Shown: in pieces, positions 1-64,000 of the stretch
Numbering within the stretch: position 1 is the stretch's first letter
Layout: each line of letters begins with the position of its first letter
Assembly: GCF_000789235.1 (NCBI RefSeq)
Contig: NZ_KN525716.1
Span: 3,454,100-3,518,099, forward strand
Length of the DNA stretch: 64,000 nt
Direction: 5' to 3'
Source of the DNA: Wocania ichthyoenteri Th78
GTDB lineage: Bacteria > Bacteroidota > Bacteroidia > Flavobacteriales > Flavobacteriaceae
Notes under the pieces: generated by a model
What the model was told of the DNA's origin: nothing
Seen by the model: only the letters and a program-made list of their open reading frames with translations
Database searches by the model: none
Program-made: the position numbers and the translations under genes

Positions 1-1
1 G

Positions 2-1726
2 TACCACTGTCAGTTATTTCGTGAGAACGAAAACACAGGCGATTTAATTCTAGATAATAACGATTTAGAGCGCGAACGCGGTATTACTATTACATCTAAA
101 AACGTTTCTGTAATTTATAAAGATACGAAAATTAACATTATAGATACCCCTGGTCACGCCGATTTTGGTGGAGAAGTAGAGCGTGTATTAAACATGGCTG
201 ATGGTGTTTTGCTTTTAGTTGATGCTTTTGAAGGGCCGATGCCACAAACGCGTTTTGTATTGCAAAAGGCGATTGATTTAGGCTTGAAACCTTGTGTGGT
301 TGTCAATAAAGTTGATAAAGAAAATTGTACGCCAGATGAGGTACATGAAAAGGTATTCGATTTAATGTTTGAGCTTGGTGCAGAAGAGTGGCAATTAGAT
401 TTCCCAACCGTTTACGGTTCGGCAAAAAACAATTGGATGAGTGATGATTGGCAAAATGAAACAGATAATATTGAGCCTTTATTAGATATGGTAATTGCCC
501 ATATTCCAGCTCCGAAATTGCCGGTAGGTAATACGCAAATGCTAATTACGTCTTTAGACTTTTCGTCATTTACAGGGCGAATTGCTATTGGACGTTTAAC
601 TAGAGGCGAATTAAAAGTAGGACAAAATATTTCGTTAGTAAAACGAGATGGTTCTATTGTGAAAAATAAAATTAAAGAGCTTCATGTTTTTGAAGGACTT
701 GGGCGTTTAAAAGTAGAGGAAGTTCAAACAGGAGATATTTGTGCTATCGTTGGTCTTGAAGGTTTTGAAATTGGTGATACGGTTGCCGATTTTGAAACAC
801 CTGAAGGTTTAAAAACCATTGCAATTGATGAGCCTACGATGAGTATGTTGTTTACCATTAACGATTCACCTTTCTTTGGAAAAGATGGGAAGTTTGTAAC
901 ATCACGTCATATTAAAGACAGATTGAATAAAGAATTAGAAAAGAACTTAGCATTAAGAGTTGAAGAAACCGATAGTGCTGATAAATTTATGGTTTTTGGT
1001 CGTGGCGTTTTACACTTATCGGTTTTAATTGAAACCATGCGTCGTGAAGGTTACGAGTTACAAATTGGGCAACCACAAGTAATTATTAAAGAAGTAGATG
1101 GTGTAAAATGTGAGCCAGTTGAAGAAATGACTATAGATTTACCAGAAACTGTTTCTGGTAAAGCAATTGAAATGGTAACGCTTCGTAAAGGTGAAATGCT
1201 AAGTATGGAGGCGAAAGGTGATAGAATGGTTTGTGAGTTTTTAGTGCCATCTAGAGGCATTATAGGTTTGCGTAATCAATTGTTAACCGCTACAGCTGGT
1301 GAAGCCATTATGGCGCACCGTTTTAAAGAATATCAACCCTTAAAAGGAGGTATTCCAGAGCGTCAAAATGGAAGTTTAGTATCTATGGAAAAAGGACAAG
1401 CTATTCCTTATTCTATTGATAAATTACAAGATAGGGGTAAGTTTTTTGTTGATCCAGGTGAAGATATTTATGAGGGACAAGTTATAGGAGAAAACTCTCG
1501 TGGTGATGATATGACGGTTAACGTAACAAAGACTAAAAAGTTGAGTAATGTACGTTCGTCTGGGGCAGATGATAAGGCTAAAATTGTACCAGCTATAAAA
1601 TTTAGTTTAGAAGAAGCTTTAGAATACATTCAAAAAGATGAGTATGTTGAGGTTACACCAAACTACTTGCGTTTACGTAAGGTCTTTTTAACAGAAGTTG
1701 AACGTAAAAGAAATAAATCAATCTAA
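2..1726 (+). CDS. typA: Translational GTPase TypA/BipA, 5' end cut by window
   Basis: This is a ribosome-associated GTPase of the EF-G-like family that helps ribosome assembly and stress adaptation. The frame is open from base 2, so the gene begins outside the window. About 25 N-terminal residues, including the P-loop, should be missing, since 574 residues are visible against roughly 600 for the family. Visible motifs are switch I (ERERGITI), G3 (DTPGHADF), G4 (NKVD) and G5 (SAK), followed by the domain II barrel, EF-G-like domains and the TypA-specific C-terminus (PSRGIIGLRNQLLT). The ATG at 194 is internal, not the start. A strong terminator follows at 1752-1784, so the gene probably ends its own transcript. 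The identification is very secure. Confidence 0.97.
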   Translation, partial: YHCQLFRENENTGDLILDNNDLERERGITITSKNVSVIYKDTKINIIDTPGHADFGGEVERVLNMADGVLLLVDAFEGPMPQTRFVLQKAIDLGLKPCVVVNKVDKENCTPDEVHEKVFDLMFELGAEEWQLDFPTVYGSAKNNWMSDDWQNETDNIEPLLDMVIAHIPAPKLPVGNTQMLITSLDFSSFTGRIAIGRLTRGELKVGQNISLVKRDGSIVKNKIKELHVFEGLGRLKVEEVQTGDICAIVGLEGFEIGDTVADFETPEGLKTIAIDEPTMSMLFTINDSPFFGKDGKFVTSRHIKDRLNKELEKNLALRVEETDSADKFMVFGRGVLHLSVLIETMRREGYELQIGQPQVIIKEVDGVKCEPVEEMTIDLPETVSGKAIEMVTLRKGEMLSMEAKGDRMVCEFLVPSRGIIGLRNQLLTATAGEAIMAHRFKEYQPLKGGIPERQNGSLVSMEKGQAIPYSIDKLQDRGKFFVDPGEDIYEGQVIGENSRGDDMTVNVTKTKKLSNVRSSGADDKAKIVPAIKFSLEEALEYIQKDEYVEVTPNYLRLRKVFLTEVERKRNKSI

Positions 1727-1751
1727 TTGATTACATTAGTACAAATTCTTT

Positions 1752-1784
1752 AAAGAGAAATTCTAATAGAATTTCTCTTTTTTT
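1752..1784 (+). terminator. Rho-independent terminator of typA
   Basis: A perfect 13-bp stem (1752-1764 with 1768-1780) with a 3-nt loop (aat) runs directly into a run of seven T. It sits 25 bases after the typA stop and ends 11 bases before the next start, so it should separate the two transcripts. Confidence 0.9.
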
Positions 1785-1795
1785 ATGGCATTAAT

Positions 1796-2035
1796 ATGGA
1801 GTTATTAGGCATTACAGCTACAGAATATATTGGCTATTTAGCATCGTTAATGGTGTTAATATCTTTTACAATGAAAAACGTAAAAAAGTTACGTTTTGTA
1901 AATATGGCAGGTTGTATTTTATTTATAGTTTATGGTTTTTTAATGCCAACAATAAGGATTGGACTACCAATAATTATTGCAAATGTTGCAATTTTATGTG
2001 TTAATTTATATTATTTGTTTTTAAAGCGGGAGTAG
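1796..2035 (+). CDS. Small three-helix membrane protein, YgjV-like
   Basis: This is a 79-residue, very hydrophobic protein with three predicted membrane helices (about residues 9-26, 32-50 and 56-75) and a basic loop MKNVKKLRF after the first helix. The pattern (IGYLASLMVLISFTMKN, then KLRFVNMAGC) resembles the YgjV-type inner-membrane family (Imp-YgjV), which is distantly similar to SemiSWEET half-transporters. No substrate can be inferred. It starts just after the typA terminator and is followed by a 177-base gap, so it looks monocistronic. The gene call is good because the reading frame is fully used and flanked by signals. The family call is moderate. Confidence 0.75.
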   Translation: MELLGITATEYIGYLASLMVLISFTMKNVKKLRFVNMAGCILFIVYGFLMPTIRIGLPIIIANVAILCVNLYYLFLKRE

Positions 2036-2113
2036 AGTGAGTTTCTATAAATCATTATTCTTCAGTTTTTCTTATCTATACTAATATTAAGCTATATACG
2101 TTAAATGATTTTG

Positions 2114-2121
2114 TATATTTG
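2114..2121 (+). promoter_or_regulatory. Candidate -7 element for the polysaccharide gene block
   Basis: TATATTTG matches the Bacteroidota -7 consensus TAnnTTTG. It lies about 90 bases before the TTG start at 2213. No good TTG -33 element is seen at the usual distance, so this is only a candidate. Confidence 0.4.
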
Positions 2122-2212
2122 AATCATACAGGAAAGAGACACAATTTTCTTGTATTTATCTAAAATTGCATTAAAAATATTAACCTTTTTAAGAAAAGTA
2201 AATTCATATTAA

Positions 2213-3520
2213 TTGAAAAAATTAATAGATTATATAAATAACAATGTTTTAATAAAAATTACCTCGCTAAAAACTGCTGCTATTTTTACAAGAATGATTG
2301 CAGGTATATTAACATCAAAAGCTATTGCTGTTTTTATTGGAGCAGAAGGGTTGGCTTTAATTGGTAATTTACGCAATTTTGTTAACTCCATTCAATCGGT
2401 TGCAATATTAGGTTTTTATAAAGGAGCGGTAAAGTATATAGCAGAATATAAAGATAATGTTGTTAGGTTAAGTAAAACAATTTCTACGGTTTATTACATT
2501 GGCTTTGTTTCTTCAATTTTAGTATCACTTTTATGTTATTTTAATGCGGAAAATATTAATAATGTTATTTTTCCAAATTATAGTAATTATGCTTATGTAA
2601 TTAAAATATTTGCTATTGTGCTCCCTTTTTATTCATTGAATATGTTTTCGTTTTCAATAATGAATGGCTTTTCAAAGTATAAAATACTAATCATAATAAA
2701 TATTATTGGTCAAATTTTGGGCGTCTCTATTGCGTTACTTTTAATTTATCAAAATAATATAGATGGGGCTTTAATTTCGGTTGCAATTGCAGAGTCATTA
2801 ATATTTTTAATCACCTTAGTAGGTATTATAAACCGACGTAGTTTAACGCCACTTATACAAGTAAAGCATATAAGCTTTAGTTATTTTAAACGATTAAGTT
2901 CATATTCAGTTATGGCATTATTTTCGGCTGTTTTATTACCCATAGTAGCTTTAGCTATTCGGTCATATATGATTGAGAATATTGGTTATAAAGATGCGGG
3001 CTTTTGGGAGGCTATGACGCGGATATCTAAATATTATTTAATGCTCGTTAGCTCCTTAATCGCTCTATATATATTACCTCGATTTTCTGAAATTGATAAT
3101 GTTAAAACTTTTAGGAAAGAAGTTTTTGGATTTTACAGAACCGTCATACCAATATTGGCTTTAGGTTTGTTATTAATATATTTATTACGACCCTTTATTG
3201 TAGCTATTATTTTCTCTGATGAATTTAAACCCGTTGAAGACTTATTTTTATGGCAATTGTTAGGAGATTTTTTAAAGGTCTTATCGTTAGTTATTGCATA
3301 CCAGTTTTTAGCAAAAAAAATGTTTTGGCACTATATTGTAACTGAGGCATTCTTAATTATAATTTTGTATACAACAAGTGTTTATTTTATTAATATGTTT
3401 GGTTTAAAAGGTGCTGTAATTGGTCATTTTGTTAGTTACTTAATGTATTATAGTGTTATTTTATTGATATTTGGAAGCTCTCTTTTTGGAGTGGATAATA
3501 ATGAAGGCCGTCAAGCTTAA
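2213..3520 (+). CDS. O-antigen translocase (Wzx-type flippase), copy 1
   Basis: This 435-residue polytopic membrane protein has the WzxE/O-antigen translocase pattern. The N-terminal block reads ITSLKTAAIFTRMIAGILTSKAIAVFIG, then NLRNFVNSIQSVAILG and AVKYIAE, with about 12 hydrophobic helices to the C-terminus. Proteins of this MOP-superfamily group flip lipid-linked oligosaccharides across the inner membrane. The start is a TTG codon (2213), chosen because the conserved N-terminus begins there and no ATG lies nearby. A close paralogue follows after 13 bases, and the gene heads an apparent operon running to 7539. Base composition is clearly more AT-rich than in the housekeeping neighbours, as is common for exchanged polysaccharide loci. 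The lipid-linked substrate is unknown. Confidence 0.88.
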   Translation: MKKLIDYINNNVLIKITSLKTAAIFTRMIAGILTSKAIAVFIGAEGLALIGNLRNFVNSIQSVAILGFYKGAVKYIAEYKDNVVRLSKTISTVYYIGFVSSILVSLLCYFNAENINNVIFPNYSNYAYVIKIFAIVLPFYSLNMFSFSIMNGFSKYKILIIINIIGQILGVSIALLLIYQNNIDGALISVAIAESLIFLITLVGIINRRSLTPLIQVKHISFSYFKRLSSYSVMALFSAVLLPIVALAIRSYMIENIGYKDAGFWEAMTRISKYYLMLVSSLIALYILPRFSEIDNVKTFRKEVFGFYRTVIPILALGLLLIYLLRPFIVAIIFSDEFKPVEDLFLWQLLGDFLKVLSLVIAYQFLAKKMFWHYIVTEAFLIIILYTTSVYFINMFGLKGAVIGHFVSYLMYYSVILLIFGSSLFGVDNNEGRQA

Positions 3521-3533
3521 AATGTAATAATTA

Positions 3534-4829
3534 ATGTTAAAACTGATAAGGGAGCAGCTAAAAAGTAGTGTTTTATTTAAAGCTATTTCTTTTAACTCAT
3601 TAGGTGTTTTAGCGAAATTAATTACTGGATTTGCCATATCTAAATTTATGGCTGTATTTATTGGACCTTCAGGTATGGCCATATCTGGTAACTTATCAAA
3701 CTTTATGCAATCTTTAGAAAGCTTATCTTCATTAGGGCTTCAAAATGGCATAATTAAATATATAGCAGAATCTAAAGATGATAAGCTTCAATTTAAAAAA
3801 GTAGTTTCTGCTGGGTTTTTAATTTCGCTTGGCATAGGTATATTAACATCGTTATTTCTTTTTTTGTTTTCTGACTCATTAAGTCAATTAGTATTTAGTA
3901 CGCTTAAATATTCTATTTTGTTTAAAACATCGGCGGTAATAATGCCTTTTTATGCTTTGCACATTTTCTTTATAGCCGTTATAAGTGGATTAAAAAAAAT
4001 TAAAGATTTAGTTATAATTAATATCATAGGATATTTGCTTTCCGCATTATTAATCATTTTTTTAATGAACAGAAACCAGTTAGACGGCGCGTTACTTTCA
4101 ATTGTATTAACACCCTTAATCCTTTTTTTATCACTTTTAATAAAGTTTAAGTTAGTAAATAAAGTAATTAGAAACATTAGTTTTATTTCAACTTCAAAAC
4201 CTTATGCATTAAAAATTATATCTTTTTTTTCAATGACTTTGTTTTCAGGAGTTATGTTTCCTTTTATATTTTTGTTAATCAGAAATCATATTATTGATAC
4301 TGTTGGAGTTACTGAAGCAGGGTATTGGGAAGCTACAAGAAAACTATCTAATTATTATATGCTGTTTGTTTATACATTGTTTAATATATATTTATTGCCA
4401 ACATTATCAGAAGATGTAAATAACACAAAGTTTAAAAATACGGTTTTAAATTTTTATAAGGGTATATTGCCAATAGTTTTATTGGGTTTTATAACCATTT
4501 ATTTCCTTAGGTTTTTTATAATAAGAGTTGTTTTTACTGACGAGTTTTTAAGTATGCAAGAATTGTTTGGCTGGCAATTAATTGGAGATTTTTTTAGAAT
4601 AGTATCGCTTACAATAGCGTATCAATTTTTTGCAAAAAAAATGATACACAAATATTTAATATGCGAAATAATATTGATGTTATTTATTTATTTGTCAAGC
4701 ATCTATTTAGTAAATTATTTAAGTGTTTTAGGCGCCGTTAAAGCCCATGCTTTTAGCTATATATTTTATACCTTGCTTATGTTTTATGTTTTTAAAAATG
4801 AATTATTTAAGAGACATGTTGCTGAATAA
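3534..4829 (+). CDS. O-antigen translocase (Wzx-type flippase), copy 2
   Basis: This 431-residue membrane protein is colinear with the preceding flippase along its whole length. The same landmarks occur in order: an opening KLI..LKSSVLFKAISFNSLGVLAKLITGFAISKFMAVFIG-type block (given here only in outline), NLSNFMQSLESLSSLG, IKYIAESKDD, then EAGYWEA(T)RK and DEF-x7-WQLIGDF near the end. The two are clearly diverged rather than recent copies, which suggests they flip different lipid-linked sugars or serve different steps. It starts 13 bases after copy 1 and its 3' end overlaps the next gene. The family call is firm. Why the locus needs two flippases is not clear from the sequence. Confidence 0.88.
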   Translation: MLKLIREQLKSSVLFKAISFNSLGVLAKLITGFAISKFMAVFIGPSGMAISGNLSNFMQSLESLSSLGLQNGIIKYIAESKDDKLQFKKVVSAGFLISLGIGILTSLFLFLFSDSLSQLVFSTLKYSILFKTSAVIMPFYALHIFFIAVISGLKKIKDLVIINIIGYLLSALLIIFLMNRNQLDGALLSIVLTPLILFLSLLIKFKLVNKVIRNISFISTSKPYALKIISFFSMTLFSGVMFPFIFLLIRNHIIDTVGVTEAGYWEATRKLSNYYMLFVYTLFNIYLLPTLSEDVNNTKFKNTVLNFYKGILPIVLLGFITIYFLRFFIIRVVFTDEFLSMQELFGWQLIGDFFRIVSLTIAYQFFAKKMIHKYLICEIILMLFIYLSSIYLVNYLSVLGAVKAHAFSYIFYTLLMFYVFKNELFKRHVAE

Positions 4830-6447
4830 CAAGAGTAAAAAAAAACTTATCATAGAATTATTATTTTTAATTTCTATAATAATTTCTTCAGCTTTTGAAT
4901 TAATATTTAGTGAATTTGGGTATCAAAGATTATTAAATTTTACTGAAAATATATTATTTGCATTAATTTTAATAATACCGCTTAGTTTTTTAAATAGTAA
5001 AAAACCATGCTTTTTTTATTTCAATATAGTATTTGTCTTTTTTAACATTATATTGTTTTTTGAAACTTCCTACTATTATATTTTTAATGTAGATATATCA
5101 CCATCTGCTATTTATGTTTTATTAGAAACAAATAAATTTGAAACTAAAGAGTTTCTTTCTTTTTATTTGGATGGATATATAATTGTTTATGGTCTCTTTT
5201 TACTTCTGCTAGTTATTATAAGTGTTCTGGCAGACAACAAAAAATTGTTATATGTTAAAAAATCGGCACTTGGTACTAAACCACTAGTGCTAAGTTTAAT
5301 TATTGTTTTATTTGTTTTAAAAGCTACACCATTAAGGCATCAAAACTTACCTTACTTATTGCTAAAGTCTTTTTATGTAGTGTATTATGAATCTGGTGTT
5401 ATAAATGCTAGTGCTTATAAAAGTGAAAAAGGAATTTTTAATCACACAGAAACAGCAAATAATAATAAAAAGAAGTTATATGTTGTAATAATAGGGGAGT
5501 CCACCACAAGTAATAATATGTCGTTGTATGGTTATAATAGAAAGACAAACCCATTGCTATCAAAACAAGAAGGTTTAAGTGTTTTTAAAGATGTTATAAG
5601 CCCGCATGCCGGAACAACAGCCTCCATAACTAAAGCTTTTAGTTTGCAAGATTACGAACAGTCTTCAACAAGCCAAGGTTCCATTATACAGCTTTTAAAT
5701 GCAGCAAACCACGAAACTTATTGGGTGTCTAACCAAGAGCCTGTTGGGTTTGCCGAAACCGATATTACTAAAGTTATCAAAGCTTGCAAGAATAAAATTT
5801 ATTTTTCTACCAAAAGCTCTGAAGACACACGGTTATACGATGATGTGATTTTTGATAAATTAGATGAGGTGATTAACAAAAAAGAAAACAACAAAATTCT
5901 TTTTATACACTTACAAGGCACTCATATTTATTATAAAAACAGATATCCAGAACGTTTTAATGTTTTTAAAAATAATGTTAACAATAAAATTATATCTAAA
6001 GCGCATGATTTTGAAATAATTAATGAATATGATAATGCTGTTTTGTACAACGATTATATCGTTAATACCATAATCCAAAAAATAAAGCACACAAATAACG
6101 AAAGCTTTGTGCTTTATTTTTCAGATCATGGTGAAGAAGTTTATCATACCATAAAATTTGTTGGGCACAATGATGATGTTGGCACACTACCAATGTTTCA
6201 AATACCTTTTATGCTTTGGCAATCTGAAACCTTTAAAAAAAATAATTCTATTGAAATTGATTTAGATAGGCCGTACATGACAGACGATTTATTTCATAGT
6301 ATTGCCCATTTATGCGATGTTAGTAACAAGCACGTAAATTTAAAAAAGAGTATTTTTAGTAAATCATTTAAAAAAAGAAAAAGAATTATTTTGAATAATA
6401 AAGATTACGATTCGCTATACGTTATTGAAAATAAAAAGAAAAATTAA
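4816..6447 (+). CDS. Phosphoethanolamine transferase-like, sulfatase-fold membrane enzyme
   Basis: Five N-terminal membrane helices are followed by a periplasmic alkaline-phosphatase/sulfatase-like domain, the architecture of EptA-type transferases that add phosphoethanolamine to lipid A or core sugars. Catalytic landmarks are IGESTTSNNMSLYGYNRKTN (metal site), SPHAGTT with the expected Thr nucleophile, FSDHGEE and GHNDDVGT (second metal group). The start is uncertain: the frame is open from 4747, and ATG codons occur at 4798 and 4816. I prefer 4816, which leaves a 14-base overlap with the flippase gene and a short cytoplasmic leader before helix 1. The gene is part of the 2213-7539 operon and probably decorates the glycan or lipid made there. 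Confidence 0.85.
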   Translation: MLLNNKSKKKLIIELLFLISIIISSAFELIFSEFGYQRLLNFTENILFALILIIPLSFLNSKKPCFFYFNIVFVFFNIILFFETSYYYIFNVDISPSAIYVLLETNKFETKEFLSFYLDGYIIVYGLFLLLLVIISVLADNKKLLYVKKSALGTKPLVLSLIIVLFVLKATPLRHQNLPYLLLKSFYVVYYESGVINASAYKSEKGIFNHTETANNNKKKLYVVIIGESTTSNNMSLYGYNRKTNPLLSKQEGLSVFKDVISPHAGTTASITKAFSLQDYEQSSTSQGSIIQLLNAANHETYWVSNQEPVGFAETDITKVIKACKNKIYFSTKSSEDTRLYDDVIFDKLDEVINKKENNKILFIHLQGTHIYYKNRYPERFNVFKNNVNNKIISKAHDFEIINEYDNAVLYNDYIVNTIIQKIKHTNNESFVLYFSDHGEEVYHTIKFVGHNDDVGTLPMFQIPFMLWQSETFKKNNSIEIDLDRPYMTDDLFHSIAHLCDVSNKHVNLKKSIFSKSFKKRKRIILNNKDYDSLYVIENKKKN

Positions 6448-6453
6448 GGTTTT

Positions 6454-7539
6454 ATGAAGGTGTGTATCGTAACAACTTCTTTAGGGCTTGGAGGAGCAGA
6501 AAAGGCTGCTGCAATGCAATCTATCATGCTTACCAAATTGGGTTATCAAGTTCATATCGTCTTAATTTCTAATATCATAGTATTTAACTATAAAGGAATC
6601 ATTTTTAACCTCGGCGAATTAAAAGACAAAAACAACACGTTTATTGGAAAAATCAAAAGGACATTTTTATTCAGGAAATATTTAAAGGATAATAAATTTG
6701 ATGCTATAATAGACAACCGATTAAGAAGTAATGAACTATTAAACGAAATAGGGGTTTGTAAGTATGTTTACCGAAACTTTAAAGTTTTATATGTGGTACA
6801 CAGTGCTTCTTATAAAGAAGAAATCTTAAAAAGCACATATTTAAAAAAATGGTTATTAAGTAAAGCCTTTAAAATAATAACAGTAAGTGAAGGATTGCGC
6901 GTGTTTTTAAAACAATTTTATAATAACAATACATTAGTGTGCATTGAAAATGCTGTAGATGTCGAAGCTATAAATTATGTGATAAACCAACCTTTTGAAA
7001 TACCATATAAATATATTTTATTTTGTGGAAGATTTGATGAAAAATGTAAAAACATTAAATTGTTAATTAGTGCATATAGTAAATCTAAAATTTTCAATAA
7101 CGGTATCAAATTAATGCTTGTAGGAGAAGGTGACGATAGGGAAATGTATGAGGAATTGGTGGCTAATTTAAACATAGCAAAGTATGTCGAATTTAAGCCA
7201 TTTACAATCAATCCGTATGTTTATATGAAGCATGCAATAGCAACCGTTTTAACAAGTTTTTATGAAGGATTCCCTTTGGTTTTAGTAGAGTCTTTAGTCT
7301 GCGGCACACCCGTTATAGCCATTAATTGCGAAACGGGACCATCAGAAATTATAGTAAATAATGTTAATGGTTTATTATTAGAAACCTACAATGAAGATGA
7401 ACTAAGTTTTGCTTTACAGAAAATTACAAATGAAAAAGACACTTTAAATAAGTTTAAAGCAAATGCTGTAGAAAGTATTCAAAAATTTAATTTTACAAGC
7501 ATTTCAGAAAAATGGAAAAATATATTTGAAAACCATTAA
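6454..7539 (+). CDS. Glycosyltransferase family 4 (GT-B fold)
   Basis: This 361-residue cytosolic or membrane-associated glycosyltransferase begins with the N-terminal Rossmann signature VTTSLGLGGAEKAA. The C-terminal GT4 domain carries ILFCGRFDEKCKNI, LMLVGEGDD and the nucleotide-sugar site EGFPLVLVESLVCGTPVIA (E-x7-E type), then GPSEII and NVNGLL. It starts six bases after the phosphoethanolamine-transferase-like gene and is the last gene of the operon. Family members add a hexose or a related sugar from a nucleotide donor to a growing lipid-linked glycan; the donor cannot be read from sequence. The opposite-strand reading frame inside it is a shadow. Confidence 0.92.
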   Translation: MKVCIVTTSLGLGGAEKAAAMQSIMLTKLGYQVHIVLISNIIVFNYKGIIFNLGELKDKNNTFIGKIKRTFLFRKYLKDNKFDAIIDNRLRSNELLNEIGVCKYVYRNFKVLYVVHSASYKEEILKSTYLKKWLLSKAFKIITVSEGLRVFLKQFYNNNTLVCIENAVDVEAINYVINQPFEIPYKYILFCGRFDEKCKNIKLLISAYSKSKIFNNGIKLMLVGEGDDREMYEELVANLNIAKYVEFKPFTINPYVYMKHAIATVLTSFYEGFPLVLVESLVCGTPVIAINCETGPSEIIVNNVNGLLLETYNEDELSFALQKITNEKDTLNKFKANAVESIQKFNFTSISEKWKNIFENH

Positions 7540-7592
7540 TGTTTTGATTAAAAAAAGCAGTTATTAATAGGAAAGGGCTGTTAGTAATTTAA

Positions 7593-8534
7593 CTATTTGT
7601 AAGAACTCAAGTTAACATGAAAGCTTCTTAAAAAATATTTAAGGCGAAACATAAGTTTTAAAAAAAATGAATTCGTTTGAAGTAAAAAACGTTGTTTCTT
7701 ATTCAAATTCTGTTTGTCCAAGTTTTTTAAAAAATGTGCTTGCTGCTTTTTATTATTGACTAACTTATATTGAAGTACAATAGAAAATCGATTTAAATCC
7801 AAATACTTCTTTAATGACGGGTTGTTTTTGGCAGCTTCTTCATATTTGTCTAAATCTAGAAATTGACGCAAATTCGTGTTGGATTTAGAAACTCTATTGT
7901 CTGCATGTAGATTGTATATGGCTGTAACTTGATTATTAAAAGCGACTTTATATTGCAAGGCAATTTGTATCCATAAATCGGTATCTTCACCAGCGCCAAG
8001 TGTGATTTTTTCATCAAAGCCCCCAAAGTTTTGCAAAACGTTTTTTGGAACGATCACTGCCGATGTCCAAGCAATACAACTCACAAAACTAGATTCAAAA
8101 TAATTTTCTACAATACCTACCCAGTTTTTTGGAATGTTTAAATAGTAAGATTCTATTTTTATATTATAATTTCTTTTTTCGTAAGCACTTGCGTACAGTC
8201 CACAATTTGGAAAGTTTTCAATCATATATTTTTGTAATTCCAAATGGTTTGATAGCCATAAATCATCCGCATCTAAAAATGCTATGTAGTTGGTAGATGC
8301 TTTAGAAATACCAAAATTTCTAGCATGCGAAACGCCTTGATTTTCAATAGTAAAAATAGAAATTCTAGAATCTTCTACTTTGTTAACCTCTTCAACGCTA
8401 TTATCTGTACTCCCGTCATCAACAATAATAACCTCAAAATCTTGAAAGGTTTGATTTAAAACACTTCTAAGGGTGTCTTCTATATATTTTTCTTTATTAT
8501 ATAAAGGAATTATAACTGAAAAAAAAGGAGCCAT
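7593..8534 (-). CDS. Glycosyltransferase family 2 (GT-A fold)
   Basis: This 313-residue enzyme has a classic N-terminal GT2 domain: FSVIIPLYNKEKYIEDTLRS, the nucleotide-binding VDDGSTDNS, the AFLDADD metal motif (DxD equivalent), then GGFDEKITLGAGEDTDLWIQ as acceptor/ED motif. The C-terminal third is basic and helical without a recognisable domain. It faces the GT4 gene tail to tail across 53 bases and so is transcribed separately from the flippase operon, though it most likely serves the same glycan pathway. Donor and acceptor are unknown. Confidence 0.92.
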   Translation of the reverse strand: MAPFFSVIIPLYNKEKYIEDTLRSVLNQTFQDFEVIIVDDGSTDNSVEEVNKVEDSRISIFTIENQGVSHARNFGISKASTNYIAFLDADDLWLSNHLELQKYMIENFPNCGLYASAYEKRNYNIKIESYYLNIPKNWVGIVENYFESSFVSCIAWTSAVIVPKNVLQNFGGFDEKITLGAGEDTDLWIQIALQYKVAFNNQVTAIYNLHADNRVSKSNTNLRQFLDLDKYEEAAKNNPSLKKYLDLNRFSIVLQYKLVNNKKQQAHFLKNLDKQNLNKKQRFLLQTNSFFLKLMFRLKYFLRSFHVNLSSYK

Positions 8535-8607
8535 TTTAAGTAAGTTTTCGATAAAAAAGAGTGTGTTCTTTAACTATTTTTTATAAATCTTATTATTAGT
8601 AGCATAA

Positions 8608-9291
8608 TTAACTTTTACGCTGTACCACCTCATAAACCGCATTGTCATCACATTTTAAGGTTTTACTTGGGTATTTAAGTAACAATGCATAATCGTGAGT
8701 TGCCATTAAAATAGTGTTGCCGTTTTTATTAATGTCTTGTAAAACCTCCATGACTTCAACGCTAGTTTGCGGGTCTAAATTTCCAGTAGGTTCATCGGCA
8801 AGTATTAATTCTGGGTTATTAAGTAAAGCTCTTGCAATGGCAATACGTTGTTGCTCGCCACCAGAAAGCTCGTGCGGAAACTTAAACCCTTTAGTTTTCA
8901 TATCCACTTTATTTAATACTTGCTCAACTCGCGTTTCCATGTCGCTTTTATCTTTCCAACCAGTAGCTTTCAAAACAAATAATAAATTATCGTTAACCGT
9001 TCTATCTGTCAGTAATTTAAAATCTTGAAAAACGACACCTAATTTTCGTCTTAAAAATGGAATCTCTTTTTCTTTGAGGGTTTTTAGGTTGTAATCTACA
9101 ATATACCCTTCGCCTTCGGTTAGAGGTAAATCACCATAAAGTGTTTTCATAAAGCTACTTTTTCCAGTGCCTGTTTTACCAATTAAATACACAAAATCAC
9201 CTTTGTTAATTTCTACATTAACGTTGGCAAGCACCAAACTATCGCCTTGGTAAATTGAAGCGTCTTTTAATTGTAATATGGGATTCGACAT
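8608..9291 (-). CDS. ftsE: Cell division ATP-binding protein FtsE
   Basis: This 227-residue ABC ATPase shows Walker A (GKTGTGKSS), Q-loop (VFQDFKLL), signature (LSGGEQQR), Walker B (LILADEPTGNLD) and H-loop (MATHD). Length and the spacing around the Q-loop fit FtsE, which with FtsX controls septal peptidoglycan hydrolysis. The frame is open to 9339, but the methionine at 9291 (MSNPILQL) begins the conserved part, and the 16 extra residues upstream look unlike the family. No ftsX is adjacent; in this group the two are commonly separate. The next gene downstream on this strand (GT2) is 73 bases away. Confidence 0.88.
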   Translation of the reverse strand: MSNPILQLKDASIYQGDSLVLANVNVEINKGDFVYLIGKTGTGKSSFMKTLYGDLPLTEGEGYIVDYNLKTLKEKEIPFLRRKLGVVFQDFKLLTDRTVNDNLLFVLKATGWKDKSDMETRVEQVLNKVDMKTKGFKFPHELSGGEQQRIAIARALLNNPELILADEPTGNLDPQTSVEVMEVLQDINKNGNTILMATHDYALLLKYPSKTLKCDDNAVYEVVQRKS

Positions 9292-9463
9292 AAATAGCAA
9301 ACGTTTTAAGTTTCGTAAAAGTATTGTTAAAAACACCAAATTCCAAACCTAAAATTCCAAATCTAAATAGGCGTATTTGTTTAAGAGTTCAGTCTTTTTT
9401 AATATTTAATAACTCGGTTTATAATTATGGCACGATTATTACGTTATAAGTTTCATATTAAAT

Positions 9464-9471
9464 TATCTTTG
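9464..9471 (+). promoter_or_regulatory. Candidate -7 element for the TPR gene
   Basis: TATCTTTG matches TAnnTTTG and lies 26 bases before the ATG at 9498. A TTA (not TTG) stands at 9444, 17 bases upstream. The short leader fits the usual flavobacterial arrangement. Confidence 0.45.
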
Positions 9472-9497
9472 ATTTTAAATTAAAAAACGAATCGTTA

Positions 9498-12400
9498 ATG
9501 ACTAAAAATAATATTGTTTCCCTCTTGGTAGCCATAAGTTTTAGTTTCCAAATTATGGCGCAACAGTCTGCCACTTATACAAGTAATTTGGTAGACTATC
9601 AAAAAGCTCTTTCACTATTTAATAATCAACAATATCTCGCTGCTCAATCATTGTTTAGAAGTATTAAAAAAGATGCAAAAGAAGACATTTTGCAGTCTGA
9701 TTGCGCCTATTACATAGCTAATTGTGCGGTAAGACTCAATCAACAATCAGCAGATCAGTTGGTAGAAAATTTTGTAAAAGATTATCCAACAAGTACAAAA
9801 CGAAATACCGCTTTTGTTGATGTCGCCGATTATTATTTTACAAACGGTAAATATCCACATGCCAGAAAATGGTACGATAAAGTAAATGAAGATGCACTTG
9901 CTAAAAAAGAAAAAGAAAAATTCAATTTTAATAATGGATATTCTGCCTTTGCGGTTAAACAATATAAAACCGCTAAAAAATATTTAACACGTGTTGAAAA
10001 CTCTCAAGAATACGGGGCGCAAGCAAAATATTACATAGGTTTTATGGCTTATGAAGGTGATGATTATGATAAAGCTAATGAGTATTTCGATCAAGTAAGC
10101 GACCAAGAACGTTACAAAGAAAAACTGTCTTATTATCAAGCAGATCTTCATTTTAAATTAGGGAAATTTGAAAAAGCTATCGAGTTAGCAAAAGAAAGAT
10201 TAGAAACTGGTGATGGCGCCGAAGTATCAGAGCTCTCAAAAATTATAGGTGAAAGTTATTTTAATTTAGAACAGTATGCTGAAGCGATTCCGTATTTAAC
10301 CGAATATAAAGGAAAAAAAGGAAAACGAGATAGAAATGCAAAGTGGAATAATACTGATTTCTACCAATTGGGTTATGCGTATTACAAACAAAAAAATTAC
10401 GAAAAAGCCATTTCAGAATTCAATAAAATTGTTGGTGGTAACAACGCTATTGCTCAAAATGCCTATTATCATTTAGGTGAAAGCTATATCAATTTAGATA
10501 AAAAACAAGAAGCTTTAAATGCCTTTAGATATGCATCGCAAATGAGTTTCGATTTAAAAATTCAAGAAGATGCGTGGTTAAATTATGCTAAAATTAGTTA
10601 TGAAATTGGTAATCCTTATCAGTCGGCACCGCAAGTTTTAGCAGGTTATTTAGATAAATATCCAGAAACTAATTATAAAGAGGAAGTTGAAACCCTTTTA
10701 ATTGACTCTTATATTACGTCTAAAAATTATAAAGAAGCACTAAAGTTATTAGAAGGTAAAAAGAGTTTTGAAAATAAGGTTGCGTATCAAAAAGTAGCAT
10801 TTTATAGAGGTATTGAGTTGTATAATGACACACAATATTTGGAGGCAGAATCTCTTTTCGATCAATCTTTAAGTGAACCAAGAGATCCAAAATATACAGC
10901 TAGAGCTACATTTTGGAAAGCCGAAGCGGATTATAATTTAACAAACTATGATGATGCTTTGATTGGTTTTAAGCAATTTGATGCAATAAGCAACGCATCA
11001 GAAACACCAGAGTTTTTTAATATCGATTATAATTTAGGATATACTTACTTCAAGCAAAAAAAATACGATCAATCTACTATTTATTTTAATCAGTTTGCAT
11101 CTCGTAGAGATGTAGATCGTGTAAGAGCAAACGATGCTTATTTAAGATTGGGCGACGGTTATTTTGTATCGAGTCAATATAACAATGCCATAAAAGCTTA
11201 CGAAAAAGCGATTGAAATGAATGAAATCGATTCAGATTATCCGTTTTTTCAAAAAGCAATTAGTGTGGGTTACATTGGGCAATCTTCAAAAAAAATAAAA
11301 GATTTAGAACAGTTTATTGAAACCTATCCGAAATCTAAATTACGTGACGATGCGATGTACGAATTAGGAAATTCATACGTAAAAGCAAACGAAAAAGATA
11401 AAGCGATGCAAATGTATAATCGTTTAAGTAGCGAATATAAAATGAGTTCTTTTGTCCCAAAAGCGTTGTTACGTCAAGGTTTGGTATATTATAATGATAG
11501 TGAAAATGAACAAGCATTAGGTAAATTTAAAAATGTAGCTAGAGATTATCCGGGAACGCCAGAAGCAATTCAGTCAGTTGCAACAGCACGTTTAATTTAT
11601 ATCGATTTAGGTCGCGTAGATGATTATGCACGTTGGGTAAAAACCTTAGATTATGTTGAGGTTACCGATGCCGATTTAGATAATGCGACTTACGAAGCTG
11701 CCGAAAAGCAATATTTAGATAATAATACAGATAAAGCTATCAAGCAATTTAATGGCTATTTAAATGAATTTCCTAACGGACTACATGCTTTACAAGCGCA
11801 CTTTTACGTCGCTCAGTTATATTACAAAAAAGATTTATTAGCTAACGCAGCACCACATTATAAATATATTGTTGAAGCATCGCAAAGCGAATATACCGAA
11901 GAAGCTTTATCGCGTTTATCGCAACATTATTTAGAAAGTAAAAGCTGGAATCAAGCCATTCCGTTATTATTACGATTAGAGCAAGAAGCAAACTTCCCCC
12001 AAAACGTGGTATTTGCACAGTCTAATTTAATGAAAGCTAATTATCAATTAGAAAATTATAATGAAGCGGTGTCTTATGCCGAAAAAGTACTAACAAATTC
12101 AAAAATTGATAATAAAATTAAAAGTGATGCGCATATTATAATTGCACGTTCTGCTATTAAAACTGGCGATGAGGATCGAGCCAAAACTGCTTATGCTAAA
12201 GTAGAAAAAGTTGCTACTGGCGAAATGGCAGCAGAGGCATTGTATTATAATGCTTATTATAAGCATAAAGAAGGTAAGCATGCAGCATCAAATAAATCGG
12301 TTCAAAAATTAGCTAAAGATTTTTCAGGCTATAAATATTATAGTGCCAAAGGGTTAGTGCTTATGGCTAAGAATTATTATGCTTTAAATGATGCGTTTCA

Positions 12401-12539
12401 AGCAACTTACATATTGGAAAGTGTTATTGAAAATTTCGCTGAATTTGATGATGTTGTAACCGAAGCAAAAGAAGAATTACGTCAAATAAAAGCTGAAGAA
12501 GCCAAAACAAATTCATCAATCGAAGCCGAAGAAAACTAG
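9498..12539 (+). CDS. Large exported tetratricopeptide-repeat protein
   Basis: This 1013-residue protein has an N-terminal signal peptide (about residues 1-21, ending MAQ) and is otherwise built of TPR-like helical hairpins from about residue 30 to 1000. Repeats with the pattern Y..G..Y....Y..A...F are visible all along (for example YQLGYAYYKQKNYEKAISEF and AIAQNAYYHLGESYINLDKK). Such proteins are periplasmic or outer-membrane scaffolds. The following gene encodes a beta-barrel, 139 bases on with only a weak terminator between, so the two may work together. No enzymatic motif is present. A role in envelope assembly is inference only. Confidence 0.85.
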   Translation: MTKNNIVSLLVAISFSFQIMAQQSATYTSNLVDYQKALSLFNNQQYLAAQSLFRSIKKDAKEDILQSDCAYYIANCAVRLNQQSADQLVENFVKDYPTSTKRNTAFVDVADYYFTNGKYPHARKWYDKVNEDALAKKEKEKFNFNNGYSAFAVKQYKTAKKYLTRVENSQEYGAQAKYYIGFMAYEGDDYDKANEYFDQVSDQERYKEKLSYYQADLHFKLGKFEKAIELAKERLETGDGAEVSELSKIIGESYFNLEQYAEAIPYLTEYKGKKGKRDRNAKWNNTDFYQLGYAYYKQKNYEKAISEFNKIVGGNNAIAQNAYYHLGESYINLDKKQEALNAFRYASQMSFDLKIQEDAWLNYAKISYEIGNPYQSAPQVLAGYLDKYPETNYKEEVETLLIDSYITSKNYKEALKLLEGKKSFENKVAYQKVAFYRGIELYNDTQYLEAESLFDQSLSEPRDPKYTARATFWKAEADYNLTNYDDALIGFKQFDAISNASETPEFFNIDYNLGYTYFKQKKYDQSTIYFNQFASRRDVDRVRANDAYLRLGDGYFVSSQYNNAIKAYEKAIEMNEIDSDYPFFQKAISVGYIGQSSKKIKDLEQFIETYPKSKLRDDAMYELGNSYVKANEKDKAMQMYNRLSSEYKMSSFVPKALLRQGLVYYNDSENEQALGKFKNVARDYPGTPEAIQSVATARLIYIDLGRVDDYARWVKTLDYVEVTDADLDNATYEAAEKQYLDNNTDKAIKQFNGYLNEFPNGLHALQAHFYVAQLYYKKDLLANAAPHYKYIVEASQSEYTEEALSRLSQHYLESKSWNQAIPLLLRLEQEANFPQNVVFAQSNLMKANYQLENYNEAVSYAEKVLTNSKIDNKIKSDAHIIIARSAIKTGDEDRAKTAYAKVEKVATGEMAAEALYYNAYYKHKEGKHAASNKSVQKLAKDFSGYKYYSAKGLVLMAKNYYALNDAFQATYILESVIENFAEFDDVVTEAKEELRQIKAEEAKTNSSIEAEEN

Positions 12540-12576
12540 AAAAAGTATGCAATTTTCAGTCTCAGTATTCAGTCCC

Positions 12577-12601
12577 ACTGTAACTGAAATTTACAGTTTT
12601 T
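12577..12601 (+). terminator. Weak hairpin after the TPR gene
   Basis: A 7-bp stem (12577-12583 with 12591-12597) with a 7-nt loop is followed by about four T. It is AT-rich and lies in a stretch of cagt/cagtattcag-like repeats, so it may be a repeat remnant rather than an efficient terminator. Confidence 0.35.
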
Positions 12602-12678
12602 AGAATTGAAATTTAAACAAATATTAGTGAATTCGTGGCGAAAAAATCGTCAATCATAAATCAAAAAAATCAAAACCT

Positions 12679-14406
12679 ATGCGAAAGCACACAAAATATA
12701 TTTTATTAGCCATTGTAACGTTAAGTGTAACAACTGTTTTCTCCCAAAACAGAAAAAACGATACCATCAATACAGGTGTTATAGATGTAGTAAAACCTTA
12801 TACACCATCAATTTCTGATGCTTTTAAAGTAAAAGAAATTCCATCGATAGATGATGAAGAAACAGCGACAAAAAAAGAAATTAAGTACAACATTTTTTCA
12901 TTTCCAGTGGCTTCAACATTTACACCTGCAAAAGGAAAGGCAGCTGTAGTTGAAAAAGCCAAACCTGTTAAATTATATGATAATTATGCCACTTTAGGTT
13001 TTGGAACCTATACTACTATTTTAGGAGAAGTGTATTTGAATCATGCTATAAGTAGAACCGAAAGTGTTGGTGGTTATGTTAGTCATCATTCATCACAAGG
13101 CGGTATTGAAGGTTTGTCATTTGATGATAATTTTTCAACGACTAAAATTAATGCAAATTATTCAAGTCGATTACGGGATTTAGCGTGGAATGTAGAAGGT
13201 GGCTTTCAACAACAAATGTATAATTGGTATGGTGTGCCAGAATCTCAATTAACGCAAGCACAAGCTAATAATATTGAAGTAGAGCATTCGTTTTATAGCG
13301 CACATTTTGGAGGTGATATTACATTCGAAAATACTTATATTAATTCTGGAAGTTTCTTTTTTAGACGTTTTGGAGATAATCAAGGTTCAGGTGAAAATAG
13401 GTTTATAGCTAAAGCGAAAATCGATATACCAATTAACGGAGAAGAAATTTCAACCGACTTTAAATTCGATTATATAAACGGAACATTCGATAGAAATTAT
13501 ACTTCAAATAATGAATTAAGACACGGTAATTTTCAAATAGGAGTTTCTCCAACATATCAATTAAAAGAAGATGATTTAACGGTTAATTTGGGCGTTTCAG
13601 TATCCTATTTAAGAGATTCTGAAACTAAGGAAAACAACATTTATTTATATCCAAATATAACCGCAACGTATAGATTGGTTAACGATGTATTAATTGCTTA
13701 CGGTGGTATTCAAGGAGAGTTGATTCAAAATTCATATCATGGGTTTGCAACTGAAAATCCGTTTGTATCACCAACTTTAGTAGTTATGCCAACCGATCAA
13801 CAATACAATGCCTATATTGGTTTAAAAGGAAAGCTATCAAGTAACATGAGTTATAATATAAGCGGGCGATATTTAGCTGATAGGAACAAAGCATTGTTTA
13901 GAAATAATGAAATTACCTTAACAAATGAAAATTACACTTACGGAAATTCTTTTGGAATGGTGTATGATGATGTGGATACCTTTGGCGTTGCAGGGGAAAT
14001 AAACATTGATGTAAACAGAAATTTTAAATTAGGACTGAAAGCTGAATATTTTAAATATACAACAGATACTGAGGCTGAAGCGTGGAATTTGCCAGATGTA
14101 AAAGGTTCACTATTTTTGGATTATCAAATAAACGAACATTGGTTTGCAGGAGCCAACCTAATTTATACAGGAGAACGTAAAGATCAGTTTTTCTTAAATG
14201 ATGGCATGACAGCTACTACGCCATTCACCATGGTTTTAGATAGTTTTTTTGATGCTAATGCACATTTGGGGTATCATATAAATGATAAAATTTCGGTGTT
14301 TGCAAAAGCTAATAATATTAATAATAAAGCATATCAGCGTTGGCAAAATTTTCCAGTACAAAGCATTCAGTTTTTAGCTGGTGCTACTTTTAAGTTTGAT
14401 TTCTAA
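12679..14406 (+). CDS. Plugless TonB-receptor-like outer membrane beta-barrel
   Basis: This 575-residue protein has a signal peptide (about residues 1-22, ending FSQ), a short periplasmic segment with VIDVVKPYTPSISDAFKVKE, then a barrel of alternating amphipathic strands. It ends in an aromatic outer-membrane signature (GATFKFDF), as in TonB-dependent receptors. The N-terminal plug domain is absent, since the barrel begins by about residue 100. The Trp-Phe-x-x-Gly-Ala-Asn-like strands and the final KANNINNKAYQRW segment resemble the C-terminal half of TonB receptors. It follows the TPR gene on the same strand. Without a plug, active TonB-linked import is doubtful, and a structural or assembly role with the TPR protein is possible. 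Confidence 0.8.
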   Translation: MRKHTKYILLAIVTLSVTTVFSQNRKNDTINTGVIDVVKPYTPSISDAFKVKEIPSIDDEETATKKEIKYNIFSFPVASTFTPAKGKAAVVEKAKPVKLYDNYATLGFGTYTTILGEVYLNHAISRTESVGGYVSHHSSQGGIEGLSFDDNFSTTKINANYSSRLRDLAWNVEGGFQQQMYNWYGVPESQLTQAQANNIEVEHSFYSAHFGGDITFENTYINSGSFFFRRFGDNQGSGENRFIAKAKIDIPINGEEISTDFKFDYINGTFDRNYTSNNELRHGNFQIGVSPTYQLKEDDLTVNLGVSVSYLRDSETKENNIYLYPNITATYRLVNDVLIAYGGIQGELIQNSYHGFATENPFVSPTLVVMPTDQQYNAYIGLKGKLSSNMSYNISGRYLADRNKALFRNNEITLTNENYTYGNSFGMVYDDVDTFGVAGEINIDVNRNFKLGLKAEYFKYTTDTEAEAWNLPDVKGSLFLDYQINEHWFAGANLIYTGERKDQFFLNDGMTATTPFTMVLDSFFDANAHLGYHINDKISVFAKANNINNKAYQRWQNFPVQSIQFLAGATFKFDF

Positions 14407-14440
14407 CGTCATTACGAGGAGTGCAACGACGCGGTAATCT
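14407..14440. repeat. Dispersed palindromic repeat, cgtcat...ggtaatct family
   Basis: A single copy of the commonest short repeat in the window. It starts cgtcattacgagg and ends gacgcggtaatct. It lies immediately after the barrel gene stop, before DUF1287. Related copies are at 15.75, 19.18, 41.16, 46.17, 48.34 and 49.67-49.91 kb. Confidence 0.75.
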
Positions 14441-14463
14441 TTAAAATTGAAACTTATACTTAT

Positions 14464-15042
14464 ATGGAAAAACTACTTTTCATACTATCCTTATCTTTCA
14501 ATCTTTGCATTTCACAAAGTAAAGTTCAAGTATTAAACCTTTCTGAAGCAGCACTAGAATTAACAAACCAAAAAGTAACTTACGACCCAAGTTATTTTTC
14601 AATCGATTATCCAAATGGCGATGTACCAAATGATAAAGGTGTTTGTACCGATGTTATAATTAGAGCATACAGAAAACTGGGTATCGATTTACAAAAGGAA
14701 GTCCATGAAGATATGAAGGCTAACTTTAATGTGTATCCTAAAATATGGGGTTTAAAATCTACCGATAAAAATATCGACCACAGACGCGTTCCTAATTTAA
14801 TGACTTATTTTGAGCGACAAAATGTAGACAAACCCATCACCAAAAATGCAAACGATTATAAACCTGGAGATGTGGTTTGTTGGAATTTAAGAGGAGCAAC
14901 AACACATATTGGTATTGTGGTTAATAAAAAATCAAAAGATGGTAAACGCAACTTAATTGTCCATAATATTGGTGCAGGTCAGGTTTTAGAGGATTTCTTA
15001 TTTGATTTTAAAATTATTGGGCATTATCGGTTTAACCTTTAA
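14464..15042 (+). CDS. DUF1287 family secreted protein (NlpC/P60-like)
   Basis: This 192-residue protein has an N-terminal signal peptide (about residues 1-18, ending CIS-Q) and a single DUF1287 domain. It contains the DKGVCTDVIIRAYRKLG segment with a likely nucleophilic Cys, DPSYFSIDYPNGDVP before it, and GDVVCWNLRGATTHIGIVV with the partner His. The domain is related by fold to NlpC/P60 Cys peptidases and amidases, so peptidoglycan or amide hydrolysis in the periplasm is plausible but unproven. It is downstream of the barrel gene, separated by a dispersed repeat, and convergent with the methyltransferase gene two bases away. Confidence 0.85.
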   Translation: MEKLLFILSLSFNLCISQSKVQVLNLSEAALELTNQKVTYDPSYFSIDYPNGDVPNDKGVCTDVIIRAYRKLGIDLQKEVHEDMKANFNVYPKIWGLKSTDKNIDHRRVPNLMTYFERQNVDKPITKNANDYKPGDVVCWNLRGATTHIGIVVNKKSKDGKRNLIVHNIGAGQVLEDFLFDFKIIGHYRFNL

Positions 15043-15044
15043 GC

Positions 15045-15740
15045 TTAACTCAACCGCGCCAAATAATCAAAATGATCACCTTCTAAAATCAATTCACATT
15101 TAAGTCCCACAGAAGTACATACGGTTAGTAGCATATTAAAATCTAAATACAACCATTTCATTGGTAATTCTTTTTCGCCTTTATAACTCAAAAAATAATC
15201 GAGTTCACCATAGTAGTTTGCATTCATATCTTGCCAAAAACCACCATCTTCATCTTCGTACATATATTTAATATCCGACGAATCGATTAAAATTTGCCCG
15301 TTTGGTTTTAAAAGACATTTTATATGAGATAAGTGTTTTGAAACTTGTGATAACTCTTGAAAAATGCCTGTACCATTCATTAATAATAAAATGGTATCAA
15401 ACTTATCGGTTTCATCTAAAATATTTTTTATTTCAGCATGTAAAATACCACGTTGTTTCACAACTTTAATAGCACCTTTTGATATATCGATGGCTTTTAC
15501 TTTTAACCCTTTTTCTTGTAAATACAAACTATGATTTCCTGCACCACATCCCACATCTAAAACCGTACCTTTTACTAATTTAAGCGCTTTTTGTTCCAAT
15601 TTTGGCATCTCTTTAAAACCGCGAAACAAATAAGGCAGAGGCAATGCATCATCATCAGAAATATTGGTTGAAGTCATAATATCTTCGGTGTAATCTCCGT
15701 TTTGATAATCTAATAAAGCGTTCCCGAAAAGGTCTTTCAT
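15045..15740 (-). CDS. Class I SAM-dependent methyltransferase
   Basis: This 231-residue Rossmann methyltransferase has motif I GTVLDVGCGAGNHSLYL (near residue 60), an acidic motif II (VKAIDIS), motif IV region FDTILLLMNGTGIF and ILIDSSDIKYMYEDEDGG after it. The short N-terminus mentions a DALPLPYLFRGFKEMPKLEQ segment common to a Bacteroidota-specific group. The substrate is unknown and may be a small molecule, since no RNA-binding domain is present. It is convergent with DUF1287, and its start faces a paired dispersed repeat. Confidence 0.85.
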   Translation of the reverse strand: MKDLFGNALLDYQNGDYTEDIMTSTNISDDDALPLPYLFRGFKEMPKLEQKALKLVKGTVLDVGCGAGNHSLYLQEKGLKVKAIDISKGAIKVVKQRGILHAEIKNILDETDKFDTILLLMNGTGIFQELSQVSKHLSHIKCLLKPNGQILIDSSDIKYMYEDEDGGFWQDMNANYYGELDYFLSYKGEKELPMKWLYLDFNMLLTVCTSVGLKCELILEGDHFDYLARLS

Positions 15741-15747
15741 ATTTTAC

Positions 15748-15839
15748 GTCATTGCGAGACTTTTTTAAGTCGTGGCAATCTGTTAGTTAAGTGTTTCAAT
15801 TTTAAAGATTACTTCAGTCATACTTTCCTCGTTATGACG
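15748..15839. repeat. Head-to-head pair of dispersed repeats (BIME-like)
   Basis: One copy (cgtcattgcgaga...gtggcaatct, 15748-15782) faces an inverted copy ending ctcgttatgacg at 15839, making a 92-base unit with matching termini. It fills the divergent gap between the methyltransferase and the Cys-cluster gene. A unit of the same design and nearly the same length (93 bases) lies at 46167-46259. Confidence 0.75.
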
Positions 15840-15846
15840 AAAATAG

Positions 15847-15854
15847 TATTTTTA
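15847..15854 (+). promoter_or_regulatory. Candidate -7 element, near-leaderless start
   Basis: TATTTTTA differs from TAnnTTTG at the last base and lies only four bases before the ATG at 15859. The same four-base spacing is seen upstream of rlmD and the Bcr/CflA gene, suggesting mRNAs that begin at or next to the start codon. Confidence 0.35.
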
Positions 15855-15858
15855 CACC

Positions 15859-16353
15859 ATGCAAGACATCATAAATAATCTTCCAAAGTTCGCCAAAGAT
15901 AAGCATAACGAAAACAAAAAATTCTTCGCTAAGCTAAAAAAGAAACCACCTAAAAATTTAGATTATGTCATGCAAGAATTGCACGAAACAGAGTTTGAAA
16001 AAACCGATTGCTTAACCTGTGCAAATTGCTGTAAAACCACTGGCCCATTGTTTACAGATAAAGATATTGATAGAATATCGAAACATTTTAAACAAAAACC
16101 ACAACAATTTATAAATCAGTATTTGCGAATTGACGAGGATAATGATTATGTTTTACAAACTGTTCCGTGTACGTTTTTAGGCACAGATAATTATTGCTCA
16201 ATTTATGAAGTGCGACCAAAAGCATGCAGGGAATTTCCACATACCGATAGAAAAAAGTTTCAGCAAATTTCTAATCTCACCCTAAAAAATGTAGCGATGT
16301 GTCCTGCAGCTTTTAATATTGTTGAGGAAATGAAAAAAAGAGTTAAGCTTTAA
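15859..16353 (+). CDS. YkgJ-family cysteine-cluster protein
   Basis: This 164-residue protein has the CxxCxxCC motif of the YkgJ/UPF0153 family (CLTCANCC, residues 51-58). Further conserved Cys residues follow in VPCTFLGTDNYCSIYEVRP and KACREFPH, together forming a likely zinc or Fe-S site. The motif order and spacing are complete. The function of the family is not settled. The start at 15859 is supported by the adjacent promoter-like element. It is followed 42 bases later by a sterol-desaturase-like gene on the same strand. Confidence 0.9.
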   Translation: MQDIINNLPKFAKDKHNENKKFFAKLKKKPPKNLDYVMQELHETEFEKTDCLTCANCCKTTGPLFTDKDIDRISKHFKQKPQQFINQYLRIDEDNDYVLQTVPCTFLGTDNYCSIYEVRPKACREFPHTDRKKFQQISNLTLKNVAMCPAAFNIVEEMKKRVKL

Positions 16354-16394
16354 CTTATAACTTTTCATTATATTTAATATCTAAATTCTTCCTA

Positions 16395-17231
16395 TTGGAA
16401 ACTTTATTGCAATATTTTGAAACTATTCCTCCGCTACATCGGGGACTAATAATTGTTGGAGGTTTAACTTTTTTCTGGCTTTTAGAAGGTGCGATGCCTT
16501 TGTTTAATTTCAATTATAAAAAATGGAAGCATGCCGTTCCCAACATATTTTTTACCATAACTACTATACTTGTTAATTTACCTATGGCATTTCTTTTATT
16601 AATGTCTGCAGATTGGGCAATCGCCAATAATTTCGGAATTTTAAATTGGTTACCAGACATGTCTTTGGGATTATATATTCTTTTAGGAGTGTTTTTAATG
16701 GATTTTTTCGGAGCCTATTTACCCCATTTAATTGAGCATAAAGTACCACCGTTGTGGATGGTGCATTTGGTACACCATTCCGATCATAAAGTGGATGCTA
16801 CAACGGCTAACAGACACCATCCCATTGAGAGTATTATTCGTTACACATTTACGTTAATTGGTGTTATAGTTATAGGTGCACCAATTGGAATAGTTATGTT
16901 GTATCAGTCCTTATCAATTGTTGCTACACAGTTTAGTCATTCAAATATTAAGCTACCAAAAAAGGTTGACAAGTTAATAAGTTATGTGTTAGTATCTCCA
17001 GATATGCACAAGGTGCATCATCACTATAAAATGCCCTATACAGATTCTAATTACGGCAATATCTTTTCGATTTGGGATAGACTGTTAGGTACGTATATGG
17101 AATTAGATACAGATAAAATTGTTTATGGAGTTGATGTATTTCCAGATGAAAAAGAAAATAGTAATATTAAAGACTTGTTGAAACAACCGTTTCAAAAATA
17201 TAGAAAACCAACATCCAAATTAGATGATTAA
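16395..17231 (+). CDS. Sterol desaturase / fatty acid hydroxylase family protein
   Basis: This 278-residue membrane di-iron enzyme contains the full His-cluster set HLIEH, HLVHHSDH, NRHHP and HKVHHHY, placed between four or so hydrophobic helices. Family members hydroxylate or desaturate lipid chains or carotenoids; the substrate here is unknown. The start is a TTG at 16395: the first ATG would fall inside helix 1 and remove conserved residues. The 3' end overlaps the GDPD gene by eight bases, so the two are very likely co-transcribed, which hints at a joint role in membrane lipid remodelling. Confidence 0.88.
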   Translation: METLLQYFETIPPLHRGLIIVGGLTFFWLLEGAMPLFNFNYKKWKHAVPNIFFTITTILVNLPMAFLLLMSADWAIANNFGILNWLPDMSLGLYILLGVFLMDFFGAYLPHLIEHKVPPLWMVHLVHHSDHKVDATTANRHHPIESIIRYTFTLIGVIVIGAPIGIVMLYQSLSIVATQFSHSNIKLPKKVDKLISYVLVSPDMHKVHHHYKMPYTDSNYGNIFSIWDRLLGTYMELDTDKIVYGVDVFPDEKENSNIKDLLKQPFQKYRKPTSKLDD

Positions 17232-18102
17232 TAAGTCTAGATTTATTTTAATTTTCTTTTTTTGTAATTTTCTTATGAATTGTAACGAATCAAAAACTAT
17301 AGATATTCAAGGACATCGAGGTTGTCGTGGTTTGATGCCAGAAAATACCATTGAAGCTTTTAAAAAAGCCATCGAATTAGGCGTGCATACTTTAGAGTTA
17401 GATGTAGCAGTTTCAAAAAATAATATAGTAGTGGTTTCTCATGAACCGTTTATGAGTAGAACTATTTGTTTGGATGTGGAAGGTATAGAAATACCTAAAA
17501 AAGATGATAAAAAATACAATCTATATCAAATGACTTTTGATAGTATTAAGCAATTTGATTGCGGCACAAAACAACACCCTAAGTACCCAAATCAACAAAA
17601 AATAAAAACCTATAAACCTTCATTGGATGAGGTTATAAAAATTTCAAAACAGTTAAACTCGAAAATTAGGTTTAATATTGAAATTAAATTTAAGCCAGAA
17701 TATGAAGGTGTTTTTACACCAAACCCGAAAGTTTTTGTGAGTTTAGTTTTAGATGTTGTTAATAAAAATAACATATTTAATGAAACCAATTTACAGAGTT
17801 TCGATTTAAATATTTTAGAAGAAATTAAAAAGCAGTCTCCTAAAATGAAAGTAGCACTTTTGGTTGGTATAGAAGATGATATTTGGAGTAAAATAGCATC
17901 GATGAGTTATTTACCAGAAATTGTAAGTCCGTATTACAAACTTTTAGATTCTAAAATCGTTAGAAATTTACAGGCTGAAAACTTTAAAGTCATTCCGTGG
18001 ACGATCAATAATAAAACTGATATGCAACAGATGATTGATTTTAAAGTAGATGGAATTATTACAGATTACCCAGATAGATTAATCCAAATTATTAATAAAT
18101 AA
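17224..18102 (+). CDS. Glycerophosphodiester phosphodiesterase family lipoprotein
   Basis: This 292-residue TIM-barrel phosphodiesterase has a lipoprotein signal ending FLMNC (Cys about residue 20), so it is probably anchored on the periplasmic side. GDPD motifs are QGHRGCRGLMPENTIEAF, LELDVAVSKNNIVVVSHEP and IPWTINNKTDM...DGIITDYPDRL. It releases glycerol 3-phosphate and an alcohol from glycerophosphodiesters, linking it to phospholipid turnover. It overlaps the upstream sterol-desaturase-like gene by eight bases, indicating translational coupling. A weak hairpin with a nine-T run follows at 18104-18133. Confidence 0.92.
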   Translation: MINKSRFILIFFFCNFLMNCNESKTIDIQGHRGCRGLMPENTIEAFKKAIELGVHTLELDVAVSKNNIVVVSHEPFMSRTICLDVEGIEIPKKDDKKYNLYQMTFDSIKQFDCGTKQHPKYPNQQKIKTYKPSLDEVIKISKQLNSKIRFNIEIKFKPEYEGVFTPNPKVFVSLVLDVVNKNNIFNETNLQSFDLNILEEIKKQSPKMKVALLVGIEDDIWSKIASMSYLPEIVSPYYKLLDSKIVRNLQAENFKVIPWTINNKTDMQQMIDFKVDGIITDYPDRLIQIINK

Positions 18103-18103
18103 C

Positions 18104-18133
18104 AGTCACTTAGAGTGATTCCGATTTTTTTTT
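18104..18133 (+). terminator. Candidate terminator after GDPD
   Basis: A 7-bp stem including one G-U pair (18104-18110 with 18114-18120) is followed after four bases by nine T (18125-18133). The gap between stem and T-run weakens the call. It lies in the convergent gap before the NamZ-type gene. Confidence 0.4.
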
Positions 18134-18176
18134 ATTGGAATTGTACTTCGGCAAGCTCAGCTGAACTATAGAGAAG

Positions 18177-19478
18177 TTAATCATAAATCAAATACTTCAC
18201 TCTAATCCTTTTAAAAGCAATTAAATCGCTTTGCCATGTTTCTTTAATAACTTCTTCGCTTAAACCAGCTTCAATTTGTTTTTGAAGTTTTTCAGTTCCA
18301 GCATGTTTTGTAAAGCCACTAGTAAGAAAAAATAGAGATTTATCAGTTGTGTTTTTATAAGCTTTTATAATCCATTTAAGTGTCATAATGCCCTTAATTT
18401 CTTCATCTTTTAAATCTTCTCCATAACAAAGTTCGTTTTTATGTTTAGGGATTTTAGCACCAAAATTAGTAACAGGCGTATAAGTAAACTTAAGATTTTC
18501 TTTGTCTAAAAAGGGTGCGCCATAGCGTTGAAACTGAAATTCCGTACCACGACCAGCATTTACATTTGTGCCCTCAAAAAGCCCTAAACTTGGGTATAGT
18601 TTTATAGATTGATCGTTTGGTAAATTTGGCGAAGGCCTTATTGGTAAGCTATAAAAAGTGTTGTGTGTATAATGCTTAACAGGTATGATGACGATATTAC
18701 ATTTTAAATCGTTTTCTAGCCATTTTTCGCCATTTATCATGTGTGCATATTCGCCAATAGTCATACCGTGTACTAACGGAATTGGGTGCATACCTAAAAA
18801 ACTTTTGTTTTCAATCTCTAGAGTAGGGCCATCAATATAATGTCCATTTGGGTTCGGTCTATCAAATATTATAAGTGGGATTTCTGCTTCAGCGCAAGCT
18901 TCCATAACATAGTGCAATGTAGAAATATAGGTGTAAAAGCGAACACCAACATCTTGAATATCAAAAATCATAACATCTAAATCTTCAAGTTGCTGTTTTG
19001 ATGGCTTTCTGTTTTTTCCGTGAAGTGAAATAAGAGGTAAATTGGTTTTAGTATCAATATCATCTTTAACATGCTCACCTGCATCGGCAGTACCACGAAA
19101 TCCATGTTCTGGCGCAAATACTTTTTTAATATTAATATTTAAAGCCATTAAAGAATCAACTAAATGCGTGTATTCGTCATTGCGAGCCTGCACTGAGCGC
19201 AGTCGAGGTTTGGCAATCTGTTCGTTATCAAGTGCTTCATTTTTAAAAATAACAGAAGTCTGATTCGCAACAACACCAACACGTTTGCCTTTAAGTAATG
19301 GTAAATAGTTTTCAGTTTGATTAGCACCAACAATAATTTTTTTGTCATCCTGAACTTGGTTCAGAATCTCATTATGATTAGTACTCGAAGAATCTTTAGA
19401 TCTCGATTTACTTCCACAAGAAATCATGATTAAAACAAATAATAAAACTGTATTTTTGAAAACATTAAACGACAACAT
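18177..19478 (-). CDS. NamZ/DUF1343-family lipoprotein with two in-frame repeat insertions
   Basis: This 433-residue DUF1343 protein belongs to the family of NamZ, an exo-beta-N-acetylmuramidase acting on peptidoglycan fragments. It has a lipoprotein signal ending MISC (Cys 21) and the family core: KRVGVVANQTSV, VFAPEHGFRGTADAGEHV, MIFDIQDVGVRFYTYISTL, IIFDRPNPNG and HGMTIGEYA. Two segments are foreign to the family. Residues about 37-46 (NEILNQVQDD) and about 84-102 (DNEQIAKPRLRSVQARNDE) are translations of dispersed repeats at 19344-19370 and 19175-19223. Both keep the frame open. The second splits the expected junction between ANQTSV and THLVDSL. The start lies five bases from the divergent LolE-like gene. 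Confidence 0.88.
   Translation of the reverse strand: MLSFNVFKNTVLLFVLIMISCGSKSRSKDSSSTNHNEILNQVQDDKKIIVGANQTENYLPLLKGKRVGVVANQTSVIFKNEALDNEQIAKPRLRSVQARNDEYTHLVDSLMALNINIKKVFAPEHGFRGTADAGEHVKDDIDTKTNLPLISLHGKNRKPSKQQLEDLDVMIFDIQDVGVRFYTYISTLHYVMEACAEAEIPLIIFDRPNPNGHYIDGPTLEIENKSFLGMHPIPLVHGMTIGEYAHMINGEKWLENDLKCNIVIIPVKHYTHNTFYSLPIRPSPNLPNDQSIKLYPSLGLFEGTNVNAGRGTEFQFQRYGAPFLDKENLKFTYTPVTNFGAKIPKHKNELCYGEDLKDEEIKGIMTLKWIIKAYKNTTDKSLFFLTSGFTKHAGTEKLQKQIEAGLSEEVIKETWQSDLIAFKRIRVKYLIYD
19175..19223. repeat. Dispersed repeat inside a coding sequence
   Basis: A copy of the cgtcattgcgag...ggcaatctg repeat, which is otherwise intergenic in this window, lies within the NamZ-type gene and is read in frame as residues DNEQIAKPRLRSVQARNDE. 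The middle (cactgagcgcagtcgagg) resembles a second repeat arm, so the element may be composite. Confidence 0.8.
19344..19370. repeat. Second dispersed repeat inside the same coding sequence
   Basis: A copy of the gtcatcctgaac...ttcagaatctc family, with an internal inverted repeat (ctgaac/gttcag), is read in frame as EILNQVQDD in the linker after the lipobox. A related copy lies at 46707-46732. Confidence 0.75.
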
Positions 19479-19483
19479 ATAAA

Positions 19484-20719
19484 TTGAATTACGAGTTTTT
19501 TATAGCTAAACGCATTATTGGCAGTAAAGCGTATAAAAGTAGCATATCGGCTCCAATAATAAAAATTGGTATTGCTGCTATTGCTATTGGTATGGTGGTT
19601 ATGATGATTGCTATTGCAACTGGCATAGGCTTACAACAAAAAATTCGTGATAAAGTAGTAGCATTTAACGGTCATGTTACTATAACAAATTACGATAGTA
19701 ATAATTCGCAAGAAAGTGTATTTCCAATATCAAAAAAACAAGAGTTTTATCCAGAGTTTAAATCGGTTGAAGGCATCAGTCATATCCAAGCCGTAGCTAC
19801 AAAATTTGGGGTTATTCGTACTGAAACCGATTTTGAAGGAGCAGTTTTAAAAGGCGTTGGAAACGATTATAGTTGGAGCTATTTTAAAGAATTTTTAATT
19901 GAAGGTAGATTGCCAGATTATAGTGGTAACCGAAACGAAGAAGTTTTAATATCGAAATATTTAGCAAACCGATTGCAGTTTAAATTGGGCGATAAATTTC
20001 AAATGATATTTAAAAAAGAAGACCCCAATAAACTCCCAAACATCATCACATACAACATTGTTGGTATTTATAACTCTGGATTTCAAGATTTTGATGCACA
20101 ATATCTTATTGGGGATATTCGCCATTTACAACGTATCAATAAATGGAAAGACGACCAAATAGGCAGTTTCGAAATTTTTATAAACGATTATAGTGAGTTG
20201 CAAAGAAAAGGCATCGAAATTTATCAAAACACACCATCAACATTAAACACCCAAACCATAGTCGATAAGTATTATTCCATTTTAGAATGGATTAAAATTT
20301 TCGATAAAAACATATATGGCATCATCGGCATCATGATACTCGTAGCAGGCATTAACATGATAACCGCGCTACTCGTTTTAATATTAGAACGCACCCAAAT
20401 GATAGGCGTTTTAAAAGCCTTAGGCAGTAACAATTGGAGCATCCGTAAACTATTTATTTATAACGCCTCGTACCTTATTTTTTTAGGATTATTATGGGGT
20501 AATATGTTAGGTTTAGGCATCTTATTTGCGCAAAAATACTTCAAAATATTTCCGCTCGATCCAAGCGTGTATTACGTGTCCGAAGCCCCAGTTTACATCA
20601 GTTTAAGCTACATCATCTTACTAAATATCGGCACACTCATTCTATGTTTGCTCATGCTTTTAGTGCCCTCGTACATCATAACAAAAATATCGCCAGTAAA
20701 AGCCATTCGGTTCGAATAA
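19484..20719 (+). CDS. LolE/LolC-like ABC transporter permease
   Basis: This 411-residue permease has the lipoprotein-release (LolC/E, FtsX-MacB) layout: one N-terminal helix (about residues 27-47), a periplasmic domain of some 220 residues, then three C-terminal helices (IMILVAGINMITALLVLI onward) with the FtsX-domain motif ERTQMIGVLKALGSNNWSIRKLF. It should extract lipoproteins from the inner membrane for Lol transport with an ATPase encoded elsewhere. The TTG at 19484 is taken as start because the family begins with the MNYEFFIAKRI-type sequence. Only five bases separate it from the divergent NamZ-type start. Confidence 0.87.
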   Translation: MNYEFFIAKRIIGSKAYKSSISAPIIKIGIAAIAIGMVVMMIAIATGIGLQQKIRDKVVAFNGHVTITNYDSNNSQESVFPISKKQEFYPEFKSVEGISHIQAVATKFGVIRTETDFEGAVLKGVGNDYSWSYFKEFLIEGRLPDYSGNRNEEVLISKYLANRLQFKLGDKFQMIFKKEDPNKLPNIITYNIVGIYNSGFQDFDAQYLIGDIRHLQRINKWKDDQIGSFEIFINDYSELQRKGIEIYQNTPSTLNTQTIVDKYYSILEWIKIFDKNIYGIIGIMILVAGINMITALLVLILERTQMIGVLKALGSNNWSIRKLFIYNASYLIFLGLLWGNMLGLGILFAQKYFKIFPLDPSVYYVSEAPVYISLSYIILLNIGTLILCLLMLLVPSYIITKISPVKAIRFE

Positions 20720-20756
20720 TTAATTTGAGCGTTTTAACACGCTTTCACTACTTAAC

Positions 20757-20781
20757 CTTTTTTGCAGAAAAAGCAAAAAAG
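20757..20781. repeat. Perfect 9-bp hairpin after the permease gene
   Basis: The arms at 20757-20765 and 20773-20781 are exact inverted copies with a 7-nt purine loop. No T-run follows on either strand beyond the stem itself, so it is not a standard terminator. Confidence 0.5.
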
Positions 20782-20901
20782 ATTTCAAACATTTAGCCAG
20801 CCGTGAGCACTGTCGAACCGTTCAATCCCTAACGCAAACTTGAATTCATATTAAAATTTTAGTATTAACATTAACTTATAAAAATAGTCGTAGCAAAACC
20901 T

Positions 20902-20909
20902 TAAATTTG
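20902..20909 (+). promoter_or_regulatory. Candidate -7 element of the cystathionine beta-synthase gene
   Basis: TAAATTTG matches TAnnTTTG and is followed by gcagctatg in the style of flavobacterial promoters. It would give a leader of about 90 bases before the ATG at 21003. No convincing TTG -33 is seen. Confidence 0.4.
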
Positions 20910-21002
20910 CAGCTATGAGACGAGCTTAATTAAAGATTTAAAAATTGACTAAATATTTCAAAGGCGAACACATTTCACCTTTAAAAAAATATAAAACCAG
21001 AA

Positions 21003-22361
21003 ATGAAATACGCTAAAAACATACTAGAAACCATTGGGAACACACCACTGGTTAAACTAAATATACTAACAAAAGACTTACCATGTTTGGTTCTGTCAAA
21101 ATACGAAACCTTTAATCCAGGCAATTCTACAAAAGATAGAATGGCACTAAAAATGATAGAAGATGCCGAAGCCAACGGACGTTTAAAACCAGGCGGTACT
21201 ATCATTGAAGGCACATCGGGCAATACAGGTATGGGATTAGCTTTAGCGGCTATTGTAAAAGGGTACAAATGCATCTTCGTCATTAGCGATAAACAGTCCA
21301 AAGAAAAAATGGATATTTTACGAGCTGTGGGGGCAAAGGTAGTGGTGTGTCCAACAAATGTTGAACCAACTGATCCACGAAGCTATTATTCGGTTTCAAA
21401 ACGATTGAGCGAAGAAACACCAAACTCTTGGTACGTTAATCAATACGATAACCCAAGTAATGCGGCGGCACATTATGAAAGCACAGGTCCAGAAATATGG
21501 CAACAAACCGATGGTAAAATTACGCATTTTGTGGTGGGCGTTGGTACAGGAGGTACCATTTCTGGTGTTGGTAAATATTTAAAAGAGCAAAATCCAAATA
21601 TTAAAATTTGGGGTGTAGATACTTATGGTTCGGTGTTTAAAAAGTACCATGAAACTGGAGAGTTTGATGAAAATGAAATTTACCCATACATCACCGAAGG
21701 TATTGGCGAAGATATTTTACCTGAAAATGTAGATTTTAGCCTTATCAATGGGTTTACCAAAGTAACCGATAAAGATGCCGCTATTTACACGCAAAAACTA
21801 GCCAAAGAAGAAGGGATGTTTTTAGGTAATTCGGCAGGTTCTGCTATAAAAGGCGTGTTACAATTAAAGGAACATTTTACAAAAGACGATGTTGTTGTGG
21901 TACTATTTCACGATCACGGAAGTCGATACGTTGGTAAGATGTTTAATGATGAATGGATGCGCGAACGCGGATTCATTGAAGACGAAAAAACCACAGCTGA
22001 AGATCTTGTTAAAAATACAGAAAATCAAGCCTTGGTAACCGTTAAAACAGAAGAGTTAGTATCGCATGCTATTGAGCGCATGAAAAAATATAAAATATCT
22101 CAAATACCAGTTGAAGATTCTACAGGATTTGTTGGTGCTATTGACGAAGCCGATCTGTTACGCATGTTTATTGAAAACAAAGATATTTCAGATTTACCAA
22201 TAAAAGATGTGATGCATAAACCATTTCCGGTAGTAAGTAAAAACACAGCTATCGAAGATATTTCTAAACTATTTAATAGAGATAATAATGCGGTTTTAGT
22301 AAAATTAGAGGATGGTACACATCAAATTATCACGAAGTACGATATTATTAGTGTTTTGTAG
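21003..22361 (+). CDS. Cystathionine beta-synthase
   Basis: This 452-residue PLP enzyme of the Cys/CBS fold joins serine and homocysteine to cystathionine (reverse transsulfuration) or runs a related beta-replacement. The PLP lysine is K44 in NPGNSTKDR, the phosphate loop is GTSGNTGMG (70-78), and the PLP-binding Gly loop is VGVGTGGTISGVG. The last 120 residues form a pair of CBS domains (ISQIPVEDSTGFVGAIDEADLL and FNRDNNAVLVKLEDG), as in full-length CBS enzymes, which suggests nucleotide or SAM control. Length fits the bacterial CBS form rather than CysK. It appears to be monocistronic. Confidence 0.92.
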   Translation: MKYAKNILETIGNTPLVKLNILTKDLPCLVLSKYETFNPGNSTKDRMALKMIEDAEANGRLKPGGTIIEGTSGNTGMGLALAAIVKGYKCIFVISDKQSKEKMDILRAVGAKVVVCPTNVEPTDPRSYYSVSKRLSEETPNSWYVNQYDNPSNAAAHYESTGPEIWQQTDGKITHFVVGVGTGGTISGVGKYLKEQNPNIKIWGVDTYGSVFKKYHETGEFDENEIYPYITEGIGEDILPENVDFSLINGFTKVTDKDAAIYTQKLAKEEGMFLGNSAGSAIKGVLQLKEHFTKDDVVVVLFHDHGSRYVGKMFNDEWMRERGFIEDEKTTAEDLVKNTENQALVTVKTEELVSHAIERMKKYKISQIPVEDSTGFVGAIDEADLLRMFIENKDISDLPIKDVMHKPFPVVSKNTAIEDISKLFNRDNNAVLVKLEDGTHQIITKYDIISVL

Positions 22362-22604
22362 TTAAAGGTAAGTTTTAAAGGTTTATTAAATAGTATTGTT
22401 CGTCCAGATCTTTGATTTTAAACACTTAACTTTCGGTTTGTTCAGTTTCTTTGGGTTTTTAATTTGTTCCAATTCAGATGGCACAGACTAAAGTTAATAG
22501 ACAACTAACTTACTCAAAAGTTTTCTTATGCGATGTAATGGAACACTCTTTTTTGCTTGGGTGGTACCTTTGGCGTAAAAGTGTGTGGAATGGTAATTTA
22601 TAGA

Positions 22605-23744
22605 TTAAACTTCAATGCTTTCTAAAACTTTTTTCTTTTTATAATTTCGTCCGTACCATAGTAAAACTCCAGTTACAGGTAAAGTTGCGGTTAATAAGCT
22701 AACCAAAAAAGCAATAATTTTACCTGCGATTCCACCTATTGCCCCAATATGTATGTCATAATTCATTCGTTGAATTTTTTCGGCTATTTTTGCATTTTCG
22801 TATTTTCCATATATACTTGGTGTTTCAATTTCCTCTAGCGTGTTTTGGTCAAAAAAGCGAAAATCGGAATCATAGTAAAGATCTTTGCTGTTAGATACTT
22901 CAACGTAAATGCTTTCGTCTGCTGTTTGTGGGTAATGCAATTCAAATCCTTTAGCTTCTGGGTTTTCTTTTTGCAGTTTTACAATCAAAAAATCCATTGG
23001 AATTGTATTGCCATTTGCTATGTTTTCGCTCTGATTTTCAGGTATAATGAAACGCGCTTCTTTTTCGCCGCCTGTAGATTTGTAAACTACATATTTCAGC
23101 CAATTGTAAGACATCATTGAACCTGTAAAAGCCAAAATCAAAGCAAGAGAACAAATGTAAAACCCAATAACAGTATGTAAATCAAAATTTTTGCGTTTCC
23201 AACGTGTGGTTTTTTTCCAATCAAATTTTAAGCGTTGTTTTAGGTTTTTCCGTTTTTTAGGTAGCCAAATAATGAAACCAGAAATGATAATGAGAATAAA
23301 AATTAAAATGGAAACACCAACAACCTGTTCGCCAATGGTTTTAGGAAGCCAAAGACGCATATGACCTTTTAAAATGAAAGCAAAAAATCCTGAAAAATGG
23401 TCATCGACTTGAATTACTTCTCCTGAATATGGATTTAAAAATACACTTTGATAAAATTCAGGTTCTGCATCATAAAAAATAACTTCGATTGCGTCGTCAG
23501 CTTTTTTAAATACAGTTCCGTGAACTGTATTATTTGGGAATATTTCTTGTGCTAATTGTTTTGCTTTTGTTGGTGTTAAAATAGGCTTGTTTTGTGGCGT
23601 TACCGTTTTGTAATCATCATAGAGACTTTCAATTTCATCTCTAAAAGCCCAACAACAACCGGTTATAGCTACAATAAAAACAACTAAACCTGTCGCTAAA
23701 CCTAAATATTTGTGTAATTGAAAAATAATTTTTTTAGTGGTCAT
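22605..23744 (-). CDS. PepSY-associated transmembrane protein (iron uptake reductase-like)
   Basis: This 379-residue inner-membrane protein has four helices in the PepSY_TM arrangement: HKYLGLATGLVVFIVAITGC in helix 1 with a conserved His, a PepSY segment (KAKQLAQEIFPNNTV), helix 2 near GFIIWLPKKRKN, helix 3 with DLHTVIGFYICSLALI and the last helix with TGVLLWYGRNYKKKK. Relatives are thought to reduce ferric siderophores in the periplasm. It lies 59 bases downstream of a siderophore receptor on the same strand, and I see no promoter in the gap, so the two form one iron-uptake operon. Confidence 0.87.
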   Translation of the reverse strand: MTTKKIIFQLHKYLGLATGLVVFIVAITGCCWAFRDEIESLYDDYKTVTPQNKPILTPTKAKQLAQEIFPNNTVHGTVFKKADDAIEVIFYDAEPEFYQSVFLNPYSGEVIQVDDHFSGFFAFILKGHMRLWLPKTIGEQVVGVSILIFILIIISGFIIWLPKKRKNLKQRLKFDWKKTTRWKRKNFDLHTVIGFYICSLALILAFTGSMMSYNWLKYVVYKSTGGEKEARFIIPENQSENIANGNTIPMDFLIVKLQKENPEAKGFELHYPQTADESIYVEVSNSKDLYYDSDFRFFDQNTLEEIETPSIYGKYENAKIAEKIQRMNYDIHIGAIGGIAGKIIAFLVSLLTATLPVTGVLLWYGRNYKKKKVLESIEV

Positions 23745-23803
23745 TATTTTAAATTTATAAAAAAGAGCAACCTTTTAAAAAGTTGCTCCTTAACTTGGAC
23801 TAA

Positions 23804-26227
23804 TTAAAACTTATATGAAATGTTTGCAAATAAAGCTCTTGGCATTTGAGGATTGATTGTTGTCCAACCCTTATAATACTCTTTGTTAAATGCATTATTT
23901 AGCTTTAGACCTATTCTATACTTCTCTGCTTGATAAAAAACTGAAGCGTTTACAATCGTATAACTCGGTAAAATAAAATCGCCTGTTGATGCATAATTTA
24001 TTGCAAAACGTTCACTTGCTCCGTTAAATCCAAAACCAAGACCAAAACCTTCTAAACTGCCTTCTTGGAATTCATAGTTTGCCCAAAAATTATATAACGT
24101 TTCTGGTCCAGCTTCAAGTGGTCTTCTGTTTAAAATTTCTGTATTATCTGATTCAGAAGTTTCACTATCATTATTGCTATAACCTGCTCTGATATTTAAA
24201 CCTTTAATTGGATTAGCGTTTATTTCAATTTCAAATCCTTTGCTTACAACTTCTCCACCTTGTATTTTGTTGAAAGGTGAAGATGGGTCAGTAATTACAC
24301 GGTCTTTTACTTTAATATCATAATAGCTAATCGTTGCATTTAGTCTGTTATTAAAAAGATTAGTTTTTATACCAAATTCCATTTGATTTGCCTGTTCTGG
24401 GTCAAAGGTTTGTAAAGTTTGCGGACCATCATCAGGATTTCCAACCAATTGAGGTGCAACATTTGTAAAACCATTTTGGTAGTTTCCAAAAACAGATAAT
24501 TTATCTTTTATGGGTTGATAAACAATTCCGAATTTTGGTGATAAGGTAGTTTGGTCATAATCATCATCAGGATTTGCTAAATCTCCTTCATTATCAAAGC
24601 GGTCTAAACGTAAACCAACCATTGCCGAAAGATTATCGGTAATATTTAGCACATCGGACACATACAAACTATATATGTGATATTTTGATTTTACATTACT
24701 AACACCTTGCGATGCTAATACTGCATCTACACCAGAAGTTGAAAGTGGAAACGTATCGGTTTCTACATCTGCTGTAAAAGGGTTATCTCCATTTGCACCT
24801 CCATTTGGTGTTACATTGCCGTAAAAGGCATATCCTGTGCTATTGTTGGTTTGTGTTTCATTAAAATAGTCAAGACCAATCACAACTCTATTTCTTAATG
24901 ATGCAATTTTGAAGTCGCCAATAAAGTTTTGTTGAATATCGGTTGTTTGTGTATTGGCATTTTGTTTATTGATAAATCTTGAATATGTATTTGCTTCTAA
25001 AATTTCAAAATCAAATAAGTAGGAATAATAGCCTTTTGTTGATGTTGAACTTTTAGAAAGTAAGGTTTGAGATTGCCAAGTATCGGATAATTTATAATCC
25101 ATTTCAATTCTGTAATTCTGTGTTGGGTTTTGTAAAGTTAAATCGTTGCTTGTAAACGATAACTTGTTATTGTAACCCAATTCATCAAGATTTGAAGCCG
25201 CTGTCGGCGCACTTCTGTTTAAGAATAAAAAGGTTGGATTGGTTTGTTCTGCTTGTGTAATTTCTCCATAAAAAGAAAAAGAAAGTCTGTTATTTACTTT
25301 ATACGATAAAGACGGTGCTACAAAAAAAGATTTTCTAAAACCAGCATCTTGAAAACTTTGCTCAGAAGTGTAAGCTGTATTCAACCTAAAATATAAATTA
25401 TCTTCTTTACTCAACGCCGTATTAAAATCGCCCACAATTTGATTAAGTCCATAAGTTCCAGAAGTAAAGGATAATTCTCCACCTGTTCCAACATACGGTT
25501 TCTTTGTTACAACATTTATTAGCCCACCATAAGAACTTACTGCATTACCAAATAAAGTGGCAGAAGGTCCTTTTAGTACTTCAATACGTTCAATGTTTGC
25601 TGGGTTAATTGTTCCGTTTGTTAATCCGGGTAAACCGTTAACTAACTGTGGTTGCACAGAAAAACCACGAAGCGAATAATAACCAGCCCCATCACCACCT
25701 CTACCGGTTGAAGACCAAAGCTGTTCAATACCAGTAGCATTTTTTAAGGCATCATCAAAGTTTGTAACTACTTGTGAGTTTAAAAGTTCATTTGTAATTG
25801 TGCTATAAACTTGTGTGTTTTCAATATCTTTTAATGGAAGTTTAGAAACATAAGCAGTCTTTTTTCTAGAAAATTTATTACGACGTTCTCCTTTAACAAT
25901 AACTTCACTCAAAATTTCATTTCCTTCATACAGTGTTATTGTTTCTAATTTTATGTTTTGATTGTTTGTTATAGAGATTGTAACTTCTCTTGTTTTAAAG
26001 CCTAAATATGAAACTGAAAGTACGTAATTTCCGTTTTCTAAATTACTGATTTCAAAATCTCCATTTTCGTTAGTTTGTGTTCCTTTTGAAGTATTTTTCA
26101 GGTAAACGTTTACTCCTAAAAGCGGTGTTTTATTATTGTCTGTAACAGTTCCTAATATTGTTCCGTTTTGTGCAAATACTAAATGAGTTATAAGAAATAA
26201 TGTTAAGATTGGTAATAGATTTTTCAT
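23804..26227 (-). CDS. TonB-dependent siderophore receptor
   Basis: This 807-residue outer-membrane receptor has a signal peptide (about 1-19, ending VFAQ) and a carboxypeptidase-regulatory-like domain (GTILGTVTDNNKTPLLGVNV, about 22-105). A plug domain follows (VVTNFDDALKNATGIEQLW, GYYSLRGFSVQPQLVNGLPG and IERIEVLKGPSATLFGNA) and then a 22-strand barrel ending in LFANISYKF. The plug is of the siderophore (FhuE/FpvA-like) class. The exact ligand cannot be read. It is followed by the PepSY gene, and two palindromes flank its promoter, consistent with iron-dependent repression. Confidence 0.92.
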   Translation of the reverse strand: MKNLLPILTLFLITHLVFAQNGTILGTVTDNNKTPLLGVNVYLKNTSKGTQTNENGDFEISNLENGNYVLSVSYLGFKTREVTISITNNQNIKLETITLYEGNEILSEVIVKGERRNKFSRKKTAYVSKLPLKDIENTQVYSTITNELLNSQVVTNFDDALKNATGIEQLWSSTGRGGDGAGYYSLRGFSVQPQLVNGLPGLTNGTINPANIERIEVLKGPSATLFGNAVSSYGGLINVVTKKPYVGTGGELSFTSGTYGLNQIVGDFNTALSKEDNLYFRLNTAYTSEQSFQDAGFRKSFFVAPSLSYKVNNRLSFSFYGEITQAEQTNPTFLFLNRSAPTAASNLDELGYNNKLSFTSNDLTLQNPTQNYRIEMDYKLSDTWQSQTLLSKSSTSTKGYYSYLFDFEILEANTYSRFINKQNANTQTTDIQQNFIGDFKIASLRNRVVIGLDYFNETQTNNSTGYAFYGNVTPNGGANGDNPFTADVETDTFPLSTSGVDAVLASQGVSNVKSKYHIYSLYVSDVLNITDNLSAMVGLRLDRFDNEGDLANPDDDYDQTTLSPKFGIVYQPIKDKLSVFGNYQNGFTNVAPQLVGNPDDGPQTLQTFDPEQANQMEFGIKTNLFNNRLNATISYYDIKVKDRVITDPSSPFNKIQGGEVVSKGFEIEINANPIKGLNIRAGYSNNDSETSESDNTEILNRRPLEAGPETLYNFWANYEFQEGSLEGFGLGFGFNGASERFAINYASTGDFILPSYTIVNASVFYQAEKYRIGLKLNNAFNKEYYKGWTTINPQMPRALFANISYKF

Positions 26228-26235
26228 TTGTTTTT

Positions 26236-26254
26236 ATTTAGACTTAATATAAAT
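26236..26254. promoter_or_regulatory. Metalloregulator-like palindrome, proximal copy
   Basis: ATTTAGA-N5-TATAAAT is a 7-5-7 inverted repeat with one mismatch. It lies in the 5' leader of the siderophore receptor gene, nine bases before the start codon, and has the same spacing as the distal perfect copy. Confidence 0.55.
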
Positions 26255-26267
26255 AGTGAATTTTTGA

Positions 26268-26298
26268 CAAATATATATTCGTCTTTTGATATATGCAA
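26268..26298 (-). promoter_or_regulatory. Promoter of the siderophore receptor operon
   Basis: On the minus strand TTG (26298-26296), a 20-base spacer and TATATTTG (26275-26268) fit the Bacteroidota consensus. It is placed about 40 bases before the receptor start and between two matching palindromes. Confidence 0.7.
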
Positions 26299-26301
26299 TT
26301 T

Positions 26302-26320
26302 ATTTAGAATAAATCTAAAT
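26302..26320. promoter_or_regulatory. Metalloregulator-like palindrome, distal copy
   Basis: ATTTAGA-ATAAA-TCTAAAT is a perfect 7-5-7 palindrome directly upstream of the -33 element of the siderophore receptor promoter. Its size (19 bp) suits a Fur- or DtxR-type iron repressor; the regulator itself is not in the window. Confidence 0.6.
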
Positions 26321-26649
26321 AATAATTTTTAAGAGATTGATTTTCTGTTATTAGCAGCTTGTTTTTTTATTTTGAAGACGAAAAGTAGCAAAGGCTAAGA
26401 AATTATCTCGCAGAGTATTTTTTTTTGCTCTTGCGGGAATTTAGCACTAAATTTTCTGAAAACTTTTTAAGAGAAGAACATTCCAAATAAGCCCTTTTCT
26501 ACAGGTTTTTGATGTTCTGAATGTGATTTTTATATGGTGAACAACGACTTGATATGTAATAGTTTTAATGTTTTATATCTAATATTAAACAAATTAGCTA
26601 ATTTGTTTTTACAAAATTAAGTAATTGAAAATCAAAGTAATTATTTAAT
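26321..26649. other. Gene-free stretch between TfoX and siderophore receptor
   Basis: No plausible gene is present. The part from 26341 to 26470 holds a degenerate inverted segment (cgcagag with ctcttgcg, about 26409-26436) that looks like old repeat material. A perfect 22-base palindrome lies at 26587-26608. The remainder is AT-rich and featureless. Confidence 0.6.
26587..26608. repeat. Perfect 22-base palindrome downstream of TfoX
   Basis: The two 11-base halves (AAACAAATTAG and CTAATTTGTTT) are exact reverse complements without a spacer. It lies 41 bases beyond the TfoX stop. With no loop it is better suited to a dimeric DNA-binding site or to a bidirectional weak terminator (T-run ttttt on the plus side). 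Confidence 0.55.
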
Positions 26650-27021
26650 CTATTTATGTTTTTTCCTAGGTTTACTAGGTTTTGCTAAAGGATTAAAATC
26701 TAAGCATAAATCTAAATAACGAGATAAATCAACTTCGGTATCAAAACCACCAGGTGTAACAAAAATATATCCACGCATAGGGCGACCTGTAAAATCCATT
26801 GGTAAACAATGTGTATTGTTTATCTCGTTTGCATAAGCTGTTTCACCAATTCTAGCCATAAGCAGACTGTCTCCAAATTTTTTATCGGTATGAATACCAC
26901 AAAGCATTTTGTTATCAACTTTAAAACACAAACCTCCCATCATTTTTAGTTCGGTAAAGGTTACTTGCTTTTCTTTTAGTAATTGTCGTATTCTGTCAGC
27001 TAAAAATTCTTCGTATGCCAT
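26650..27021 (-). CDS. TfoX/Sxy N-terminal domain protein
   Basis: This 123-residue protein consists of a TfoX_N domain (MAYEEFLADRIRQLL, then TELKMMGGLCFKVDNKMLCGI, MARIGE and MRGYIFVTPGG) followed by a basic tail (KPSKPRKKHK). TfoX/Sxy regulates competence in gammaproteobacteria. Stand-alone TfoX_N proteins like this are common in Bacteroidota, where their role is not established. The C-terminal TfoX domain is absent, which is usual for this subgroup. The upstream gap to the divergent AGCS symporter gene is 130 bases. Confidence 0.88.
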   Translation of the reverse strand: MAYEEFLADRIRQLLKEKQVTFTELKMMGGLCFKVDNKMLCGIHTDKKFGDSLLMARIGETAYANEINNTHCLPMDFTGRPMRGYIFVTPGGFDTEVDLSRYLDLCLDFNPLAKPSKPRKKHK

Positions 27022-27151
27022 TAAGTGGTTTTTAATAGTTACTAATTTAGACTAAAATTATTTTTATATCAATAGATTTTATGAAATTATAAACATTTTT
27101 AATAGTTTCACGCATCTTTCTTACATTAATAGTTTTAAACTAACTAATTAT

Positions 27152-28531
27152 ATGGAACAACTTAAACAACTAGCTGCCGATTTTTCTAGCGCAGTTTGGG
27201 GATTACCTTTACTTATTCTTCTTATTGGTGGTGGATTATATTTATTAATTCGGTCAAAATTTGGAACGTTTCGTTTAATTGGTCATGCTATTCAAGTGCT
27301 TCGTGGTAAGTACGACGATCCAAATGATCCTGGACAAATTAGCCATTTTCAAGCTTTAACCACAGCATTGTCTTCTACTATTGGTATGGGGAATATTGCT
27401 GGTGTTGCAGTGGCTATTTCTATTGGCGGTCCAGGAGCAGTTTTCTGGATGTGGGTTAGTGCCGTAGTTGGTATGTCGACTAAGTTTTTTACTTCAACTT
27501 TAGCTATTATGTTTAGAGGGAAAGATAGTAATGGTGAGTTACAAGGTGGTCCTATGTATTTTATTATGGAAGGTTTGGGGAAATCTTGGAAACCTTTAGC
27601 TGTTATGTTTAGTGTTTGTGGTTTGGTTGGTGCTTTGCCCGTTTTTAATGTTAATCAACTCACGCAAGCAGTTAATGATATTTTACTTGCACCTAATGGT
27701 GTTGAAGTTGGATTTACTTCTAATTTAATTGTTGGTTTGGTATTAGTTGGCATTACTGCTGTAGTTATTCTAGGTGGTTTAGGGCGTATTAGTAAAACAG
27801 CGTCTAAACTTGTGCCCTCAATGGTATTGCTTTATTTTGTTTCTGTTATGATTATTTTGGTTGTAAATATTGAAGTTGTCCCTAAATATTTCGCCATGAT
27901 TTTTACTGATGCTTTTGCTGCTAATAATTTTAAAGGCGATGCTTTTTTTGGTGGTCTTGTTGGAGGATTGATTTTACTAGGAATTAAGCGTGGTGCGTTT
28001 TCAAACGAAGCGGGAATTGGTACGGCGCCTTTAGCTCACGGTGCTGCAAAAACCGATGAGCCTGTTCGCGAAGGTTTAGTGGCTATGCTTGGGCCAGCAA
28101 TCGACACTTTAATTGTTTGTACACTTACCGCTTTAGCTATTTTAGTAACTGGTGTTTGGGAAACCACTTCAAATAATGGGGTGAGTTTAACAGCATCTGC
28201 TTTTGCAGAAGCTATGCCAGGGTTTGGTAAATATTTATTGTTAGTCTGTATTGCAGTGTTTAGTATATCTTCATTGTTTTCGTTTTCATATTATGGTTCA
28301 AAATGTTTATCGTTTTTAATTGGCGCAGATAAAATGCATTATTACAATTATTTTTATATCGCGAGTATTATTTTAGGAGCTACAATGACGTTAGATATGA
28401 TGATAAACCTTATTGATGGTGTATTTGCTTTAATGGCTATTCCAACCATGTTATCTACTATAATATTAGCTCCAAAAGTTGTAAAAGAATTAGCAGCATA
28501 TAAAGCACGTTTAAAAGAAAATAAATTATGA
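27152..28531 (+). CDS. Sodium:alanine symporter, AGCS family
   Basis: This 459-residue polytopic transporter is of the alanine/glycine:cation symporter family. Signature motifs are FQALTTALSSTIGMGNIAGV with GGPGAVFWMWVSA, GGPMYFIMEG and the highly conserved KRGAFSNEAGIGTAPLAHG. It should import alanine or glycine with sodium. Its stop codon overlaps the start of a DUF4212 gene by four bases, and a second sodium symporter follows, so three overlapping genes form one operon of sodium-coupled uptake. Confidence 0.93.
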   Translation: MEQLKQLAADFSSAVWGLPLLILLIGGGLYLLIRSKFGTFRLIGHAIQVLRGKYDDPNDPGQISHFQALTTALSSTIGMGNIAGVAVAISIGGPGAVFWMWVSAVVGMSTKFFTSTLAIMFRGKDSNGELQGGPMYFIMEGLGKSWKPLAVMFSVCGLVGALPVFNVNQLTQAVNDILLAPNGVEVGFTSNLIVGLVLVGITAVVILGGLGRISKTASKLVPSMVLLYFVSVMIILVVNIEVVPKYFAMIFTDAFAANNFKGDAFFGGLVGGLILLGIKRGAFSNEAGIGTAPLAHGAAKTDEPVREGLVAMLGPAIDTLIVCTLTALAILVTGVWETTSNNGVSLTASAFAEAMPGFGKYLLLVCIAVFSISSLFSFSYYGSKCLSFLIGADKMHYYNYFYIASIILGATMTLDMMINLIDGVFALMAIPTMLSTIILAPKVVKELAAYKARLKENKL

Positions 28532-28785
28532 CCAATCAAGAAAAACCCAAAGCATACTGGAAAGAAAACATCAAAATTGTACTCATACTTTTAACCGTTT
28601 GGTTTTTGGTGTCTTTTGGGGCTGGTATTATATTCAAAGATGTTTTAAATGACATTAAAATAGGCGGATTTAAACTCGGGTTTTGGTTTGCACAACAAGG
28701 CTCGATGTATGTGTTTGTCACCCTTATTTTTATATATGTTAGATTAATGAATAAATTGGATAAAAAATATGGTTATGATGAATAG
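28528..28785 (+). CDS. DUF4212 small subunit of sodium/solute symporter
   Basis: This 85-residue protein has two membrane helices (about 17-37 and 48-72) and the DUF4212 pattern YWKENIKIVLILLTVWFLVS, GFKLGFWFAQQGS and VRLMNKLDKKYG. Proteins of this family are always found next to a large SSS-family symporter and are believed to be its small subunit. Here it overlaps the AGCS gene by four bases and the large symporter by 17, which supports tight coupling. Confidence 0.92.
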   Translation: MTNQEKPKAYWKENIKIVLILLTVWFLVSFGAGIIFKDVLNDIKIGGFKLGFWFAQQGSMYVFVTLIFIYVRLMNKLDKKYGYDE

Positions 28786-30496
28786 TTTATTGATAGCAGA
28801 ACAGATAAGCGTTCAAAATTGGACCTATATTTTAGTTGGCATTACTTTTACTTTATACATTGGTATTGCTATTTGGTCTAGAGCAGGATCTACAAAAGAA
28901 TTTTATGTTGCTGGTGGAGGTGTTTCACCTTTAGCAAACGGTATGGCGACAGCTGCCGATTGGATGAGTGCTGCCTCTTTTATTTCTATGGCAGGAATTA
29001 TATCCTTTGCAGGGTACGATGGTGCAGTATATTTGATGGGTTGGACAGGTGGCTATGTTCTACTTGCATTATTGTTAGCACCTTATTTGCGAAAGTTCGG
29101 AAAGTTCACGGTACCAGATTTTATAGGTGATAGGTATTATTCAAATACAGCACGTACTGTTGGTGTTTTTTGTGCACTTTTAGTGTCGTTTACTTATGTA
29201 GCAGGACAAATGAGAGGCGTAGGATTAGTGTTTTCTCGTTTTTTAGAAGTCGATATTAATACTGGTGTTATTATTGGGATGCTTATTGTTTTGTTTTATG
29301 CTGTTTTAGGAGGCATGAAGGGGATTACATATACGCAAGTTGCACAATATTGCGTATTGATATTTGCATTTATGGTGCCTGCTATTTTTATTTCCATTCA
29401 AATGACAGGAAACCCCATTCCTCAATTAGGGTTTGGTAGCGAGTTAGCCGATGGTTCTGGAACTTATTTATTAGATAAATTAGATGGATTAAGTACAGAA
29501 TTAGGTTTTACTGAATATACCGAAGGCTCAAAATCTTTAATCGATGTATTTGCTATTACGTTAGCTTTAATGGTTGGTACAGCGGGATTACCACATGTTA
29601 TTGTACGCTTCTTCACGGTAAAACGAGTTAAAGATGCTCGTAAATCAGCTGGAATTGCTTTGTTACTTATTGTAATACTTTATACAACGGCACCAGCAGT
29701 TGCTGTTTTTGCAAGAACAAATATGATTGAAACCGTTTCAAATCAACCTTATGCAAATGCACCTGAGTGGTTTAAAAAATGGGAGACGACAGGTTTAATC
29801 ACCTTTACTGATAAGAACAATGATGGACTTATTCAATATGTAGCCGATAAGTCTAAAAATGAATTGGTGGTTGATAATGATATTATGGTATTAGCTAATC
29901 CAGAAATTGCACAATTACCAAATTGGGTAATAGCTTTGGTAGCAGCAGGAGCATTAGCAGCTGCATTATCAACAGCTGCAGGATTATTATTAGTTATTTC
30001 TTCATCTGTTTCTCATGACTTGATTAAGAAAATGATAAACCCAAAAATATCTGAAAAAGGGGAATTAATAGCGGCTCGTTTATCAGCGGTAGTTGCGGTT
30101 TGTGTTGCGGGATATTTTGGGATTAATCCTCCAGGATTTGTTGCAGCAACTGTAGCATTGGCATTCGGTTTAGCAGCGGCCTCATTTTTTCCAGCTATAA
30201 TTTTAGGCATTTTTTATAAACGCATGAATAAAGAAGGTGCTATTGCTGGTATGGTTGTGGGAATCTTAACCATGCTATTTTATATGCTGAAGTTTAAATT
30301 TGACTGGTTTGGTGGTGGAGAAAAGACTGATTGGTGGTTTGGTATTTCACCAGAAGGATTTGGTACGGTAGCTATGGTCCTAAATTTTATAGTATCTATT
30401 ACAATAATGAAGTTTACACCAGAGCCACCAAAAGATGTTCAAGAGATTGTTGAGAATATTAGAATACCAAGTGGAGCGGGAGAGGCTACGCATTAA
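28769..30496 (+). CDS. Sodium:solute symporter large subunit (ActP/VC_2705-like)
   Basis: This 575-residue SSS-family transporter has about 13 helices. Landmarks are GIAIWSRAGSTKEFYVAGGG, ATAADWMSAASFISMAG, GGMKGITYTQVAQYCVL, GTAGLPHVIVRFFTV and AAGALAAALSTAAGLLLVIS. The association with DUF4212 places it in the VC_2705 group related to acetate permease ActP; short monocarboxylates are the likely substrates, not proven. Methionines at 28769, 28775 and 28778 are all possible starts. The stretch of about 50 extra residues around NNDGLIQYVADKSKNELVVD is an exposed loop typical of the group. Confidence 0.9.
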   Translation: MVMMNSLLIAEQISVQNWTYILVGITFTLYIGIAIWSRAGSTKEFYVAGGGVSPLANGMATAADWMSAASFISMAGIISFAGYDGAVYLMGWTGGYVLLALLLAPYLRKFGKFTVPDFIGDRYYSNTARTVGVFCALLVSFTYVAGQMRGVGLVFSRFLEVDINTGVIIGMLIVLFYAVLGGMKGITYTQVAQYCVLIFAFMVPAIFISIQMTGNPIPQLGFGSELADGSGTYLLDKLDGLSTELGFTEYTEGSKSLIDVFAITLALMVGTAGLPHVIVRFFTVKRVKDARKSAGIALLLIVILYTTAPAVAVFARTNMIETVSNQPYANAPEWFKKWETTGLITFTDKNNDGLIQYVADKSKNELVVDNDIMVLANPEIAQLPNWVIALVAAGALAAALSTAAGLLLVISSSVSHDLIKKMINPKISEKGELIAARLSAVVAVCVAGYFGINPPGFVAATVALAFGLAAASFFPAIILGIFYKRMNKEGAIAGMVVGILTMLFYMLKFKFDWFGGGEKTDWWFGISPEGFGTVAMVLNFIVSITIMKFTPEPPKDVQEIVENIRIPSGAGEATH

Positions 30497-30516
30497 TTAA
30501 TTGAGAACAGTTTTGA

Positions 30517-31722
30517 TTATGTGTTTACAAGCCTTACCTTCTTTTTTACAATTATAAAAACAATTACAGACAGTATTCCAAAAATCGAAAACCCAATAAA
30601 CAATGGTAGTACCGAAGTAGTAACAAAATTACCAATGTAGTTTGCAATAGGTACAGCCATTACCGTAGAAATAAATCCGTTTATTGCGGCTCCAATACCA
30701 GCAATATGCCCCAAAGGTTGCATGGCTAAGGCACGTAAATTTCCGAATAAAAAACCGACAGCAAAAAACTGTAGTGCAAAAAATCCTAATAAAATGGCAA
30801 TACTTGGATTTTCACCAGATGAAAATATAACAACATATAAAACCGAAATAACAGCGTAAGCTATACATGAAACGTAAGCAATTTTCATCATGCCATATTT
30901 AACCACAAATCTGCTATTTAAAAATGTTGCTAAACCAACAGAGATAGCTAAACTCGCAAAAATATAAGGAAACATATCTGCTAAATTATATTGCTCTTGA
31001 AATATTTGTTGAGAAGTACTTAAATACACCATGAAAGAGCCCGTTATAAAGCCAGATATGAATGTAAATGCTACAGCATCTTTGTGTTTGAAAAACTCTT
31101 TTGTACCATCAATAAAAAGATGACTTGTAAATTTAATACGCTTGTCTTTTTCCAATGTTTCTGGTTGTCGTAACCAAAACCAAATCATAATTAAAACTCC
31201 AAATATTAAGTTGAAATAAAATACCGATTCCCAGTTGTAAAGATGAATTAAAAACTGACCTAAAGTTGGAGCAACTACCGGAACTAAAATAAAAAACATC
31301 ACCACAATTGATAATATTTTTGCCATATAATTACCACTGTAAGAATCTCTAATCATAGATATACTTAAGCTTCTAGGAGACGATAACCCGACACCTTGTA
31401 GTATGCGTCCAAGTATCATCATTTCAAAACTTTTAGTAGTCACGCAAATAATACTTGCAATTATAAAAACAACAAAGCCAATGTACACAATAGGTTTTCT
31501 TCCAAAGCTATCAGATAATGGTCCAAAAATAAGCTGTCCAAAACCCAAACCCAAAAAAATCATGGTAATAAGCAGTTGGTTATTAGCAGGATTTATAACG
31601 CCTAAAGCACTTCCTATTTCTGGTAAAGCAGGTAATAAAGCATCAATAGATAAAGCCACGATAGACATTAATGAGGCCATTAAAGCTACAAATTCAAACT
31701 TGAAAGTGTTATTGTTTTGCAT
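30517..31722 (-). CDS. Bcr/CflA-type multidrug efflux MFS transporter
   Basis: This 401-residue, 12-helix major facilitator has motif A GLGFGQLIFGPLSDSFGRKP after helix 2 and SIDALLPALPEIG in helix 1, both characteristic of the Bcr/CflA group (DHA1). It probably exports drugs or metabolites by proton antiport. A -7-like element (31734-31727 on the minus strand) lies just four bases upstream of the start codon, so the message may be leaderless. It is divergent from the DinB gene, with a 90-base gap. Confidence 0.9.
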   Translation of the reverse strand: MQNNNTFKFEFVALMASLMSIVALSIDALLPALPEIGSALGVINPANNQLLITMIFLGLGFGQLIFGPLSDSFGRKPIVYIGFVVFIIASIICVTTKSFEMMILGRILQGVGLSSPRSLSISMIRDSYSGNYMAKILSIVVMFFILVPVVAPTLGQFLIHLYNWESVFYFNLIFGVLIMIWFWLRQPETLEKDKRIKFTSHLFIDGTKEFFKHKDAVAFTFISGFITGSFMVYLSTSQQIFQEQYNLADMFPYIFASLAISVGLATFLNSRFVVKYGMMKIAYVSCIAYAVISVLYVVIFSSGENPSIAILLGFFALQFFAVGFLFGNLRALAMQPLGHIAGIGAAINGFISTVMAVPIANYIGNFVTTSVLPLFIGFSIFGILSVIVFIIVKKKVRLVNT

Positions 31723-31726
31723 TAGG

Positions 31727-31734
31727 CAAAAATA
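31727..31734 (-). promoter_or_regulatory. Candidate -7 element of the efflux gene, near-leaderless
   Basis: TATTTTTG on the minus strand, four bases before the ATG. TTG triplets on the same strand stand 16 and 22 bases further upstream (31753-31751 and 31759-31757). Confidence 0.45.
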
Positions 31735-31758
31735 GAGTAATTTTGTAGAGCAAAGTCA

Positions 31759-31793
31759 AATATCAATGTTATTAACCAATATCAATATTGTTA
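31759..31793. promoter_or_regulatory. Two near-identical 16-base direct repeats in a divergent promoter region
   Basis: The segments beginning aatatcaat at 31759 and 31778 share most of their 16 bases and start 19 bases apart, about two helical turns. They lie between the efflux and DinB genes and could bind a regulator in tandem. Confidence 0.35.
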
Positions 31794-31812
31794 AATTTTA
31801 TATTAATAAAGC

Positions 31813-32259
31813 ATGTGTACAGAAACCTTAATAAAAATTTTTAATAGGGATTTAAATAAGTTAAAAATTGAAATTGAGTCTTATAAAGATGAAAAAAACT
31901 TATGGGTTTTAAAAGATGATATTAGCAATTCTGCTGGTAACTTATGCTTGCATGTTGTTGGAAATCTTAATCATTTTATTGGTGCAGAATTTGGAAACAC
32001 AGGCTATATAAGACAAAGAGATTTAGAATTCTCACTAAAAAATGTGCCAAAAACAGATATAGTAAATCAAATAAATGAGGTTAGTTTAATTGTTGAAGAA
32101 ACTTTAAAAACCTTAAATCCAAACGATTTGCAAAAAGAATATTCACGTCGTGTTTTTGAAGATAAAATGACTACAGAATTTTTCTTAATACATCTAGCTA
32201 CGCATTTAGCATACCATTTAGGGCAAATAAATTACCATAGACGGTTATTAGATTTATAA
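31813..32259 (+). CDS. DinB-superfamily protein (DUF1572-like)
   Basis: This 148-residue protein has the four-helix DinB/YfiT-like fold. Candidate metal ligands are the His residues in HVVGNLNHFIGA and in HLATHLAYHLGQINYHRR near the C-terminus, which match the DUF1572 pattern. Members are metal-dependent thiol S-transferase-like proteins of mostly unknown substrate. It stands alone between the divergent efflux gene and the DEAD-domain gene (71 bases downstream). Confidence 0.85.
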   Translation: MCTETLIKIFNRDLNKLKIEIESYKDEKNLWVLKDDISNSAGNLCLHVVGNLNHFIGAEFGNTGYIRQRDLEFSLKNVPKTDIVNQINEVSLIVEETLKTLNPNDLQKEYSRRVFEDKMTTEFFLIHLATHLAYHLGQINYHRRLLDL

Positions 32260-32302
32260 GCTGTTTTTGTTTTTATTCAAATCAATTAGGTATTTAAAAA
32301 CT

Positions 32303-32310
32303 TACCTTTG
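32303..32310 (+). promoter_or_regulatory. Candidate -7 element of the DEAD-domain gene
   Basis: TACCTTTG fits TAnnTTTG and lies 20 bases upstream of the ATG at 32331. No TTG is found at the usual spacing. Confidence 0.45.
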
Positions 32311-32330
32311 TAGCTTAAAGAAAATCTTTT

Positions 32331-32939
32331 ATGTCTTTTAAAAAATTAATTGAACCATTAGCCGATACACTTAACTATAAAGGCTTTAAAGCACCTTTAC
32401 CACTTCAAAAACAAATCTTATCTAAAATAAAAGGAGGCGCAAGTTTATTTGTAATAGCTCCAGATGGAAGCGGTAAAACTTCAAGTTTAATTATTAGTGT
32501 TATTCAGAAATTAAAAAAAGCTGTTGAAGATGCTCCAAGGGCTTTAATTTTTGTAAAAGATAAACAAGCTGCTTTAAATTTAGAATTAGAATTTAATGCC
32601 TTTAAACGCGGAACAGACTTAAGAGTGTATTGTGCTTACGATGAGCATGATATAGATATACAGCGTGATGAAATTTACGAAGGTACAGATATAGTAATAG
32701 CTACACCTAAGCGCTTAAATAAGTTGTTTTACCTTAACGGAATTAATTTGAATAAGTTGCAAATATGCATTGTTGAAGATGCCGATTTTTTATTTAGAAA
32801 TAATAATCTTGCTGAAGTTACGCGTACTCCCGAAAGTATAGGTAAATGCCAATATCTTGTTTTTGCATATAAATTTGATAATCGTTTCGAGCGATGGCAA
32901 GAATCTTTTATGTATAATGCTCAAATTGTTAAGGCTTAG
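32331..32939 (+). CDS. One-domain DEAD-box helicase relative
   Basis: This 202-residue protein corresponds only to the first RecA-like domain of a DEAD-box helicase. It has a Q-motif-like APLPLQKQ, motif I APDGSGKT (43-50), ALIFVKDKQ, ATPKRL (Ib-like) and a motif II reading VEDAD where VDEAD is expected. Motif III (SAT) is not seen, and the whole C-terminal helicase domain (motifs IV-VI) is missing. The open frame ends naturally and the next gene starts 87 bases on, with no helicase remnant in between, so it is not a recent truncation. ATP binding is likely. Strand unwinding is unlikely without the second domain. Confidence 0.8.
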   Translation: MSFKKLIEPLADTLNYKGFKAPLPLQKQILSKIKGGASLFVIAPDGSGKTSSLIISVIQKLKKAVEDAPRALIFVKDKQAALNLELEFNAFKRGTDLRVYCAYDEHDIDIQRDEIYEGTDIVIATPKRLNKLFYLNGINLNKLQICIVEDADFLFRNNNLAEVTRTPESIGKCQYLVFAYKFDNRFERWQESFMYNAQIVKA

Positions 32940-32992
32940 CTAAGACTTATTTACCTTTTAATGATTTTTGCTTAAAGTTTGCGTAACTGTTA

Positions 32993-33013
32993 AGTCACTT
33001 TTAAATAGTGACT
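32993..33013. promoter_or_regulatory. Inverted repeat overlapping the MarC promoter region
   Basis: AGTCACT and AGTGACT form a perfect 7-bp inverted repeat around a 7-nt loop, and the right arm overlaps a -7-like TGACTTTG ending 12 bases before the MarC start. It could be an operator. Confidence 0.35.
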
Positions 33014-33026
33014 TTGCAAAAAAAAC

Positions 33027-33662
33027 ATGAACTTATTTTTAGCCATTTTTGGAGCTCTATTTTCTATTATGAATCCACTCGGAACTGTGCCTGTTTTTGT
33101 GGGGTTAACAAAGTATAACACAAAAAAAGAACGTGCAATAACTGCTTTTTGGACAGCTATTGATGTTCTTGCCATTCTACTATTATCTTTTCATGCGGGA
33201 AAATATATTCTATCTTTTTTTGGAATAAGTTTAAATGCCTTAAAAATAGCAGGGGGTCTAATTATTGCTTCTTCAGGTTTTGCTTTACTAACAGGTAAAT
33301 TTAGCGAGCATAAAGGAATGAAACGAGATAGGGTGCAGAAAGATATTCATAGCAGGGAATCTATTTCGTTAACACCATTAGCTATTCCAATGCTTGCTGG
33401 CCCAGGTACTATTTCATTATTAATAGCTTACAATCAAGAGTTTCAACTTATAAACGAAATTACTATTATAGTTGCTGCTATGGTATCAGTATCAGTAGTT
33501 ATCTATTTTATTTTGAAAAGTTCACATTTTATTGTTCGAGTTTTAGGGGCATCTGGTATTAATGCACTTTCAAGAATTATTGGATTCATCATTATAGCTA
33601 TAGGTATAGAATATATTATATCATCACTAGTAGATATCATCTCAAAATTAAATATAAATTAA
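33027..33662 (+). CDS. MarC-family integral membrane protein
   Basis: This 211-residue protein has six hydrophobic helices in the MarC/UPF0056 pattern: FSIMNPLGTVPVFVGLT in helix 1, KIAGGLIIASSGFALLTG, SLTPLAIPMLAGPGTISLLI and LSRIIGFIIIAIGIEYI. Despite the name, a role in antibiotic resistance was not confirmed for MarC, and amino-acid export has been suggested for relatives. It is convergent with the carboxylase beta-subunit gene: only one base separates the two stop codons. Confidence 0.92.
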   Translation: MNLFLAIFGALFSIMNPLGTVPVFVGLTKYNTKKERAITAFWTAIDVLAILLLSFHAGKYILSFFGISLNALKIAGGLIIASSGFALLTGKFSEHKGMKRDRVQKDIHSRESISLTPLAIPMLAGPGTISLLIAYNQEFQLINEITIIVAAMVSVSVVIYFILKSSHFIVRVLGASGINALSRIIGFIIIAIGIEYIISSLVDIISKLNIN

Positions 33663-33663
33663 G

Positions 33664-35214
33664 CTATAAAGGGATATTTCCATGTTTACGTTTCGGTGTT
33701 TCTACTTTTTTATCCTCTAACATACTAAAAGCTTTAATTAATTTCCGTCTGGTATCTTTTGGTAATATAACTTCATCAATAAAACCGCGTTGAGCAGCTC
33801 TATAGGGGTTAGCAAATTTTTCAGCATATTCGGCTTCTTTTTCTGCAAGTTTTTCAATGGGATTATCAGCATGAGCAATTTCTTTTTTAAAGATGATTTC
33901 ACTGGCACCTTTAGCACCCATAACTGCTATTTCTGCTCCTGGCCATGCAAAATTTAAATCTGCGCCTATATGTTTAGAATTCATTACATCATATGCACCA
34001 CCATAGGCTTTTCTGGTAATTACTGTTACTCGTGGCACGGTAGCTTCACTTAAAGCATATAACAATTTTGCTCCATGTACAATTATGCCATTCCACTCTT
34101 GGTCGGTTCCTGGTAAAAACCCTGGTACATCTACCAAAACAAGTAGTGGAATATTGAAACAGTCACAAAATCGCGTAAAACGTGCTGCTTTCTTTGAGCT
34201 TTTAACACCTAAAACACCGGCTAAAAATTGAGGTTGATTAGCTATTATTCCTATGCTTCGTCCAGCTAAACGTGCAAAACCAACAATAATGTTTTCAGCA
34301 TAATCCTTATGAATTTCATAAAAAGAGTCATTATCAATAATACCAGAAATCACGGCATGCATATCGTAAGGCTTATTTGGATTGTCTGGGACGATATCTG
34401 ATAATACATCTCTAATCTCATCATTAAATTTAAACTCTAGCTTAGCAGCTGTTTCCGTATTATTTTGAGGTAAATAACTTAACAGCGTTTTTAAATCTTC
34501 TAAACATTCAATATCGTTAGCTGAGGTTTTATGAGCTACTCCAGATTTCGATGCATGTGTGTAAGCACCGCCTAACTCTTCACTAGTTACCTCTTCATTA
34601 GTTACCGTTTTTACAACATTTGGTCCCGTAACAAACATGTAGCTGGTATTTTCAACCATAATTGTAAAATCTGTCATGGCTGGGGAATACACTGCACCTC
34701 CAGCACATGGTCCCATAATAGCAGAGATCTGTGGAATAACGCCTGAGGCTTGTACATTTCTATAAAAAATATCGGCATAACCACCTAAAGAACGCACACC
34801 TTCTTGAATACGCGCACCACCAGAATCGTTAAGTCCAATAATAGGCGCGCCAACTTTAACGGCTAAATCCATGATTTTACAAATCTTTTCTGCGTGTGTT
34901 TCAGATAAAGCGCCACCAAACACCGTGAAATCTTGGGCATAAACATATACTAATCGCTCATTAACAGTTCCGTAACCTGTAATTACACCATCACCATAAT
35001 AGATTTCGTTTTCCATCCCAAAATCGGTAGTTCTATGCGTTACTAAAGCTCCGATTTCTTCAAAAGAGCCTTCGTCCATTAAGTAATTCACACGTTCTCT
35101 AGCGGTTAGTTTCTTCTTAGCGTGTTGTTTGTCAATACGTTTTTGTCCGCCACCTAAGTGTGCTAACGCGATACGTTCGTTTAACTTATCTATTTTGTTT
35201 TGTTTTGAATCCAT
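33664..35214 (-). CDS. Acyl-CoA carboxylase carboxyltransferase subunit (propionyl-CoA type)
   Basis: This 516-residue carboxyltransferase moves CO2 from carboxybiotin to an acyl-CoA. Crotonase-type oxyanion motifs are visible: [16 protein letters not shown] and [16 protein letters not shown] in the N-terminal half, [18 protein letters not shown] and [18 protein letters not shown] in the C-terminal half. Length and the fused N/C halves fit PccB/AccD5-type enzymes using propionyl-CoA or other short acyl-CoAs, rather than the split AccA/AccD. It is the last of three genes (carrier, biotin carboxylase, carboxyltransferase) on the minus strand. Confidence 0.93.
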
Positions 35215-35224
35215 ATTTTATCTT

Positions 35225-35280
35225 TTGTTGTTGAGTCGTTTGTTGTTGAGCGCGTAGCTCTGAAAACTGCGACTGAAAAC
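35225..35280. repeat. Repeat-rich spacer between carboxylase genes
   Basis: The 71-base gap between two operon genes holds a direct repeat (gttgttgag twice) and ctgaaaactg twice. Similar cagt/ttcag-type repeats are seen at 12.56 and 44.25 kb. No promoter-like element is visible. Confidence 0.45.
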
Positions 35281-35285
35281 TGTGA

Positions 35286-36725
35286 CTAATTTGGCAATCG
35301 TAATTGTTTTTGGTCTTTCAAATATTGCTTTAAAGCTATTAGTGCAGCAATTTTTGCTTCATTTTCTGTTTCTTTATGTAAAGCTTCTGGGGAGTAATAA
35401 TCTTTTACAAAATGCGTATCAAAATTTCCAGAACGAAATGCTTCGTGTTCACAAACATATTTACCAAAAGGTAAGGTGGTTTCTACACCTTCAACATGAT
35501 AATTCTCAATGGCTTTTATCATGAGTTGAATGGCTTCATCCCTAGTGTTTCCATAGGTAATTAATTTTGAAAGCATCGGGTCGTAATAAATAGGAATATC
35601 CATGCCTTCTTCAAAACCATTATCTACTCGAATATTGTCGCCAATTGGGAGTTTGTATACATCTAAATGTCCAACACTTGGTAAGAAATTATTTAAAGGG
35701 TCTTCGGCATATACTCGTAATTCTAAAGCATGTCCGCTAATTTTTAAATCGTCTTGTTTTATTTGAAGTGCTTCCCCGCGAGCAACACGAATTTGAAGTT
35801 CAACCAAATCAACACCAGAAATTAATTCGGTTACAGGATGTTCTACTTGCAATCTGGTATTCATTTCTAAAAAATAGAAATTGTGGTCTGCATCTAATAA
35901 AAATTCAACAGTTCCAGCACCTAAATAATCACAAGATTTTGCTACTTTAATAGCAGCTTCTCCCATTTCATTTCTCAATTTTTGACTTAAAACTGATGAT
36001 GGTGCTTCTTCAACCACTTTTTGATGGCGACGTTGAATACTGCATTCACGCTCAAAAAAATGTAAAATATTACCATGGCTATCAGCCATAATTTGTATTT
36101 CGATATGACGTGGCGAAGTCACATATTTTTCGATAAAAACAGAACCATCACCAAAAGCTGAAGTGGCTTCACTAATAGCACGATTCATTTGCGATTCTAA
36201 ATCATTTTCTTTTTCAACCACACGCATCCCTTTTCCACCGCCGCCGGCAGATGCTTTTATTAATATTGGGAACCCTATGTCTTTTGCAATAATTTTAGCT
36301 TTTTTAATATCCGTAATGGCTTCGTCAATCCCAGGAACCATAGGAATGTTATAGCGTTTTACGGCTTCTTTGGCGGCTAATTTATCGCCCATCATTTGTA
36401 TGGCTTTTGAACGTGGACCAATAAAAATAATATTGTTTATCTCGCATAATTCAGCAAATTCAGCATTTTCACTTAAAAAACCATACCCAGGGTGAATAGC
36501 GTCAACGTTGAGTTGTTTTGCAACTTTAATAATTTTATCGCCTCTTAAATAGGATTTGCTAGATTGAGGCTCGCCAATACAAACCGCTTCGTCTGCAAAT
36601 TTTACATGTGGTGCATTTCTATCTGCAGTAGAAAAAACGGCAACTGTTTTTATGCCCATTTTTTGAGCCGTTTTCATAACTCGAATGGCTATTTCGCCTC
36701 TGTTTGCAATTAGTATTTTTTTCAT
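35286..36725 (-). CDS. Biotin carboxylase subunit of acyl-CoA carboxylase
   Basis: This 479-residue ATP-grasp enzyme carboxylates the biotin on the carrier protein. It shows KILIANRGEIAIRVMKTA at the start, HPGYGFLSENAEFAE, KASAGGGGKGMRVV (ATP lid glycine loop), FIEKYVTSPRHIEIQI, FLEMNTRLQVEHPVTE (metal and bicarbonate site) and LPFGKYVCEHEAF near the end. All catalytic blocks are present. It sits between the carrier and carboxyltransferase genes and would serve the same complex. Confidence 0.94.
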   Translation of the reverse strand: MKKILIANRGEIAIRVMKTAQKMGIKTVAVFSTADRNAPHVKFADEAVCIGEPQSSKSYLRGDKIIKVAKQLNVDAIHPGYGFLSENAEFAELCEINNIIFIGPRSKAIQMMGDKLAAKEAVKRYNIPMVPGIDEAITDIKKAKIIAKDIGFPILIKASAGGGGKGMRVVEKENDLESQMNRAISEATSAFGDGSVFIEKYVTSPRHIEIQIMADSHGNILHFFERECSIQRRHQKVVEEAPSSVLSQKLRNEMGEAAIKVAKSCDYLGAGTVEFLLDADHNFYFLEMNTRLQVEHPVTELISGVDLVELQIRVARGEALQIKQDDLKISGHALELRVYAEDPLNNFLPSVGHLDVYKLPIGDNIRVDNGFEEGMDIPIYYDPMLSKLITYGNTRDEAIQLMIKAIENYHVEGVETTLPFGKYVCEHEAFRSGNFDTHFVKDYYSPEALHKETENEAKIAALIALKQYLKDQKQLRLPN

Positions 36726-36737
36726 TCCTCTCCCTAA

Positions 36738-36756
36738 CCCTCTCCAAAGGAGAGGG
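36738..36756. repeat. GC-rich hairpin repeat inside the carboxylase operon
   Basis: CCCTCTCC and GGAGAGGG form a perfect 8-bp stem around AAA, flanked by ctctccctaa. It is far more GC-rich than the surroundings and looks like a dispersed repeat. A T-run follows only on the plus strand, opposite to the operon direction. Confidence 0.6.
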
Positions 36757-36825
36757 GATTTTTATTATAATAATTTTAATGCGTAAATAAGTCTTTACTC
36801 TTTATTCTATTTTCTTTCATCTTGC

Positions 36826-37311
36826 TTATTGGAATTCGATTAATAACTGATTTTTTTCTACAGCGTCACCTTTGTTTACCGAAATAGATTTGATAACACC
36901 ATCTCTAGGAGACGTAATTATGTTTTCCATTTTCATGGCTTCAAGAATAAGCAAGGTGTCATTTTCTTTTACTTCTTGATTTATTTCAACATGTATTTCT
37001 AAAATTAAACCAGGCATTGGTGCTTTAACAAAATTCACATGTTTTGTTGAACCTATGGTAAACCCCATGTCTTTTATTAAAATATCTAAATCATTAGAAA
37101 TAATTATGTTATATGAATTATTGTTAACTTTTACTTGATATGATTTTGAGTTAAAATCTGTTTCAACAATTTCAGAGTTATAAGATTTATTATGCTGAAG
37201 AATATGAAATTTAGATTCAGAAACTGGCAAAACATCAAGACTTAAAATATCTTCTTCTTTAATTTCAAAATTAAAAGTATTATTTACATTGGTTTTGAAA
37301 ATCTTATTCAT
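36826..37311 (-). CDS. Biotin carboxyl carrier protein of acyl-CoA carboxylase
   Basis: This 161-residue protein has a C-terminal biotinyl/lipoyl domain. The biotinylated lysine is expected at K127 in LILEAMKMEN, preceded by KAPMPGLILEI and followed by GDAVEKNQLLIEF. The first 90 residues are a variable linker with beta-rich character, as in carrier subunits of propionyl-CoA carboxylase-like enzymes in this phylum. It is the first gene of the three-gene carboxylase operon; the gap to biotin carboxylase (100 bases) contains a GC-rich hairpin. Confidence 0.9.
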   Translation of the reverse strand: MNKIFKTNVNNTFNFEIKEEDILSLDVLPVSESKFHILQHNKSYNSEIVETDFNSKSYQVKVNNNSYNIIISNDLDILIKDMGFTIGSTKHVNFVKAPMPGLILEIHVEINQEVKENDTLLILEAMKMENIITSPRDGVIKSISVNKGDAVEKNQLLIEFQ

Positions 37312-37396
37312 GAGTATGGAAATTGGTTCATTGTAAATATAATTATAATGAGCTAGAAATCATTTTTTAAAAGTATGAGTTTAGCATATTTTGGCT

Positions 37397-37440
37397 ATGT
37401 AAATATATATTATCATAATATATAAATATATGATTTACAT
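37397..37440. repeat. AT-rich imperfect hairpin between PrsW and carboxylase operon
   Basis: Arms at 37397-37410 and 37426-37440 pair over 14 bases with one bulged base. It lies downstream of the PrsW stop and upstream of the carrier gene on the minus strand. No T-run follows, so its role (operator, RNA stem or none) is open. Confidence 0.35.
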
Positions 37441-37457
37441 CATGTTTGTAATACCAA

Positions 37458-38132
37458 TTACGTTTTGAAATTTGAGTTTATTTGATGACGTTTTATTGCT
37501 TTTCTAGATAAAATAATACCAATGAAAAGCGATATAAATGCACTAACCCAAATACCTGGAACAAAATCTATAAATAAGAAGAAATCGTATGCACCATGAA
37601 AAATTATAGCCAATAATAAACCTGATAAGTTTAGTATTATTCTATTATTTGAAAATTTGGCTTTTCCCATACAATACCCCATTAAAATACCAAATGTAGC
37701 ATGAGCAGGTACAGCAGTAAGCGCTCTAAGTAACGCTGTTTGGTAACCTCCTTCTAGTACATAAAAAATATTTTCTGTTGCTGCAAAACCCATAGATACC
37801 ATAACGGCGTAAATAATGCCATCAAAAGGTTCATTAAATTTCTTATTAGTTTGTGAATAATAGCGAATTATAATGTATTTACTAAACTCTTCAGTAAAAC
37901 CAACTACAAAAAAAGCTTTTACAAATTGTTCAAACACACTTGTATTATCTGTTAACGGTAATATATAGTCGAACAGATAGTAAATAATAGTAGTAATAAA
38001 AACACTTATAATAGCTCCTAATAAAAAATTATAAAAAAGGAAGCGTTTTGGCTCTTTTTCATATTTATCTTTAAAATAGATGTATAGAATGATAATAAAA
38101 ATGGGAGCAACAGCTAAGAGTAATAAATTCAT
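37458..38132 (-). CDS. PrsW-family intramembrane metalloprotease
   Basis: This 224-residue membrane protein has about seven helices and the three PrsW active-site motifs in helices: EEFSKY, HATFGILMG and HGAYDFFLF. PrsW proteases start regulated intramembrane proteolysis of anti-sigma factors in Bacillus; targets in this phylum are unknown. The gene starts 23 bases after the Nudix gene on the same strand, so it may be the third gene of an aminotransferase-Nudix-PrsW transcript. Confidence 0.9.
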   Translation of the reverse strand: MNLLLLAVAPIFIIILYIYFKDKYEKEPKRFLFYNFLLGAIISVFITTIIYYLFDYILPLTDNTSVFEQFVKAFFVVGFTEEFSKYIIIRYYSQTNKKFNEPFDGIIYAVMVSMGFAATENIFYVLEGGYQTALLRALTAVPAHATFGILMGYCMGKAKFSNNRIILNLSGLLLAIIFHGAYDFFLFIDFVPGIWVSAFISLFIGIILSRKAIKRHQINSNFKT

Positions 38133-38155
38133 TTATGAAAGATAATTAAAAGAAT

Positions 38156-38710
38156 TTAGGTAATAGTTTTAATTATATGATGAAAAACAGTTTCGTAGTA
38201 TGATTTATTTGATGGGACTAAGTGATTGTTATTAGCGTCAATGTTATCAATAAGTTCGTCAAAATCATAAGCTGAAACTAATTTTAAAGCTTCAACTTCT
38301 TCTATTTGAGGTGTTAATTCGGAAAGTGAAACTTTTAATTCTGAGATGAATGTGTGATGAAATTCGTTATCAATAATACCACTTTCATAAGTTTGAAAGC
38401 ACTCAAAAACACCAATTCTATTTAGGTCCTTTTCAGAGACGGACAACCCGATTTCTTCTTTAGTTTCTCTAATAGCAGCTTGTTCTATGGACTCACCAGC
38501 ATCAATATGCCCAGCTACAGAAACATCCCAAAGTAACGGACAAATTAGCTTTTTTGCTGAACGTTGCGACAGCAAAATTTCACCATTTTTTGTGTAAAAC
38601 CAAATATGTGCTGTATTATGGTAATAGCCTTTTTGATGGATGATTGATTTTAGTGCAGATTTTCCTGTTGGTTTGCCTTGCTTAGTAACTATATCAATAA
38701 ATTCATCCAT
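38156..38710 (-). CDS. Nudix hydrolase, IDI-like
   Basis: This 184-residue protein has a complete Nudix box at about residues 67-89 (GHIDAGESIEQAAIRETKEE then IGL) and an N-terminal IWFYTKNGEILLSQRS segment, the layout of the YfcD/isopentenyl-diphosphate isomerase-like Nudix branch. The IDI active-site Cys context is not clear, so phosphoanhydride hydrolysis is the safer prediction. It starts nine bases downstream of the aminotransferase stop, in the same operon. Confidence 0.85.
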   Translation of the reverse strand: MDEFIDIVTKQGKPTGKSALKSIIHQKGYYHNTAHIWFYTKNGEILLSQRSAKKLICPLLWDVSVAGHIDAGESIEQAAIRETKEEIGLSVSEKDLNRIGVFECFQTYESGIIDNEFHHTFISELKVSLSELTPQIEEVEALKLVSAYDFDELIDNIDANNNHLVPSNKSYYETVFHHIIKTIT

Positions 38711-38719
38711 ATTAAGCTT

Positions 38720-39874
38720 TTATAAATGCGAAGCTATACATGCAATTAGTGGTTTGAAATCTTCTGATGTATTGAATAAATGACAAGAAATTCTAATATA
38801 ATTCCCTCTAAAAGAAACAAAAATATTTTTGTTAAAAAAGTCCTTTTTTAAGGCTTCAATATCTAATTGACTTGGTAATTTAATGCCAAATAAATGATGA
38901 GACCTGTAGTTGTCATCTTCAATTTGACAACCTAAAGCTTTTAATGCTTTTACAGCTTCCGCAGAAATATTTTTACAATAATTTTGTATGGATTTTGGCG
39001 TCCATTCTAAAACTTGTTTTAAGGCTTCAATTTGCATTTTTACATAAATAAAATTTCCGCTTTCGCCAACCGAATAGCGATTCGCTAAAGGTTTGTATTC
39101 TGGTTGATAATTGGTAAGTTCAGTAAAATTTTCACTATGTAATCTGTTAGACCAATTTTCTTCAATAGGGTTTCCGTTATCAAAGTATTCTCCAAAATAG
39201 CCATAAGCACAACCATAAGGACCAAAAAGCCATTTGTAACCAGCACAGATAAGCGCATCTGGTTGGATGTCTTTTACAGAAAAGGGTAGGGCACCAACCG
39301 ATTGCGATCCATCAATAATTAAAAGTGCATGGTGTTGCTTTGCTTTTTTACTAATCGCTTTTAAATCAAATAAACTTCCATTAGACCAATGGATATTTCC
39401 CATAGCAATTACAGCAGTATTTTCTGTTATAGCTTCGAGTATATTTTGATTCCAATTTTTTACTCGATCCATTTCATAATTAGGAGCACTTATAGTATTA
39501 ATTTTAGCATTGTATTTTTTGGCTAACTTTTGCCATGAATAGACATTGCTAGGAAATTGCTCATCAATAATTAAAATTTCATCATTTTCTTTTAAAACAA
39601 TATTATTTGTAACAGTTGCTATTCCATAAGATACCGAAGGCATCGTTGCAATGCGATTAAAATCATCTGCATCAATTAATTGTGCAAATAATTTTTTAAG
39701 CTCAATAACGGGTTCAAAATAATCTGAAATCTTAATTTTATAAGGGTGATTTTTTTGTTTTAAACCTTCTAATCCAGCCTCATAAATAGATTTAAAAGCA
39801 GGCGATTGACTCGCAATATTCAAATAAGTTACAGCCTCTGGAATATCAAATAAATGTTTCTGATTTTGCATCAA
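38720..39874 (-). CDS. Class V aminotransferase-fold PLP enzyme
   Basis: This 384-residue enzyme of the NifS/CsdA-like class V fold has the PLP lysine in ICAGYKWLFGPYGCAYGYFG, the cofactor Asp/His region LLIDGSQSVGALPF and a phosphate-binding area near MPSVSYGIATV. It lacks the Cys-containing loop of cysteine desulfurases, so transamination or a lyase reaction on an amino acid is more likely; the substrate is unknown. It heads the group with Nudix and PrsW. Upstream is a dispersed repeat (39885-39940). Confidence 0.86.
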   Translation of the reverse strand: MMQNQKHLFDIPEAVTYLNIASQSPAFKSIYEAGLEGLKQKNHPYKIKISDYFEPVIELKKLFAQLIDADDFNRIATMPSVSYGIATVTNNIVLKENDEILIIDEQFPSNVYSWQKLAKKYNAKINTISAPNYEMDRVKNWNQNILEAITENTAVIAMGNIHWSNGSLFDLKAISKKAKQHHALLIIDGSQSVGALPFSVKDIQPDALICAGYKWLFGPYGCAYGYFGEYFDNGNPIEENWSNRLHSENFTELTNYQPEYKPLANRYSVGESGNFIYVKMQIEALKQVLEWTPKSIQNYCKNISAEAVKALKALGCQIEDDNYRSHHLFGIKLPSQLDIEALKKDFFNKNIFVSFRGNYIRISCHLFNTSEDFKPLIACIASHL

Positions 39875-39884
39875 ATAGAGTTTA

Positions 39885-39940
39885 TGTCATATTGAGTGCA
39901 GTCGAAACGTTTTTGTAGTTCTCGACTGCTCTCGAACAGA
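39885..39940. repeat. Dispersed inverted repeat, gtcatattgagtgcagtcgaa family
   Basis: This unit starts gtcatattgagtgcagtcg and ends ctcgactgctctcgaaca. Its middle contains a gtcgaa/ttctcgac inverted pair. It belongs to a family different from the cgtcat...caatct repeats. Fragments with similar cores occur near 20.81 and 18.15 kb. Confidence 0.6.
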
Positions 39941-39944
39941 CAAA

Positions 39945-41033
39945 TTATTCAAAATAACTAAAAGTCTCGCCGTCTTTTATGTTAAGAAGCGTTTCATAAA
40001 TTAATTTAATTACGTTTTCAACATCATCTCTATGTACCATTTCTACAGTGGTATGCATGTAGCGTAGTGGTAAAGAAATTAAAGCAGAAGCTACGCCACC
40101 ATTACTGTAAGCAAAGGCATCAGTATCGGTTCCTGTCGCTCTTGATAATGCAGAACGCTGGAAAGGTATCTTTTTAGCTTCGGCAGTTTCTGTAATTAAA
40201 TCGCGTAACTTTTGTTGTACAGCAGGCGCATAAGCTACAACAGGTCCTTTACCCAATTCTAAATGACCTTCTTTTTTCTTTTCAATCATTGGTGTTGTGG
40301 TATCGTGCGTTACATCGGTAACAATGGCAACGTTCGGTTTAATGGTGTGGGTAATCATTTCTGCACCACGTAAGCCAATTTCTTCTTGAACAGAATTGGT
40401 TATATATAAGCCAAAAGGTAAAGTTTTTTTATTTTCCTTAAGTAATCGTGCTACTTCGGCAATCATAAAACCCCCCATGCGATTATCTAAAGCGCGACAA
40501 ACAAAATTGTCCTTGTTTAGAATATGAAACTCGTCTGGATACGTAATTACACAACCAACATGAATGCCTAGTTTCTCAATTTCTTCTTTTGTTTTACAAC
40601 CACAATCAATAAAAATGTTATCTGGTTTTGGAGCTTCTTCTTTAGCTTTACTTCTTGTGTGTATTGCAGGCCAGCCAAAAACACCTTTTACAATGCCCTT
40701 TTTGGTGTGAATATTTACAATTTTACTCGGTGCTATTTGGTGATCGCTACCACCATTTCTAATCACATAAATTAATCCGTTATCAGAAATATAATTAACA
40801 TACCACGAAATTTCATCGGCATGCCCTTCAATAACCACCTTGTATTTTGCTTTTGGGTTAATTACACCAACTGCTGTACCGTAAGTATCGGTAATAAATT
40901 CATCAACATAAGGTTTTAGGTAATCCATCCAAAGTTTTTGTCCGATCCATTCGTAACCTGTCGGAGCTGCATTGTTTAAATATTTTTCTAAAAAGTCTAT
41001 CGATTTTTTGTTAAGAATGCTCTTTTTTGCCAT
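39945..41033 (-). CDS. M42-family metallopeptidase
   Basis: This 362-residue di-zinc aminopeptidase of the M42 (glutamyl aminopeptidase/endoglucanase) family has its metal ligands and catalytic residues in VIEGHADEISWYV, RALDNRMGG (Asp), QEEIGLRGAEM (paired Glu), VTDVTHDTT and HTTVEMVHRDDVEN (C-terminal His). It is a cytosolic oligomeric peptidase releasing N-terminal residues from short peptides. It stands alone, with a long gene-free stretch upstream. Confidence 0.92.
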   Translation of the reverse strand: MAKKSILNKKSIDFLEKYLNNAAPTGYEWIGQKLWMDYLKPYVDEFITDTYGTAVGVINPKAKYKVVIEGHADEISWYVNYISDNGLIYVIRNGGSDHQIAPSKIVNIHTKKGIVKGVFGWPAIHTRSKAKEEAPKPDNIFIDCGCKTKEEIEKLGIHVGCVITYPDEFHILNKDNFVCRALDNRMGGFMIAEVARLLKENKKTLPFGLYITNSVQEEIGLRGAEMITHTIKPNVAIVTDVTHDTTTPMIEKKKEGHLELGKGPVVAYAPAVQQKLRDLITETAEAKKIPFQRSALSRATGTDTDAFAYSNGGVASALISLPLRYMHTTVEMVHRDDVENVIKLIYETLLNIKDGETFSYFE

Positions 41034-41112
41034 GTTTAAAAGTTTTGCACTAAAATAATAATATAAAATGTAAATGATTGATTAAAACTAACTCTTATTA
41101 TGAAAAGTTTTT

Positions 41113-41191
41113 GGGCGTTACCCCGAAAAGGAGTTGGGTTTTCCACTATATCTTTTTTCGTCATAGTGAGGAGTTAACGACGTGGCTATCT
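41113..41191. repeat. Composite dispersed repeat (gggcgttacc part plus cgtcat part)
   Basis: A left module (gggcgttaccccg ... ttttccactatatctttttt) is joined to a copy of the cgtcat...gtggctatctg repeat at 41159. The same two modules in the same order and close spacing are found at 48290-48373, where the left module keeps a strong ccgcgc/gcgcgg hairpin. Confidence 0.7.
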
Positions 41192-41330
41192 GTTAAATTT
41201 TAGTTATAAAGAAAGTTGTGTTTGTTCTTTTCAAAAAAAGTATGCCGTTGCAATGTCTAACGCACTTATTTGCTAGCTTATGTTTTAAACTAATTACGTT
41301 GTTTTGTTTTTGGAATGGTTCGTTTAACGG

Positions 41331-41510
41331 TTTGCATAAGAACAGTGTGGGATTTGGAAGTTAGTAACTTTCGAATCATGGACTGAGCTTAAACTTATTT
41401 ATGTTTTGTTTCTTGTCGATTACAAAATAAGAAATAAGTTTGAGCGGATACGGTAAATAAGAAAAACCTTTGGAGTTAAACACAAAGCCCATATTGTTTT
41501 ATGTGGTGTT
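41331..41510. repeat. Structured noncoding element with nested inverted repeats
   Basis: The outer arms at 41335-41351 and 41488-41503 pair over about 16 bases, with one bulge and two G-U pairs if transcribed. Inside are a tight palindrome at 41358-41370 (aagtta-g-taactt) and a near-perfect stem whose outer ten bases are 41391-41400 with 41432-41441. No reading frame explains the conservation of pairing. It may be a MITE-like element or a structured RNA. Confidence 0.55.
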
Positions 41511-41528
41511 GTATGCAGTTATTTTTGT

Positions 41529-42077
41529 TTAAAATTTATAACCAACACCAATACTTATTCTGTTATCCCGAAAGTTGTTAATAGATCTTTGTCCCTCAAA
41601 TCCGTGTCTAAAGCGTACGTCAAAAAATATTTTTTTTATTGTTTTATATTCTATACCAATAATTCCATTCCCTTTCTTAATACCAAAAATATCATTTCTT
41701 AAAGAAGTTGATAAAACTTGTGTACCAGTATATATTTTAAACTTTTTGTTAAGGTGAAATTTTAACAATACCGGACCTGTTAAATAAAGCTCATTAATAG
41801 ATTCTCTAAAACCATTATTAAAAAATCTTTCTCTTTTTTCAGACCTTAAGTTTAATTCTAACTGTAAACTCCAATTATCACTAAACTTAAAATCTGACCA
41901 AATACCTATATAAGGTAAATTAAGTTTGTAATTTAAACTACTATTGTTAGCTTGAAATTCATAACCAGTACGTAAACCTAATGTCACTTTTTTATCTTTT
42001 AATTGTTCAGCATCTGTTTGTGCTTGTAAAGAAAGCATACAAATGAGACATGTAAATAGTAAAATAGTTTTTCTCAT
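41529..42077 (-). CDS. Small outer membrane beta-barrel protein
   Basis: This 182-residue protein has a signal peptide (about 1-19, ending LQA-Q) and eight or so alternating amphipathic strands ending in RISIGVGYKF, typical of small Bacteroidota outer-membrane barrels (OMP_b-brl-like). Strand pairs such as WSLQLELNLRSEKRER and GIIGIEYKTIKKIFFDVRFR are clear. No function can be assigned. It stands between the structured repeat and the alcohol dehydrogenase gene; all point the same way but the 44-base gap to the dehydrogenase does not prove an operon. Confidence 0.78.
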   Translation of the reverse strand: MRKTILLFTCLICMLSLQAQTDAEQLKDKKVTLGLRTGYEFQANNSSLNYKLNLPYIGIWSDFKFSDNWSLQLELNLRSEKRERFFNNGFRESINELYLTGPVLLKFHLNKKFKIYTGTQVLSTSLRNDIFGIKKGNGIIGIEYKTIKKIFFDVRFRHGFEGQRSINNFRDNRISIGVGYKF

Positions 42078-42121
42078 AATTTGTTGATTAATTTAATTTT
42101 GATTCAAAAATGGGCAAAGAC

Positions 42122-43126
42122 TTACTTATTTATATCAACCACTATTTTACCAACTACAGTACGCTGCTCGAGACTATGAAGAGCTTCTGGTACGTCTTTT
42201 AGTGAAATAACTTTTTGTATAGAGGGCTTTATCTTTTTATCAGCAATCATTTCAAGTACTTTTTTTATATTTGTTGTAACCTCAACCTTTTGAGTTAAAG
42301 CCATAAATTTCTGACTACCACGACCAAATCGGCCAAGAAATTTTACTTTGAGCATATTGTAAAAATCACCGCCGACTAATACATATTTACCATCTTTCTT
42401 TAAAACCTGTTTGTATCGACCTGGACATTCAAAAGATGCAGTATCAAATACCGCATCAAACTCTTTTCCAATTAAGGCTTTGATTGAATCCTTTTTTATA
42501 TAGTCAATAATCTCATCTGCTCCCCAACTTTTTACTGCCTCAATTTTTTTGGTAGAACAGATAGCTGCTACATATGCGCCCTGAGCTTTTGCTATCTGAA
42601 TGCCAAAAGATCCCACACCACCTGAAGCACCGTTCACCAGAACTTTATCACCTGGATTGATTGAACAAAGAATCATTCCCATCATTGCAGCTTGGCCAGA
42701 TATAGGCACTGTACAGGCTTGTTCAAAAGATGCTTCCTCAGGCTTTTTTACCAAGTATTTTGTATTTACAGTGGCATATTCTGCATAGCCTCCTCCAAAG
42801 GATTTTCGAATATCGGCTACCACTGCATCATTTACTTGAAAACCCTTAACATTTTGCCCAATGCTTTGAATAGTTCCTGCTATATCCATTCCTAAGATTC
42901 TCTTGTTCTTGGAAGGTCTGAACAATCCAAAAACCAACCGAATAATAAAGTAATTAGCTCGCACAATATATCTATCAGCCGCATTAACTGAGGCACATTC
43001 AACTTTCACTAAAACTTCATTCTTATTGGGTATAGGGATTTTACAATCTTTTACAAGTTTCACTACTTCTTGAGGGTTGCCATAGTCTCGAAAAATGATA
43101 GCACGCATCAATTTTGAATGTTTCAT
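42122..43126 (-). CDS. Medium-chain dehydrogenase/quinone oxidoreductase family
   Basis: This 334-residue MDR-superfamily enzyme has an N-terminal GroES-like domain (NEVLVKVECASVNAADRYIV and ILGMDIAGTIQSIG) and a Rossmann domain with the NADPH-binding GASGGVGSFGIQIAKAQGA. Catalytic zinc ligands are not evident, so a zinc-independent quinone or enone reductase is likely. Family alignment favours the methionine at 43108 (MRAIIFRDYG) over that at 43126. It follows an AraC regulator gene by 62 bases on the same strand, suggesting control by or co-transcription with that regulator. Confidence 0.88.
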   Translation of the reverse strand: MKHSKLMRAIIFRDYGNPQEVVKLVKDCKIPIPNKNEVLVKVECASVNAADRYIVRANYFIIRLVFGLFRPSKNKRILGMDIAGTIQSIGQNVKGFQVNDAVVADIRKSFGGGYAEYATVNTKYLVKKPEEASFEQACTVPISGQAAMMGMILCSINPGDKVLVNGASGGVGSFGIQIAKAQGAYVAAICSTKKIEAVKSWGADEIIDYIKKDSIKALIGKEFDAVFDTASFECPGRYKQVLKKDGKYVLVGGDFYNMLKVKFLGRFGRGSQKFMALTQKVEVTTNIKKVLEMIADKKIKPSIQKVISLKDVPEALHSLEQRTVVGKIVVDINK

Positions 43127-43188
43127 ATTCTTTTTGATGCAAACATATTAGCTAATTATGATTCGGTCTTTGCCAGTGGGTTCAATTA

Positions 43189-44034
43189 TCATTCATTGAG
43201 GTTCTTTCTGAACTCAGTAGGAGAACAGCCATATTCATTTTTGAACATTCGAGAAAAACTGGATGAATTAATGAATCCACAATCATAGCATATCTCTTGT
43301 ATAGAGTTCTGAGAAAAAGCTAAATTACTACATGCCTTTTCCAACTTTTTTTGAGTGATGTATTTAGCTGGTGTGCTGTCGTACATTTTGTTGAATTTTC
43401 TTTTAAAAGAAGCCATACTATTGTTTGTCGTAGCTGCCAAACGTTGAAGGTTCAATGGTTCATACAAATTAGCCTCAATTACTTTCCTAAATGAAAAAGT
43501 TTTATCAGAAAATAGGCGTCTTATAATTAAATTCAAGTGCGAAGACTCTTTAGTTTGCAGGAGGAGCAGAATAATTTCTTTTAACTTGATCGCCAAAATT
43601 TCCTCGCTTAGTGCTGTTTTATGTTCAAAAAACTTGGCAACACTCATAAAATAGGCTTTTACTAAGGCCGAAGCGTCTTCTTGAAAACTGTCTTTTTTTA
43701 AAGGATAATCCAATTCCTTCCAAAACTTTGGCTTTTCACCATCAAAAACTTTTTGCAGTACGTCTTGATTAAAATGAACAACAATAGTACTTATGTATCC
43801 AGTTTCAATTGTTGAGAAACTACGTCCAACTGTTTTACCGCATAACGAAAGAATAATTGTTCCTTTAGTAGCTGAAAATCCTGATCTTGTTACATCTTGA
43901 TTATCACCTTCTAAAATATAAGCAAAACAAGATTCGGAAGGTAAACTTAATTCTTTCTCAGTGGGAGTAGATAATTCATACCAAGAGAATAGTGGTTTTT
44001 CATACAACGTGATTTGATTAAGTTTTTGAGCCAT
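43189..44034 (-). CDS. AraC-family transcriptional regulator
   Basis: This 281-residue protein has a C-terminal AraC DNA-binding domain made of two helix-turn-helix units (LQRLAATTNNSMASFKRKFN and IQEICYDCGFINSSSFSRMF, ending GCSPTEFRKN). The N-terminal 170 residues form a cupin-like effector domain (CFAYILEGDNQDV) of the ExsA-type group. It is upstream of an MDR dehydrogenase on the same strand and probably controls it. No ligand can be inferred. Confidence 0.92.
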   Translation of the reverse strand: MAQKLNQITLYEKPLFSWYELSTPTEKELSLPSESCFAYILEGDNQDVTRSGFSATKGTIILSLCGKTVGRSFSTIETGYISTIVVHFNQDVLQKVFDGEKPKFWKELDYPLKKDSFQEDASALVKAYFMSVAKFFEHKTALSEEILAIKLKEIILLLLQTKESSHLNLIIRRLFSDKTFSFRKVIEANLYEPLNLQRLAATTNNSMASFKRKFNKMYDSTPAKYITQKKLEKACSNLAFSQNSIQEICYDCGFINSSSFSRMFKNEYGCSPTEFRKNLNE

Positions 44035-44271
44035 AAAGTTTACGCCTTGTTCTCTGTGATTTTTTTATTTTCTTTCTGTATTATAATGATATAGATTGGC
44101 CTATTTCAGTAAAGTCTTGGATTCATCGTTTTAATGTGTGGTAATGTTTTTAAGTATATGAATTCGTTTTAATAATTTATATACTACGTTAAACGAAGTT
44201 ATCATTTTTTTCTCACAAAATCAAGCGCTTATATAATTTCAAATCTAAGTATTCAGTTTTCAGAAATTCAG

Positions 44272-44279
44272 TATTTTTG
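44272..44279 (+). promoter_or_regulatory. Candidate -7 element of the DUF4294 operon
   Basis: TATTTTTG fits TAnnTTTG and ends 27 bases before the ATG at 44307. The upstream sequence is a cagttttcag-type repeat without a clear TTG at the usual distance. Confidence 0.4.
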
Positions 44280-44306
44280 GCATAATAAATGCCCCATTTT
44301 TTATAG

Positions 44307-45011
44307 ATGAATTATTTAAAATACATATTCACACTTTTTCCGATTTTGGCTATGGCTCAAATAAGTGATACTGAGCAAGATTCTACTGCTGTGGAGTATA
44401 TTATTATTGAGGGCGATTCCATACCTCGGACAGCTATAGATTTGGATGAAGTGATGCTTTTGCACAAACTTAAATTTGACAGTAAAAAAGACCGCATTCG
44501 ATATTTAATTTTACGACGAAAAACCATAAAAGTGTACCCGTATGCAAAAATGGCTGCCGAACGTTTAGATTCTATGAATAAACGTTTGGCAAGTATAGAA
44601 AAGAAACGGCATAAAAAAAAGTATGCAAAACGCGTTCAGAAATATATTGAAGGTGAGTTTTCAGACGAATTAAAAAAGCTAACACGCACCGAAGGACAAA
44701 TATTAGTCAAATTAATCCACCGACAAACCGGTGAAACTGCTTTTAATTTGGTTAAAGAATTACGCAACGGATGGCGGGCATTTTGGTATAATACCACCGC
44801 AAGTATGTTCGATATTTCTTTAAAGCGGGAGTTCGATCCGCTTAACGAAAAAGAGGATTATTTAATTGAAGATATTTTACAACGCAACTTTCAAAGTGGT
44901 CGTTTAGAAAGGCAAAAATCAAAAATTGAATTCGATTTTTACGATTTAACCAATAAATGGCTAAAACCAACCAAGGCTCAAATTCCTCCACCAGCACAAA
45001 ACAAGCAATAG
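44307..45011 (+). CDS. DUF4294 family secreted protein
   Basis: This 234-residue protein has a signal peptide (about 1-17, ending AMA-Q) and a DUF4294 domain: YIIIEGDSIPRTAIDLDEV, RYLILRRKTIKVYPYAKMAAERL, a long basic helical stretch (MNKRLASIEKKRHKKKYAKR) and GQILVKLIHRQTGETAFNLV. The family is restricted to Bacteroidota and has no known function. It begins a likely operon with the HlyIII-family (three-base gap) and GNAT (four-base gap) genes. Confidence 0.88.
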   Translation: MNYLKYIFTLFPILAMAQISDTEQDSTAVEYIIIEGDSIPRTAIDLDEVMLLHKLKFDSKKDRIRYLILRRKTIKVYPYAKMAAERLDSMNKRLASIEKKRHKKKYAKRVQKYIEGEFSDELKKLTRTEGQILVKLIHRQTGETAFNLVKELRNGWRAFWYNTTASMFDISLKREFDPLNEKEDYLIEDILQRNFQSGRLERQKSKIEFDFYDLTNKWLKPTKAQIPPPAQNKQ

Positions 45012-45014
45012 TTT

Positions 45015-45641
45015 ATGCGCATCCAAACGCCTTTTGAGGAAAAATTAAACACCATTACGCATGCTATTGGTGCTTTATTTGGCATTGCAGCATTGGTGTT
45101 GCTTATTGCTTTTAATACCGAAAAAACGACCTGGAGTTTATTTAGTGTTATTGTTTACGGTATTTCTATTATTGTTTTATTTATGGCGTCAACATTTTAT
45201 CATGCCGTAAAAGGGGAGAAGCGCAAGCATTATTTTAGAATTGTAGATCATATTAGTATTTATATTTTAATTGCAGGAACCTATACACCTGTTTGTTTAA
45301 TTGCGTTAGCTGAAACTTTAGGATGGACACTATTTTGGATAGTTTGGGGCATTGCTGCTTTTGGTGTTATTATAAAACTGTTTTTCACAGGACGTTTTGA
45401 GGTGTTTTCAACATTACTGTATTTGGTAATGGGCTGGCTTATTGTGTTTGATTTTACAAACCTATCCAACACTATTGGTAGCGATGGTATTTTATTTCTC
45501 TTTGCTGGCGGATTATCGTATACGGTTGGTATTGTTTTTTATGCGATTCAAAAAATACCGTACAATCATGTTATTTGGCATTTGTTTGTTTTAGCCGGAG
45601 CCATTTGTCATTTTTTTATGATTTTCTTTTATGTAATTTAA
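45015..45641 (+). CDS. Hemolysin III / PAQR-family membrane protein
   Basis: This 208-residue, seven-helix protein of the HlyIII/YqfA (PAQR) family has the conserved metal-site residues in STFYHAVKGEKRKHYFRIVDH (Ser/His/Asp) and the C-terminal HVIWHLFVLAGAICHFFM (paired His). The name comes from a Bacillus cereus protein; a hydrolase or membrane-homeostasis role is more likely than haemolysis. It sits three bases after DUF4294. Confidence 0.92.
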   Translation: MRIQTPFEEKLNTITHAIGALFGIAALVLLIAFNTEKTTWSLFSVIVYGISIIVLFMASTFYHAVKGEKRKHYFRIVDHISIYILIAGTYTPVCLIALAETLGWTLFWIVWGIAAFGVIIKLFFTGRFEVFSTLLYLVMGWLIVFDFTNLSNTIGSDGILFLFAGGLSYTVGIVFYAIQKIPYNHVIWHLFVLAGAICHFFMIFFYVI

Positions 45642-45645
45642 AAAG

Positions 45646-46158
45646 ATGCTTAATTTAGATTCTATGATAGAAATTACTCCAGCCAATAAAGCATCCGATT
45701 ATATTTTAATTGAAGACTTAGCCGATACAATTTGGCGCGAACATTACATACCTATTGTTGGAAAACCACAGATTGATTATATGCTTGACAAATTTCAATC
45801 TGCCAAAGCCATCAGCGAACAAATTGAAGAAGAAGGATTTGAATACTTTATATTATTTTTTGATAAAATACCAGCTGGTTACATAGCGGTTAAAAAAGAA
45901 AAAGAGCACTTATTTTTAAGTAAAATATATGTACTAAGTTCTTATAGAGGTAAAAAAATTGGGAAAGCCGCCATGTTAAAAACTGAAGAAATGGCTAAAG
46001 CCTATCATTTAAAAACCATAAGACTTGGTGTAAATATTAACAATACAAATTCTATTAAAGCTTATGAGAAATTAGGTTTTAAGAAAGTAAAAACGTTTAT
46101 AACCGATATTGGTAATGGCTTTGTTATGGATGATTTTATTATGGAGAAAAAGGTTTAA
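45646..46158 (+). CDS. GNAT-family N-acetyltransferase
   Basis: This 170-residue GNAT acetyltransferase has its acetyl-CoA loop in LSSYRGKKIGKAAMLKTEE (motif A, RGKKIGKA) and motif B in LGVNINNTNSIKAYEKLGFK. The frame starts at 45646, four bases after the HlyIII stop, but methionine 45664 (MIEITPANKAS) matches the usual family N-terminus better. The substrate is unknown. It is the last gene before a paired dispersed repeat. Confidence 0.88.
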   Translation: MLNLDSMIEITPANKASDYILIEDLADTIWREHYIPIVGKPQIDYMLDKFQSAKAISEQIEEEGFEYFILFFDKIPAGYIAVKKEKEHLFLSKIYVLSSYRGKKIGKAAMLKTEEMAKAYHLKTIRLGVNINNTNSIKAYEKLGFKKVKTFITDIGNGFVMDDFIMEKKV

Positions 46159-46166
46159 ATCGAAAC

Positions 46167-46259
46167 CGTCATTACGAGAGGCAAAGCGACATGGTAATTT
46201 TTTTAAAATGAAATAGAAATAAAAACTAAATAAATTGCTTCACTACGTTCGCAATGACG
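46167..46259. repeat. Head-to-head pair of dispersed repeats (BIME-like)
   Basis: A left copy (cgtcattacgagaggc...ggtaattt) and an inverted right copy (aattgcttcactacgttcgcaatgacg) form a 93-base unit with matching ends, the same design as 15748-15839. It occupies the whole convergent gap between GNAT and DUF4268. Confidence 0.75.
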
Positions 46260-46260
46260 A

Positions 46261-46689
46261 TTACCCATCAATAACATCTTTATATTCCTCAAAAAAAGCT
46301 TCAAATAAATTCATTTTTTCATTAAAGAATTCCATAACATCACGCCATGTGTTTTTATTATGAATAGAAACTTTTTCATTTAAAGGCACATAAATTCTTG
46401 AAATTTCTTTTTGATTTTCTAACAAGTACTCCTCTTCAAAAATAGCATCTGACAAATATTCATCTAATAAAATCGATTTTAAAGCTTGGAGTTTTTCCCA
46501 GTATTTAATGCGGTTTTCTAAATCATCTTCAAGATCTAAAGCCACCAAAGCGAATTTAGTATCAAAATGAAATTTAAAAGAGAATCCTTTCAATTTGGTA
46601 TCATACAAAACCCATTTCCGTGGAAACGATTTCCCGAAACTTGTCCAGAACTCTTGTCGTAATAATCGCGATTCTTCTTTTGAAAACAC
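46261..46689 (-). CDS. DUF4268 family protein
   Basis: This 142-residue protein matches the DUF4268 pattern: EESRLLRQEFWTSFGKSFPR at the N-terminus, WVLYDTKLKGFSFKFHFD, ALDLEDDLENRIKYWEKLQAL and ISRIYVPL. The family is found alone or fused to nuclease-like proteins; no activity is established. It has no signal peptide and is probably cytosolic. It ends one base after the paired repeat and starts next to a dispersed repeat copy at 46707-46732. Confidence 0.85.
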   Translation of the reverse strand: MFSKEESRLLRQEFWTSFGKSFPRKWVLYDTKLKGFSFKFHFDTKFALVALDLEDDLENRIKYWEKLQALKSILLDEYLSDAIFEEEYLLENQKEISRIYVPLNEKVSIHNKNTWRDVMEFFNEKMNLFEAFFEEYKDVIDG

Positions 46690-46706
46690 TACTTCAGTTA
46701 AAAGTT

Positions 46707-46732
46707 AAATTCTTCACTTTGTTCAGAATGAC
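46707..46732. repeat. Dispersed repeat, gtcattctgaac...gaagaattt family
   Basis: Read on the minus strand it begins gtcattctgaacaaagtg and ends gaagaattt. It is related to the copy inside the NamZ-type gene at 19344-19370. Confidence 0.6.
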
Positions 46733-46774
46733 ATATTATAATATATTTTTTTTCCAATAGCTAATAGCCAATAG

Positions 46775-47449
46775 CTAAATTAAGTAAGCCACAACAATAC
46801 CCAAAATAATGGCAATAAATTTCGATAAATTAAACTTATGCCCTTCGCCACTTTCAAACAAAATGGTAGTAGAAATATGAAAAAATATTCCAATTACAAT
46901 CGCATTAATTATGTGTGCATAATCTGCAATGGCTTCCCAAGTATTCGAAATAAAAGTTCCCAACGGAGTCATAGCTGCAAAAACGACTAAAAAGCCAGTA
47001 ATTTGTAATTTGCTAAAATTCGACTGAAATAAAAACATACTAATTAAAGCAGCAATAGGGATTTTATGCACTAAAACGCCATAAAGCATGTCGTTGTGCT
47101 CGTGTATAGGGAAACCTTCTAAAAAGCTGTGAATACACAAACTCACAAATAACAACCACGGAAAATTGGTTTCGTCTTTATGAATATGCACATGCCCATG
47201 TTCGGCACCTTTAGAGAAGAGTTCTAAAACAATTTGCAACACAATACCACACATAATATACAAACCAGTAAGTTTGGTATCTAAATGGTTGTAAACTTCT
47301 GGGAGCAATTCAAAAAGGGTTAGCGCTAATAAAAAAGCACCACTAAAAGAGAGTAGGAGCTTGGTATTCCATGTTTTTTTATACTTGCTAAGACTAGCAA
47401 TAAGCACCCCTAAAACAACAGCTAATACAGGAAATAAAAATTTATTCAT
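46775..47449 (-). CDS. ZIP-family divalent metal transporter
   Basis: This 224-residue protein has eight hydrophobic helices and the metal-binding signatures HSFLEGFPI in helix 4 and HKIPIAALISMFL in helix 5, as in ZIP transporters. A His-rich cytoplasmic loop (EHGHVHIHKDE) precedes helix 4 and is usual for the family. It should import zinc, iron or manganese. It follows the methyltransferase gene by 97 bases on the same strand. Confidence 0.9.
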   Translation of the reverse strand: MNKFLFPVLAVVLGVLIASLSKYKKTWNTKLLLSFSGAFLLALTLFELLPEVYNHLDTKLTGLYIMCGIVLQIVLELFSKGAEHGHVHIHKDETNFPWLLFVSLCIHSFLEGFPIHEHNDMLYGVLVHKIPIAALISMFLFQSNFSKLQITGFLVVFAAMTPLGTFISNTWEAIADYAHIINAIVIGIFFHISTTILFESGEGHKFNLSKFIAIILGIVVAYLI

Positions 47450-47546
47450 TCTAAAAAATAATAACCCACAACAGTGAGCATAATTAAATATCGATTATTA
47501 ACAAAAAATCAGCAACAGTGATAATAATTAAATGTCGATTATCGAC

Positions 47547-48278
47547 CTATTTGAAAATCATTATTAAACGCTCCGATGCTTTGGTATTAAATTTATGCAA
47601 TTTATAATCACCAAAAACATCCAATAAATGTACATTGGCAGCCTCAAACATCACTTCAAAATCATTTAAAGAAAAGGCTTTAACACGCTCCTGAAAATTA
47701 TAATCGTTGCCATCTGCAATAAACGAAATATCTTTTATAACATATCCGTCTTCCACATAACGCTTTAAATTAAAGGTAATCCCATCAACCGTTTTAACCT
47801 CTTCGGGCACTAAATTATCAATAACAAATTCGCTATTCATAAAATCAATTACCCCAAAACCAAAGTCGTTTAAATTGGCAACAATAGCTTTAATCGTGTT
47901 TAAATTATCTTCATCTTTTTCAAAATACCCAAAACTAGTAAACAAATTAAAAACCGCATCAAACTGTTTATGGTAAGGTTTACACATGTTGTGTACCTCA
48001 AAACGGAGACTATTATTTTCAAACTGTTTCGCAAAATTAATGCTGTTTTCACTCAAATCAACACCCGTAACATCGTAACCAATTTTGTTTAAATACCGTG
48101 CGTGTCTGCCTTTGCCGCAAGCCAAATCTAAAATAGTACCACGTTCGGGGATATTCAAATAATTCGTCAACGTATCCATAAACGCATGCGCCTCGGTATC
48201 ATCCCTATCCTTATATAAAATGTGGTAAAATGGCGTATCAAACCATGACGTAAACCATTTTGTAGTGTTATTATTCAT
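47547..48278 (-). CDS. Class I SAM-dependent methyltransferase
   Basis: This 243-residue methyltransferase has motif I GTILDLACGKGRHARYLNKI, acidic post-I residue in VTGVDLS and FDAVFNLFTSFGYFE as motif IV. A conserved N-terminal WFTSWFDTPFYHILYKDRDD segment with DTEAHAFMD marks a well-defined Bacteroidota subgroup. The substrate is unknown; lack of RNA-binding parts favours a small molecule or protein. The start is next to a composite repeat upstream. Confidence 0.88.
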   Translation of the reverse strand: MNNNTTKWFTSWFDTPFYHILYKDRDDTEAHAFMDTLTNYLNIPERGTILDLACGKGRHARYLNKIGYDVTGVDLSENSINFAKQFENNSLRFEVHNMCKPYHKQFDAVFNLFTSFGYFEKDEDNLNTIKAIVANLNDFGFGVIDFMNSEFVIDNLVPEEVKTVDGITFNLKRYVEDGYVIKDISFIADGNDYNFQERVKAFSLNDFEVMFEAANVHLLDVFGDYKLHKFNTKASERLIMIFK

Positions 48279-48289
48279 CTGTTTTTTTT

Positions 48290-48373
48290 GGGGTTACCGC
48301 GCTTTGGCGCGGTCAGGCTTTCCGCTATATCTTTTTAAAACGTCATTGCGAGGACGAAGGACGTGGCAATCTG
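48290..48373. repeat. Composite dispersed repeat (second copy)
   Basis: A left module (ggggttacc, a ccgcgc-tttg-gcgcgg hairpin at 48297-48312, ggctttccgctatatcttttt) is followed by cgtcattgcgagg...gtggcaatctg at 48341. It has the same module order as 41113-41191. Confidence 0.7.
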
Positions 48374-48482
48374 CCAAATTTTAGTTCTCAACAAAATTAC
48401 TCCAAGTCCGTATTAAAAAGGATGCCGCATCAATCCTTAACCCATTATCTGCAATTGCTAGTTAATTTGTGCAAAATTACGT

Positions 48483-48490
48483 TATTTTTG
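48483..48490 (+). promoter_or_regulatory. Candidate -7 element of the RlmL-like gene
   Basis: TATTTTTG lies 20 bases before the ATG at 48511. TTG triplets are 13 and 25 bases upstream, neither at the ideal distance. Confidence 0.45.
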
Positions 48491-48510
48491 CAATCTATTC
48501 GACGTAAAAA

Positions 48511-49668
48511 ATGGAAGAAAATTTCAACATGGTTGCCAAAACCTTATTTGGTTTTGAAGAACTACTATCAAAAGAACTCACACAACTCGGTGCACGAGAT
48601 GTGAAAATAGGGGTGCGTAATGTGGCTTTTTCCGGTGATAAAGGCTTTATGTACAAAGCTAATTTAGCATTGCGTACCGCTGTTAAAATTTTAAAGCCTA
48701 TACATTCGTTTACCGTAAATAGCGAAAAAGATTTATACGATAAAATCTATGCGATAGATTGGTCGCAATACCTTAAACCTACAGGAACATTGGCAGTCGA
48801 TGCTACTATACATTCCGATTTGTTTTCGCATTCATTGTACATTGCGCAAAAAACAAAAGATGCGATAGTCGATAAATTTAGAGATACTACTGGCGAGCGA
48901 CCAAACGTCGATTTAAAATTTCCAGACCTAAAAATAAATGTGCATATCGATAGACGACAATGCACCATTTCGTTAGATTCTTCTGGAGATTCTCTGCATA
49001 AACGTGGTTATAAAATGGCGACTAATATCGCACCCATAAACGAGGTTTTAGCAGCAGGATTAATTATGTTATCTGGTTGGGACGGGCAATCCGATTTCAT
49101 GGACCCTATGTGTGGTTCGGGCACTATGCTTATTGAAGCGGCGATGATAGCCTGTAATATTCCACCAAACCTCATGCGAAAAGAATTTGCCTTTGAGCGT
49201 TGGCAAGATTGGGATGTTGAATTATTTGAGAAAATTGAAGAATCATTATTGGGTAAAACACGCGATTTTCATCATAAAATAATAGGTTATGATAAAGCAC
49301 CAAGTGCGGTAAGTAAAGCTAAAGACAATGTTAAAAACGCTCAATTAGAAGATTTTATAGAAGTTAAGCACGAAGACTTTTTTAAAACCCAAAAAGCTGG
49401 CGACGACAAATTACACATGGTATTTAACCCACCGTACGGCGAGCGTTTAAATTTGGATATGGAATCTTTTTATGCAAATATTGGCGATACCCTAAAACAA
49501 AATTACCCAGGCACCGATGCTTGGTTTATTACCTCAAACCTTGATGCACTTAAATATGTAGGTTTACGACCATCACGTAAAATACACTTGTTTAACGCCA
49601 AACTCGAAGCGCGTTTAGTTAAATATGTGATGTATGAAGGTAGTAAAAAGGGGAAGTATATGAAGTAA
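48511..49668 (+). CDS. THUMP-domain RNA methyltransferase (RlmL N-terminal type)
   Basis: This 385-residue protein has an N-terminal ferredoxin-like/THUMP domain (LFGFEELLSKELTQLGARDV and TFTVNSEKDLYDKIYAIDW region) and a C-terminal UPF0020-type methyltransferase with MDPMCGSGTMLIEAAMIACN as motif I. Motif IV is NPPYGERL, the signature of N2-guanine or amino-group methylation. It corresponds to the RlmL half that modifies 23S rRNA, without the fused RlmK part. A near-leaderless promoter is seen upstream, and repeats follow the stop. Confidence 0.9.
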   Translation: MEENFNMVAKTLFGFEELLSKELTQLGARDVKIGVRNVAFSGDKGFMYKANLALRTAVKILKPIHSFTVNSEKDLYDKIYAIDWSQYLKPTGTLAVDATIHSDLFSHSLYIAQKTKDAIVDKFRDTTGERPNVDLKFPDLKINVHIDRRQCTISLDSSGDSLHKRGYKMATNIAPINEVLAAGLIMLSGWDGQSDFMDPMCGSGTMLIEAAMIACNIPPNLMRKEFAFERWQDWDVELFEKIEESLLGKTRDFHHKIIGYDKAPSAVSKAKDNVKNAQLEDFIEVKHEDFFKTQKAGDDKLHMVFNPPYGERLNLDMESFYANIGDTLKQNYPGTDAWFITSNLDALKYVGLRPSRKIHLFNAKLEARLVKYVMYEGSKKGKYMK

Positions 49669-49670
49669 CA

Positions 49671-49906
49671 CGTCATTGTGAAGGAGGAACGACGTGGCAA
49701 TTTTTTATATTGAACCGTCATTGCGAACGAAGTGAAGCAATCTCTTAAATTGAAACCTTTAACATTTAAAATAGTTTTGCATTGTGTATTATAGTCAATT
49801 ATTGGCAGATTGCCACGTCGTGCCTACTCGAAATGACGAACATAATTAGCAAATCACTATACTTCGCCTTCGCTCAGTGCAAGCTAGGAACTCCTTATCA
49901 ATGACG
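49671..49906. repeat. Cluster of four dispersed repeat copies
   Basis: This convergent gap carries two forward copies (49671-49703 and 49716-49745), one inverted copy (49806-49838, ending gaaatgacg) and a degenerate inverted copy ending tcaatgacg at 49906. It is the densest repeat site in the window and fills nearly all of the 248-base gap between the RlmL-like and DUF6048 genes. Confidence 0.75.
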
Positions 49907-49916
49907 TAAAAAAAAA

Positions 49917-50645
49917 CTATTTATCCTTTTTATAAAGCGGAATACGATAAGAAATGGTATAACTATAACCCACACCAATACGACTGCTATCGTACGTTTT
50001 ATTAAATCCAGGGATGTAGATGTTTTGAAAGTTTTCTGGTTCTGTTTCGCTAACTAAACCTTTGAGTTGTACGTTTAAACCCATGTACAAATTATTAAAA
50101 ATTTCGGCTTTTATACCAAGTATTAGTTCTATCCAAATAGCGGTTAAACCATCAAATTCTTTTGGTGTTGTTGATGCGAATTGTTCGCCCCAATATTGGT
50201 TAGTATTATAAACATTAAAACTATTTAATGTTTGAGTAAACGAACTGGCACCAACGCGAAACCCAGTGTAAATCATATTATCCATATCTAACCAATTTTG
50301 ATATAGATTATAGTCAATTCCACCTTTTAAATAACTTCCTTTAGTTGTTATATTTAAATAATCGGTTACATTGGTTTTTTCTTCAATACCAATTTCACCT
50401 GCGATGTATAATTTTTTTTTGATTCTGTAATCGGCTATAATTTCAAAACCTGTATAATCGTCTTCAAGAGCCGTTCTAGCAAGTTTACCAATATCGCCAC
50501 CTATACGAAGTCCGTACTTTTCTTTAACTTTTAGTGAGTCGTTTAAAGTACTAGGAATGCTATCGTTTTGCGCATTTACAGACACACAAAAAAGTAGCGT
50601 AAATATACTACTAATGAAATAAGTTAAAATGTGTTTCTGTTTCAT
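49917..50645 (-). CDS. DUF6048 family outer membrane protein
   Basis: This 242-residue protein has a signal peptide (about 1-25, ending VNA-Q) and a beta-barrel-like body of alternating strands (YGLRIGGDIGKLARTAL, GFEIIADYRIKKKLYIAGEI, and the C-terminal GVGYSYTISYRIPLYKKD). It matches the DUF6048 pattern, a Bacteroidota-specific family of unknown function. The gene overlaps DUF6452 by 35 bases in another frame and follows rlmD in the same orientation, so the three are probably translated from one mRNA. Confidence 0.83.
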   Translation of the reverse strand: MKQKHILTYFISSIFTLLFCVSVNAQNDSIPSTLNDSLKVKEKYGLRIGGDIGKLARTALEDDYTGFEIIADYRIKKKLYIAGEIGIEEKTNVTDYLNITTKGSYLKGGIDYNLYQNWLDMDNMIYTGFRVGASSFTQTLNSFNVYNTNQYWGEQFASTTPKEFDGLTAIWIELILGIKAEIFNNLYMGLNVQLKGLVSETEPENFQNIYIPGFNKTYDSSRIGVGYSYTISYRIPLYKKDK

Positions 50646-51162
50646 CTTCTACAGATTGAGGGTTATTTACAGGTTGTATTAATTGTATCCAGTTATCGGT
50701 ATCATTATCAATAGAAACGGTAACATCTTTAAAAATGGTTTTATAACCACAAGCACGCGATACGTAAACTTCTTCTCTGGTGTAGTTTATGGTTATTATA
50801 TCTTGGTTGCCTTCAGCAAAATCGTCTGAAGTATCATCCGGTGTTCCATTATCGTTTATTGAATAGTCTTGTATAAGTTGATATTGTGTAGTGTCTTCAG
50901 TTGTTTTTAAAGGCAAAATAATATTATTGGTTGTAACTACTGCATATCCCGGTAAAACATTTTCATTTTCAACACCAGCAATTAGTAAGCCAAATACATT
51001 TTTACTATCATCTTGATTAGTAATATCAAAAGCATCAATAATCAAACTTGGTGTAGTTGGTGTGCTTTCGGGACACAAATCGTCGCGTTCGCAACTTACT
51101 GTAATTCCAATTACTAATGCAATAATTGGTAAAAAAAGATATTTAAGATATTTCATTTTCAT
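50611..51162 (-). CDS. DUF6452 family lipoprotein
   Basis: This 183-residue protein has a lipoprotein signal ending GITVSC (Cys about residue 24) and a beta-rich periplasmic domain. A pair of Cys (CPES and RACGY) stands at each end of the mature part, and the IIDAFDITNQDDSKNVFGLL and VEDETETHFNLFH-like segments fit DUF6452. It lies 42 bases downstream of rlmD and overlaps DUF6048 by 35 bases. The constant pairing of the two in Flavobacteriaceae, as I recall, suggests a shared envelope function. Confidence 0.82.
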   Translation of the reverse strand: MKMKYLKYLFLPIIALVIGITVSCERDDLCPESTPTTPSLIIDAFDITNQDDSKNVFGLLIAGVENENVLPGYAVVTTNNIILPLKTTEDTTQYQLIQDYSINDNGTPDDTSDDFAEGNQDIITINYTREEVYVSRACGYKTIFKDVTVSIDNDTDNWIQLIQPVNNPQSVEDETETHFNLFH

Positions 51163-51204
51163 TTTTTACAAATAAACGAATTAACAAATAAACGTATAAA
51201 CACG

Positions 51205-52617
51205 TTAACGTTTTTCAAGCAACACTACATTTTCAACATGAAACGTTTGCGGAAACATATCTACTGCTTGTGTTTTTGTAACTTTATATATATCATCCAT
51301 TAACGCTAAATCTCTAGCTTGTGTTGCACTATTACAGCTTACATAAACAATTTTTTTAGGCGCGATATTTAATATTTGTTGCACCACGTCTTTATGCATG
51401 CCGTCTCGTGGCGGATCGGTGATTATAACATCTGGTTGTCCGTGTGCATTGATAAACTCGGTATTAAAAACGCGTTTCATATCGCCAACAAAGAAATCAA
51501 CGTTATTAATGTTATTTAATTGTGCATTCTCTTTGGCTGCTGTAATAGCATCTGGTACAGACTCAACACCAATTACTTTGCTCGCTTTTTTGGCGACAAA
51601 TTGAGCAATGGTTCCTGTACCTGTATATAAATCGTAAACCAGTTCATTTCCTGTTAATCCAGCAAAATTGCGTGTTATTTTGTATAATTCGTATGCTTGG
51701 GCGGAATTGGTTTGGTAAAACGATTTGGCATTTATTTTAAAACGCAAACTTTCCATTTCTTCAAAAATATGGTCAGTTCCTCTATAACAAATAACGTCTT
51801 GATCGTAAATAGTATCGTTTGCTTTTTCGTTTATAACATACTGTAACGAAGTTATTTGCGGAAAGGTTTCTACAAGAAAATCCAATAATAATTCACGTTT
51901 AGTTTTATCTTCTTTAAAAAACTGAATCATAACCATAATATCTCCAGTACTTGAGGTACGAATCATCATTGTTCGCAATAATCCCGTTTGATTTCGGGTG
52001 TTGAAAAATTCTAATTTATTATCAATAGCAAATTGCTTTACAGCATTACGAATTGCATTTGATGGATCAGCTTGTAAGTGACATTTTTTAATATCTAAAA
52101 TTTTATCCCACATGCCTGGGATATGAAATCCTAAAGCATTTTTATCGCCTAAATCTGCATCCGATTGTACTTCTTCAATAGTTAACCAACGCGAATCGCT
52201 AAACGAAAACTCCATTTTATTTCTGTAGAAATACTGATTTTTAGTACCTAAAATTGGTGTAACTTCTGGCAACTCAATATGTCCAATACGTGTTAAGTTA
52301 TTAGTAACTTCTTTTTGTTTATAAAACAGTTGGTGTTCGTAGCCCATATCTTGCCATTTACAGCCGCCACAGGTTCCAAAATGCTCGCAAGCAGGTTCGG
52401 TTCTTTTATCAGATAATTTATGAAAAACCGTTGCTTTGCCCTCGTAATAGGCTTTTCGCTTTTTAAAGGTTTGCACATCAACCACATCGCCAGGTACGGC
52501 GTTTGGTAAAAAAACCACTTTCCCATCGGGTGCTTTGGCTATGGTTTTTCCTTTTGCACCAGCATCTATTACTTCTACGTTTTCAAAAACTTGTTTTCTT
52601 GCTTTTCTTCTAGACAT
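51205..52617 (-). CDS. rlmD: 23S rRNA (uracil-1939-C5)-methyltransferase RlmD
   Basis: This 470-residue RNA methyltransferase has a TRAM domain (ENVEVIDAGAKGKTIAKAPD) and Fe-S cluster Cys residues C77, C83 and C86 in ACEHFGTCGGCKW, with a fourth Cys in IKKCHLQ. The SAM motif is VYDLYTGTGTIAQFVA, followed by ITDPPRDGMHKDV and the catalytic Cys in IVYVSCNSATQARDL. All are typical of RlmD/RumA. The start at 52617 is supported by a -7-like element four bases upstream. It precedes DUF6452 and DUF6048. Confidence 0.94.
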   Translation of the reverse strand: MSRRKARKQVFENVEVIDAGAKGKTIAKAPDGKVVFLPNAVPGDVVDVQTFKKRKAYYEGKATVFHKLSDKRTEPACEHFGTCGGCKWQDMGYEHQLFYKQKEVTNNLTRIGHIELPEVTPILGTKNQYFYRNKMEFSFSDSRWLTIEEVQSDADLGDKNALGFHIPGMWDKILDIKKCHLQADPSNAIRNAVKQFAIDNKLEFFNTRNQTGLLRTMMIRTSSTGDIMVMIQFFKEDKTKRELLLDFLVETFPQITSLQYVINEKANDTIYDQDVICYRGTDHIFEEMESLRFKINAKSFYQTNSAQAYELYKITRNFAGLTGNELVYDLYTGTGTIAQFVAKKASKVIGVESVPDAITAAKENAQLNNINNVDFFVGDMKRVFNTEFINAHGQPDVIITDPPRDGMHKDVVQQILNIAPKKIVYVSCNSATQARDLALMDDIYKVTKTQAVDMFPQTFHVENVVLLEKR

Positions 52618-52621
52618 GCTG

Positions 52622-52629
52622 CAAAAATA
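52622..52629 (-). promoter_or_regulatory. Candidate -7 element of rlmD, near-leaderless
   Basis: TATTTTTG on the minus strand, four bases before the rlmD ATG. No TTG is at the expected distance, but position and sequence equal those at the efflux gene (31727-31734). Confidence 0.4.
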
Positions 52630-52734
52630 ATAATAGCAATAAATAAATATGGCTTTATTTCGATTAACTTTAACCGGTTATTAAAATAAGTTGAAAATAA
52701 ATGAACCTTTTGTAATGTTTACTGTCTTTATAGT

Positions 52735-53253
52735 ATGCAGGTTACAAATGTTCACAAACGAAAAATTAATCAGTCTAAAGTAGAAGTGATTAAGTTATTA
52801 AACACATTGTCAACTAAATACGATAAAATTTGGCCTTATGAAAAATGGCCAGCTATTCGTTTTAAAAACGGATTAAAAGTAGGTTCAGAAGGAGGTCATG
52901 GCCCAATAAAATATACGGTTGCTAGTATTGATTATAATGGTTGTATCGTCTTCAGTTTTACTAATACAGGGTTTAATGGAAATCATACACTTAAAGTTGA
53001 AGAGCTTAGTAATTCTGAAGTTGAGATATCGCATACTATTAAAATGAAAACTTCTGGGGCTGTTATTTTTTATTGGTTATTTATAGTTAAATGGTTACAC
53101 GATGCCTTAATTGAAGATGCTTTTGATAAATTAGAAAATCAGTTTTCATTAGAAAAAAAAGAAACAAAATATAATTTTTGGGTAAAATTCCTTAGGATGA
53201 TTAAAAGCAAAAAAAGTAAAACGCATTATAAATTAAATGTGATTGAAAAATGA
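52735..53253 (+). CDS. SRPBCC-fold protein, uncertain
   Basis: This 172-residue soluble protein has no signal peptide. The order of features (an opening strand KRKINQSKVEVIKLL, GHGPIKYTVASIDYNGCIVF, FTNTGFNGNHTLKVEELSNS, then an amphipathic C-terminal helix WLHDALIEDAFDKLENQF) is that of START/SRPBCC lipid- or ligand-binding proteins of Bacteroidota. It overlaps the ECF sigma-factor gene by 11 bases, so the two are translationally coupled. Its ligand is unknown, and the fold call is by pattern only. Confidence 0.65.
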   Translation: MQVTNVHKRKINQSKVEVIKLLNTLSTKYDKIWPYEKWPAIRFKNGLKVGSEGGHGPIKYTVASIDYNGCIVFSFTNTGFNGNHTLKVEELSNSEVEISHTIKMKTSGAVIFYWLFIVKWLHDALIEDAFDKLENQFSLEKKETKYNFWVKFLRMIKSKKSKTHYKLNVIEK

Positions 53254-53794
53254 TAAAACCATAGATGCGATGTTGGTAACCCAATACCTTTCTGGAGATG
53301 CTAATGCACTTACAGAGTTGGTTAAACGCTGGCACAAACTGTTTTGCGAAAAGGCGTATTGGTTGGTTAAAGATGCCGATGTTGCCAAAGATATTGCTCA
53401 GGAAAGTTGGAAAACCATTATAGTCAAGATTGATAAATTGCAAGACCCTAAAAGCTTCGGCGCTTGGGCGTTACGAATTGTTTACACTAAGGCTCTAGAT
53501 CATATAAATTCGAATAAAAGAACACATAATAATTTAGAACATTACAAATACGAACAAGATATTATGGTTGTTGAAAATGAGACTGATGAATCTTTAAAAA
53601 AAGCACTTTTAAAAGCGATTAAAAACTTGGTTGAACACCAACAAACCGTCATTAAATTGTTTTATGTTGAGGACTATTCATTAAAAGAAATTAGCGATAT
53701 TTTAAATATATCTGTCGGAACTGCTAAATCAAGATTATTTCATGCCAGAGAAAAATTGAAAGACACATTACAAGAAAAACGAAACGATTATTAA
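53243..53794 (+). CDS. ECF RNA polymerase sigma factor
   Basis: This 183-residue sigma-70 family ECF factor has region 2 (LVKDADVAKDIAQESWKTII, about residues 15-75) and region 4 (KNLVEHQQTVIKLFYVEDYS and EISDILNISVGTAKSRLFHA, about 125-180). It has no N- or C-terminal extension. The start overlaps the SRPBCC-like gene by 11 bases. The next gene, a DUF6768 membrane protein 63 bases downstream, is the obvious candidate partner, but it lacks a recognisable zinc-finger anti-sigma domain. Confidence 0.9.
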   Translation: MKNDKTIDAMLVTQYLSGDANALTELVKRWHKLFCEKAYWLVKDADVAKDIAQESWKTIIVKIDKLQDPKSFGAWALRIVYTKALDHINSNKRTHNNLEHYKYEQDIMVVENETDESLKKALLKAIKNLVEHQQTVIKLFYVEDYSLKEISDILNISVGTAKSRLFHAREKLKDTLQEKRNDY

Positions 53795-53796
53795 CA

Positions 53797-53804
53797 TATT
53801 TTTG
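53797..53804 (+). promoter_or_regulatory. Candidate -7 element before DUF6768
   Basis: TATTTTTG starts three bases after the sigma-factor stop and gives a leader of about 50 bases. It could let DUF6768 be transcribed on its own as well as with the sigma factor. Confidence 0.35.
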
Positions 53805-53857
53805 CTAAAGTTTACGTTAAGCGTAGTCTAAATGCGAAAATAAAAAATAAATTAATT

Positions 53858-54241
53858 ATGAAAAATAATATGGAAGACATCGATAAATTAATAAAAGAAA
53901 CATTAACCCAAGAGGAAGCTAAGTTTTATGACGATTTAGATGAGCAAAATGCACTGCAAATGGTAGGCGGATTATTTAAAGGAAAAAACAAATGGTTGCT
54001 AGTTATGATGAATATTATGACTTTAGTTTTTTTTGGATTATTTATTTACTGTTTAATACAATTTTTTAATGTAGAAGAAACTAAAGATTTATTAAAATGG
54101 GGGTTAGGAAGCCTTGTATTCTTGCTTGGTGTAAGCATGTTAAAGGTGTTTGCATGGATGCAAATGGACAAGAATGCTATTTTAAGAGAAATGAAACGAT
54201 TAGAACTACAAGTATCATCTTTATATCATAAAATCAGATAG
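53858..54241 (+). CDS. DUF6768 membrane protein, likely sigma-factor partner
   Basis: This 127-residue protein has an acidic N-terminal segment (MEDIDKLIKETLTQEEAKFY), two membrane helices (about 45-66 and 80-103) and a C-terminal coiled helix (MKRLELQVSSLYHKIR). It fits the DUF6768 pattern, found in Bacteroidota next to ECF sigma factors. An anti-sigma or membrane-sensing role is inferred from position only. The methionine at 53870 is an alternative start. Confidence 0.75.
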   Translation: MKNNMEDIDKLIKETLTQEEAKFYDDLDEQNALQMVGGLFKGKNKWLLVMMNIMTLVFFGLFIYCLIQFFNVEETKDLLKWGLGSLVFLLGVSMLKVFAWMQMDKNAILREMKRLELQVSSLYHKIR

Positions 54242-54399
54242 AATTTTAAAACGCCATAAATATTTATTAATATTGCAATTCCTAGGGATGATTTCTCTCC
54301 CACGCTGCTTTTTCGGATTCTTCGAAAGAATAAAGGTACAGAAGGAATGGTTATTTTAGATATCCATTTGTTTGGGTATTAACTTTAAAATTTATTAAA
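54242..54399. other. Spacer before the ornithine aminotransferase gene
   Basis: A short palindrome (attctt-cga-aagaat, 54318-54332) is followed by no T-run. I see no clear promoter; taactttaa near 54379 is a poor match. No coding potential. Confidence 0.4.
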
Positions 54400-55644
54400 A
54401 TGGCTGTTTTAGACCACATTTCGTCGCAAGAAGCGATGGCATTAGAAAACAAGTATGGCGCTCAAAATTATCATCCACTTCCTGTAGTATTAAGTAGAGG
54501 AGAAGGTGTTTATGTTTGGGACGTAGAAGGTAAGCAATACTACGATTTTTTGTCGGCTTATTCATCTGTAAATCAAGGGCATTGTCACCCAAAAATTGTT
54601 GAGGCTTTAACAAAGCAATCGCAAACACTTACATTAACTTCGCGCGCATTTTACAACGATATGCTTGGGAAATACGAAAAGTATGTGACTGAGTATTTTG
54701 GTTTCGATAAAGTATTACCAATAAATACAGGAGCAGAAGCTGTTGAAACCGCATTAAAAGTATGCCGAAAATGGGCTTACGAGGTTAAAGGCATTGATAC
54801 AAATAAAGCAAAAATTATTGTTTGTAAAAACAACTTTCATGGGCGAACAACGACTATTATTTCGTTTTCTAACGATCCTGTAGCTCGTAAAAATTTTGGA
54901 CCGTTTACTGATGGATTTATTAAAATTGAATACGATAATCTTCAAGCTCTAGAAGATACTTTAGAAAGTAGTTCTGATATTGCTGGATTTTTAGTTGAAC
55001 CCATTCAAGGTGAAGCGGGAGTTTATGTTCCAAGCGAAGGTTATTTAGCAAAGGCAAAGGCTTTATGCGAAAAATATAACGTGTTATTTATCGCAGACGA
55101 AGTACAAACTGGTATTGCCAGAACAGGAAGAATGCTTGCTGTTGATCATGAAAATGTTAAACCAGACATTTTAGTTTTAGGTAAGGCGTTAAGCGGTGGC
55201 ATTTATCCTGTATCTGCGGTGTTAGCCAATAATGAGATTATGAGTGTTATCAGACCTGGAAATCACGGTAGTACTTATGGCGGAAATCCTGTTGCAGCAG
55301 CAGTTGCAATGGCGGCATTAGATGTAGTAAAAGATGAACAACTTACTGAAAATGCTGAACGTTTAGGAATACTATTTAGAGCTGAAATAAATAAATATAT
55401 CGAGGAAAGTAATATTGTTAATTTAGTTAGAGGAAAAGGGCTTTTAAATGCCATTGTAATTAATGATGATGAAGACAGTGATACCGCTTGGAATATTTGT
55501 TTAGCATTACGCGATAACGGTTTGCTTGCAAAACCAACACACGGAAACATTATCCGTTTTGCACCACCTTTAGTAATGACTGAAGCCCAATTATTAGATT
55601 GCGTAAGCATCATTACAGAGACCTTAAAAAAGTTTGAAAACTAA
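54400..55644 (+). CDS. rocD: Ornithine--oxo-acid transaminase
   Basis: This 414-residue class III aminotransferase converts ornithine and 2-oxoglutarate to glutamate semialdehyde and glutamate (arginine/proline metabolism). The PLP lysine is K262 in [17 protein letters not shown]. Other landmarks are [42 protein letters not shown] and [13 protein letters not shown] (Asp for the pyridine nitrogen). The N-terminus lacks the typical acetylornithine aminotransferase pattern and favours RocD. The gene ends five bases before the broken DUF5362 gene. Confidence 0.93.
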
Positions 55645-55649
55645 ATAAT

Positions 55650-56108
55650 ATGGAACAAAAATCGGCTTTTGAAAGTTTTGAGCTAGAAGTAAATGATGAG
55701 ATTAAAGGCTTGTTAAAATAAACATCATCATGGACTTATTTCCTGTCTATACTCGGTTTTATAGGTATAGGACTTATGGTTATTTTTGGAATATTTTTTG
55801 GTGCCATAATGAGTTCAAGTGCATTGGGAGATAATAATCCGTATGCAGCTATGGGCTTTTCAATGGGTTATTTTGGACTTATATATGTAGTTATGGCACT
55901 CATTTATTTTTTTCCAATTTATTATTTATTCAATTTTTCGAGAAAGATGAAAAGCGCTTTAAGCACCGCTAATAAAGATGATTTTAAATCGGCTTTCACT
56001 AATTTAAAATCGCATTATAAATACATGGGTATTTTTACTATTGTAATTATTAGTATTTATGTTTTAATAATTGTTGGCAGTATGTTGTTTGCAGCATCTT
56101 CATTTTAA
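55650..56108 (+). pseudogene. DUF5362-like membrane protein with in-frame stop codon
   Basis: The frame starts with ATG at 55650 (MEQKSAFESFELEVNDEIKG) and reads 23 codons to a TAA at 55719-55721. It then continues in the same frame through TSSWTYFLSILGFIGIGLMV and three membrane helices to 56108. A GAA-to-TAA change (one base) would explain it, since a Glu fits the family pattern at that place. The rest is intact: helices at about residues 30-52, 63-86 and 118-140 of the restored protein. Translation from an internal ATG at 55776 would omit helix 1. It may be a true pseudogene, a sequencing error, or read through. The bidirectional terminator at 56130-56183 follows. Confidence 0.7.
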
Positions 56109-56129
56109 AAAAAATAATATTTATTGTAT

Positions 56130-56183
56130 AAAAAAAGCGACCAAGGTTGTTGAGGAAACTCAAAACATGGTCGCTTTTTTTTT
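56130..56183. terminator. Bidirectional rho-independent terminator
   Basis: The arms AGCGACCA (56136-56143) and TGGTCGCT (56168-56175) are flanked by A-runs and T-runs, and the inner part (gttgttgag with ctcaaaac) can extend the stem. A-tract at the left and T-tract at the right let it end transcription from both sides. It fits the convergent gap between DUF5362 and the CCC-motif gene. Confidence 0.9.
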
Positions 56184-56198
56184 GTTATAGTGAAAATT

Positions 56199-56531
56199 TT
56201 ATTGTCCCATCATTTCTTGTATTCTTTCTTGTAAAAGCTCTTGGTCTTGCATAGTGTCCCAACCAAAAGTTGTTACAGCCCATAAAACAAAAAGTAAATA
56301 TAATGCGCTTAATACAATTCCTATAATAGCTAAAATTTTACCAGTTTTTACATTCTGAAATCCAGTATAGCCTTCTGGATTTTCAGCATAAACTTTAGTG
56401 GCTTTGTTTGCTAATACTATAGCTACAATACCAAGTATTAAGCCTATTATACCGTAGCAACAGCATGTTACAATTGATAAGATTCCGAATACTAAAATAA
56501 GCGTTGCATTTGGTAGTTTTTGTTGTTCCAT
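56199..56531 (-). CDS. CCC-motif (DUF4190-like) membrane protein
   Basis: This 110-residue protein has two hydrophobic helices (about 11-40 and 68-92), the first carrying the hallmark FGILSIVTCCCYGIIGLILGIVAIVLANK with a run of three Cys. The second follows GYTGFQNVKTGKILAIIGIVLSALYLL. Proteins of this type are annotated CCC-motif membrane proteins in Bacteroidota; their function is not known. It is preceded by the DUF2752 gene on the same strand with a nine-base gap, and it ends near the bidirectional terminator. Confidence 0.85.
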   Translation of the reverse strand: MEQQKLPNATLILVFGILSIVTCCCYGIIGLILGIVAIVLANKATKVYAENPEGYTGFQNVKTGKILAIIGIVLSALYLLFVLWAVTTFGWDTMQDQELLQERIQEMMGQ

Positions 56532-56540
56532 GTTTTTGAT

Positions 56541-56831
56541 TTATTTGATTATAAAAGTTTTAATTATAAAATTCCCAATGATAATTGTAACATTAAGAAT
56601 AGCCAAAATAATAATAATTTTATTAGCGTACTTAAAATTTTTAAATGTATTTATGGCAACTATCACAAAAAGCAGTATTAACGTATATATTGCTGGATAC
56701 ATATAAAAGGCATCAACAAAATTTCCATGACCTATTAAAGATATTGAGCGTTGCATACCGCAACCCATACAATCCACCCCAAAAAGTTTTTTGTTTAAAC
56801 AGGGCAGCATATAGTCTTCTAAAGCTTGCAT
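56541..56831 (-). CDS. DUF2752 family membrane protein
   Basis: This 96-residue protein has two hydrophobic helices and the DUF2752 Cys motif VDCMGCGMQRSISLIGHGNF (CxxCGMxR). Family members commonly pair with CCC-motif/TM2-type membrane proteins, as here (nine-base gap). No function is known. It is first in a two-gene transcript. Confidence 0.85.
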   Translation of the reverse strand: MQALEDYMLPCLNKKLFGVDCMGCGMQRSISLIGHGNFVDAFYMYPAIYTLILLFVIVAINTFKNFKYANKIIIILAILNVTIIIGNFIIKTFIIK

Positions 56832-56904
56832 TAAAAGTTTAAGTTTTTTCCAAATTTAGACAAAAGTGTGAGTAAATAACAGTTTTTAAAAACTAAATTG
56901 ATGT

Positions 56905-58776
56905 TTAATTTTTATTAGAAATTATTACTTTTTTAGTGAAATTTTGATTGTTAGACGAGCTAATTCTAGCGATATAAACACCATCACTCAAAGATTTTGT
57001 AGAAAATGTATAGCTGTTTTTTGTTTCTAAAATGTTTTGATTCAATACTTGCTTTCCAGAAACATCAAATAAGTTAAACGATTTTATATTTAAAGCGTTA
57101 GGGTTTATAATTTTTAATTCTGAAATGGTATTGTTTTGAAAGATGTTGAAATCATTAAAAATAGTAGTATCAACAGTTAATGATTGACTATTAAAAGTAA
57201 TCTCAAAACGATTGTTGTATGTGCCTTTTTCTAAAATAATTTCAAAAGCTCCATTTTTAACATCTGTGTAGGTATTATTAACGTTATCATAAACATAAAT
57301 GTCTACATCTGTTGGTACATCTTTTAATTGGTTAACTTTAATGCTAAAAGGTGTATTGTCATTCTCAGCTTTTAAGCCAAAGGGAATTCTTGTTGTTTCA
57401 TCATAATTAATAGACTTAATAGTCAGTTCTTGATTTTCTGAAATTAAATAAGCATCAGAATTTAACGAATGAATATTTATACCGTCATAAAATCGATTGT
57501 AGGTTATATTATTTGGTGTAGAATTTCGAAAAGCAATTACATTTTCTTTATAAAAAGTATTGTTTACTTTGGTGTGTATCCTAATTTCTGGAATAACTGT
57601 TGGGTTTTCTAAAACAGATTTGTAGTCTACTTTATTATGAGACATAATAATAGTTTCTTTTTTTGAATCCTTTTTTTCTTTATTAGATTTTGCAAAGATA
57701 GAGCCATCACCTCCAGTAGTAGAATCTTCAATTCTATAAATGCGCATACTGTTTGTAAACTCGAAATTCCCTCCAGAACCATTACTACTTACAACAAAAC
57801 CTTGACCTACTGCAGCAAAACGCCTTGAGTTGTTAGCGCTATAATCGGTAGTGTTGCCGGTAGTTGTTGTGTTTGTACTACCATCTCCATTATAGCTTTC
57901 AAAAGCAGCAGTAGCATAAGTTCCATTATCTGCTAAATTACCAGGTGCACCAGGTGTGTAAATACTATATCCTCCTTCATAACTAGCCAATGTATGAGAA
58001 TTTTTAGGTTTTTGTTCCCAAAAAAATATTTCTCCACTTAAAACTGTTTGATTTGTGGCGTTAATTAAAAATAATTTTAAGTCTAATGCTGAAGGGTATG
58101 GGTTTCCTGTTAAGGTTTCTGCTCTATTTGGTATTCCAGAATTTGGTTCATCGTCGGTACCATCATAAGCACAACTAACCGTAATAGTACCGTTATTTGG
58201 TCTGCCTCTAAAATCTAAAACATTATTAGAGTTTGGGCTTCCTTTTAGTGTAAACCCATAGCCAGTAGTAATTGGATTGTTATCGAAAACTTGATTCCAA
58301 CCAAAATAACCTTCACCATCTATTAGAGTGTATATCCAATAATTTGAAAGTTGAGTAGCTGTACCATTATAAGAAGATGTAAATAAATATGCTGATGATG
58401 CAACGTTGGTTAAATCTGTATAATCTGCTGGATCATGCAAACTATTATCACCCTGAAAAGACACGTTTGCTTGCGTTGTACCATCTACACTTATGCCAAC
58501 TGGAGAACACCAAAAATTATATTCATAAATGCCAGTGGTTTGATTTTGATAAATAGATAACTCACCAGCATCAGAATTTTTAGTATCTGCATTCTGTAAA
58601 AGTTGAGCATTACCTCTAAAATAAAGGTTAGATGTAGGAGTTTCAAGTCTAATATCATCATTTACAAATACAACTACGTCTCTTGAGTACAAATAAGTGT
58701 CATTTGCAACATATAAATCTTGAGCAAAAGATAGATTTGCAGTTAATAATAATATAATAGTAAATCTTAGGGGCAT
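56905..58776 (-). CDS. T9SS-secreted protein with type A sorting domain
   Basis: This 623-residue exported protein has a signal peptide (about 1-18, ending SFA-Q) and a large beta-rich body with many Asn/Thr. The C-terminal type A sorting domain of about 75 residues (FNLFDVSGKQVLNQNIL, then SLSDGVYIARISS, ending KKVIISNKN) targets it to the type IX secretion system and the cell surface. The body contains no catalytic motif I recognise; it resembles surface or adhesin-like cargo. A good promoter (58802-58831) and a large inverted repeat lie directly upstream. Confidence 0.88.
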   Translation of the reverse strand: MPLRFTIILLLTANLSFAQDLYVANDTYLYSRDVVVFVNDDIRLETPTSNLYFRGNAQLLQNADTKNSDAGELSIYQNQTTGIYEYNFWCSPVGISVDGTTQANVSFQGDNSLHDPADYTDLTNVASSAYLFTSSYNGTATQLSNYWIYTLIDGEGYFGWNQVFDNNPITTGYGFTLKGSPNSNNVLDFRGRPNNGTITVSCAYDGTDDEPNSGIPNRAETLTGNPYPSALDLKLFLINATNQTVLSGEIFFWEQKPKNSHTLASYEGGYSIYTPGAPGNLADNGTYATAAFESYNGDGSTNTTTTGNTTDYSANNSRRFAAVGQGFVVSSNGSGGNFEFTNSMRIYRIEDSTTGGDGSIFAKSNKEKKDSKKETIIMSHNKVDYKSVLENPTVIPEIRIHTKVNNTFYKENVIAFRNSTPNNITYNRFYDGINIHSLNSDAYLISENQELTIKSINYDETTRIPFGLKAENDNTPFSIKVNQLKDVPTDVDIYVYDNVNNTYTDVKNGAFEIILEKGTYNNRFEITFNSQSLTVDTTIFNDFNIFQNNTISELKIINPNALNIKSFNLFDVSGKQVLNQNILETKNSYTFSTKSLSDGVYIARISSSNNQNFTKKVIISNKN

Positions 58777-58801
58777 AAAAATATACTTAGTGTTTAAATA
58801 A

Positions 58802-58831
58802 CAAATATAGTTTTTTTTAGTTAAATAGCAA
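58802..58831 (-). promoter_or_regulatory. Promoter of the T9SS cargo gene
   Basis: On the minus strand TTG (58831-58829), a 19-base spacer and TATATTTG (58809-58802) are an excellent fit to the Bacteroidota consensus. The predicted start of transcription is about 18 bases before the ATG. The -33 lies in the left arm of the inverted repeat. Confidence 0.7.
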
Positions 58832-58875
58832 TATATCGTCTAAAAGTGTATTTAAACGATATATTGCTATTTAAC
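58820..58875. repeat. Perfect 20-bp inverted repeat overlapping a promoter
   Basis: Arms at 58820-58839 and 58856-58875 are exact reverse complements, with a 16-nt spacer that can add four more pairs. No T-run follows on either strand. It lies between the T9SS cargo gene and the small membrane gene and covers the -33 of the former, so it is a candidate operator or cruciform. Confidence 0.65.
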
Positions 58876-58942
58876 CAAGAATTATTTATACAAAATCTAT
58901 TTTTTAGCGTAATTTGGTTGTTTAATTTTAAGTGATTTATTA

Positions 58943-59143
58943 ATGAAATATTTTAATTATATATTGATAGTTTTAGGTGCTATTATAGCTATATATTCAA
59001 AAACAGGAACTGATCAAAATCAGTATATTTTAATTGGAGGTATTGTGGTGCTAATGATTGGAATTTATAGAATTTCTAGAAATATTCCCAGTAAAAATAT
59101 AAATGATGATTCTGTTGATACTAATAAAGAAGATATAATATGA
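58943..59143 (+). CDS. Small two-helix membrane protein
   Basis: This 66-residue protein has two helices (about 5-22 and 28-46) and a charged tail ([13 protein letters not shown]). No family is recognised. The stop overlaps the start of the Smr gene by four bases, which is a strong sign of a translated, co-expressed gene. The sequence gives no hint of function. Confidence 0.6.
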   Translation: MKYFNYILIVLGAIIAIYSKTGTDQNQYILIGGIVVLMIGIYRISRNIPSKNINDDSVDTNKEDII

Positions 59144-59703
59144 TTTTTAAAACTGGAGATGCCGTATTAGTTTTAGATGAAGATTTATCTGGTGTTATAA
59201 AAAAAATAAGCGGCGATTCTATTTCAATTGAAACTGAAGATGGTTTTTTGTTAGATTTTAAAGCAGATGAATTGGTTAAAAGTAAGTCTGATAAAGGCAT
59301 GAAAGATGAATTGTTTTCGCATTCAAGTATTAATGCCGTTATTTCTGAAAAAGAACAACCAAAAAGGAAAGTCACAAAAAAAGTAAAAGCGAAAGATCGT
59401 TACGAGCCTACTATGGAGGTAGATTTGCATATTAATCAATTAGTAAGATCTCCAAAAGGGATGAGTAATCATGATATGCTAACCTTACAATTAGATACAG
59501 CTAGAAGACAGTTAGAATTCGCCATAAAAAACCGCATTCAAAAAATGGTATTTATCCATGGTGTTGGAGAAGGTGTTTTAAAAATAGAATTAGATTATCT
59601 TTTTGGGCGTTACAACAATGTAAAATTCTACGATGCCAATTACCAAAAATATGGTTTAGGAGCTACCGAAGTTTATATTTATCAAAATGTAGCTACTAAT
59701 TAA
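59140..59703 (+). CDS. Smr-domain protein (MutS2 C-terminal type)
   Basis: This 187-residue protein has an N-terminal beta-barrel-like segment ([20 protein letters not shown]), a charged linker and a C-terminal Smr domain (about 105-185) with [24 protein letters not shown] and [12 protein letters not shown]. Smr domains nick nucleic acids, in DNA branches or stalled mRNA (as MutS2 or SmrB do); here the domain stands without MutS2. It overlaps the small membrane gene by four bases and the lipoprotein gene by eight at the 3' end, tail to tail. Confidence 0.88.
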
Positions 59704-60601
59704 AAGCTGGAGTTACAGTTCTTGTTCCTTTTGTTTTGCTATTAGATAACTCACCAAAATCAAGTTCGTCTTGAGATAAAATTTCTATATCAATTCCTTT
59801 TAAGTTTAAAATAACAATGTATGTTTGGCTTATCGTATGTTTTCTGTAAACAGTTGCAGGTGGTGTATCTGTATTTGCAACGTCTTTATTTAAATAATCT
59901 GCTCCAATATCGTTATTTGTAACATCGTTTATTGGGTTTTGGTCTTGTGTATTTGTTTCTTCATCTCTAGTATCAATACCATCACCATCATCATCTTTAT
60001 CTAAATAATTTGGTACTCCATCACCATCAGTATCATCATTAGTAAAATCTCCATCCTTATTTAAATCTTCATCTTTAGTAGGCACATTATCACCATCGTC
60101 GTCTTCATCAATATAGTTTGGTAAACCATCACCATCTGTATCATCATTCTCTAAATTATCATCACCATTAACATCTTCTAATGCAGCAGGAACGCCATCA
60201 TTATCATCTTCAGTTAAAGTTGTATTAATTACAGCTTCACAACTGCTATCATAATCATTTATAATATTAATATCTGAAGAGGGAATATCTTTACAAAATA
60301 AGTCGGTACCCGTAATTTTAGTATTACTATAAGTTCTGTAATTAAGTGTTCCTGTTTTTGCGGTGGTAAATGTGTTATCATCACCAACTGCTAAAAGATC
60401 ATCAATTGTTAATGAAGTAATAATAACTGAAAGGGATTCAGATGGGTCACTTTTTGTTTTGTACAGCACTAAACCTTTAACACCTTGGCATGCACTATAA
60501 TTACCTTCAAAATCTAATTCCACATCGATAATATCACCATCACTACAAGAAGAAAGACAAACAAAACTAAAAGTTAATAAAGTGAAAAATAATTTACGCA
60601 T
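59696..60601 (-). CDS. Lipoprotein with calcium-binding TSP3-like repeats
   Basis: This 301-residue protein has a lipoprotein signal ending CLSSCSD (Cys about residue 19). From about residue 130 to 225 it has a run of Asp-rich repeats of the thrombospondin type 3 kind ([37 protein letters not shown]), which bind calcium and form a rigid rod. The N-terminal domain ([13 protein letters not shown]) is a small beta fold without known family. The C-terminus ([16 protein letters not shown]) ends in a beta-rich segment. It is probably a surface-exposed or periplasmic anchor. Confidence 0.8.
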
Positions 60602-60618
60602 GTGTTTGGGTTTTAAAG

Positions 60619-60626
60619 CAAAAATA
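60619..60626 (-). promoter_or_regulatory. Candidate -7 element of the TSP3-repeat lipoprotein
   Basis: TATTTTTG on the minus strand ends 17 bases before the ATG at 60601. No TTG is at the standard distance. Confidence 0.4.
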
Positions 60627-60653
60627 TAGAATTGTTATTTATAACGTATCATA

Positions 60654-60683
60654 TTGATAATAATTTTATTTCAAGTATTTTTG
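60654..60683 (+). promoter_or_regulatory. Promoter of the cysteine desulfurase gene
   Basis: TTG (60654-60656), 19-base spacer and TATTTTTG (60676-60683) match the Bacteroidota consensus. The transcript would start near 60690 and have a leader of about 160 bases. Confidence 0.65.
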
Positions 60684-60697
60684 GCACTTAAAAGTGC
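60684..60697. promoter_or_regulatory. 14-bp palindrome at the cysteine desulfurase transcription start
   Basis: GCACTT-AA-AAGTGC is a perfect palindrome adjoining the -7 element, where a repressor would block RNA polymerase. The half GCACTT recurs at 60801. Confidence 0.5.
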
Positions 60698-60738
60698 ATT
60701 GAATTATTTTATGCCGTTTTAAGTTGAAAAATAGATTA

Positions 60739-60825
60739 AACATCCATGACTAAATAATATAGTCACACAGTTAAATTATTATTATGGATGTTACATTCAT
60801 GCACTTAGCAAAGCCGAAGTGTGAC
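60739..60825 (+). ncRNA. Structured 5' leader with competing stems
   Basis: An outer stem pairs 60739-60747 with 60784-60792, and inside it 60747-60752 pairs with 60760-60765. The segment 60762-60768 (gtcacac) can instead pair with 60819-60825 (gtgtgac), which overlaps the first inner stem, so the two are mutually exclusive. A further stem (60802-60806 with 60817-60821) competes for the right side. It could be a regulatory RNA leader of the cysteine desulfurase gene, or leftover repeat DNA. Confidence 0.35.
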
Positions 60826-60850
60826 CATAGAGAAATAATAAATATAACAC

Positions 60851-61990
60851 ATGAAACCCATATATTTTGATAATGCTGCAACTACCCAAATTCGTGACGA
60901 AGTTATTGATAAAATGATTGAAGTAATGAGGGGGAATTACGGAAATGCTTCATCTTCACATAGTTTTGGTAGGTCTTCTAAATCATTAATTGAGAAATCA
61001 AGAAAAACAATTGCGAGTTATTTGAATGTATCTGCAGGAGAAATCGTGTTTACTTCTGGAGGAACAGAAGCCGATAATTTGGTACTACAAAGCGCTGTAA
61101 GAGACTTAAAAGTGGAGCATATTATTACCTCTAAGATTGAGCATCATGCCATTTTACATACCATTGAACAACTTGAAAAAGAGTACGATTTAACTGTTAG
61201 CTATGTAAATATAGATACTAACGGCACCGTAGATTATAACAATTTAGAAATATTGCTTAGCGCTTCAAAAAAAACTTTAGTTAGTTTAATGCATGTTAAT
61301 AATGAAATAGGAAATATTTTAGATATTAAAAAAGTTGCCGATTTATGTAAAGTTAAAAACGCTTTATTTCATAGCGATACTGTACAATCTGTTGGACATT
61401 ATAAATTGGATTTACAAGAGATTCAAGTCGATTTTTTAGCTGCAGCAGCACATAAATTCCATGGGCCAAAAGGTGTTGGTTTTGCTTTTATTAGAAGAAA
61501 CTCAGGTTTAAAACCTTTAATTTTTGGTGGTGAGCAGGAGCGTGGTTTTCGTGCCGGAACCGAAAGTGTTCATAATATTGTTGGTATAGAAGAAGCTTTA
61601 AAATTAGCTTATGATAAATTAGATGAAGAATCGGAATATGTAAAATCTTTAAAAACATATTTTATTAAACGGCTAAAATTAAAAATACCTTTAGCAAAAT
61701 TTAATGGTTATTCTGGTGATATGGAAAAGGGAACTTATACATTGGTAAATGTATGTTTGCCTGTATCTCTAGAAAAAGCAAGTATGTTGTTATTTCAGTT
61801 AGATTTAAAAGGAATTGCTTGTTCTAAGGGTAGTGCTTGCCAAAGCGGAAGCACCAAAGGGTCTCATGTGTTATCAGAAATTTTAAATGATGAGGCTATG
61901 CAAAAACCATCTATTCGGTTTTCTTTTAGCATTTATAATACTAAACAAGAAATTGATTATGTGGTTGACGTTTTAAGTGAGTTTATTTAA
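60851..61990 (+). CDS. Cysteine desulfurase (NifS/IscS type)
   Basis: This 379-residue PLP enzyme mobilises sulfur from cysteine for Fe-S clusters or thiolated tRNA. It starts with IYFDNAATTQIRDEVIDKM, has the cofactor His/Asp region (KIEHHAILHT, LFHSDTVQSVGHYKLDLQ), PLP lysine K202 in AAHKFHGPKG and the catalytic Cys (C330) in ACSKGSACQSGS. The C-terminal loop is of the group I (NifS/IscS) length. It is transcribed alone from a good promoter with a structured leader. No isc/suf partner is in the window. Confidence 0.92.
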   Translation: MKPIYFDNAATTQIRDEVIDKMIEVMRGNYGNASSSHSFGRSSKSLIEKSRKTIASYLNVSAGEIVFTSGGTEADNLVLQSAVRDLKVEHIITSKIEHHAILHTIEQLEKEYDLTVSYVNIDTNGTVDYNNLEILLSASKKTLVSLMHVNNEIGNILDIKKVADLCKVKNALFHSDTVQSVGHYKLDLQEIQVDFLAAAAHKFHGPKGVGFAFIRRNSGLKPLIFGGEQERGFRAGTESVHNIVGIEEALKLAYDKLDEESEYVKSLKTYFIKRLKLKIPLAKFNGYSGDMEKGTYTLVNVCLPVSLEKASMLLFQLDLKGIACSKGSACQSGSTKGSHVLSEILNDEAMQKPSIRFSFSIYNTKQEIDYVVDVLSEFI

Positions 61991-62117
61991 GTGTAAACAA
62001 GATAAAATACAATTTTTATAGACCAAAAGTGTTTTTTGTAGGATTAAGTTTTGTTTTGTGGGTATTATTTGTTATTTTGTAAAAAAAACAGCCCGCTAAG
62101 CTAAATAATCTACAGTT

Positions 62118-63557
62118 ATGAAAAATAGAATTCTCTTTATTTTAACATCATTATTTTTTCTTATATCCATAGTTTCATTTTCTCAAGTTGGCATTGGAAC
62201 AACATCTCCAGATGCTTCTTCAGTTTTAGATATTGCATCAACTACGCAAGGTATATTGACACCAAGAATGACAACAGTTCAACGTACTGCAATAACTACT
62301 CCAGCTGATGGTTTGTTGGTTTATGATACAGATGAAGGTGCTTTTTATTATTATGAAAGTAGTACATGGAACAAGCTAAAGAAGGAACGAAATAATTATA
62401 AACTTATAAAAAATGTTACAGATTTAGCCTCAGAGCTTGCCGCAGGTGGAGGTAGTTCATATTTATTAGATACAGATACCTATTACGAAATTAACGGCAC
62501 CATAACTCTAGCGGCACCAATAGATTTAAATGACGCTTATATCTCTGGCTTAGATGCAAACGAGGATATTTTAGTTCGTGTAGGGGGTGTTATGTTTTCT
62601 GGCAGTAATGGTGGAAGCATAAGAAGCTTAACCTTAACAGCACCTGGAGGAAGTATATTTGCATTAACAGGAAGCGGCACAGAGACACTGGTGTTTCAAA
62701 ATTGTATTGTGGCTAATTCTGGAAGCGTTGGGTCTATTTCAACCTTTGGTGTAGTTTTTAAGAGTATTATTCAATTGGTTAATAATACAACTGGTGTTAC
62801 CTACACCAGTATAGGTAATGTATTACTGAGCAATGTGGCTTGGTTTGATACTAATGCTGGTACTTTCGAAACTTATGTGGGTACATTTGATTTAATTGAA
62901 AAGGTAACAGGTTTTTGTAAAGTGCCAGCAGGGGCTACTGGTATTGATGTTAGTGCAAACCCTACTGTGGCTCAAGGGTCTTTATTAAACACGCCGTTTT
63001 CTGGAGCAGGAATTTATATTGATGGTTATACGGTTGGATCTTACACAGGGTTTAGCTTTAACAACAATTGGTTTGTAAATTGCCCAGGACTCCCGTTAGA
63101 AGCCGATTGGAATACTACAGGGTATTATTATATGACCGGAAATACCACGGTTACAAATTTTGTAACTGCAAATACTCCTGTTAAAATTGCAGGAACAACT
63201 ACTGCAAGTGATTTGTTTAGGACAACATCACCAATTGATAATAGATTGGTATATGATGGTAAAGAAACTCGTGAGTTTGAAGTAATTTGTACAGGGACTG
63301 TAGATAATGACGCAAATGCTCCAAATGCAAGAATCTATGAGTTTTCTCTAAGAAAAATACCAAGCGTAGGTGCACCTGTTATCTTGCCTGGGATATCTTC
63401 AGAAAGACGATTTTCTAATAATGATATTGGTAATTTTACCTTAATTGGTATTGTGAGTTTAGGTCCTGGAGACGCTATAGAAGTATATGCGTCTGTTAAT
63501 AATGTTGGAGGTACTCTTAATACTATTGTTACACGATTAAGCGTGGTTTTAAAATAA
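62118..63557 (+). CDS. Large secreted surface-type protein
   Basis: This 479-residue protein has a signal peptide (about 1-22, ending SFS-Q) followed at once by VGIGTTSPDASSVLDIAST, GILTPRMTTVQRTAI and GLLVYDTDEGAFYYYESSTW. This tripartite opening is a hallmark of many Bacteroidota surface and tail-fibre-like proteins. The remainder (about 100-479) is beta-rich with GSIRSLTLTAPGGSIFAL-type strands and a C-terminal jelly-roll-like segment. No T9SS sorting signal is evident. A role in adhesion or as filament or phage-tail-like fibre is inference. It converges with the PH-domain gene five bases away. Confidence 0.78.
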   Translation: MKNRILFILTSLFFLISIVSFSQVGIGTTSPDASSVLDIASTTQGILTPRMTTVQRTAITTPADGLLVYDTDEGAFYYYESSTWNKLKKERNNYKLIKNVTDLASELAAGGGSSYLLDTDTYYEINGTITLAAPIDLNDAYISGLDANEDILVRVGGVMFSGSNGGSIRSLTLTAPGGSIFALTGSGTETLVFQNCIVANSGSVGSISTFGVVFKSIIQLVNNTTGVTYTSIGNVLLSNVAWFDTNAGTFETYVGTFDLIEKVTGFCKVPAGATGIDVSANPTVAQGSLLNTPFSGAGIYIDGYTVGSYTGFSFNNNWFVNCPGLPLEADWNTTGYYYMTGNTTVTNFVTANTPVKIAGTTTASDLFRTTSPIDNRLVYDGKETREFEVICTGTVDNDANAPNARIYEFSLRKIPSVGAPVILPGISSERRFSNNDIGNFTLIGIVSLGPGDAIEVYASVNNVGGTLNTIVTRLSVVLK

Positions 63558-63562
63558 TTTAT

Positions 63563-64000
63563 TTAATTTTTATTTTGAATTTTTATTTCATTCAATAAAT
63601 CTCTTATTTCCTCTAATAAAACATTTGTTTTTTCATTTGAAGAAATAGATTGAGAGTTGTTTTTTGTGTTACATTGAATGGCTTCGCGTTGCTTTAACAC
63701 CTGCTCTTTAAAGCCTGAAGAATCAATAATACCAATAAGTTTCATGTCGCTACCTTTGGGATTGCTTTGTCCTGAAGTTTCAATTTTAAGAATACGTAGA
63801 TCGAGATATTTTAATAACGGATTTTCTATAAACGTTAAATCTTGAATATTTTCTAAAGGAATTGTTTTTTCAACCTTAAACAAGTACACCTTTTTTAAAT
63901 TCTAAGTGTCGGTTTGTTAATTGGCATTCTAAATTCTCATAAAAACGTCTGCTCATATATTGACCAAGACCCAGAAACCAAACAATTAAAATAGGGATTC
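63563..64000 (-). pseudogene. PH-domain (bPH2-like) membrane protein, frameshifted and cut by window edge
   Basis: The C-terminal frame reads from about 63889 with FKVEKTIPLENIQDLTFIEN, LKYLDLRILKIETSGQSNPK and a coiled tail, the core of Bacteroidota bPH2 proteins. The upstream part is in another frame: from the window edge it reads ILIVWFLGLGQYMSRRFYEN then QLTNRHLEFKKGVLV before a stop at about 63880. Removing one base near 63884 joins the two into LEFKKGVLFKVEKTIPL, exactly the expected family sequence. Hence a single inserted base is likely, either a real frameshift or an assembly error. The N-terminal helix lies beyond the window. Confidence 0.7.

Follow-up and report, generated by a model that had tools for sequence, protein, structure and literature searches.

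Two dispersed palindromic repeats, here called F2 and F1, were confirmed to lie in frame within a NamZ gene of Wocania ichthyoenteri Th78. The gene is located in the window, namely, the whole 64,000-nucleotide stretch of DNA that was analyzed. The reading frame was open through both repeats, related genes were empty or differently occupied at the same sites, and repeat matches were clustered in loops of the host proteins. In our judgment, the in-frame copies are very probably the result of an influx of REPs that is filtered by the tolerance of protein loops.

Host gene and inserted repeats

The features of the window that bear on this finding were as follows.

18177..19478, minus strand: gene for a NamZ-type exo-beta-N-acetylmuramidase lipoprotein, host of the inserts, 433 codons and a stop
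19343..19372: F2, putative CGTC-type REP with a TGTC tag, an 8-bp stem with one mismatched pair, and a CTCAT tail
19175..19220: F1 repeat, composite, CGTCATTGCGAG ... GGCAATCTG, residues 87-101
19191..19210: F3 repeat core, nested in the middle of F1, with 2 mismatches to the F3 search pattern
14407..14442, plus strand: F1 copy, in no ORF of at least 100 aa
15747..15782, plus strand: F1 copy, in no ORF of at least 100 aa
46167..46259: two oppositely oriented F1 copies, outside any ORF of at least 100 aa
48341..48373, plus strand: F1 copy, in no ORF of at least 100 aa
49716..49879: two oppositely oriented F1 copies plus an F3-like copy (16-base core, 2 mismatches), outside any ORF of at least 100 aa

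As the original prediction had stated, the ORF at 18177-19478 was open over 433 codons, with dispersed repeats present at both places. Pfam domains PF07075 and PF20732 were both matched over nearly their whole profiles, and many columns of the protein were invariant and common to 27 homologs. Two additional NamZ-like genes were found in the same genome (3.95 Mb, G000).

The F2 element, which reads TGTCATCCTGAACTTGGTTCAGAATCTCAT on the plus strand, encodes (N)EILNQVQDD(K) at NamZ residues 37-45, in the linker between the lipobox and IIVGAN. The F1 element, which can also be given as CGTCATTGCGAG ... TTGGCAATCTG, encodes QIAKPRLRSVQARND in the loop between TSVIF and YTHLVDSL. The predicted split between ANQTSV and THLVDSL was found, but it had been ascribed to the segment at 19344. 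As NamZ is on the minus strand, the splitter is the element at 19175, which is second in the protein and first in coordinates. The segment at 19175 had also been taken for one repeat; it is an F1 repeat, but a composite one, because its middle is a copy of F3. In a sister species (L047), F1 was present without the nested F3.

In the AlphaFold model of NamZ (28 sequences, mean pLDDT of 74), values below 50 were obtained at residues 1-45 and 82-99, ranges that contain or overlap both inserts, and also at the insert-free stretches 130-136 and 225-231. In the solved homolog 4jja_A, the aligned blocks on either side of the loop insert are separated by two residues.

Copies and structure of the repeat families

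In the window, CGTCATTGCGAG occurred eight times at ≤1 mismatch, compared with 0.03 expected from shuffles. A general repeat finder reported F1 as one two-copy family among the 20 listed. F2 had a single window copy at ≤3 mismatches, and its other copies were located elsewhere in the genome. Copy numbers in the whole genome were obtained by pattern searches. At ≤3 mismatches, 29 copies of F2 (14 forward and 15 reverse) and 46 copies of F3 were counted, together with eight copies under the strict F1 pattern, and the reversed-pattern control gave 0 in each case. Thus, the predicted recurrence of both segments was borne out. At least four repeat families (F1 to F4) were found in the genome, and the copies examined lay mostly outside long ORFs. 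The seven other F1 copies of the window were outside any ORF of at least 100 aa. Four F2 copies were gathered within approximately 4 kb (C1:2136039-2139862), one of them being the copy in an aminotransferase gene.

The F2 stem was supported by covariation. Over eight stem positions in 29 copies, 217 of the 232 pairs were Watson-Crick, a number reached in 0 of 2000 column permutations (mean 199.5, maximum 210). Joint changes occurred at the third pair (C-G, G-C, or T-A) and also at the second and fifth. The F2 consensus folded into an 8-bp stem with a 5-nt loop (z -3.8, equaled by 0 of 200 shuffles), and the copy in NamZ itself showed a weak DNA fold (z -1.5). The DNA folds of one F1 and one F3 example were no better than shuffles (z -1.2 and 0.3). 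The tag was CGTC in 19 copies and TGTC in eight, that is, in 27 of 29, with one TGTG and one GGTC; because GTC is within the search pattern, only the first base of the tag is free evidence. Directly after the stem, CCA was found in 0 of 29 copies, while 22 had CNCAT, of which 13 had CTCAT.

In-frame copies in other genes

Ten F2 copies were in frame in long ORFs recognized by Pfam, nine of them internal and one C-terminal. Four more copies (L009, L016, L017, and L033), in which the long ORF starts inside the repeat, were excluded from this count. The hosts were NamZ, a methylmalonyl-CoA mutase with MeaB and B12-binding domains, an AMP-binding enzyme, a methyltransferase, a class I/II aminotransferase, homocysteine S-methyltransferase, BshC, PRA isomerase (called TrpF), and a class I tRNA synthetase with two F2 copies, which appears IleRS-like. 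Although the F2 consensus has three stop-free frames among six, the ten copies were read in the RHAELVSASH or EILKQVQDD frame, and the hydrophobic VMLNLFQHL frame was unused.

In the case of F1, two of the eight strict copies lay inside long ORFs, one in NamZ and the other in a second mutase protein. For F3, five of the 30 copies examined (of 46) were in ORFs of at least 100 aa. The in-frame hosts were the methyltransferase that also carries F2 and the following proteins.

L213, L214, L217, L223, same genome: F3 hosts with LeuRS editing, TruB, Tex, and FGAR-AT (PurL) domains

In a methylmalonyl-CoA mutase protein (L041), F1 and F4, a fourth repeat (SVIPAKAGIQ), were both in frame. The stretch with F4 was equally long in three relatives, one of which matched F4 at five mismatches, with no match in the other two.

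When the best F2 copy was taken from each of 30 other genomes, two of the 30 were inside ORFs of at least 120 aa. Consequently, the high in-gene share in W. ichthyoenteri is not general. One of the two was in a similar mutase, apparently, by eye, at the same site.

Empty and occupied sites in close relatives

Nine gene segments of W. ichthyoenteri were compared with those of the same-genus genomes G006 and G149 and of G125, wherever a match was found. In the IleRS-like gene, a clean 21-residue insertion, absent in three relatives, corresponded to an inverted F2 pair.

C1:1638901-1638959, same genome: inverted F2 pair in the IleRS-like gene (L029/L030)

The TrpF site held F2 in W. ichthyoenteri and an F1 pair in G149 and G125, and it was empty in G006. 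In the aminotransferase, F2 lay on opposite strands in W. ichthyoenteri and G006, approximately five residues apart. The C-terminal tail of homocysteine S-methyltransferase was aligned with F2 in four species, with 1, 1, 7, and 8 mismatches (L022 and L248-L250); thus, an element may provide a protein with its C-terminal end. For BshC and the second mutase protein, the gain over the relatives was just 0-3 residues. Accordingly, either host sequence was replaced in some events or a loss is concealed by the alignment, and pure insertion does not describe every case.

NamZ and TrpF across Flavobacteriaceae

NamZ was found in 143 of 149 family genomes. The set that was scanned consisted of 112 genes, namely, 30 with loci, two more from the genus, and 80 taken one per genome, the last being chosen as best matches, so that the most divergent genes were left out. 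Sixteen repeat matches were obtained, 13 in the linker (12 of F2 and one of F3, in L057) and three in the loop. Linker and loop make up 10.1% of the scanned residues, and the remaining ~90% contained 0 matches. The counts of 13 and 3 were identical with alignment-based and cruder anchors. Across rows, the linker held F2, F3, or nothing, being without a repeat in 99 of the 112 genes at the same thresholds. With half-element patterns, F1-like loops were additionally found in L055 and L100.

The W. ichthyoenteri gene, that of G125, and those of three same-genus species formed one group (support 100/99.5), in which F1 was present in the loop of the first two and absent in the other three. A tree made without the linker and the loop required nine changes for the 12 F2-bearing rows, and forcing these rows into one clade cost 459 log-likelihood units (p-AU 1.5e-32), with the group named after the tree had been viewed. 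In three of the 112 rows of the tree (L058, L093, and L132), the anchor was misplaced, their sequences beginning too far upstream. The patchiness of F2 on the tree suggests repeated gain and loss. According to the original prediction, the same residues in unrelated genera would speak against a repeat. Such residues were found for the linker element, and the repeat identity stands nonetheless, because F2 is dispersed in 64 of 149 family genomes (≤2 mismatches, about one genome per genus; reversed control, 0) and patchy on the NamZ tree.

A separate set of 80 named NamZ loci on genome contigs, many of them distant, gave two with a repeat match at the same thresholds, in Wocania arenilitoris (F2) and Pontimicrobium aquaticum (F1 head). 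In the NamZ linker of P. aquaticum (L369), F2 was split by a 21-nt F3-like piece in the apical loop of the hairpin, which parallels the F3 inside F1 in the window gene.

TrpF, which was found in 138 of the 149 genomes, was selected as a second case since the W. ichthyoenteri copy carries a repeat. The scan comprised 111 genes, that is, 110 of the 138 and the gene of G149, which was added by hand because its repeat was already known; all genes with a match split at the loop were taken on purpose. In total, 21 of 23 matches, in 15 of 111 genes, were in the loop that joins helix 3 to strand 4, which represents 9.9% of the scanned length, and a few of these matches were one element caught by two patterns. 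Without the W. ichthyoenteri gene and G149, 18 of 20 matches were in the loop (13 of 109 genes). Mononucleotide shuffles gave four matches in 2220 sequences, and with looser thresholds and a wider segment, 21 matches were inside the segment and nine elsewhere. In the model, the insert was located between the helix at 83-90 and the strand at 102-108, and the solved homolog 1dl3_A had an 8-residue gap exactly at the insert. The loop hits belonged to different repeat families within one genus.

Comparison with known repeat systems

The original prediction knew of no named equivalent in this family of bacteria. This view was incomplete, as CGTC-tagged REPs are a named superfamily reported from five phyla, including Bacteroidetes (Di Nocera, De Gregorio and Rocco 2013, PMC3733652). 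The comparison below refers to the sections of that paper used here. According to them, these REPs have stems of 8-9 bp and loops of 4-5 nt, and most, though not all, of their 3-nt tails fit CCA. In-frame intragenic units are described, insertions in linkers or loops being possibly neutral; genes for tRNA pseudouridine synthase B are among the hosts, and truB carries REPs or RPEs in Rickettsia and Stenotrophomonas. In recB of two Xanthomonas species, different REPs lie at about the same site. CGTC-1 is equated with Rickettsia RPE-6 and CGTC-4 with RPE-4, while RPE-1 is a longer insertion (PMC3733652).

F2 resembles the CGTC REPs of these sections in its unpaired CGTC/TGTC end, its 8-bp stem starting with AT, and its 5-nt loop, so that its consensus is within the described sizes; in-frame intragenic units and the lack of a transposase association found are also common to both. 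It may differ from them in its tail, which is mostly CNCAT and never CCA. Moreover, CGTC REPs are mainly HH dimers, whereas F2 formed two close inverted pairs (4 of 29 copies), a count in which weaker partners can be missed; in the table of that paper, such pairing is a tendency and not a criterion. In tag, stem, and loop, F2 appears to fit the CGTC-tagged REPs, and hence its kind is already known. F1 and F3 share the tag, but their single examples do not have the simple 8-9 bp stem fold, and they were filed as tag-sharing repeats rather than CGTC REP members.

Like RPE-4 and RPE-6, the present repeats are short palindromes that lie in frame within genes whose function is known; Rickettsia belongs to Alphaproteobacteria, and the likeness rests on the CGTC classification in the sections of PMC3733652 used here, not on sequence comparison. 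Judging from sequence, the prediction of translated in-frame repeats in tolerant places, comparable to the Rickettsia palindromic element, is supported. GTAG REPs, which are thought to be moved by RAYT transposases (PMC3733652), are likewise small dispersed palindromes, and a Y1_Tnp protein is encoded in the genome. Unlike in the GTAG REPs of those sections, the tag of F2 is CGTC/TGTC, and no F1-F3 copies were matched in the 3.2-3.4 kb around each Y1_Tnp locus.

The present case also differs from the CGTC REPs of the cited sections in that the same ortholog loops are occupied in many genera. A literature search for in-frame palindromes in Bacteroidetes and Flavobacteriaceae led to the CGTC/GTAG paper and, by title, to Rickettsia papers, with nothing on these repeats among the matches listed, and the matches listed in a search with the peptide and repeat letters looked unrelated by title. 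These searches brought to light no earlier account of the same loops being occupied in many genera or of families being exchanged at a single site, and the repeated occupation of orthologous loops is considered new here.

Origin of the in-frame repeats

In the explanation that we favor, short palindromes of the CGTC-REP kind would have come to lie in frame in NamZ. Repeats would arrive widely, and selection would remove the copies that break the frame or the fold. To survive in a gene, a copy would have to keep the frame, use a stop-free frame, and lie at a tolerant protein site. In NamZ, the tolerant sites would be the linker behind the lipid anchor and the loop after the strand ending in TSVIF. 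Since both are predicted to be flexible, repeats could be gained, lost, and overwritten in different lineages. We infer that the inserts are translated by read-through and that the peptides are neutral. The prediction had also seen in the repeats a possible source of new peptide; extra residues are indeed encoded, and the sequences give no sign of the peptide doing anything.

As for the mover, a transposase could act in trans, or copies of the repeats could recombine with one another. Two Y1_Tnp genes were found, one for a 184-aa protein (L084:1270-1824) and a second match with two stops (L083), and the F1-F3 patterns gave no match in the 3.2-3.4 kb around each of the two loci. The linker F2 was directly before (I/V)VGAN in 10 of the 12 F2-bearing rows, which may be closer than loop tolerance alone predicts. 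The near-identical positions in NamZ and the exchange of families leave room for a more directed process.

Such a process could be targeted exchange, in which repeats are swapped, either because their shared ends are homologous or because an enzyme prefers certain sites, and an occupied loop stays a landing site. This is possible, with the balance of probability against it. It agrees with the TrpF site, which varies among F2, an F1 pair, and nothing within one genus, with the opposite orientations of F2 in the aminotransferases of W. ichthyoenteri and G006, and with the finding of F3 inside F1 in the window gene and of an F3-like piece inside F2 in Pontimicrobium. However, clustering is predicted by loop tolerance alone too, and neither a donor event nor an enzyme was seen. 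We suggest only tentatively that particular ortholog loops are standing landing sites at which REP families are repeatedly exchanged, directed by element ends or an enzyme. If so, these bacteria would draw again and again on a common stock of hairpins for the peptides in the surface loops of essential enzymes.

It is rather unlikely that F2 entered the NamZ linker in one ancient insertion, was inherited vertically, and was lost or eroded in the genera without it. A shared codon register immediately before (I/V)VGAN in 10 of 12 rows and an eroded-looking series of linkers, such as EILKSAQNEK and EVLNKIENDS, are consistent with one insertion, and many parallel losses are conceivable. Against these stand the rejection of a single clade and the nine changes on the tree, for a group named after viewing it, and sister rows without a recognizable F2 copy. 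In addition, near-perfect palindromes occurred in the separate branches L052, L066, and L127, and the element of L127 was several residues further from the VVGAN motif. Codons for the same residues were identical in 191 of 239 cases compared with 157 expected; this test is biased, because the rows were picked by DNA match, and it was set aside as evidence of reinsertion.

A role at the RNA level, with hairpins kept in coding sequence for mRNA stability or translation control, is very improbable. The mRNA strand of F2 folds at -10 kcal/mol (z -2.7, equaled by 6 of 200 shuffles) and its stem pairs covary over the genome copies, but such pairing follows from the element being a palindrome. Furthermore, the mRNA fold of the F1/F3 composite was no better than shuffles (z -0.19), that of the plain F1 of L047 had z -1.2, and most NamZ linkers (99 of 112) are without a repeat at the thresholds used. 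The reading of NamZ as a pseudogene in decay, with the inserts as debris, can practically be dismissed. The two additional NamZ-like genes would allow it, but the 433 codons are open, both Pfam domains are near full-length, and many invariant columns are common to 27 homologs.

Implications

In annotation, it should be noted that peptides such as EILKQVQDD or RHAELVSASH, which recur in unrelated proteins, derive from repeats. In-frame palindrome insertion, which is best known from Rickettsia, occurs in Flavobacteriaceae too, and its hosts in this family include aminoacyl-tRNA synthetases and biosynthetic enzymes. The loops of NamZ and TrpF, with repeats in many genera, constitute natural replicates. 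These replicates make it testable whether REPs choose their sites or are filtered by tolerance, and whether enzymes are changed by translated hairpins.
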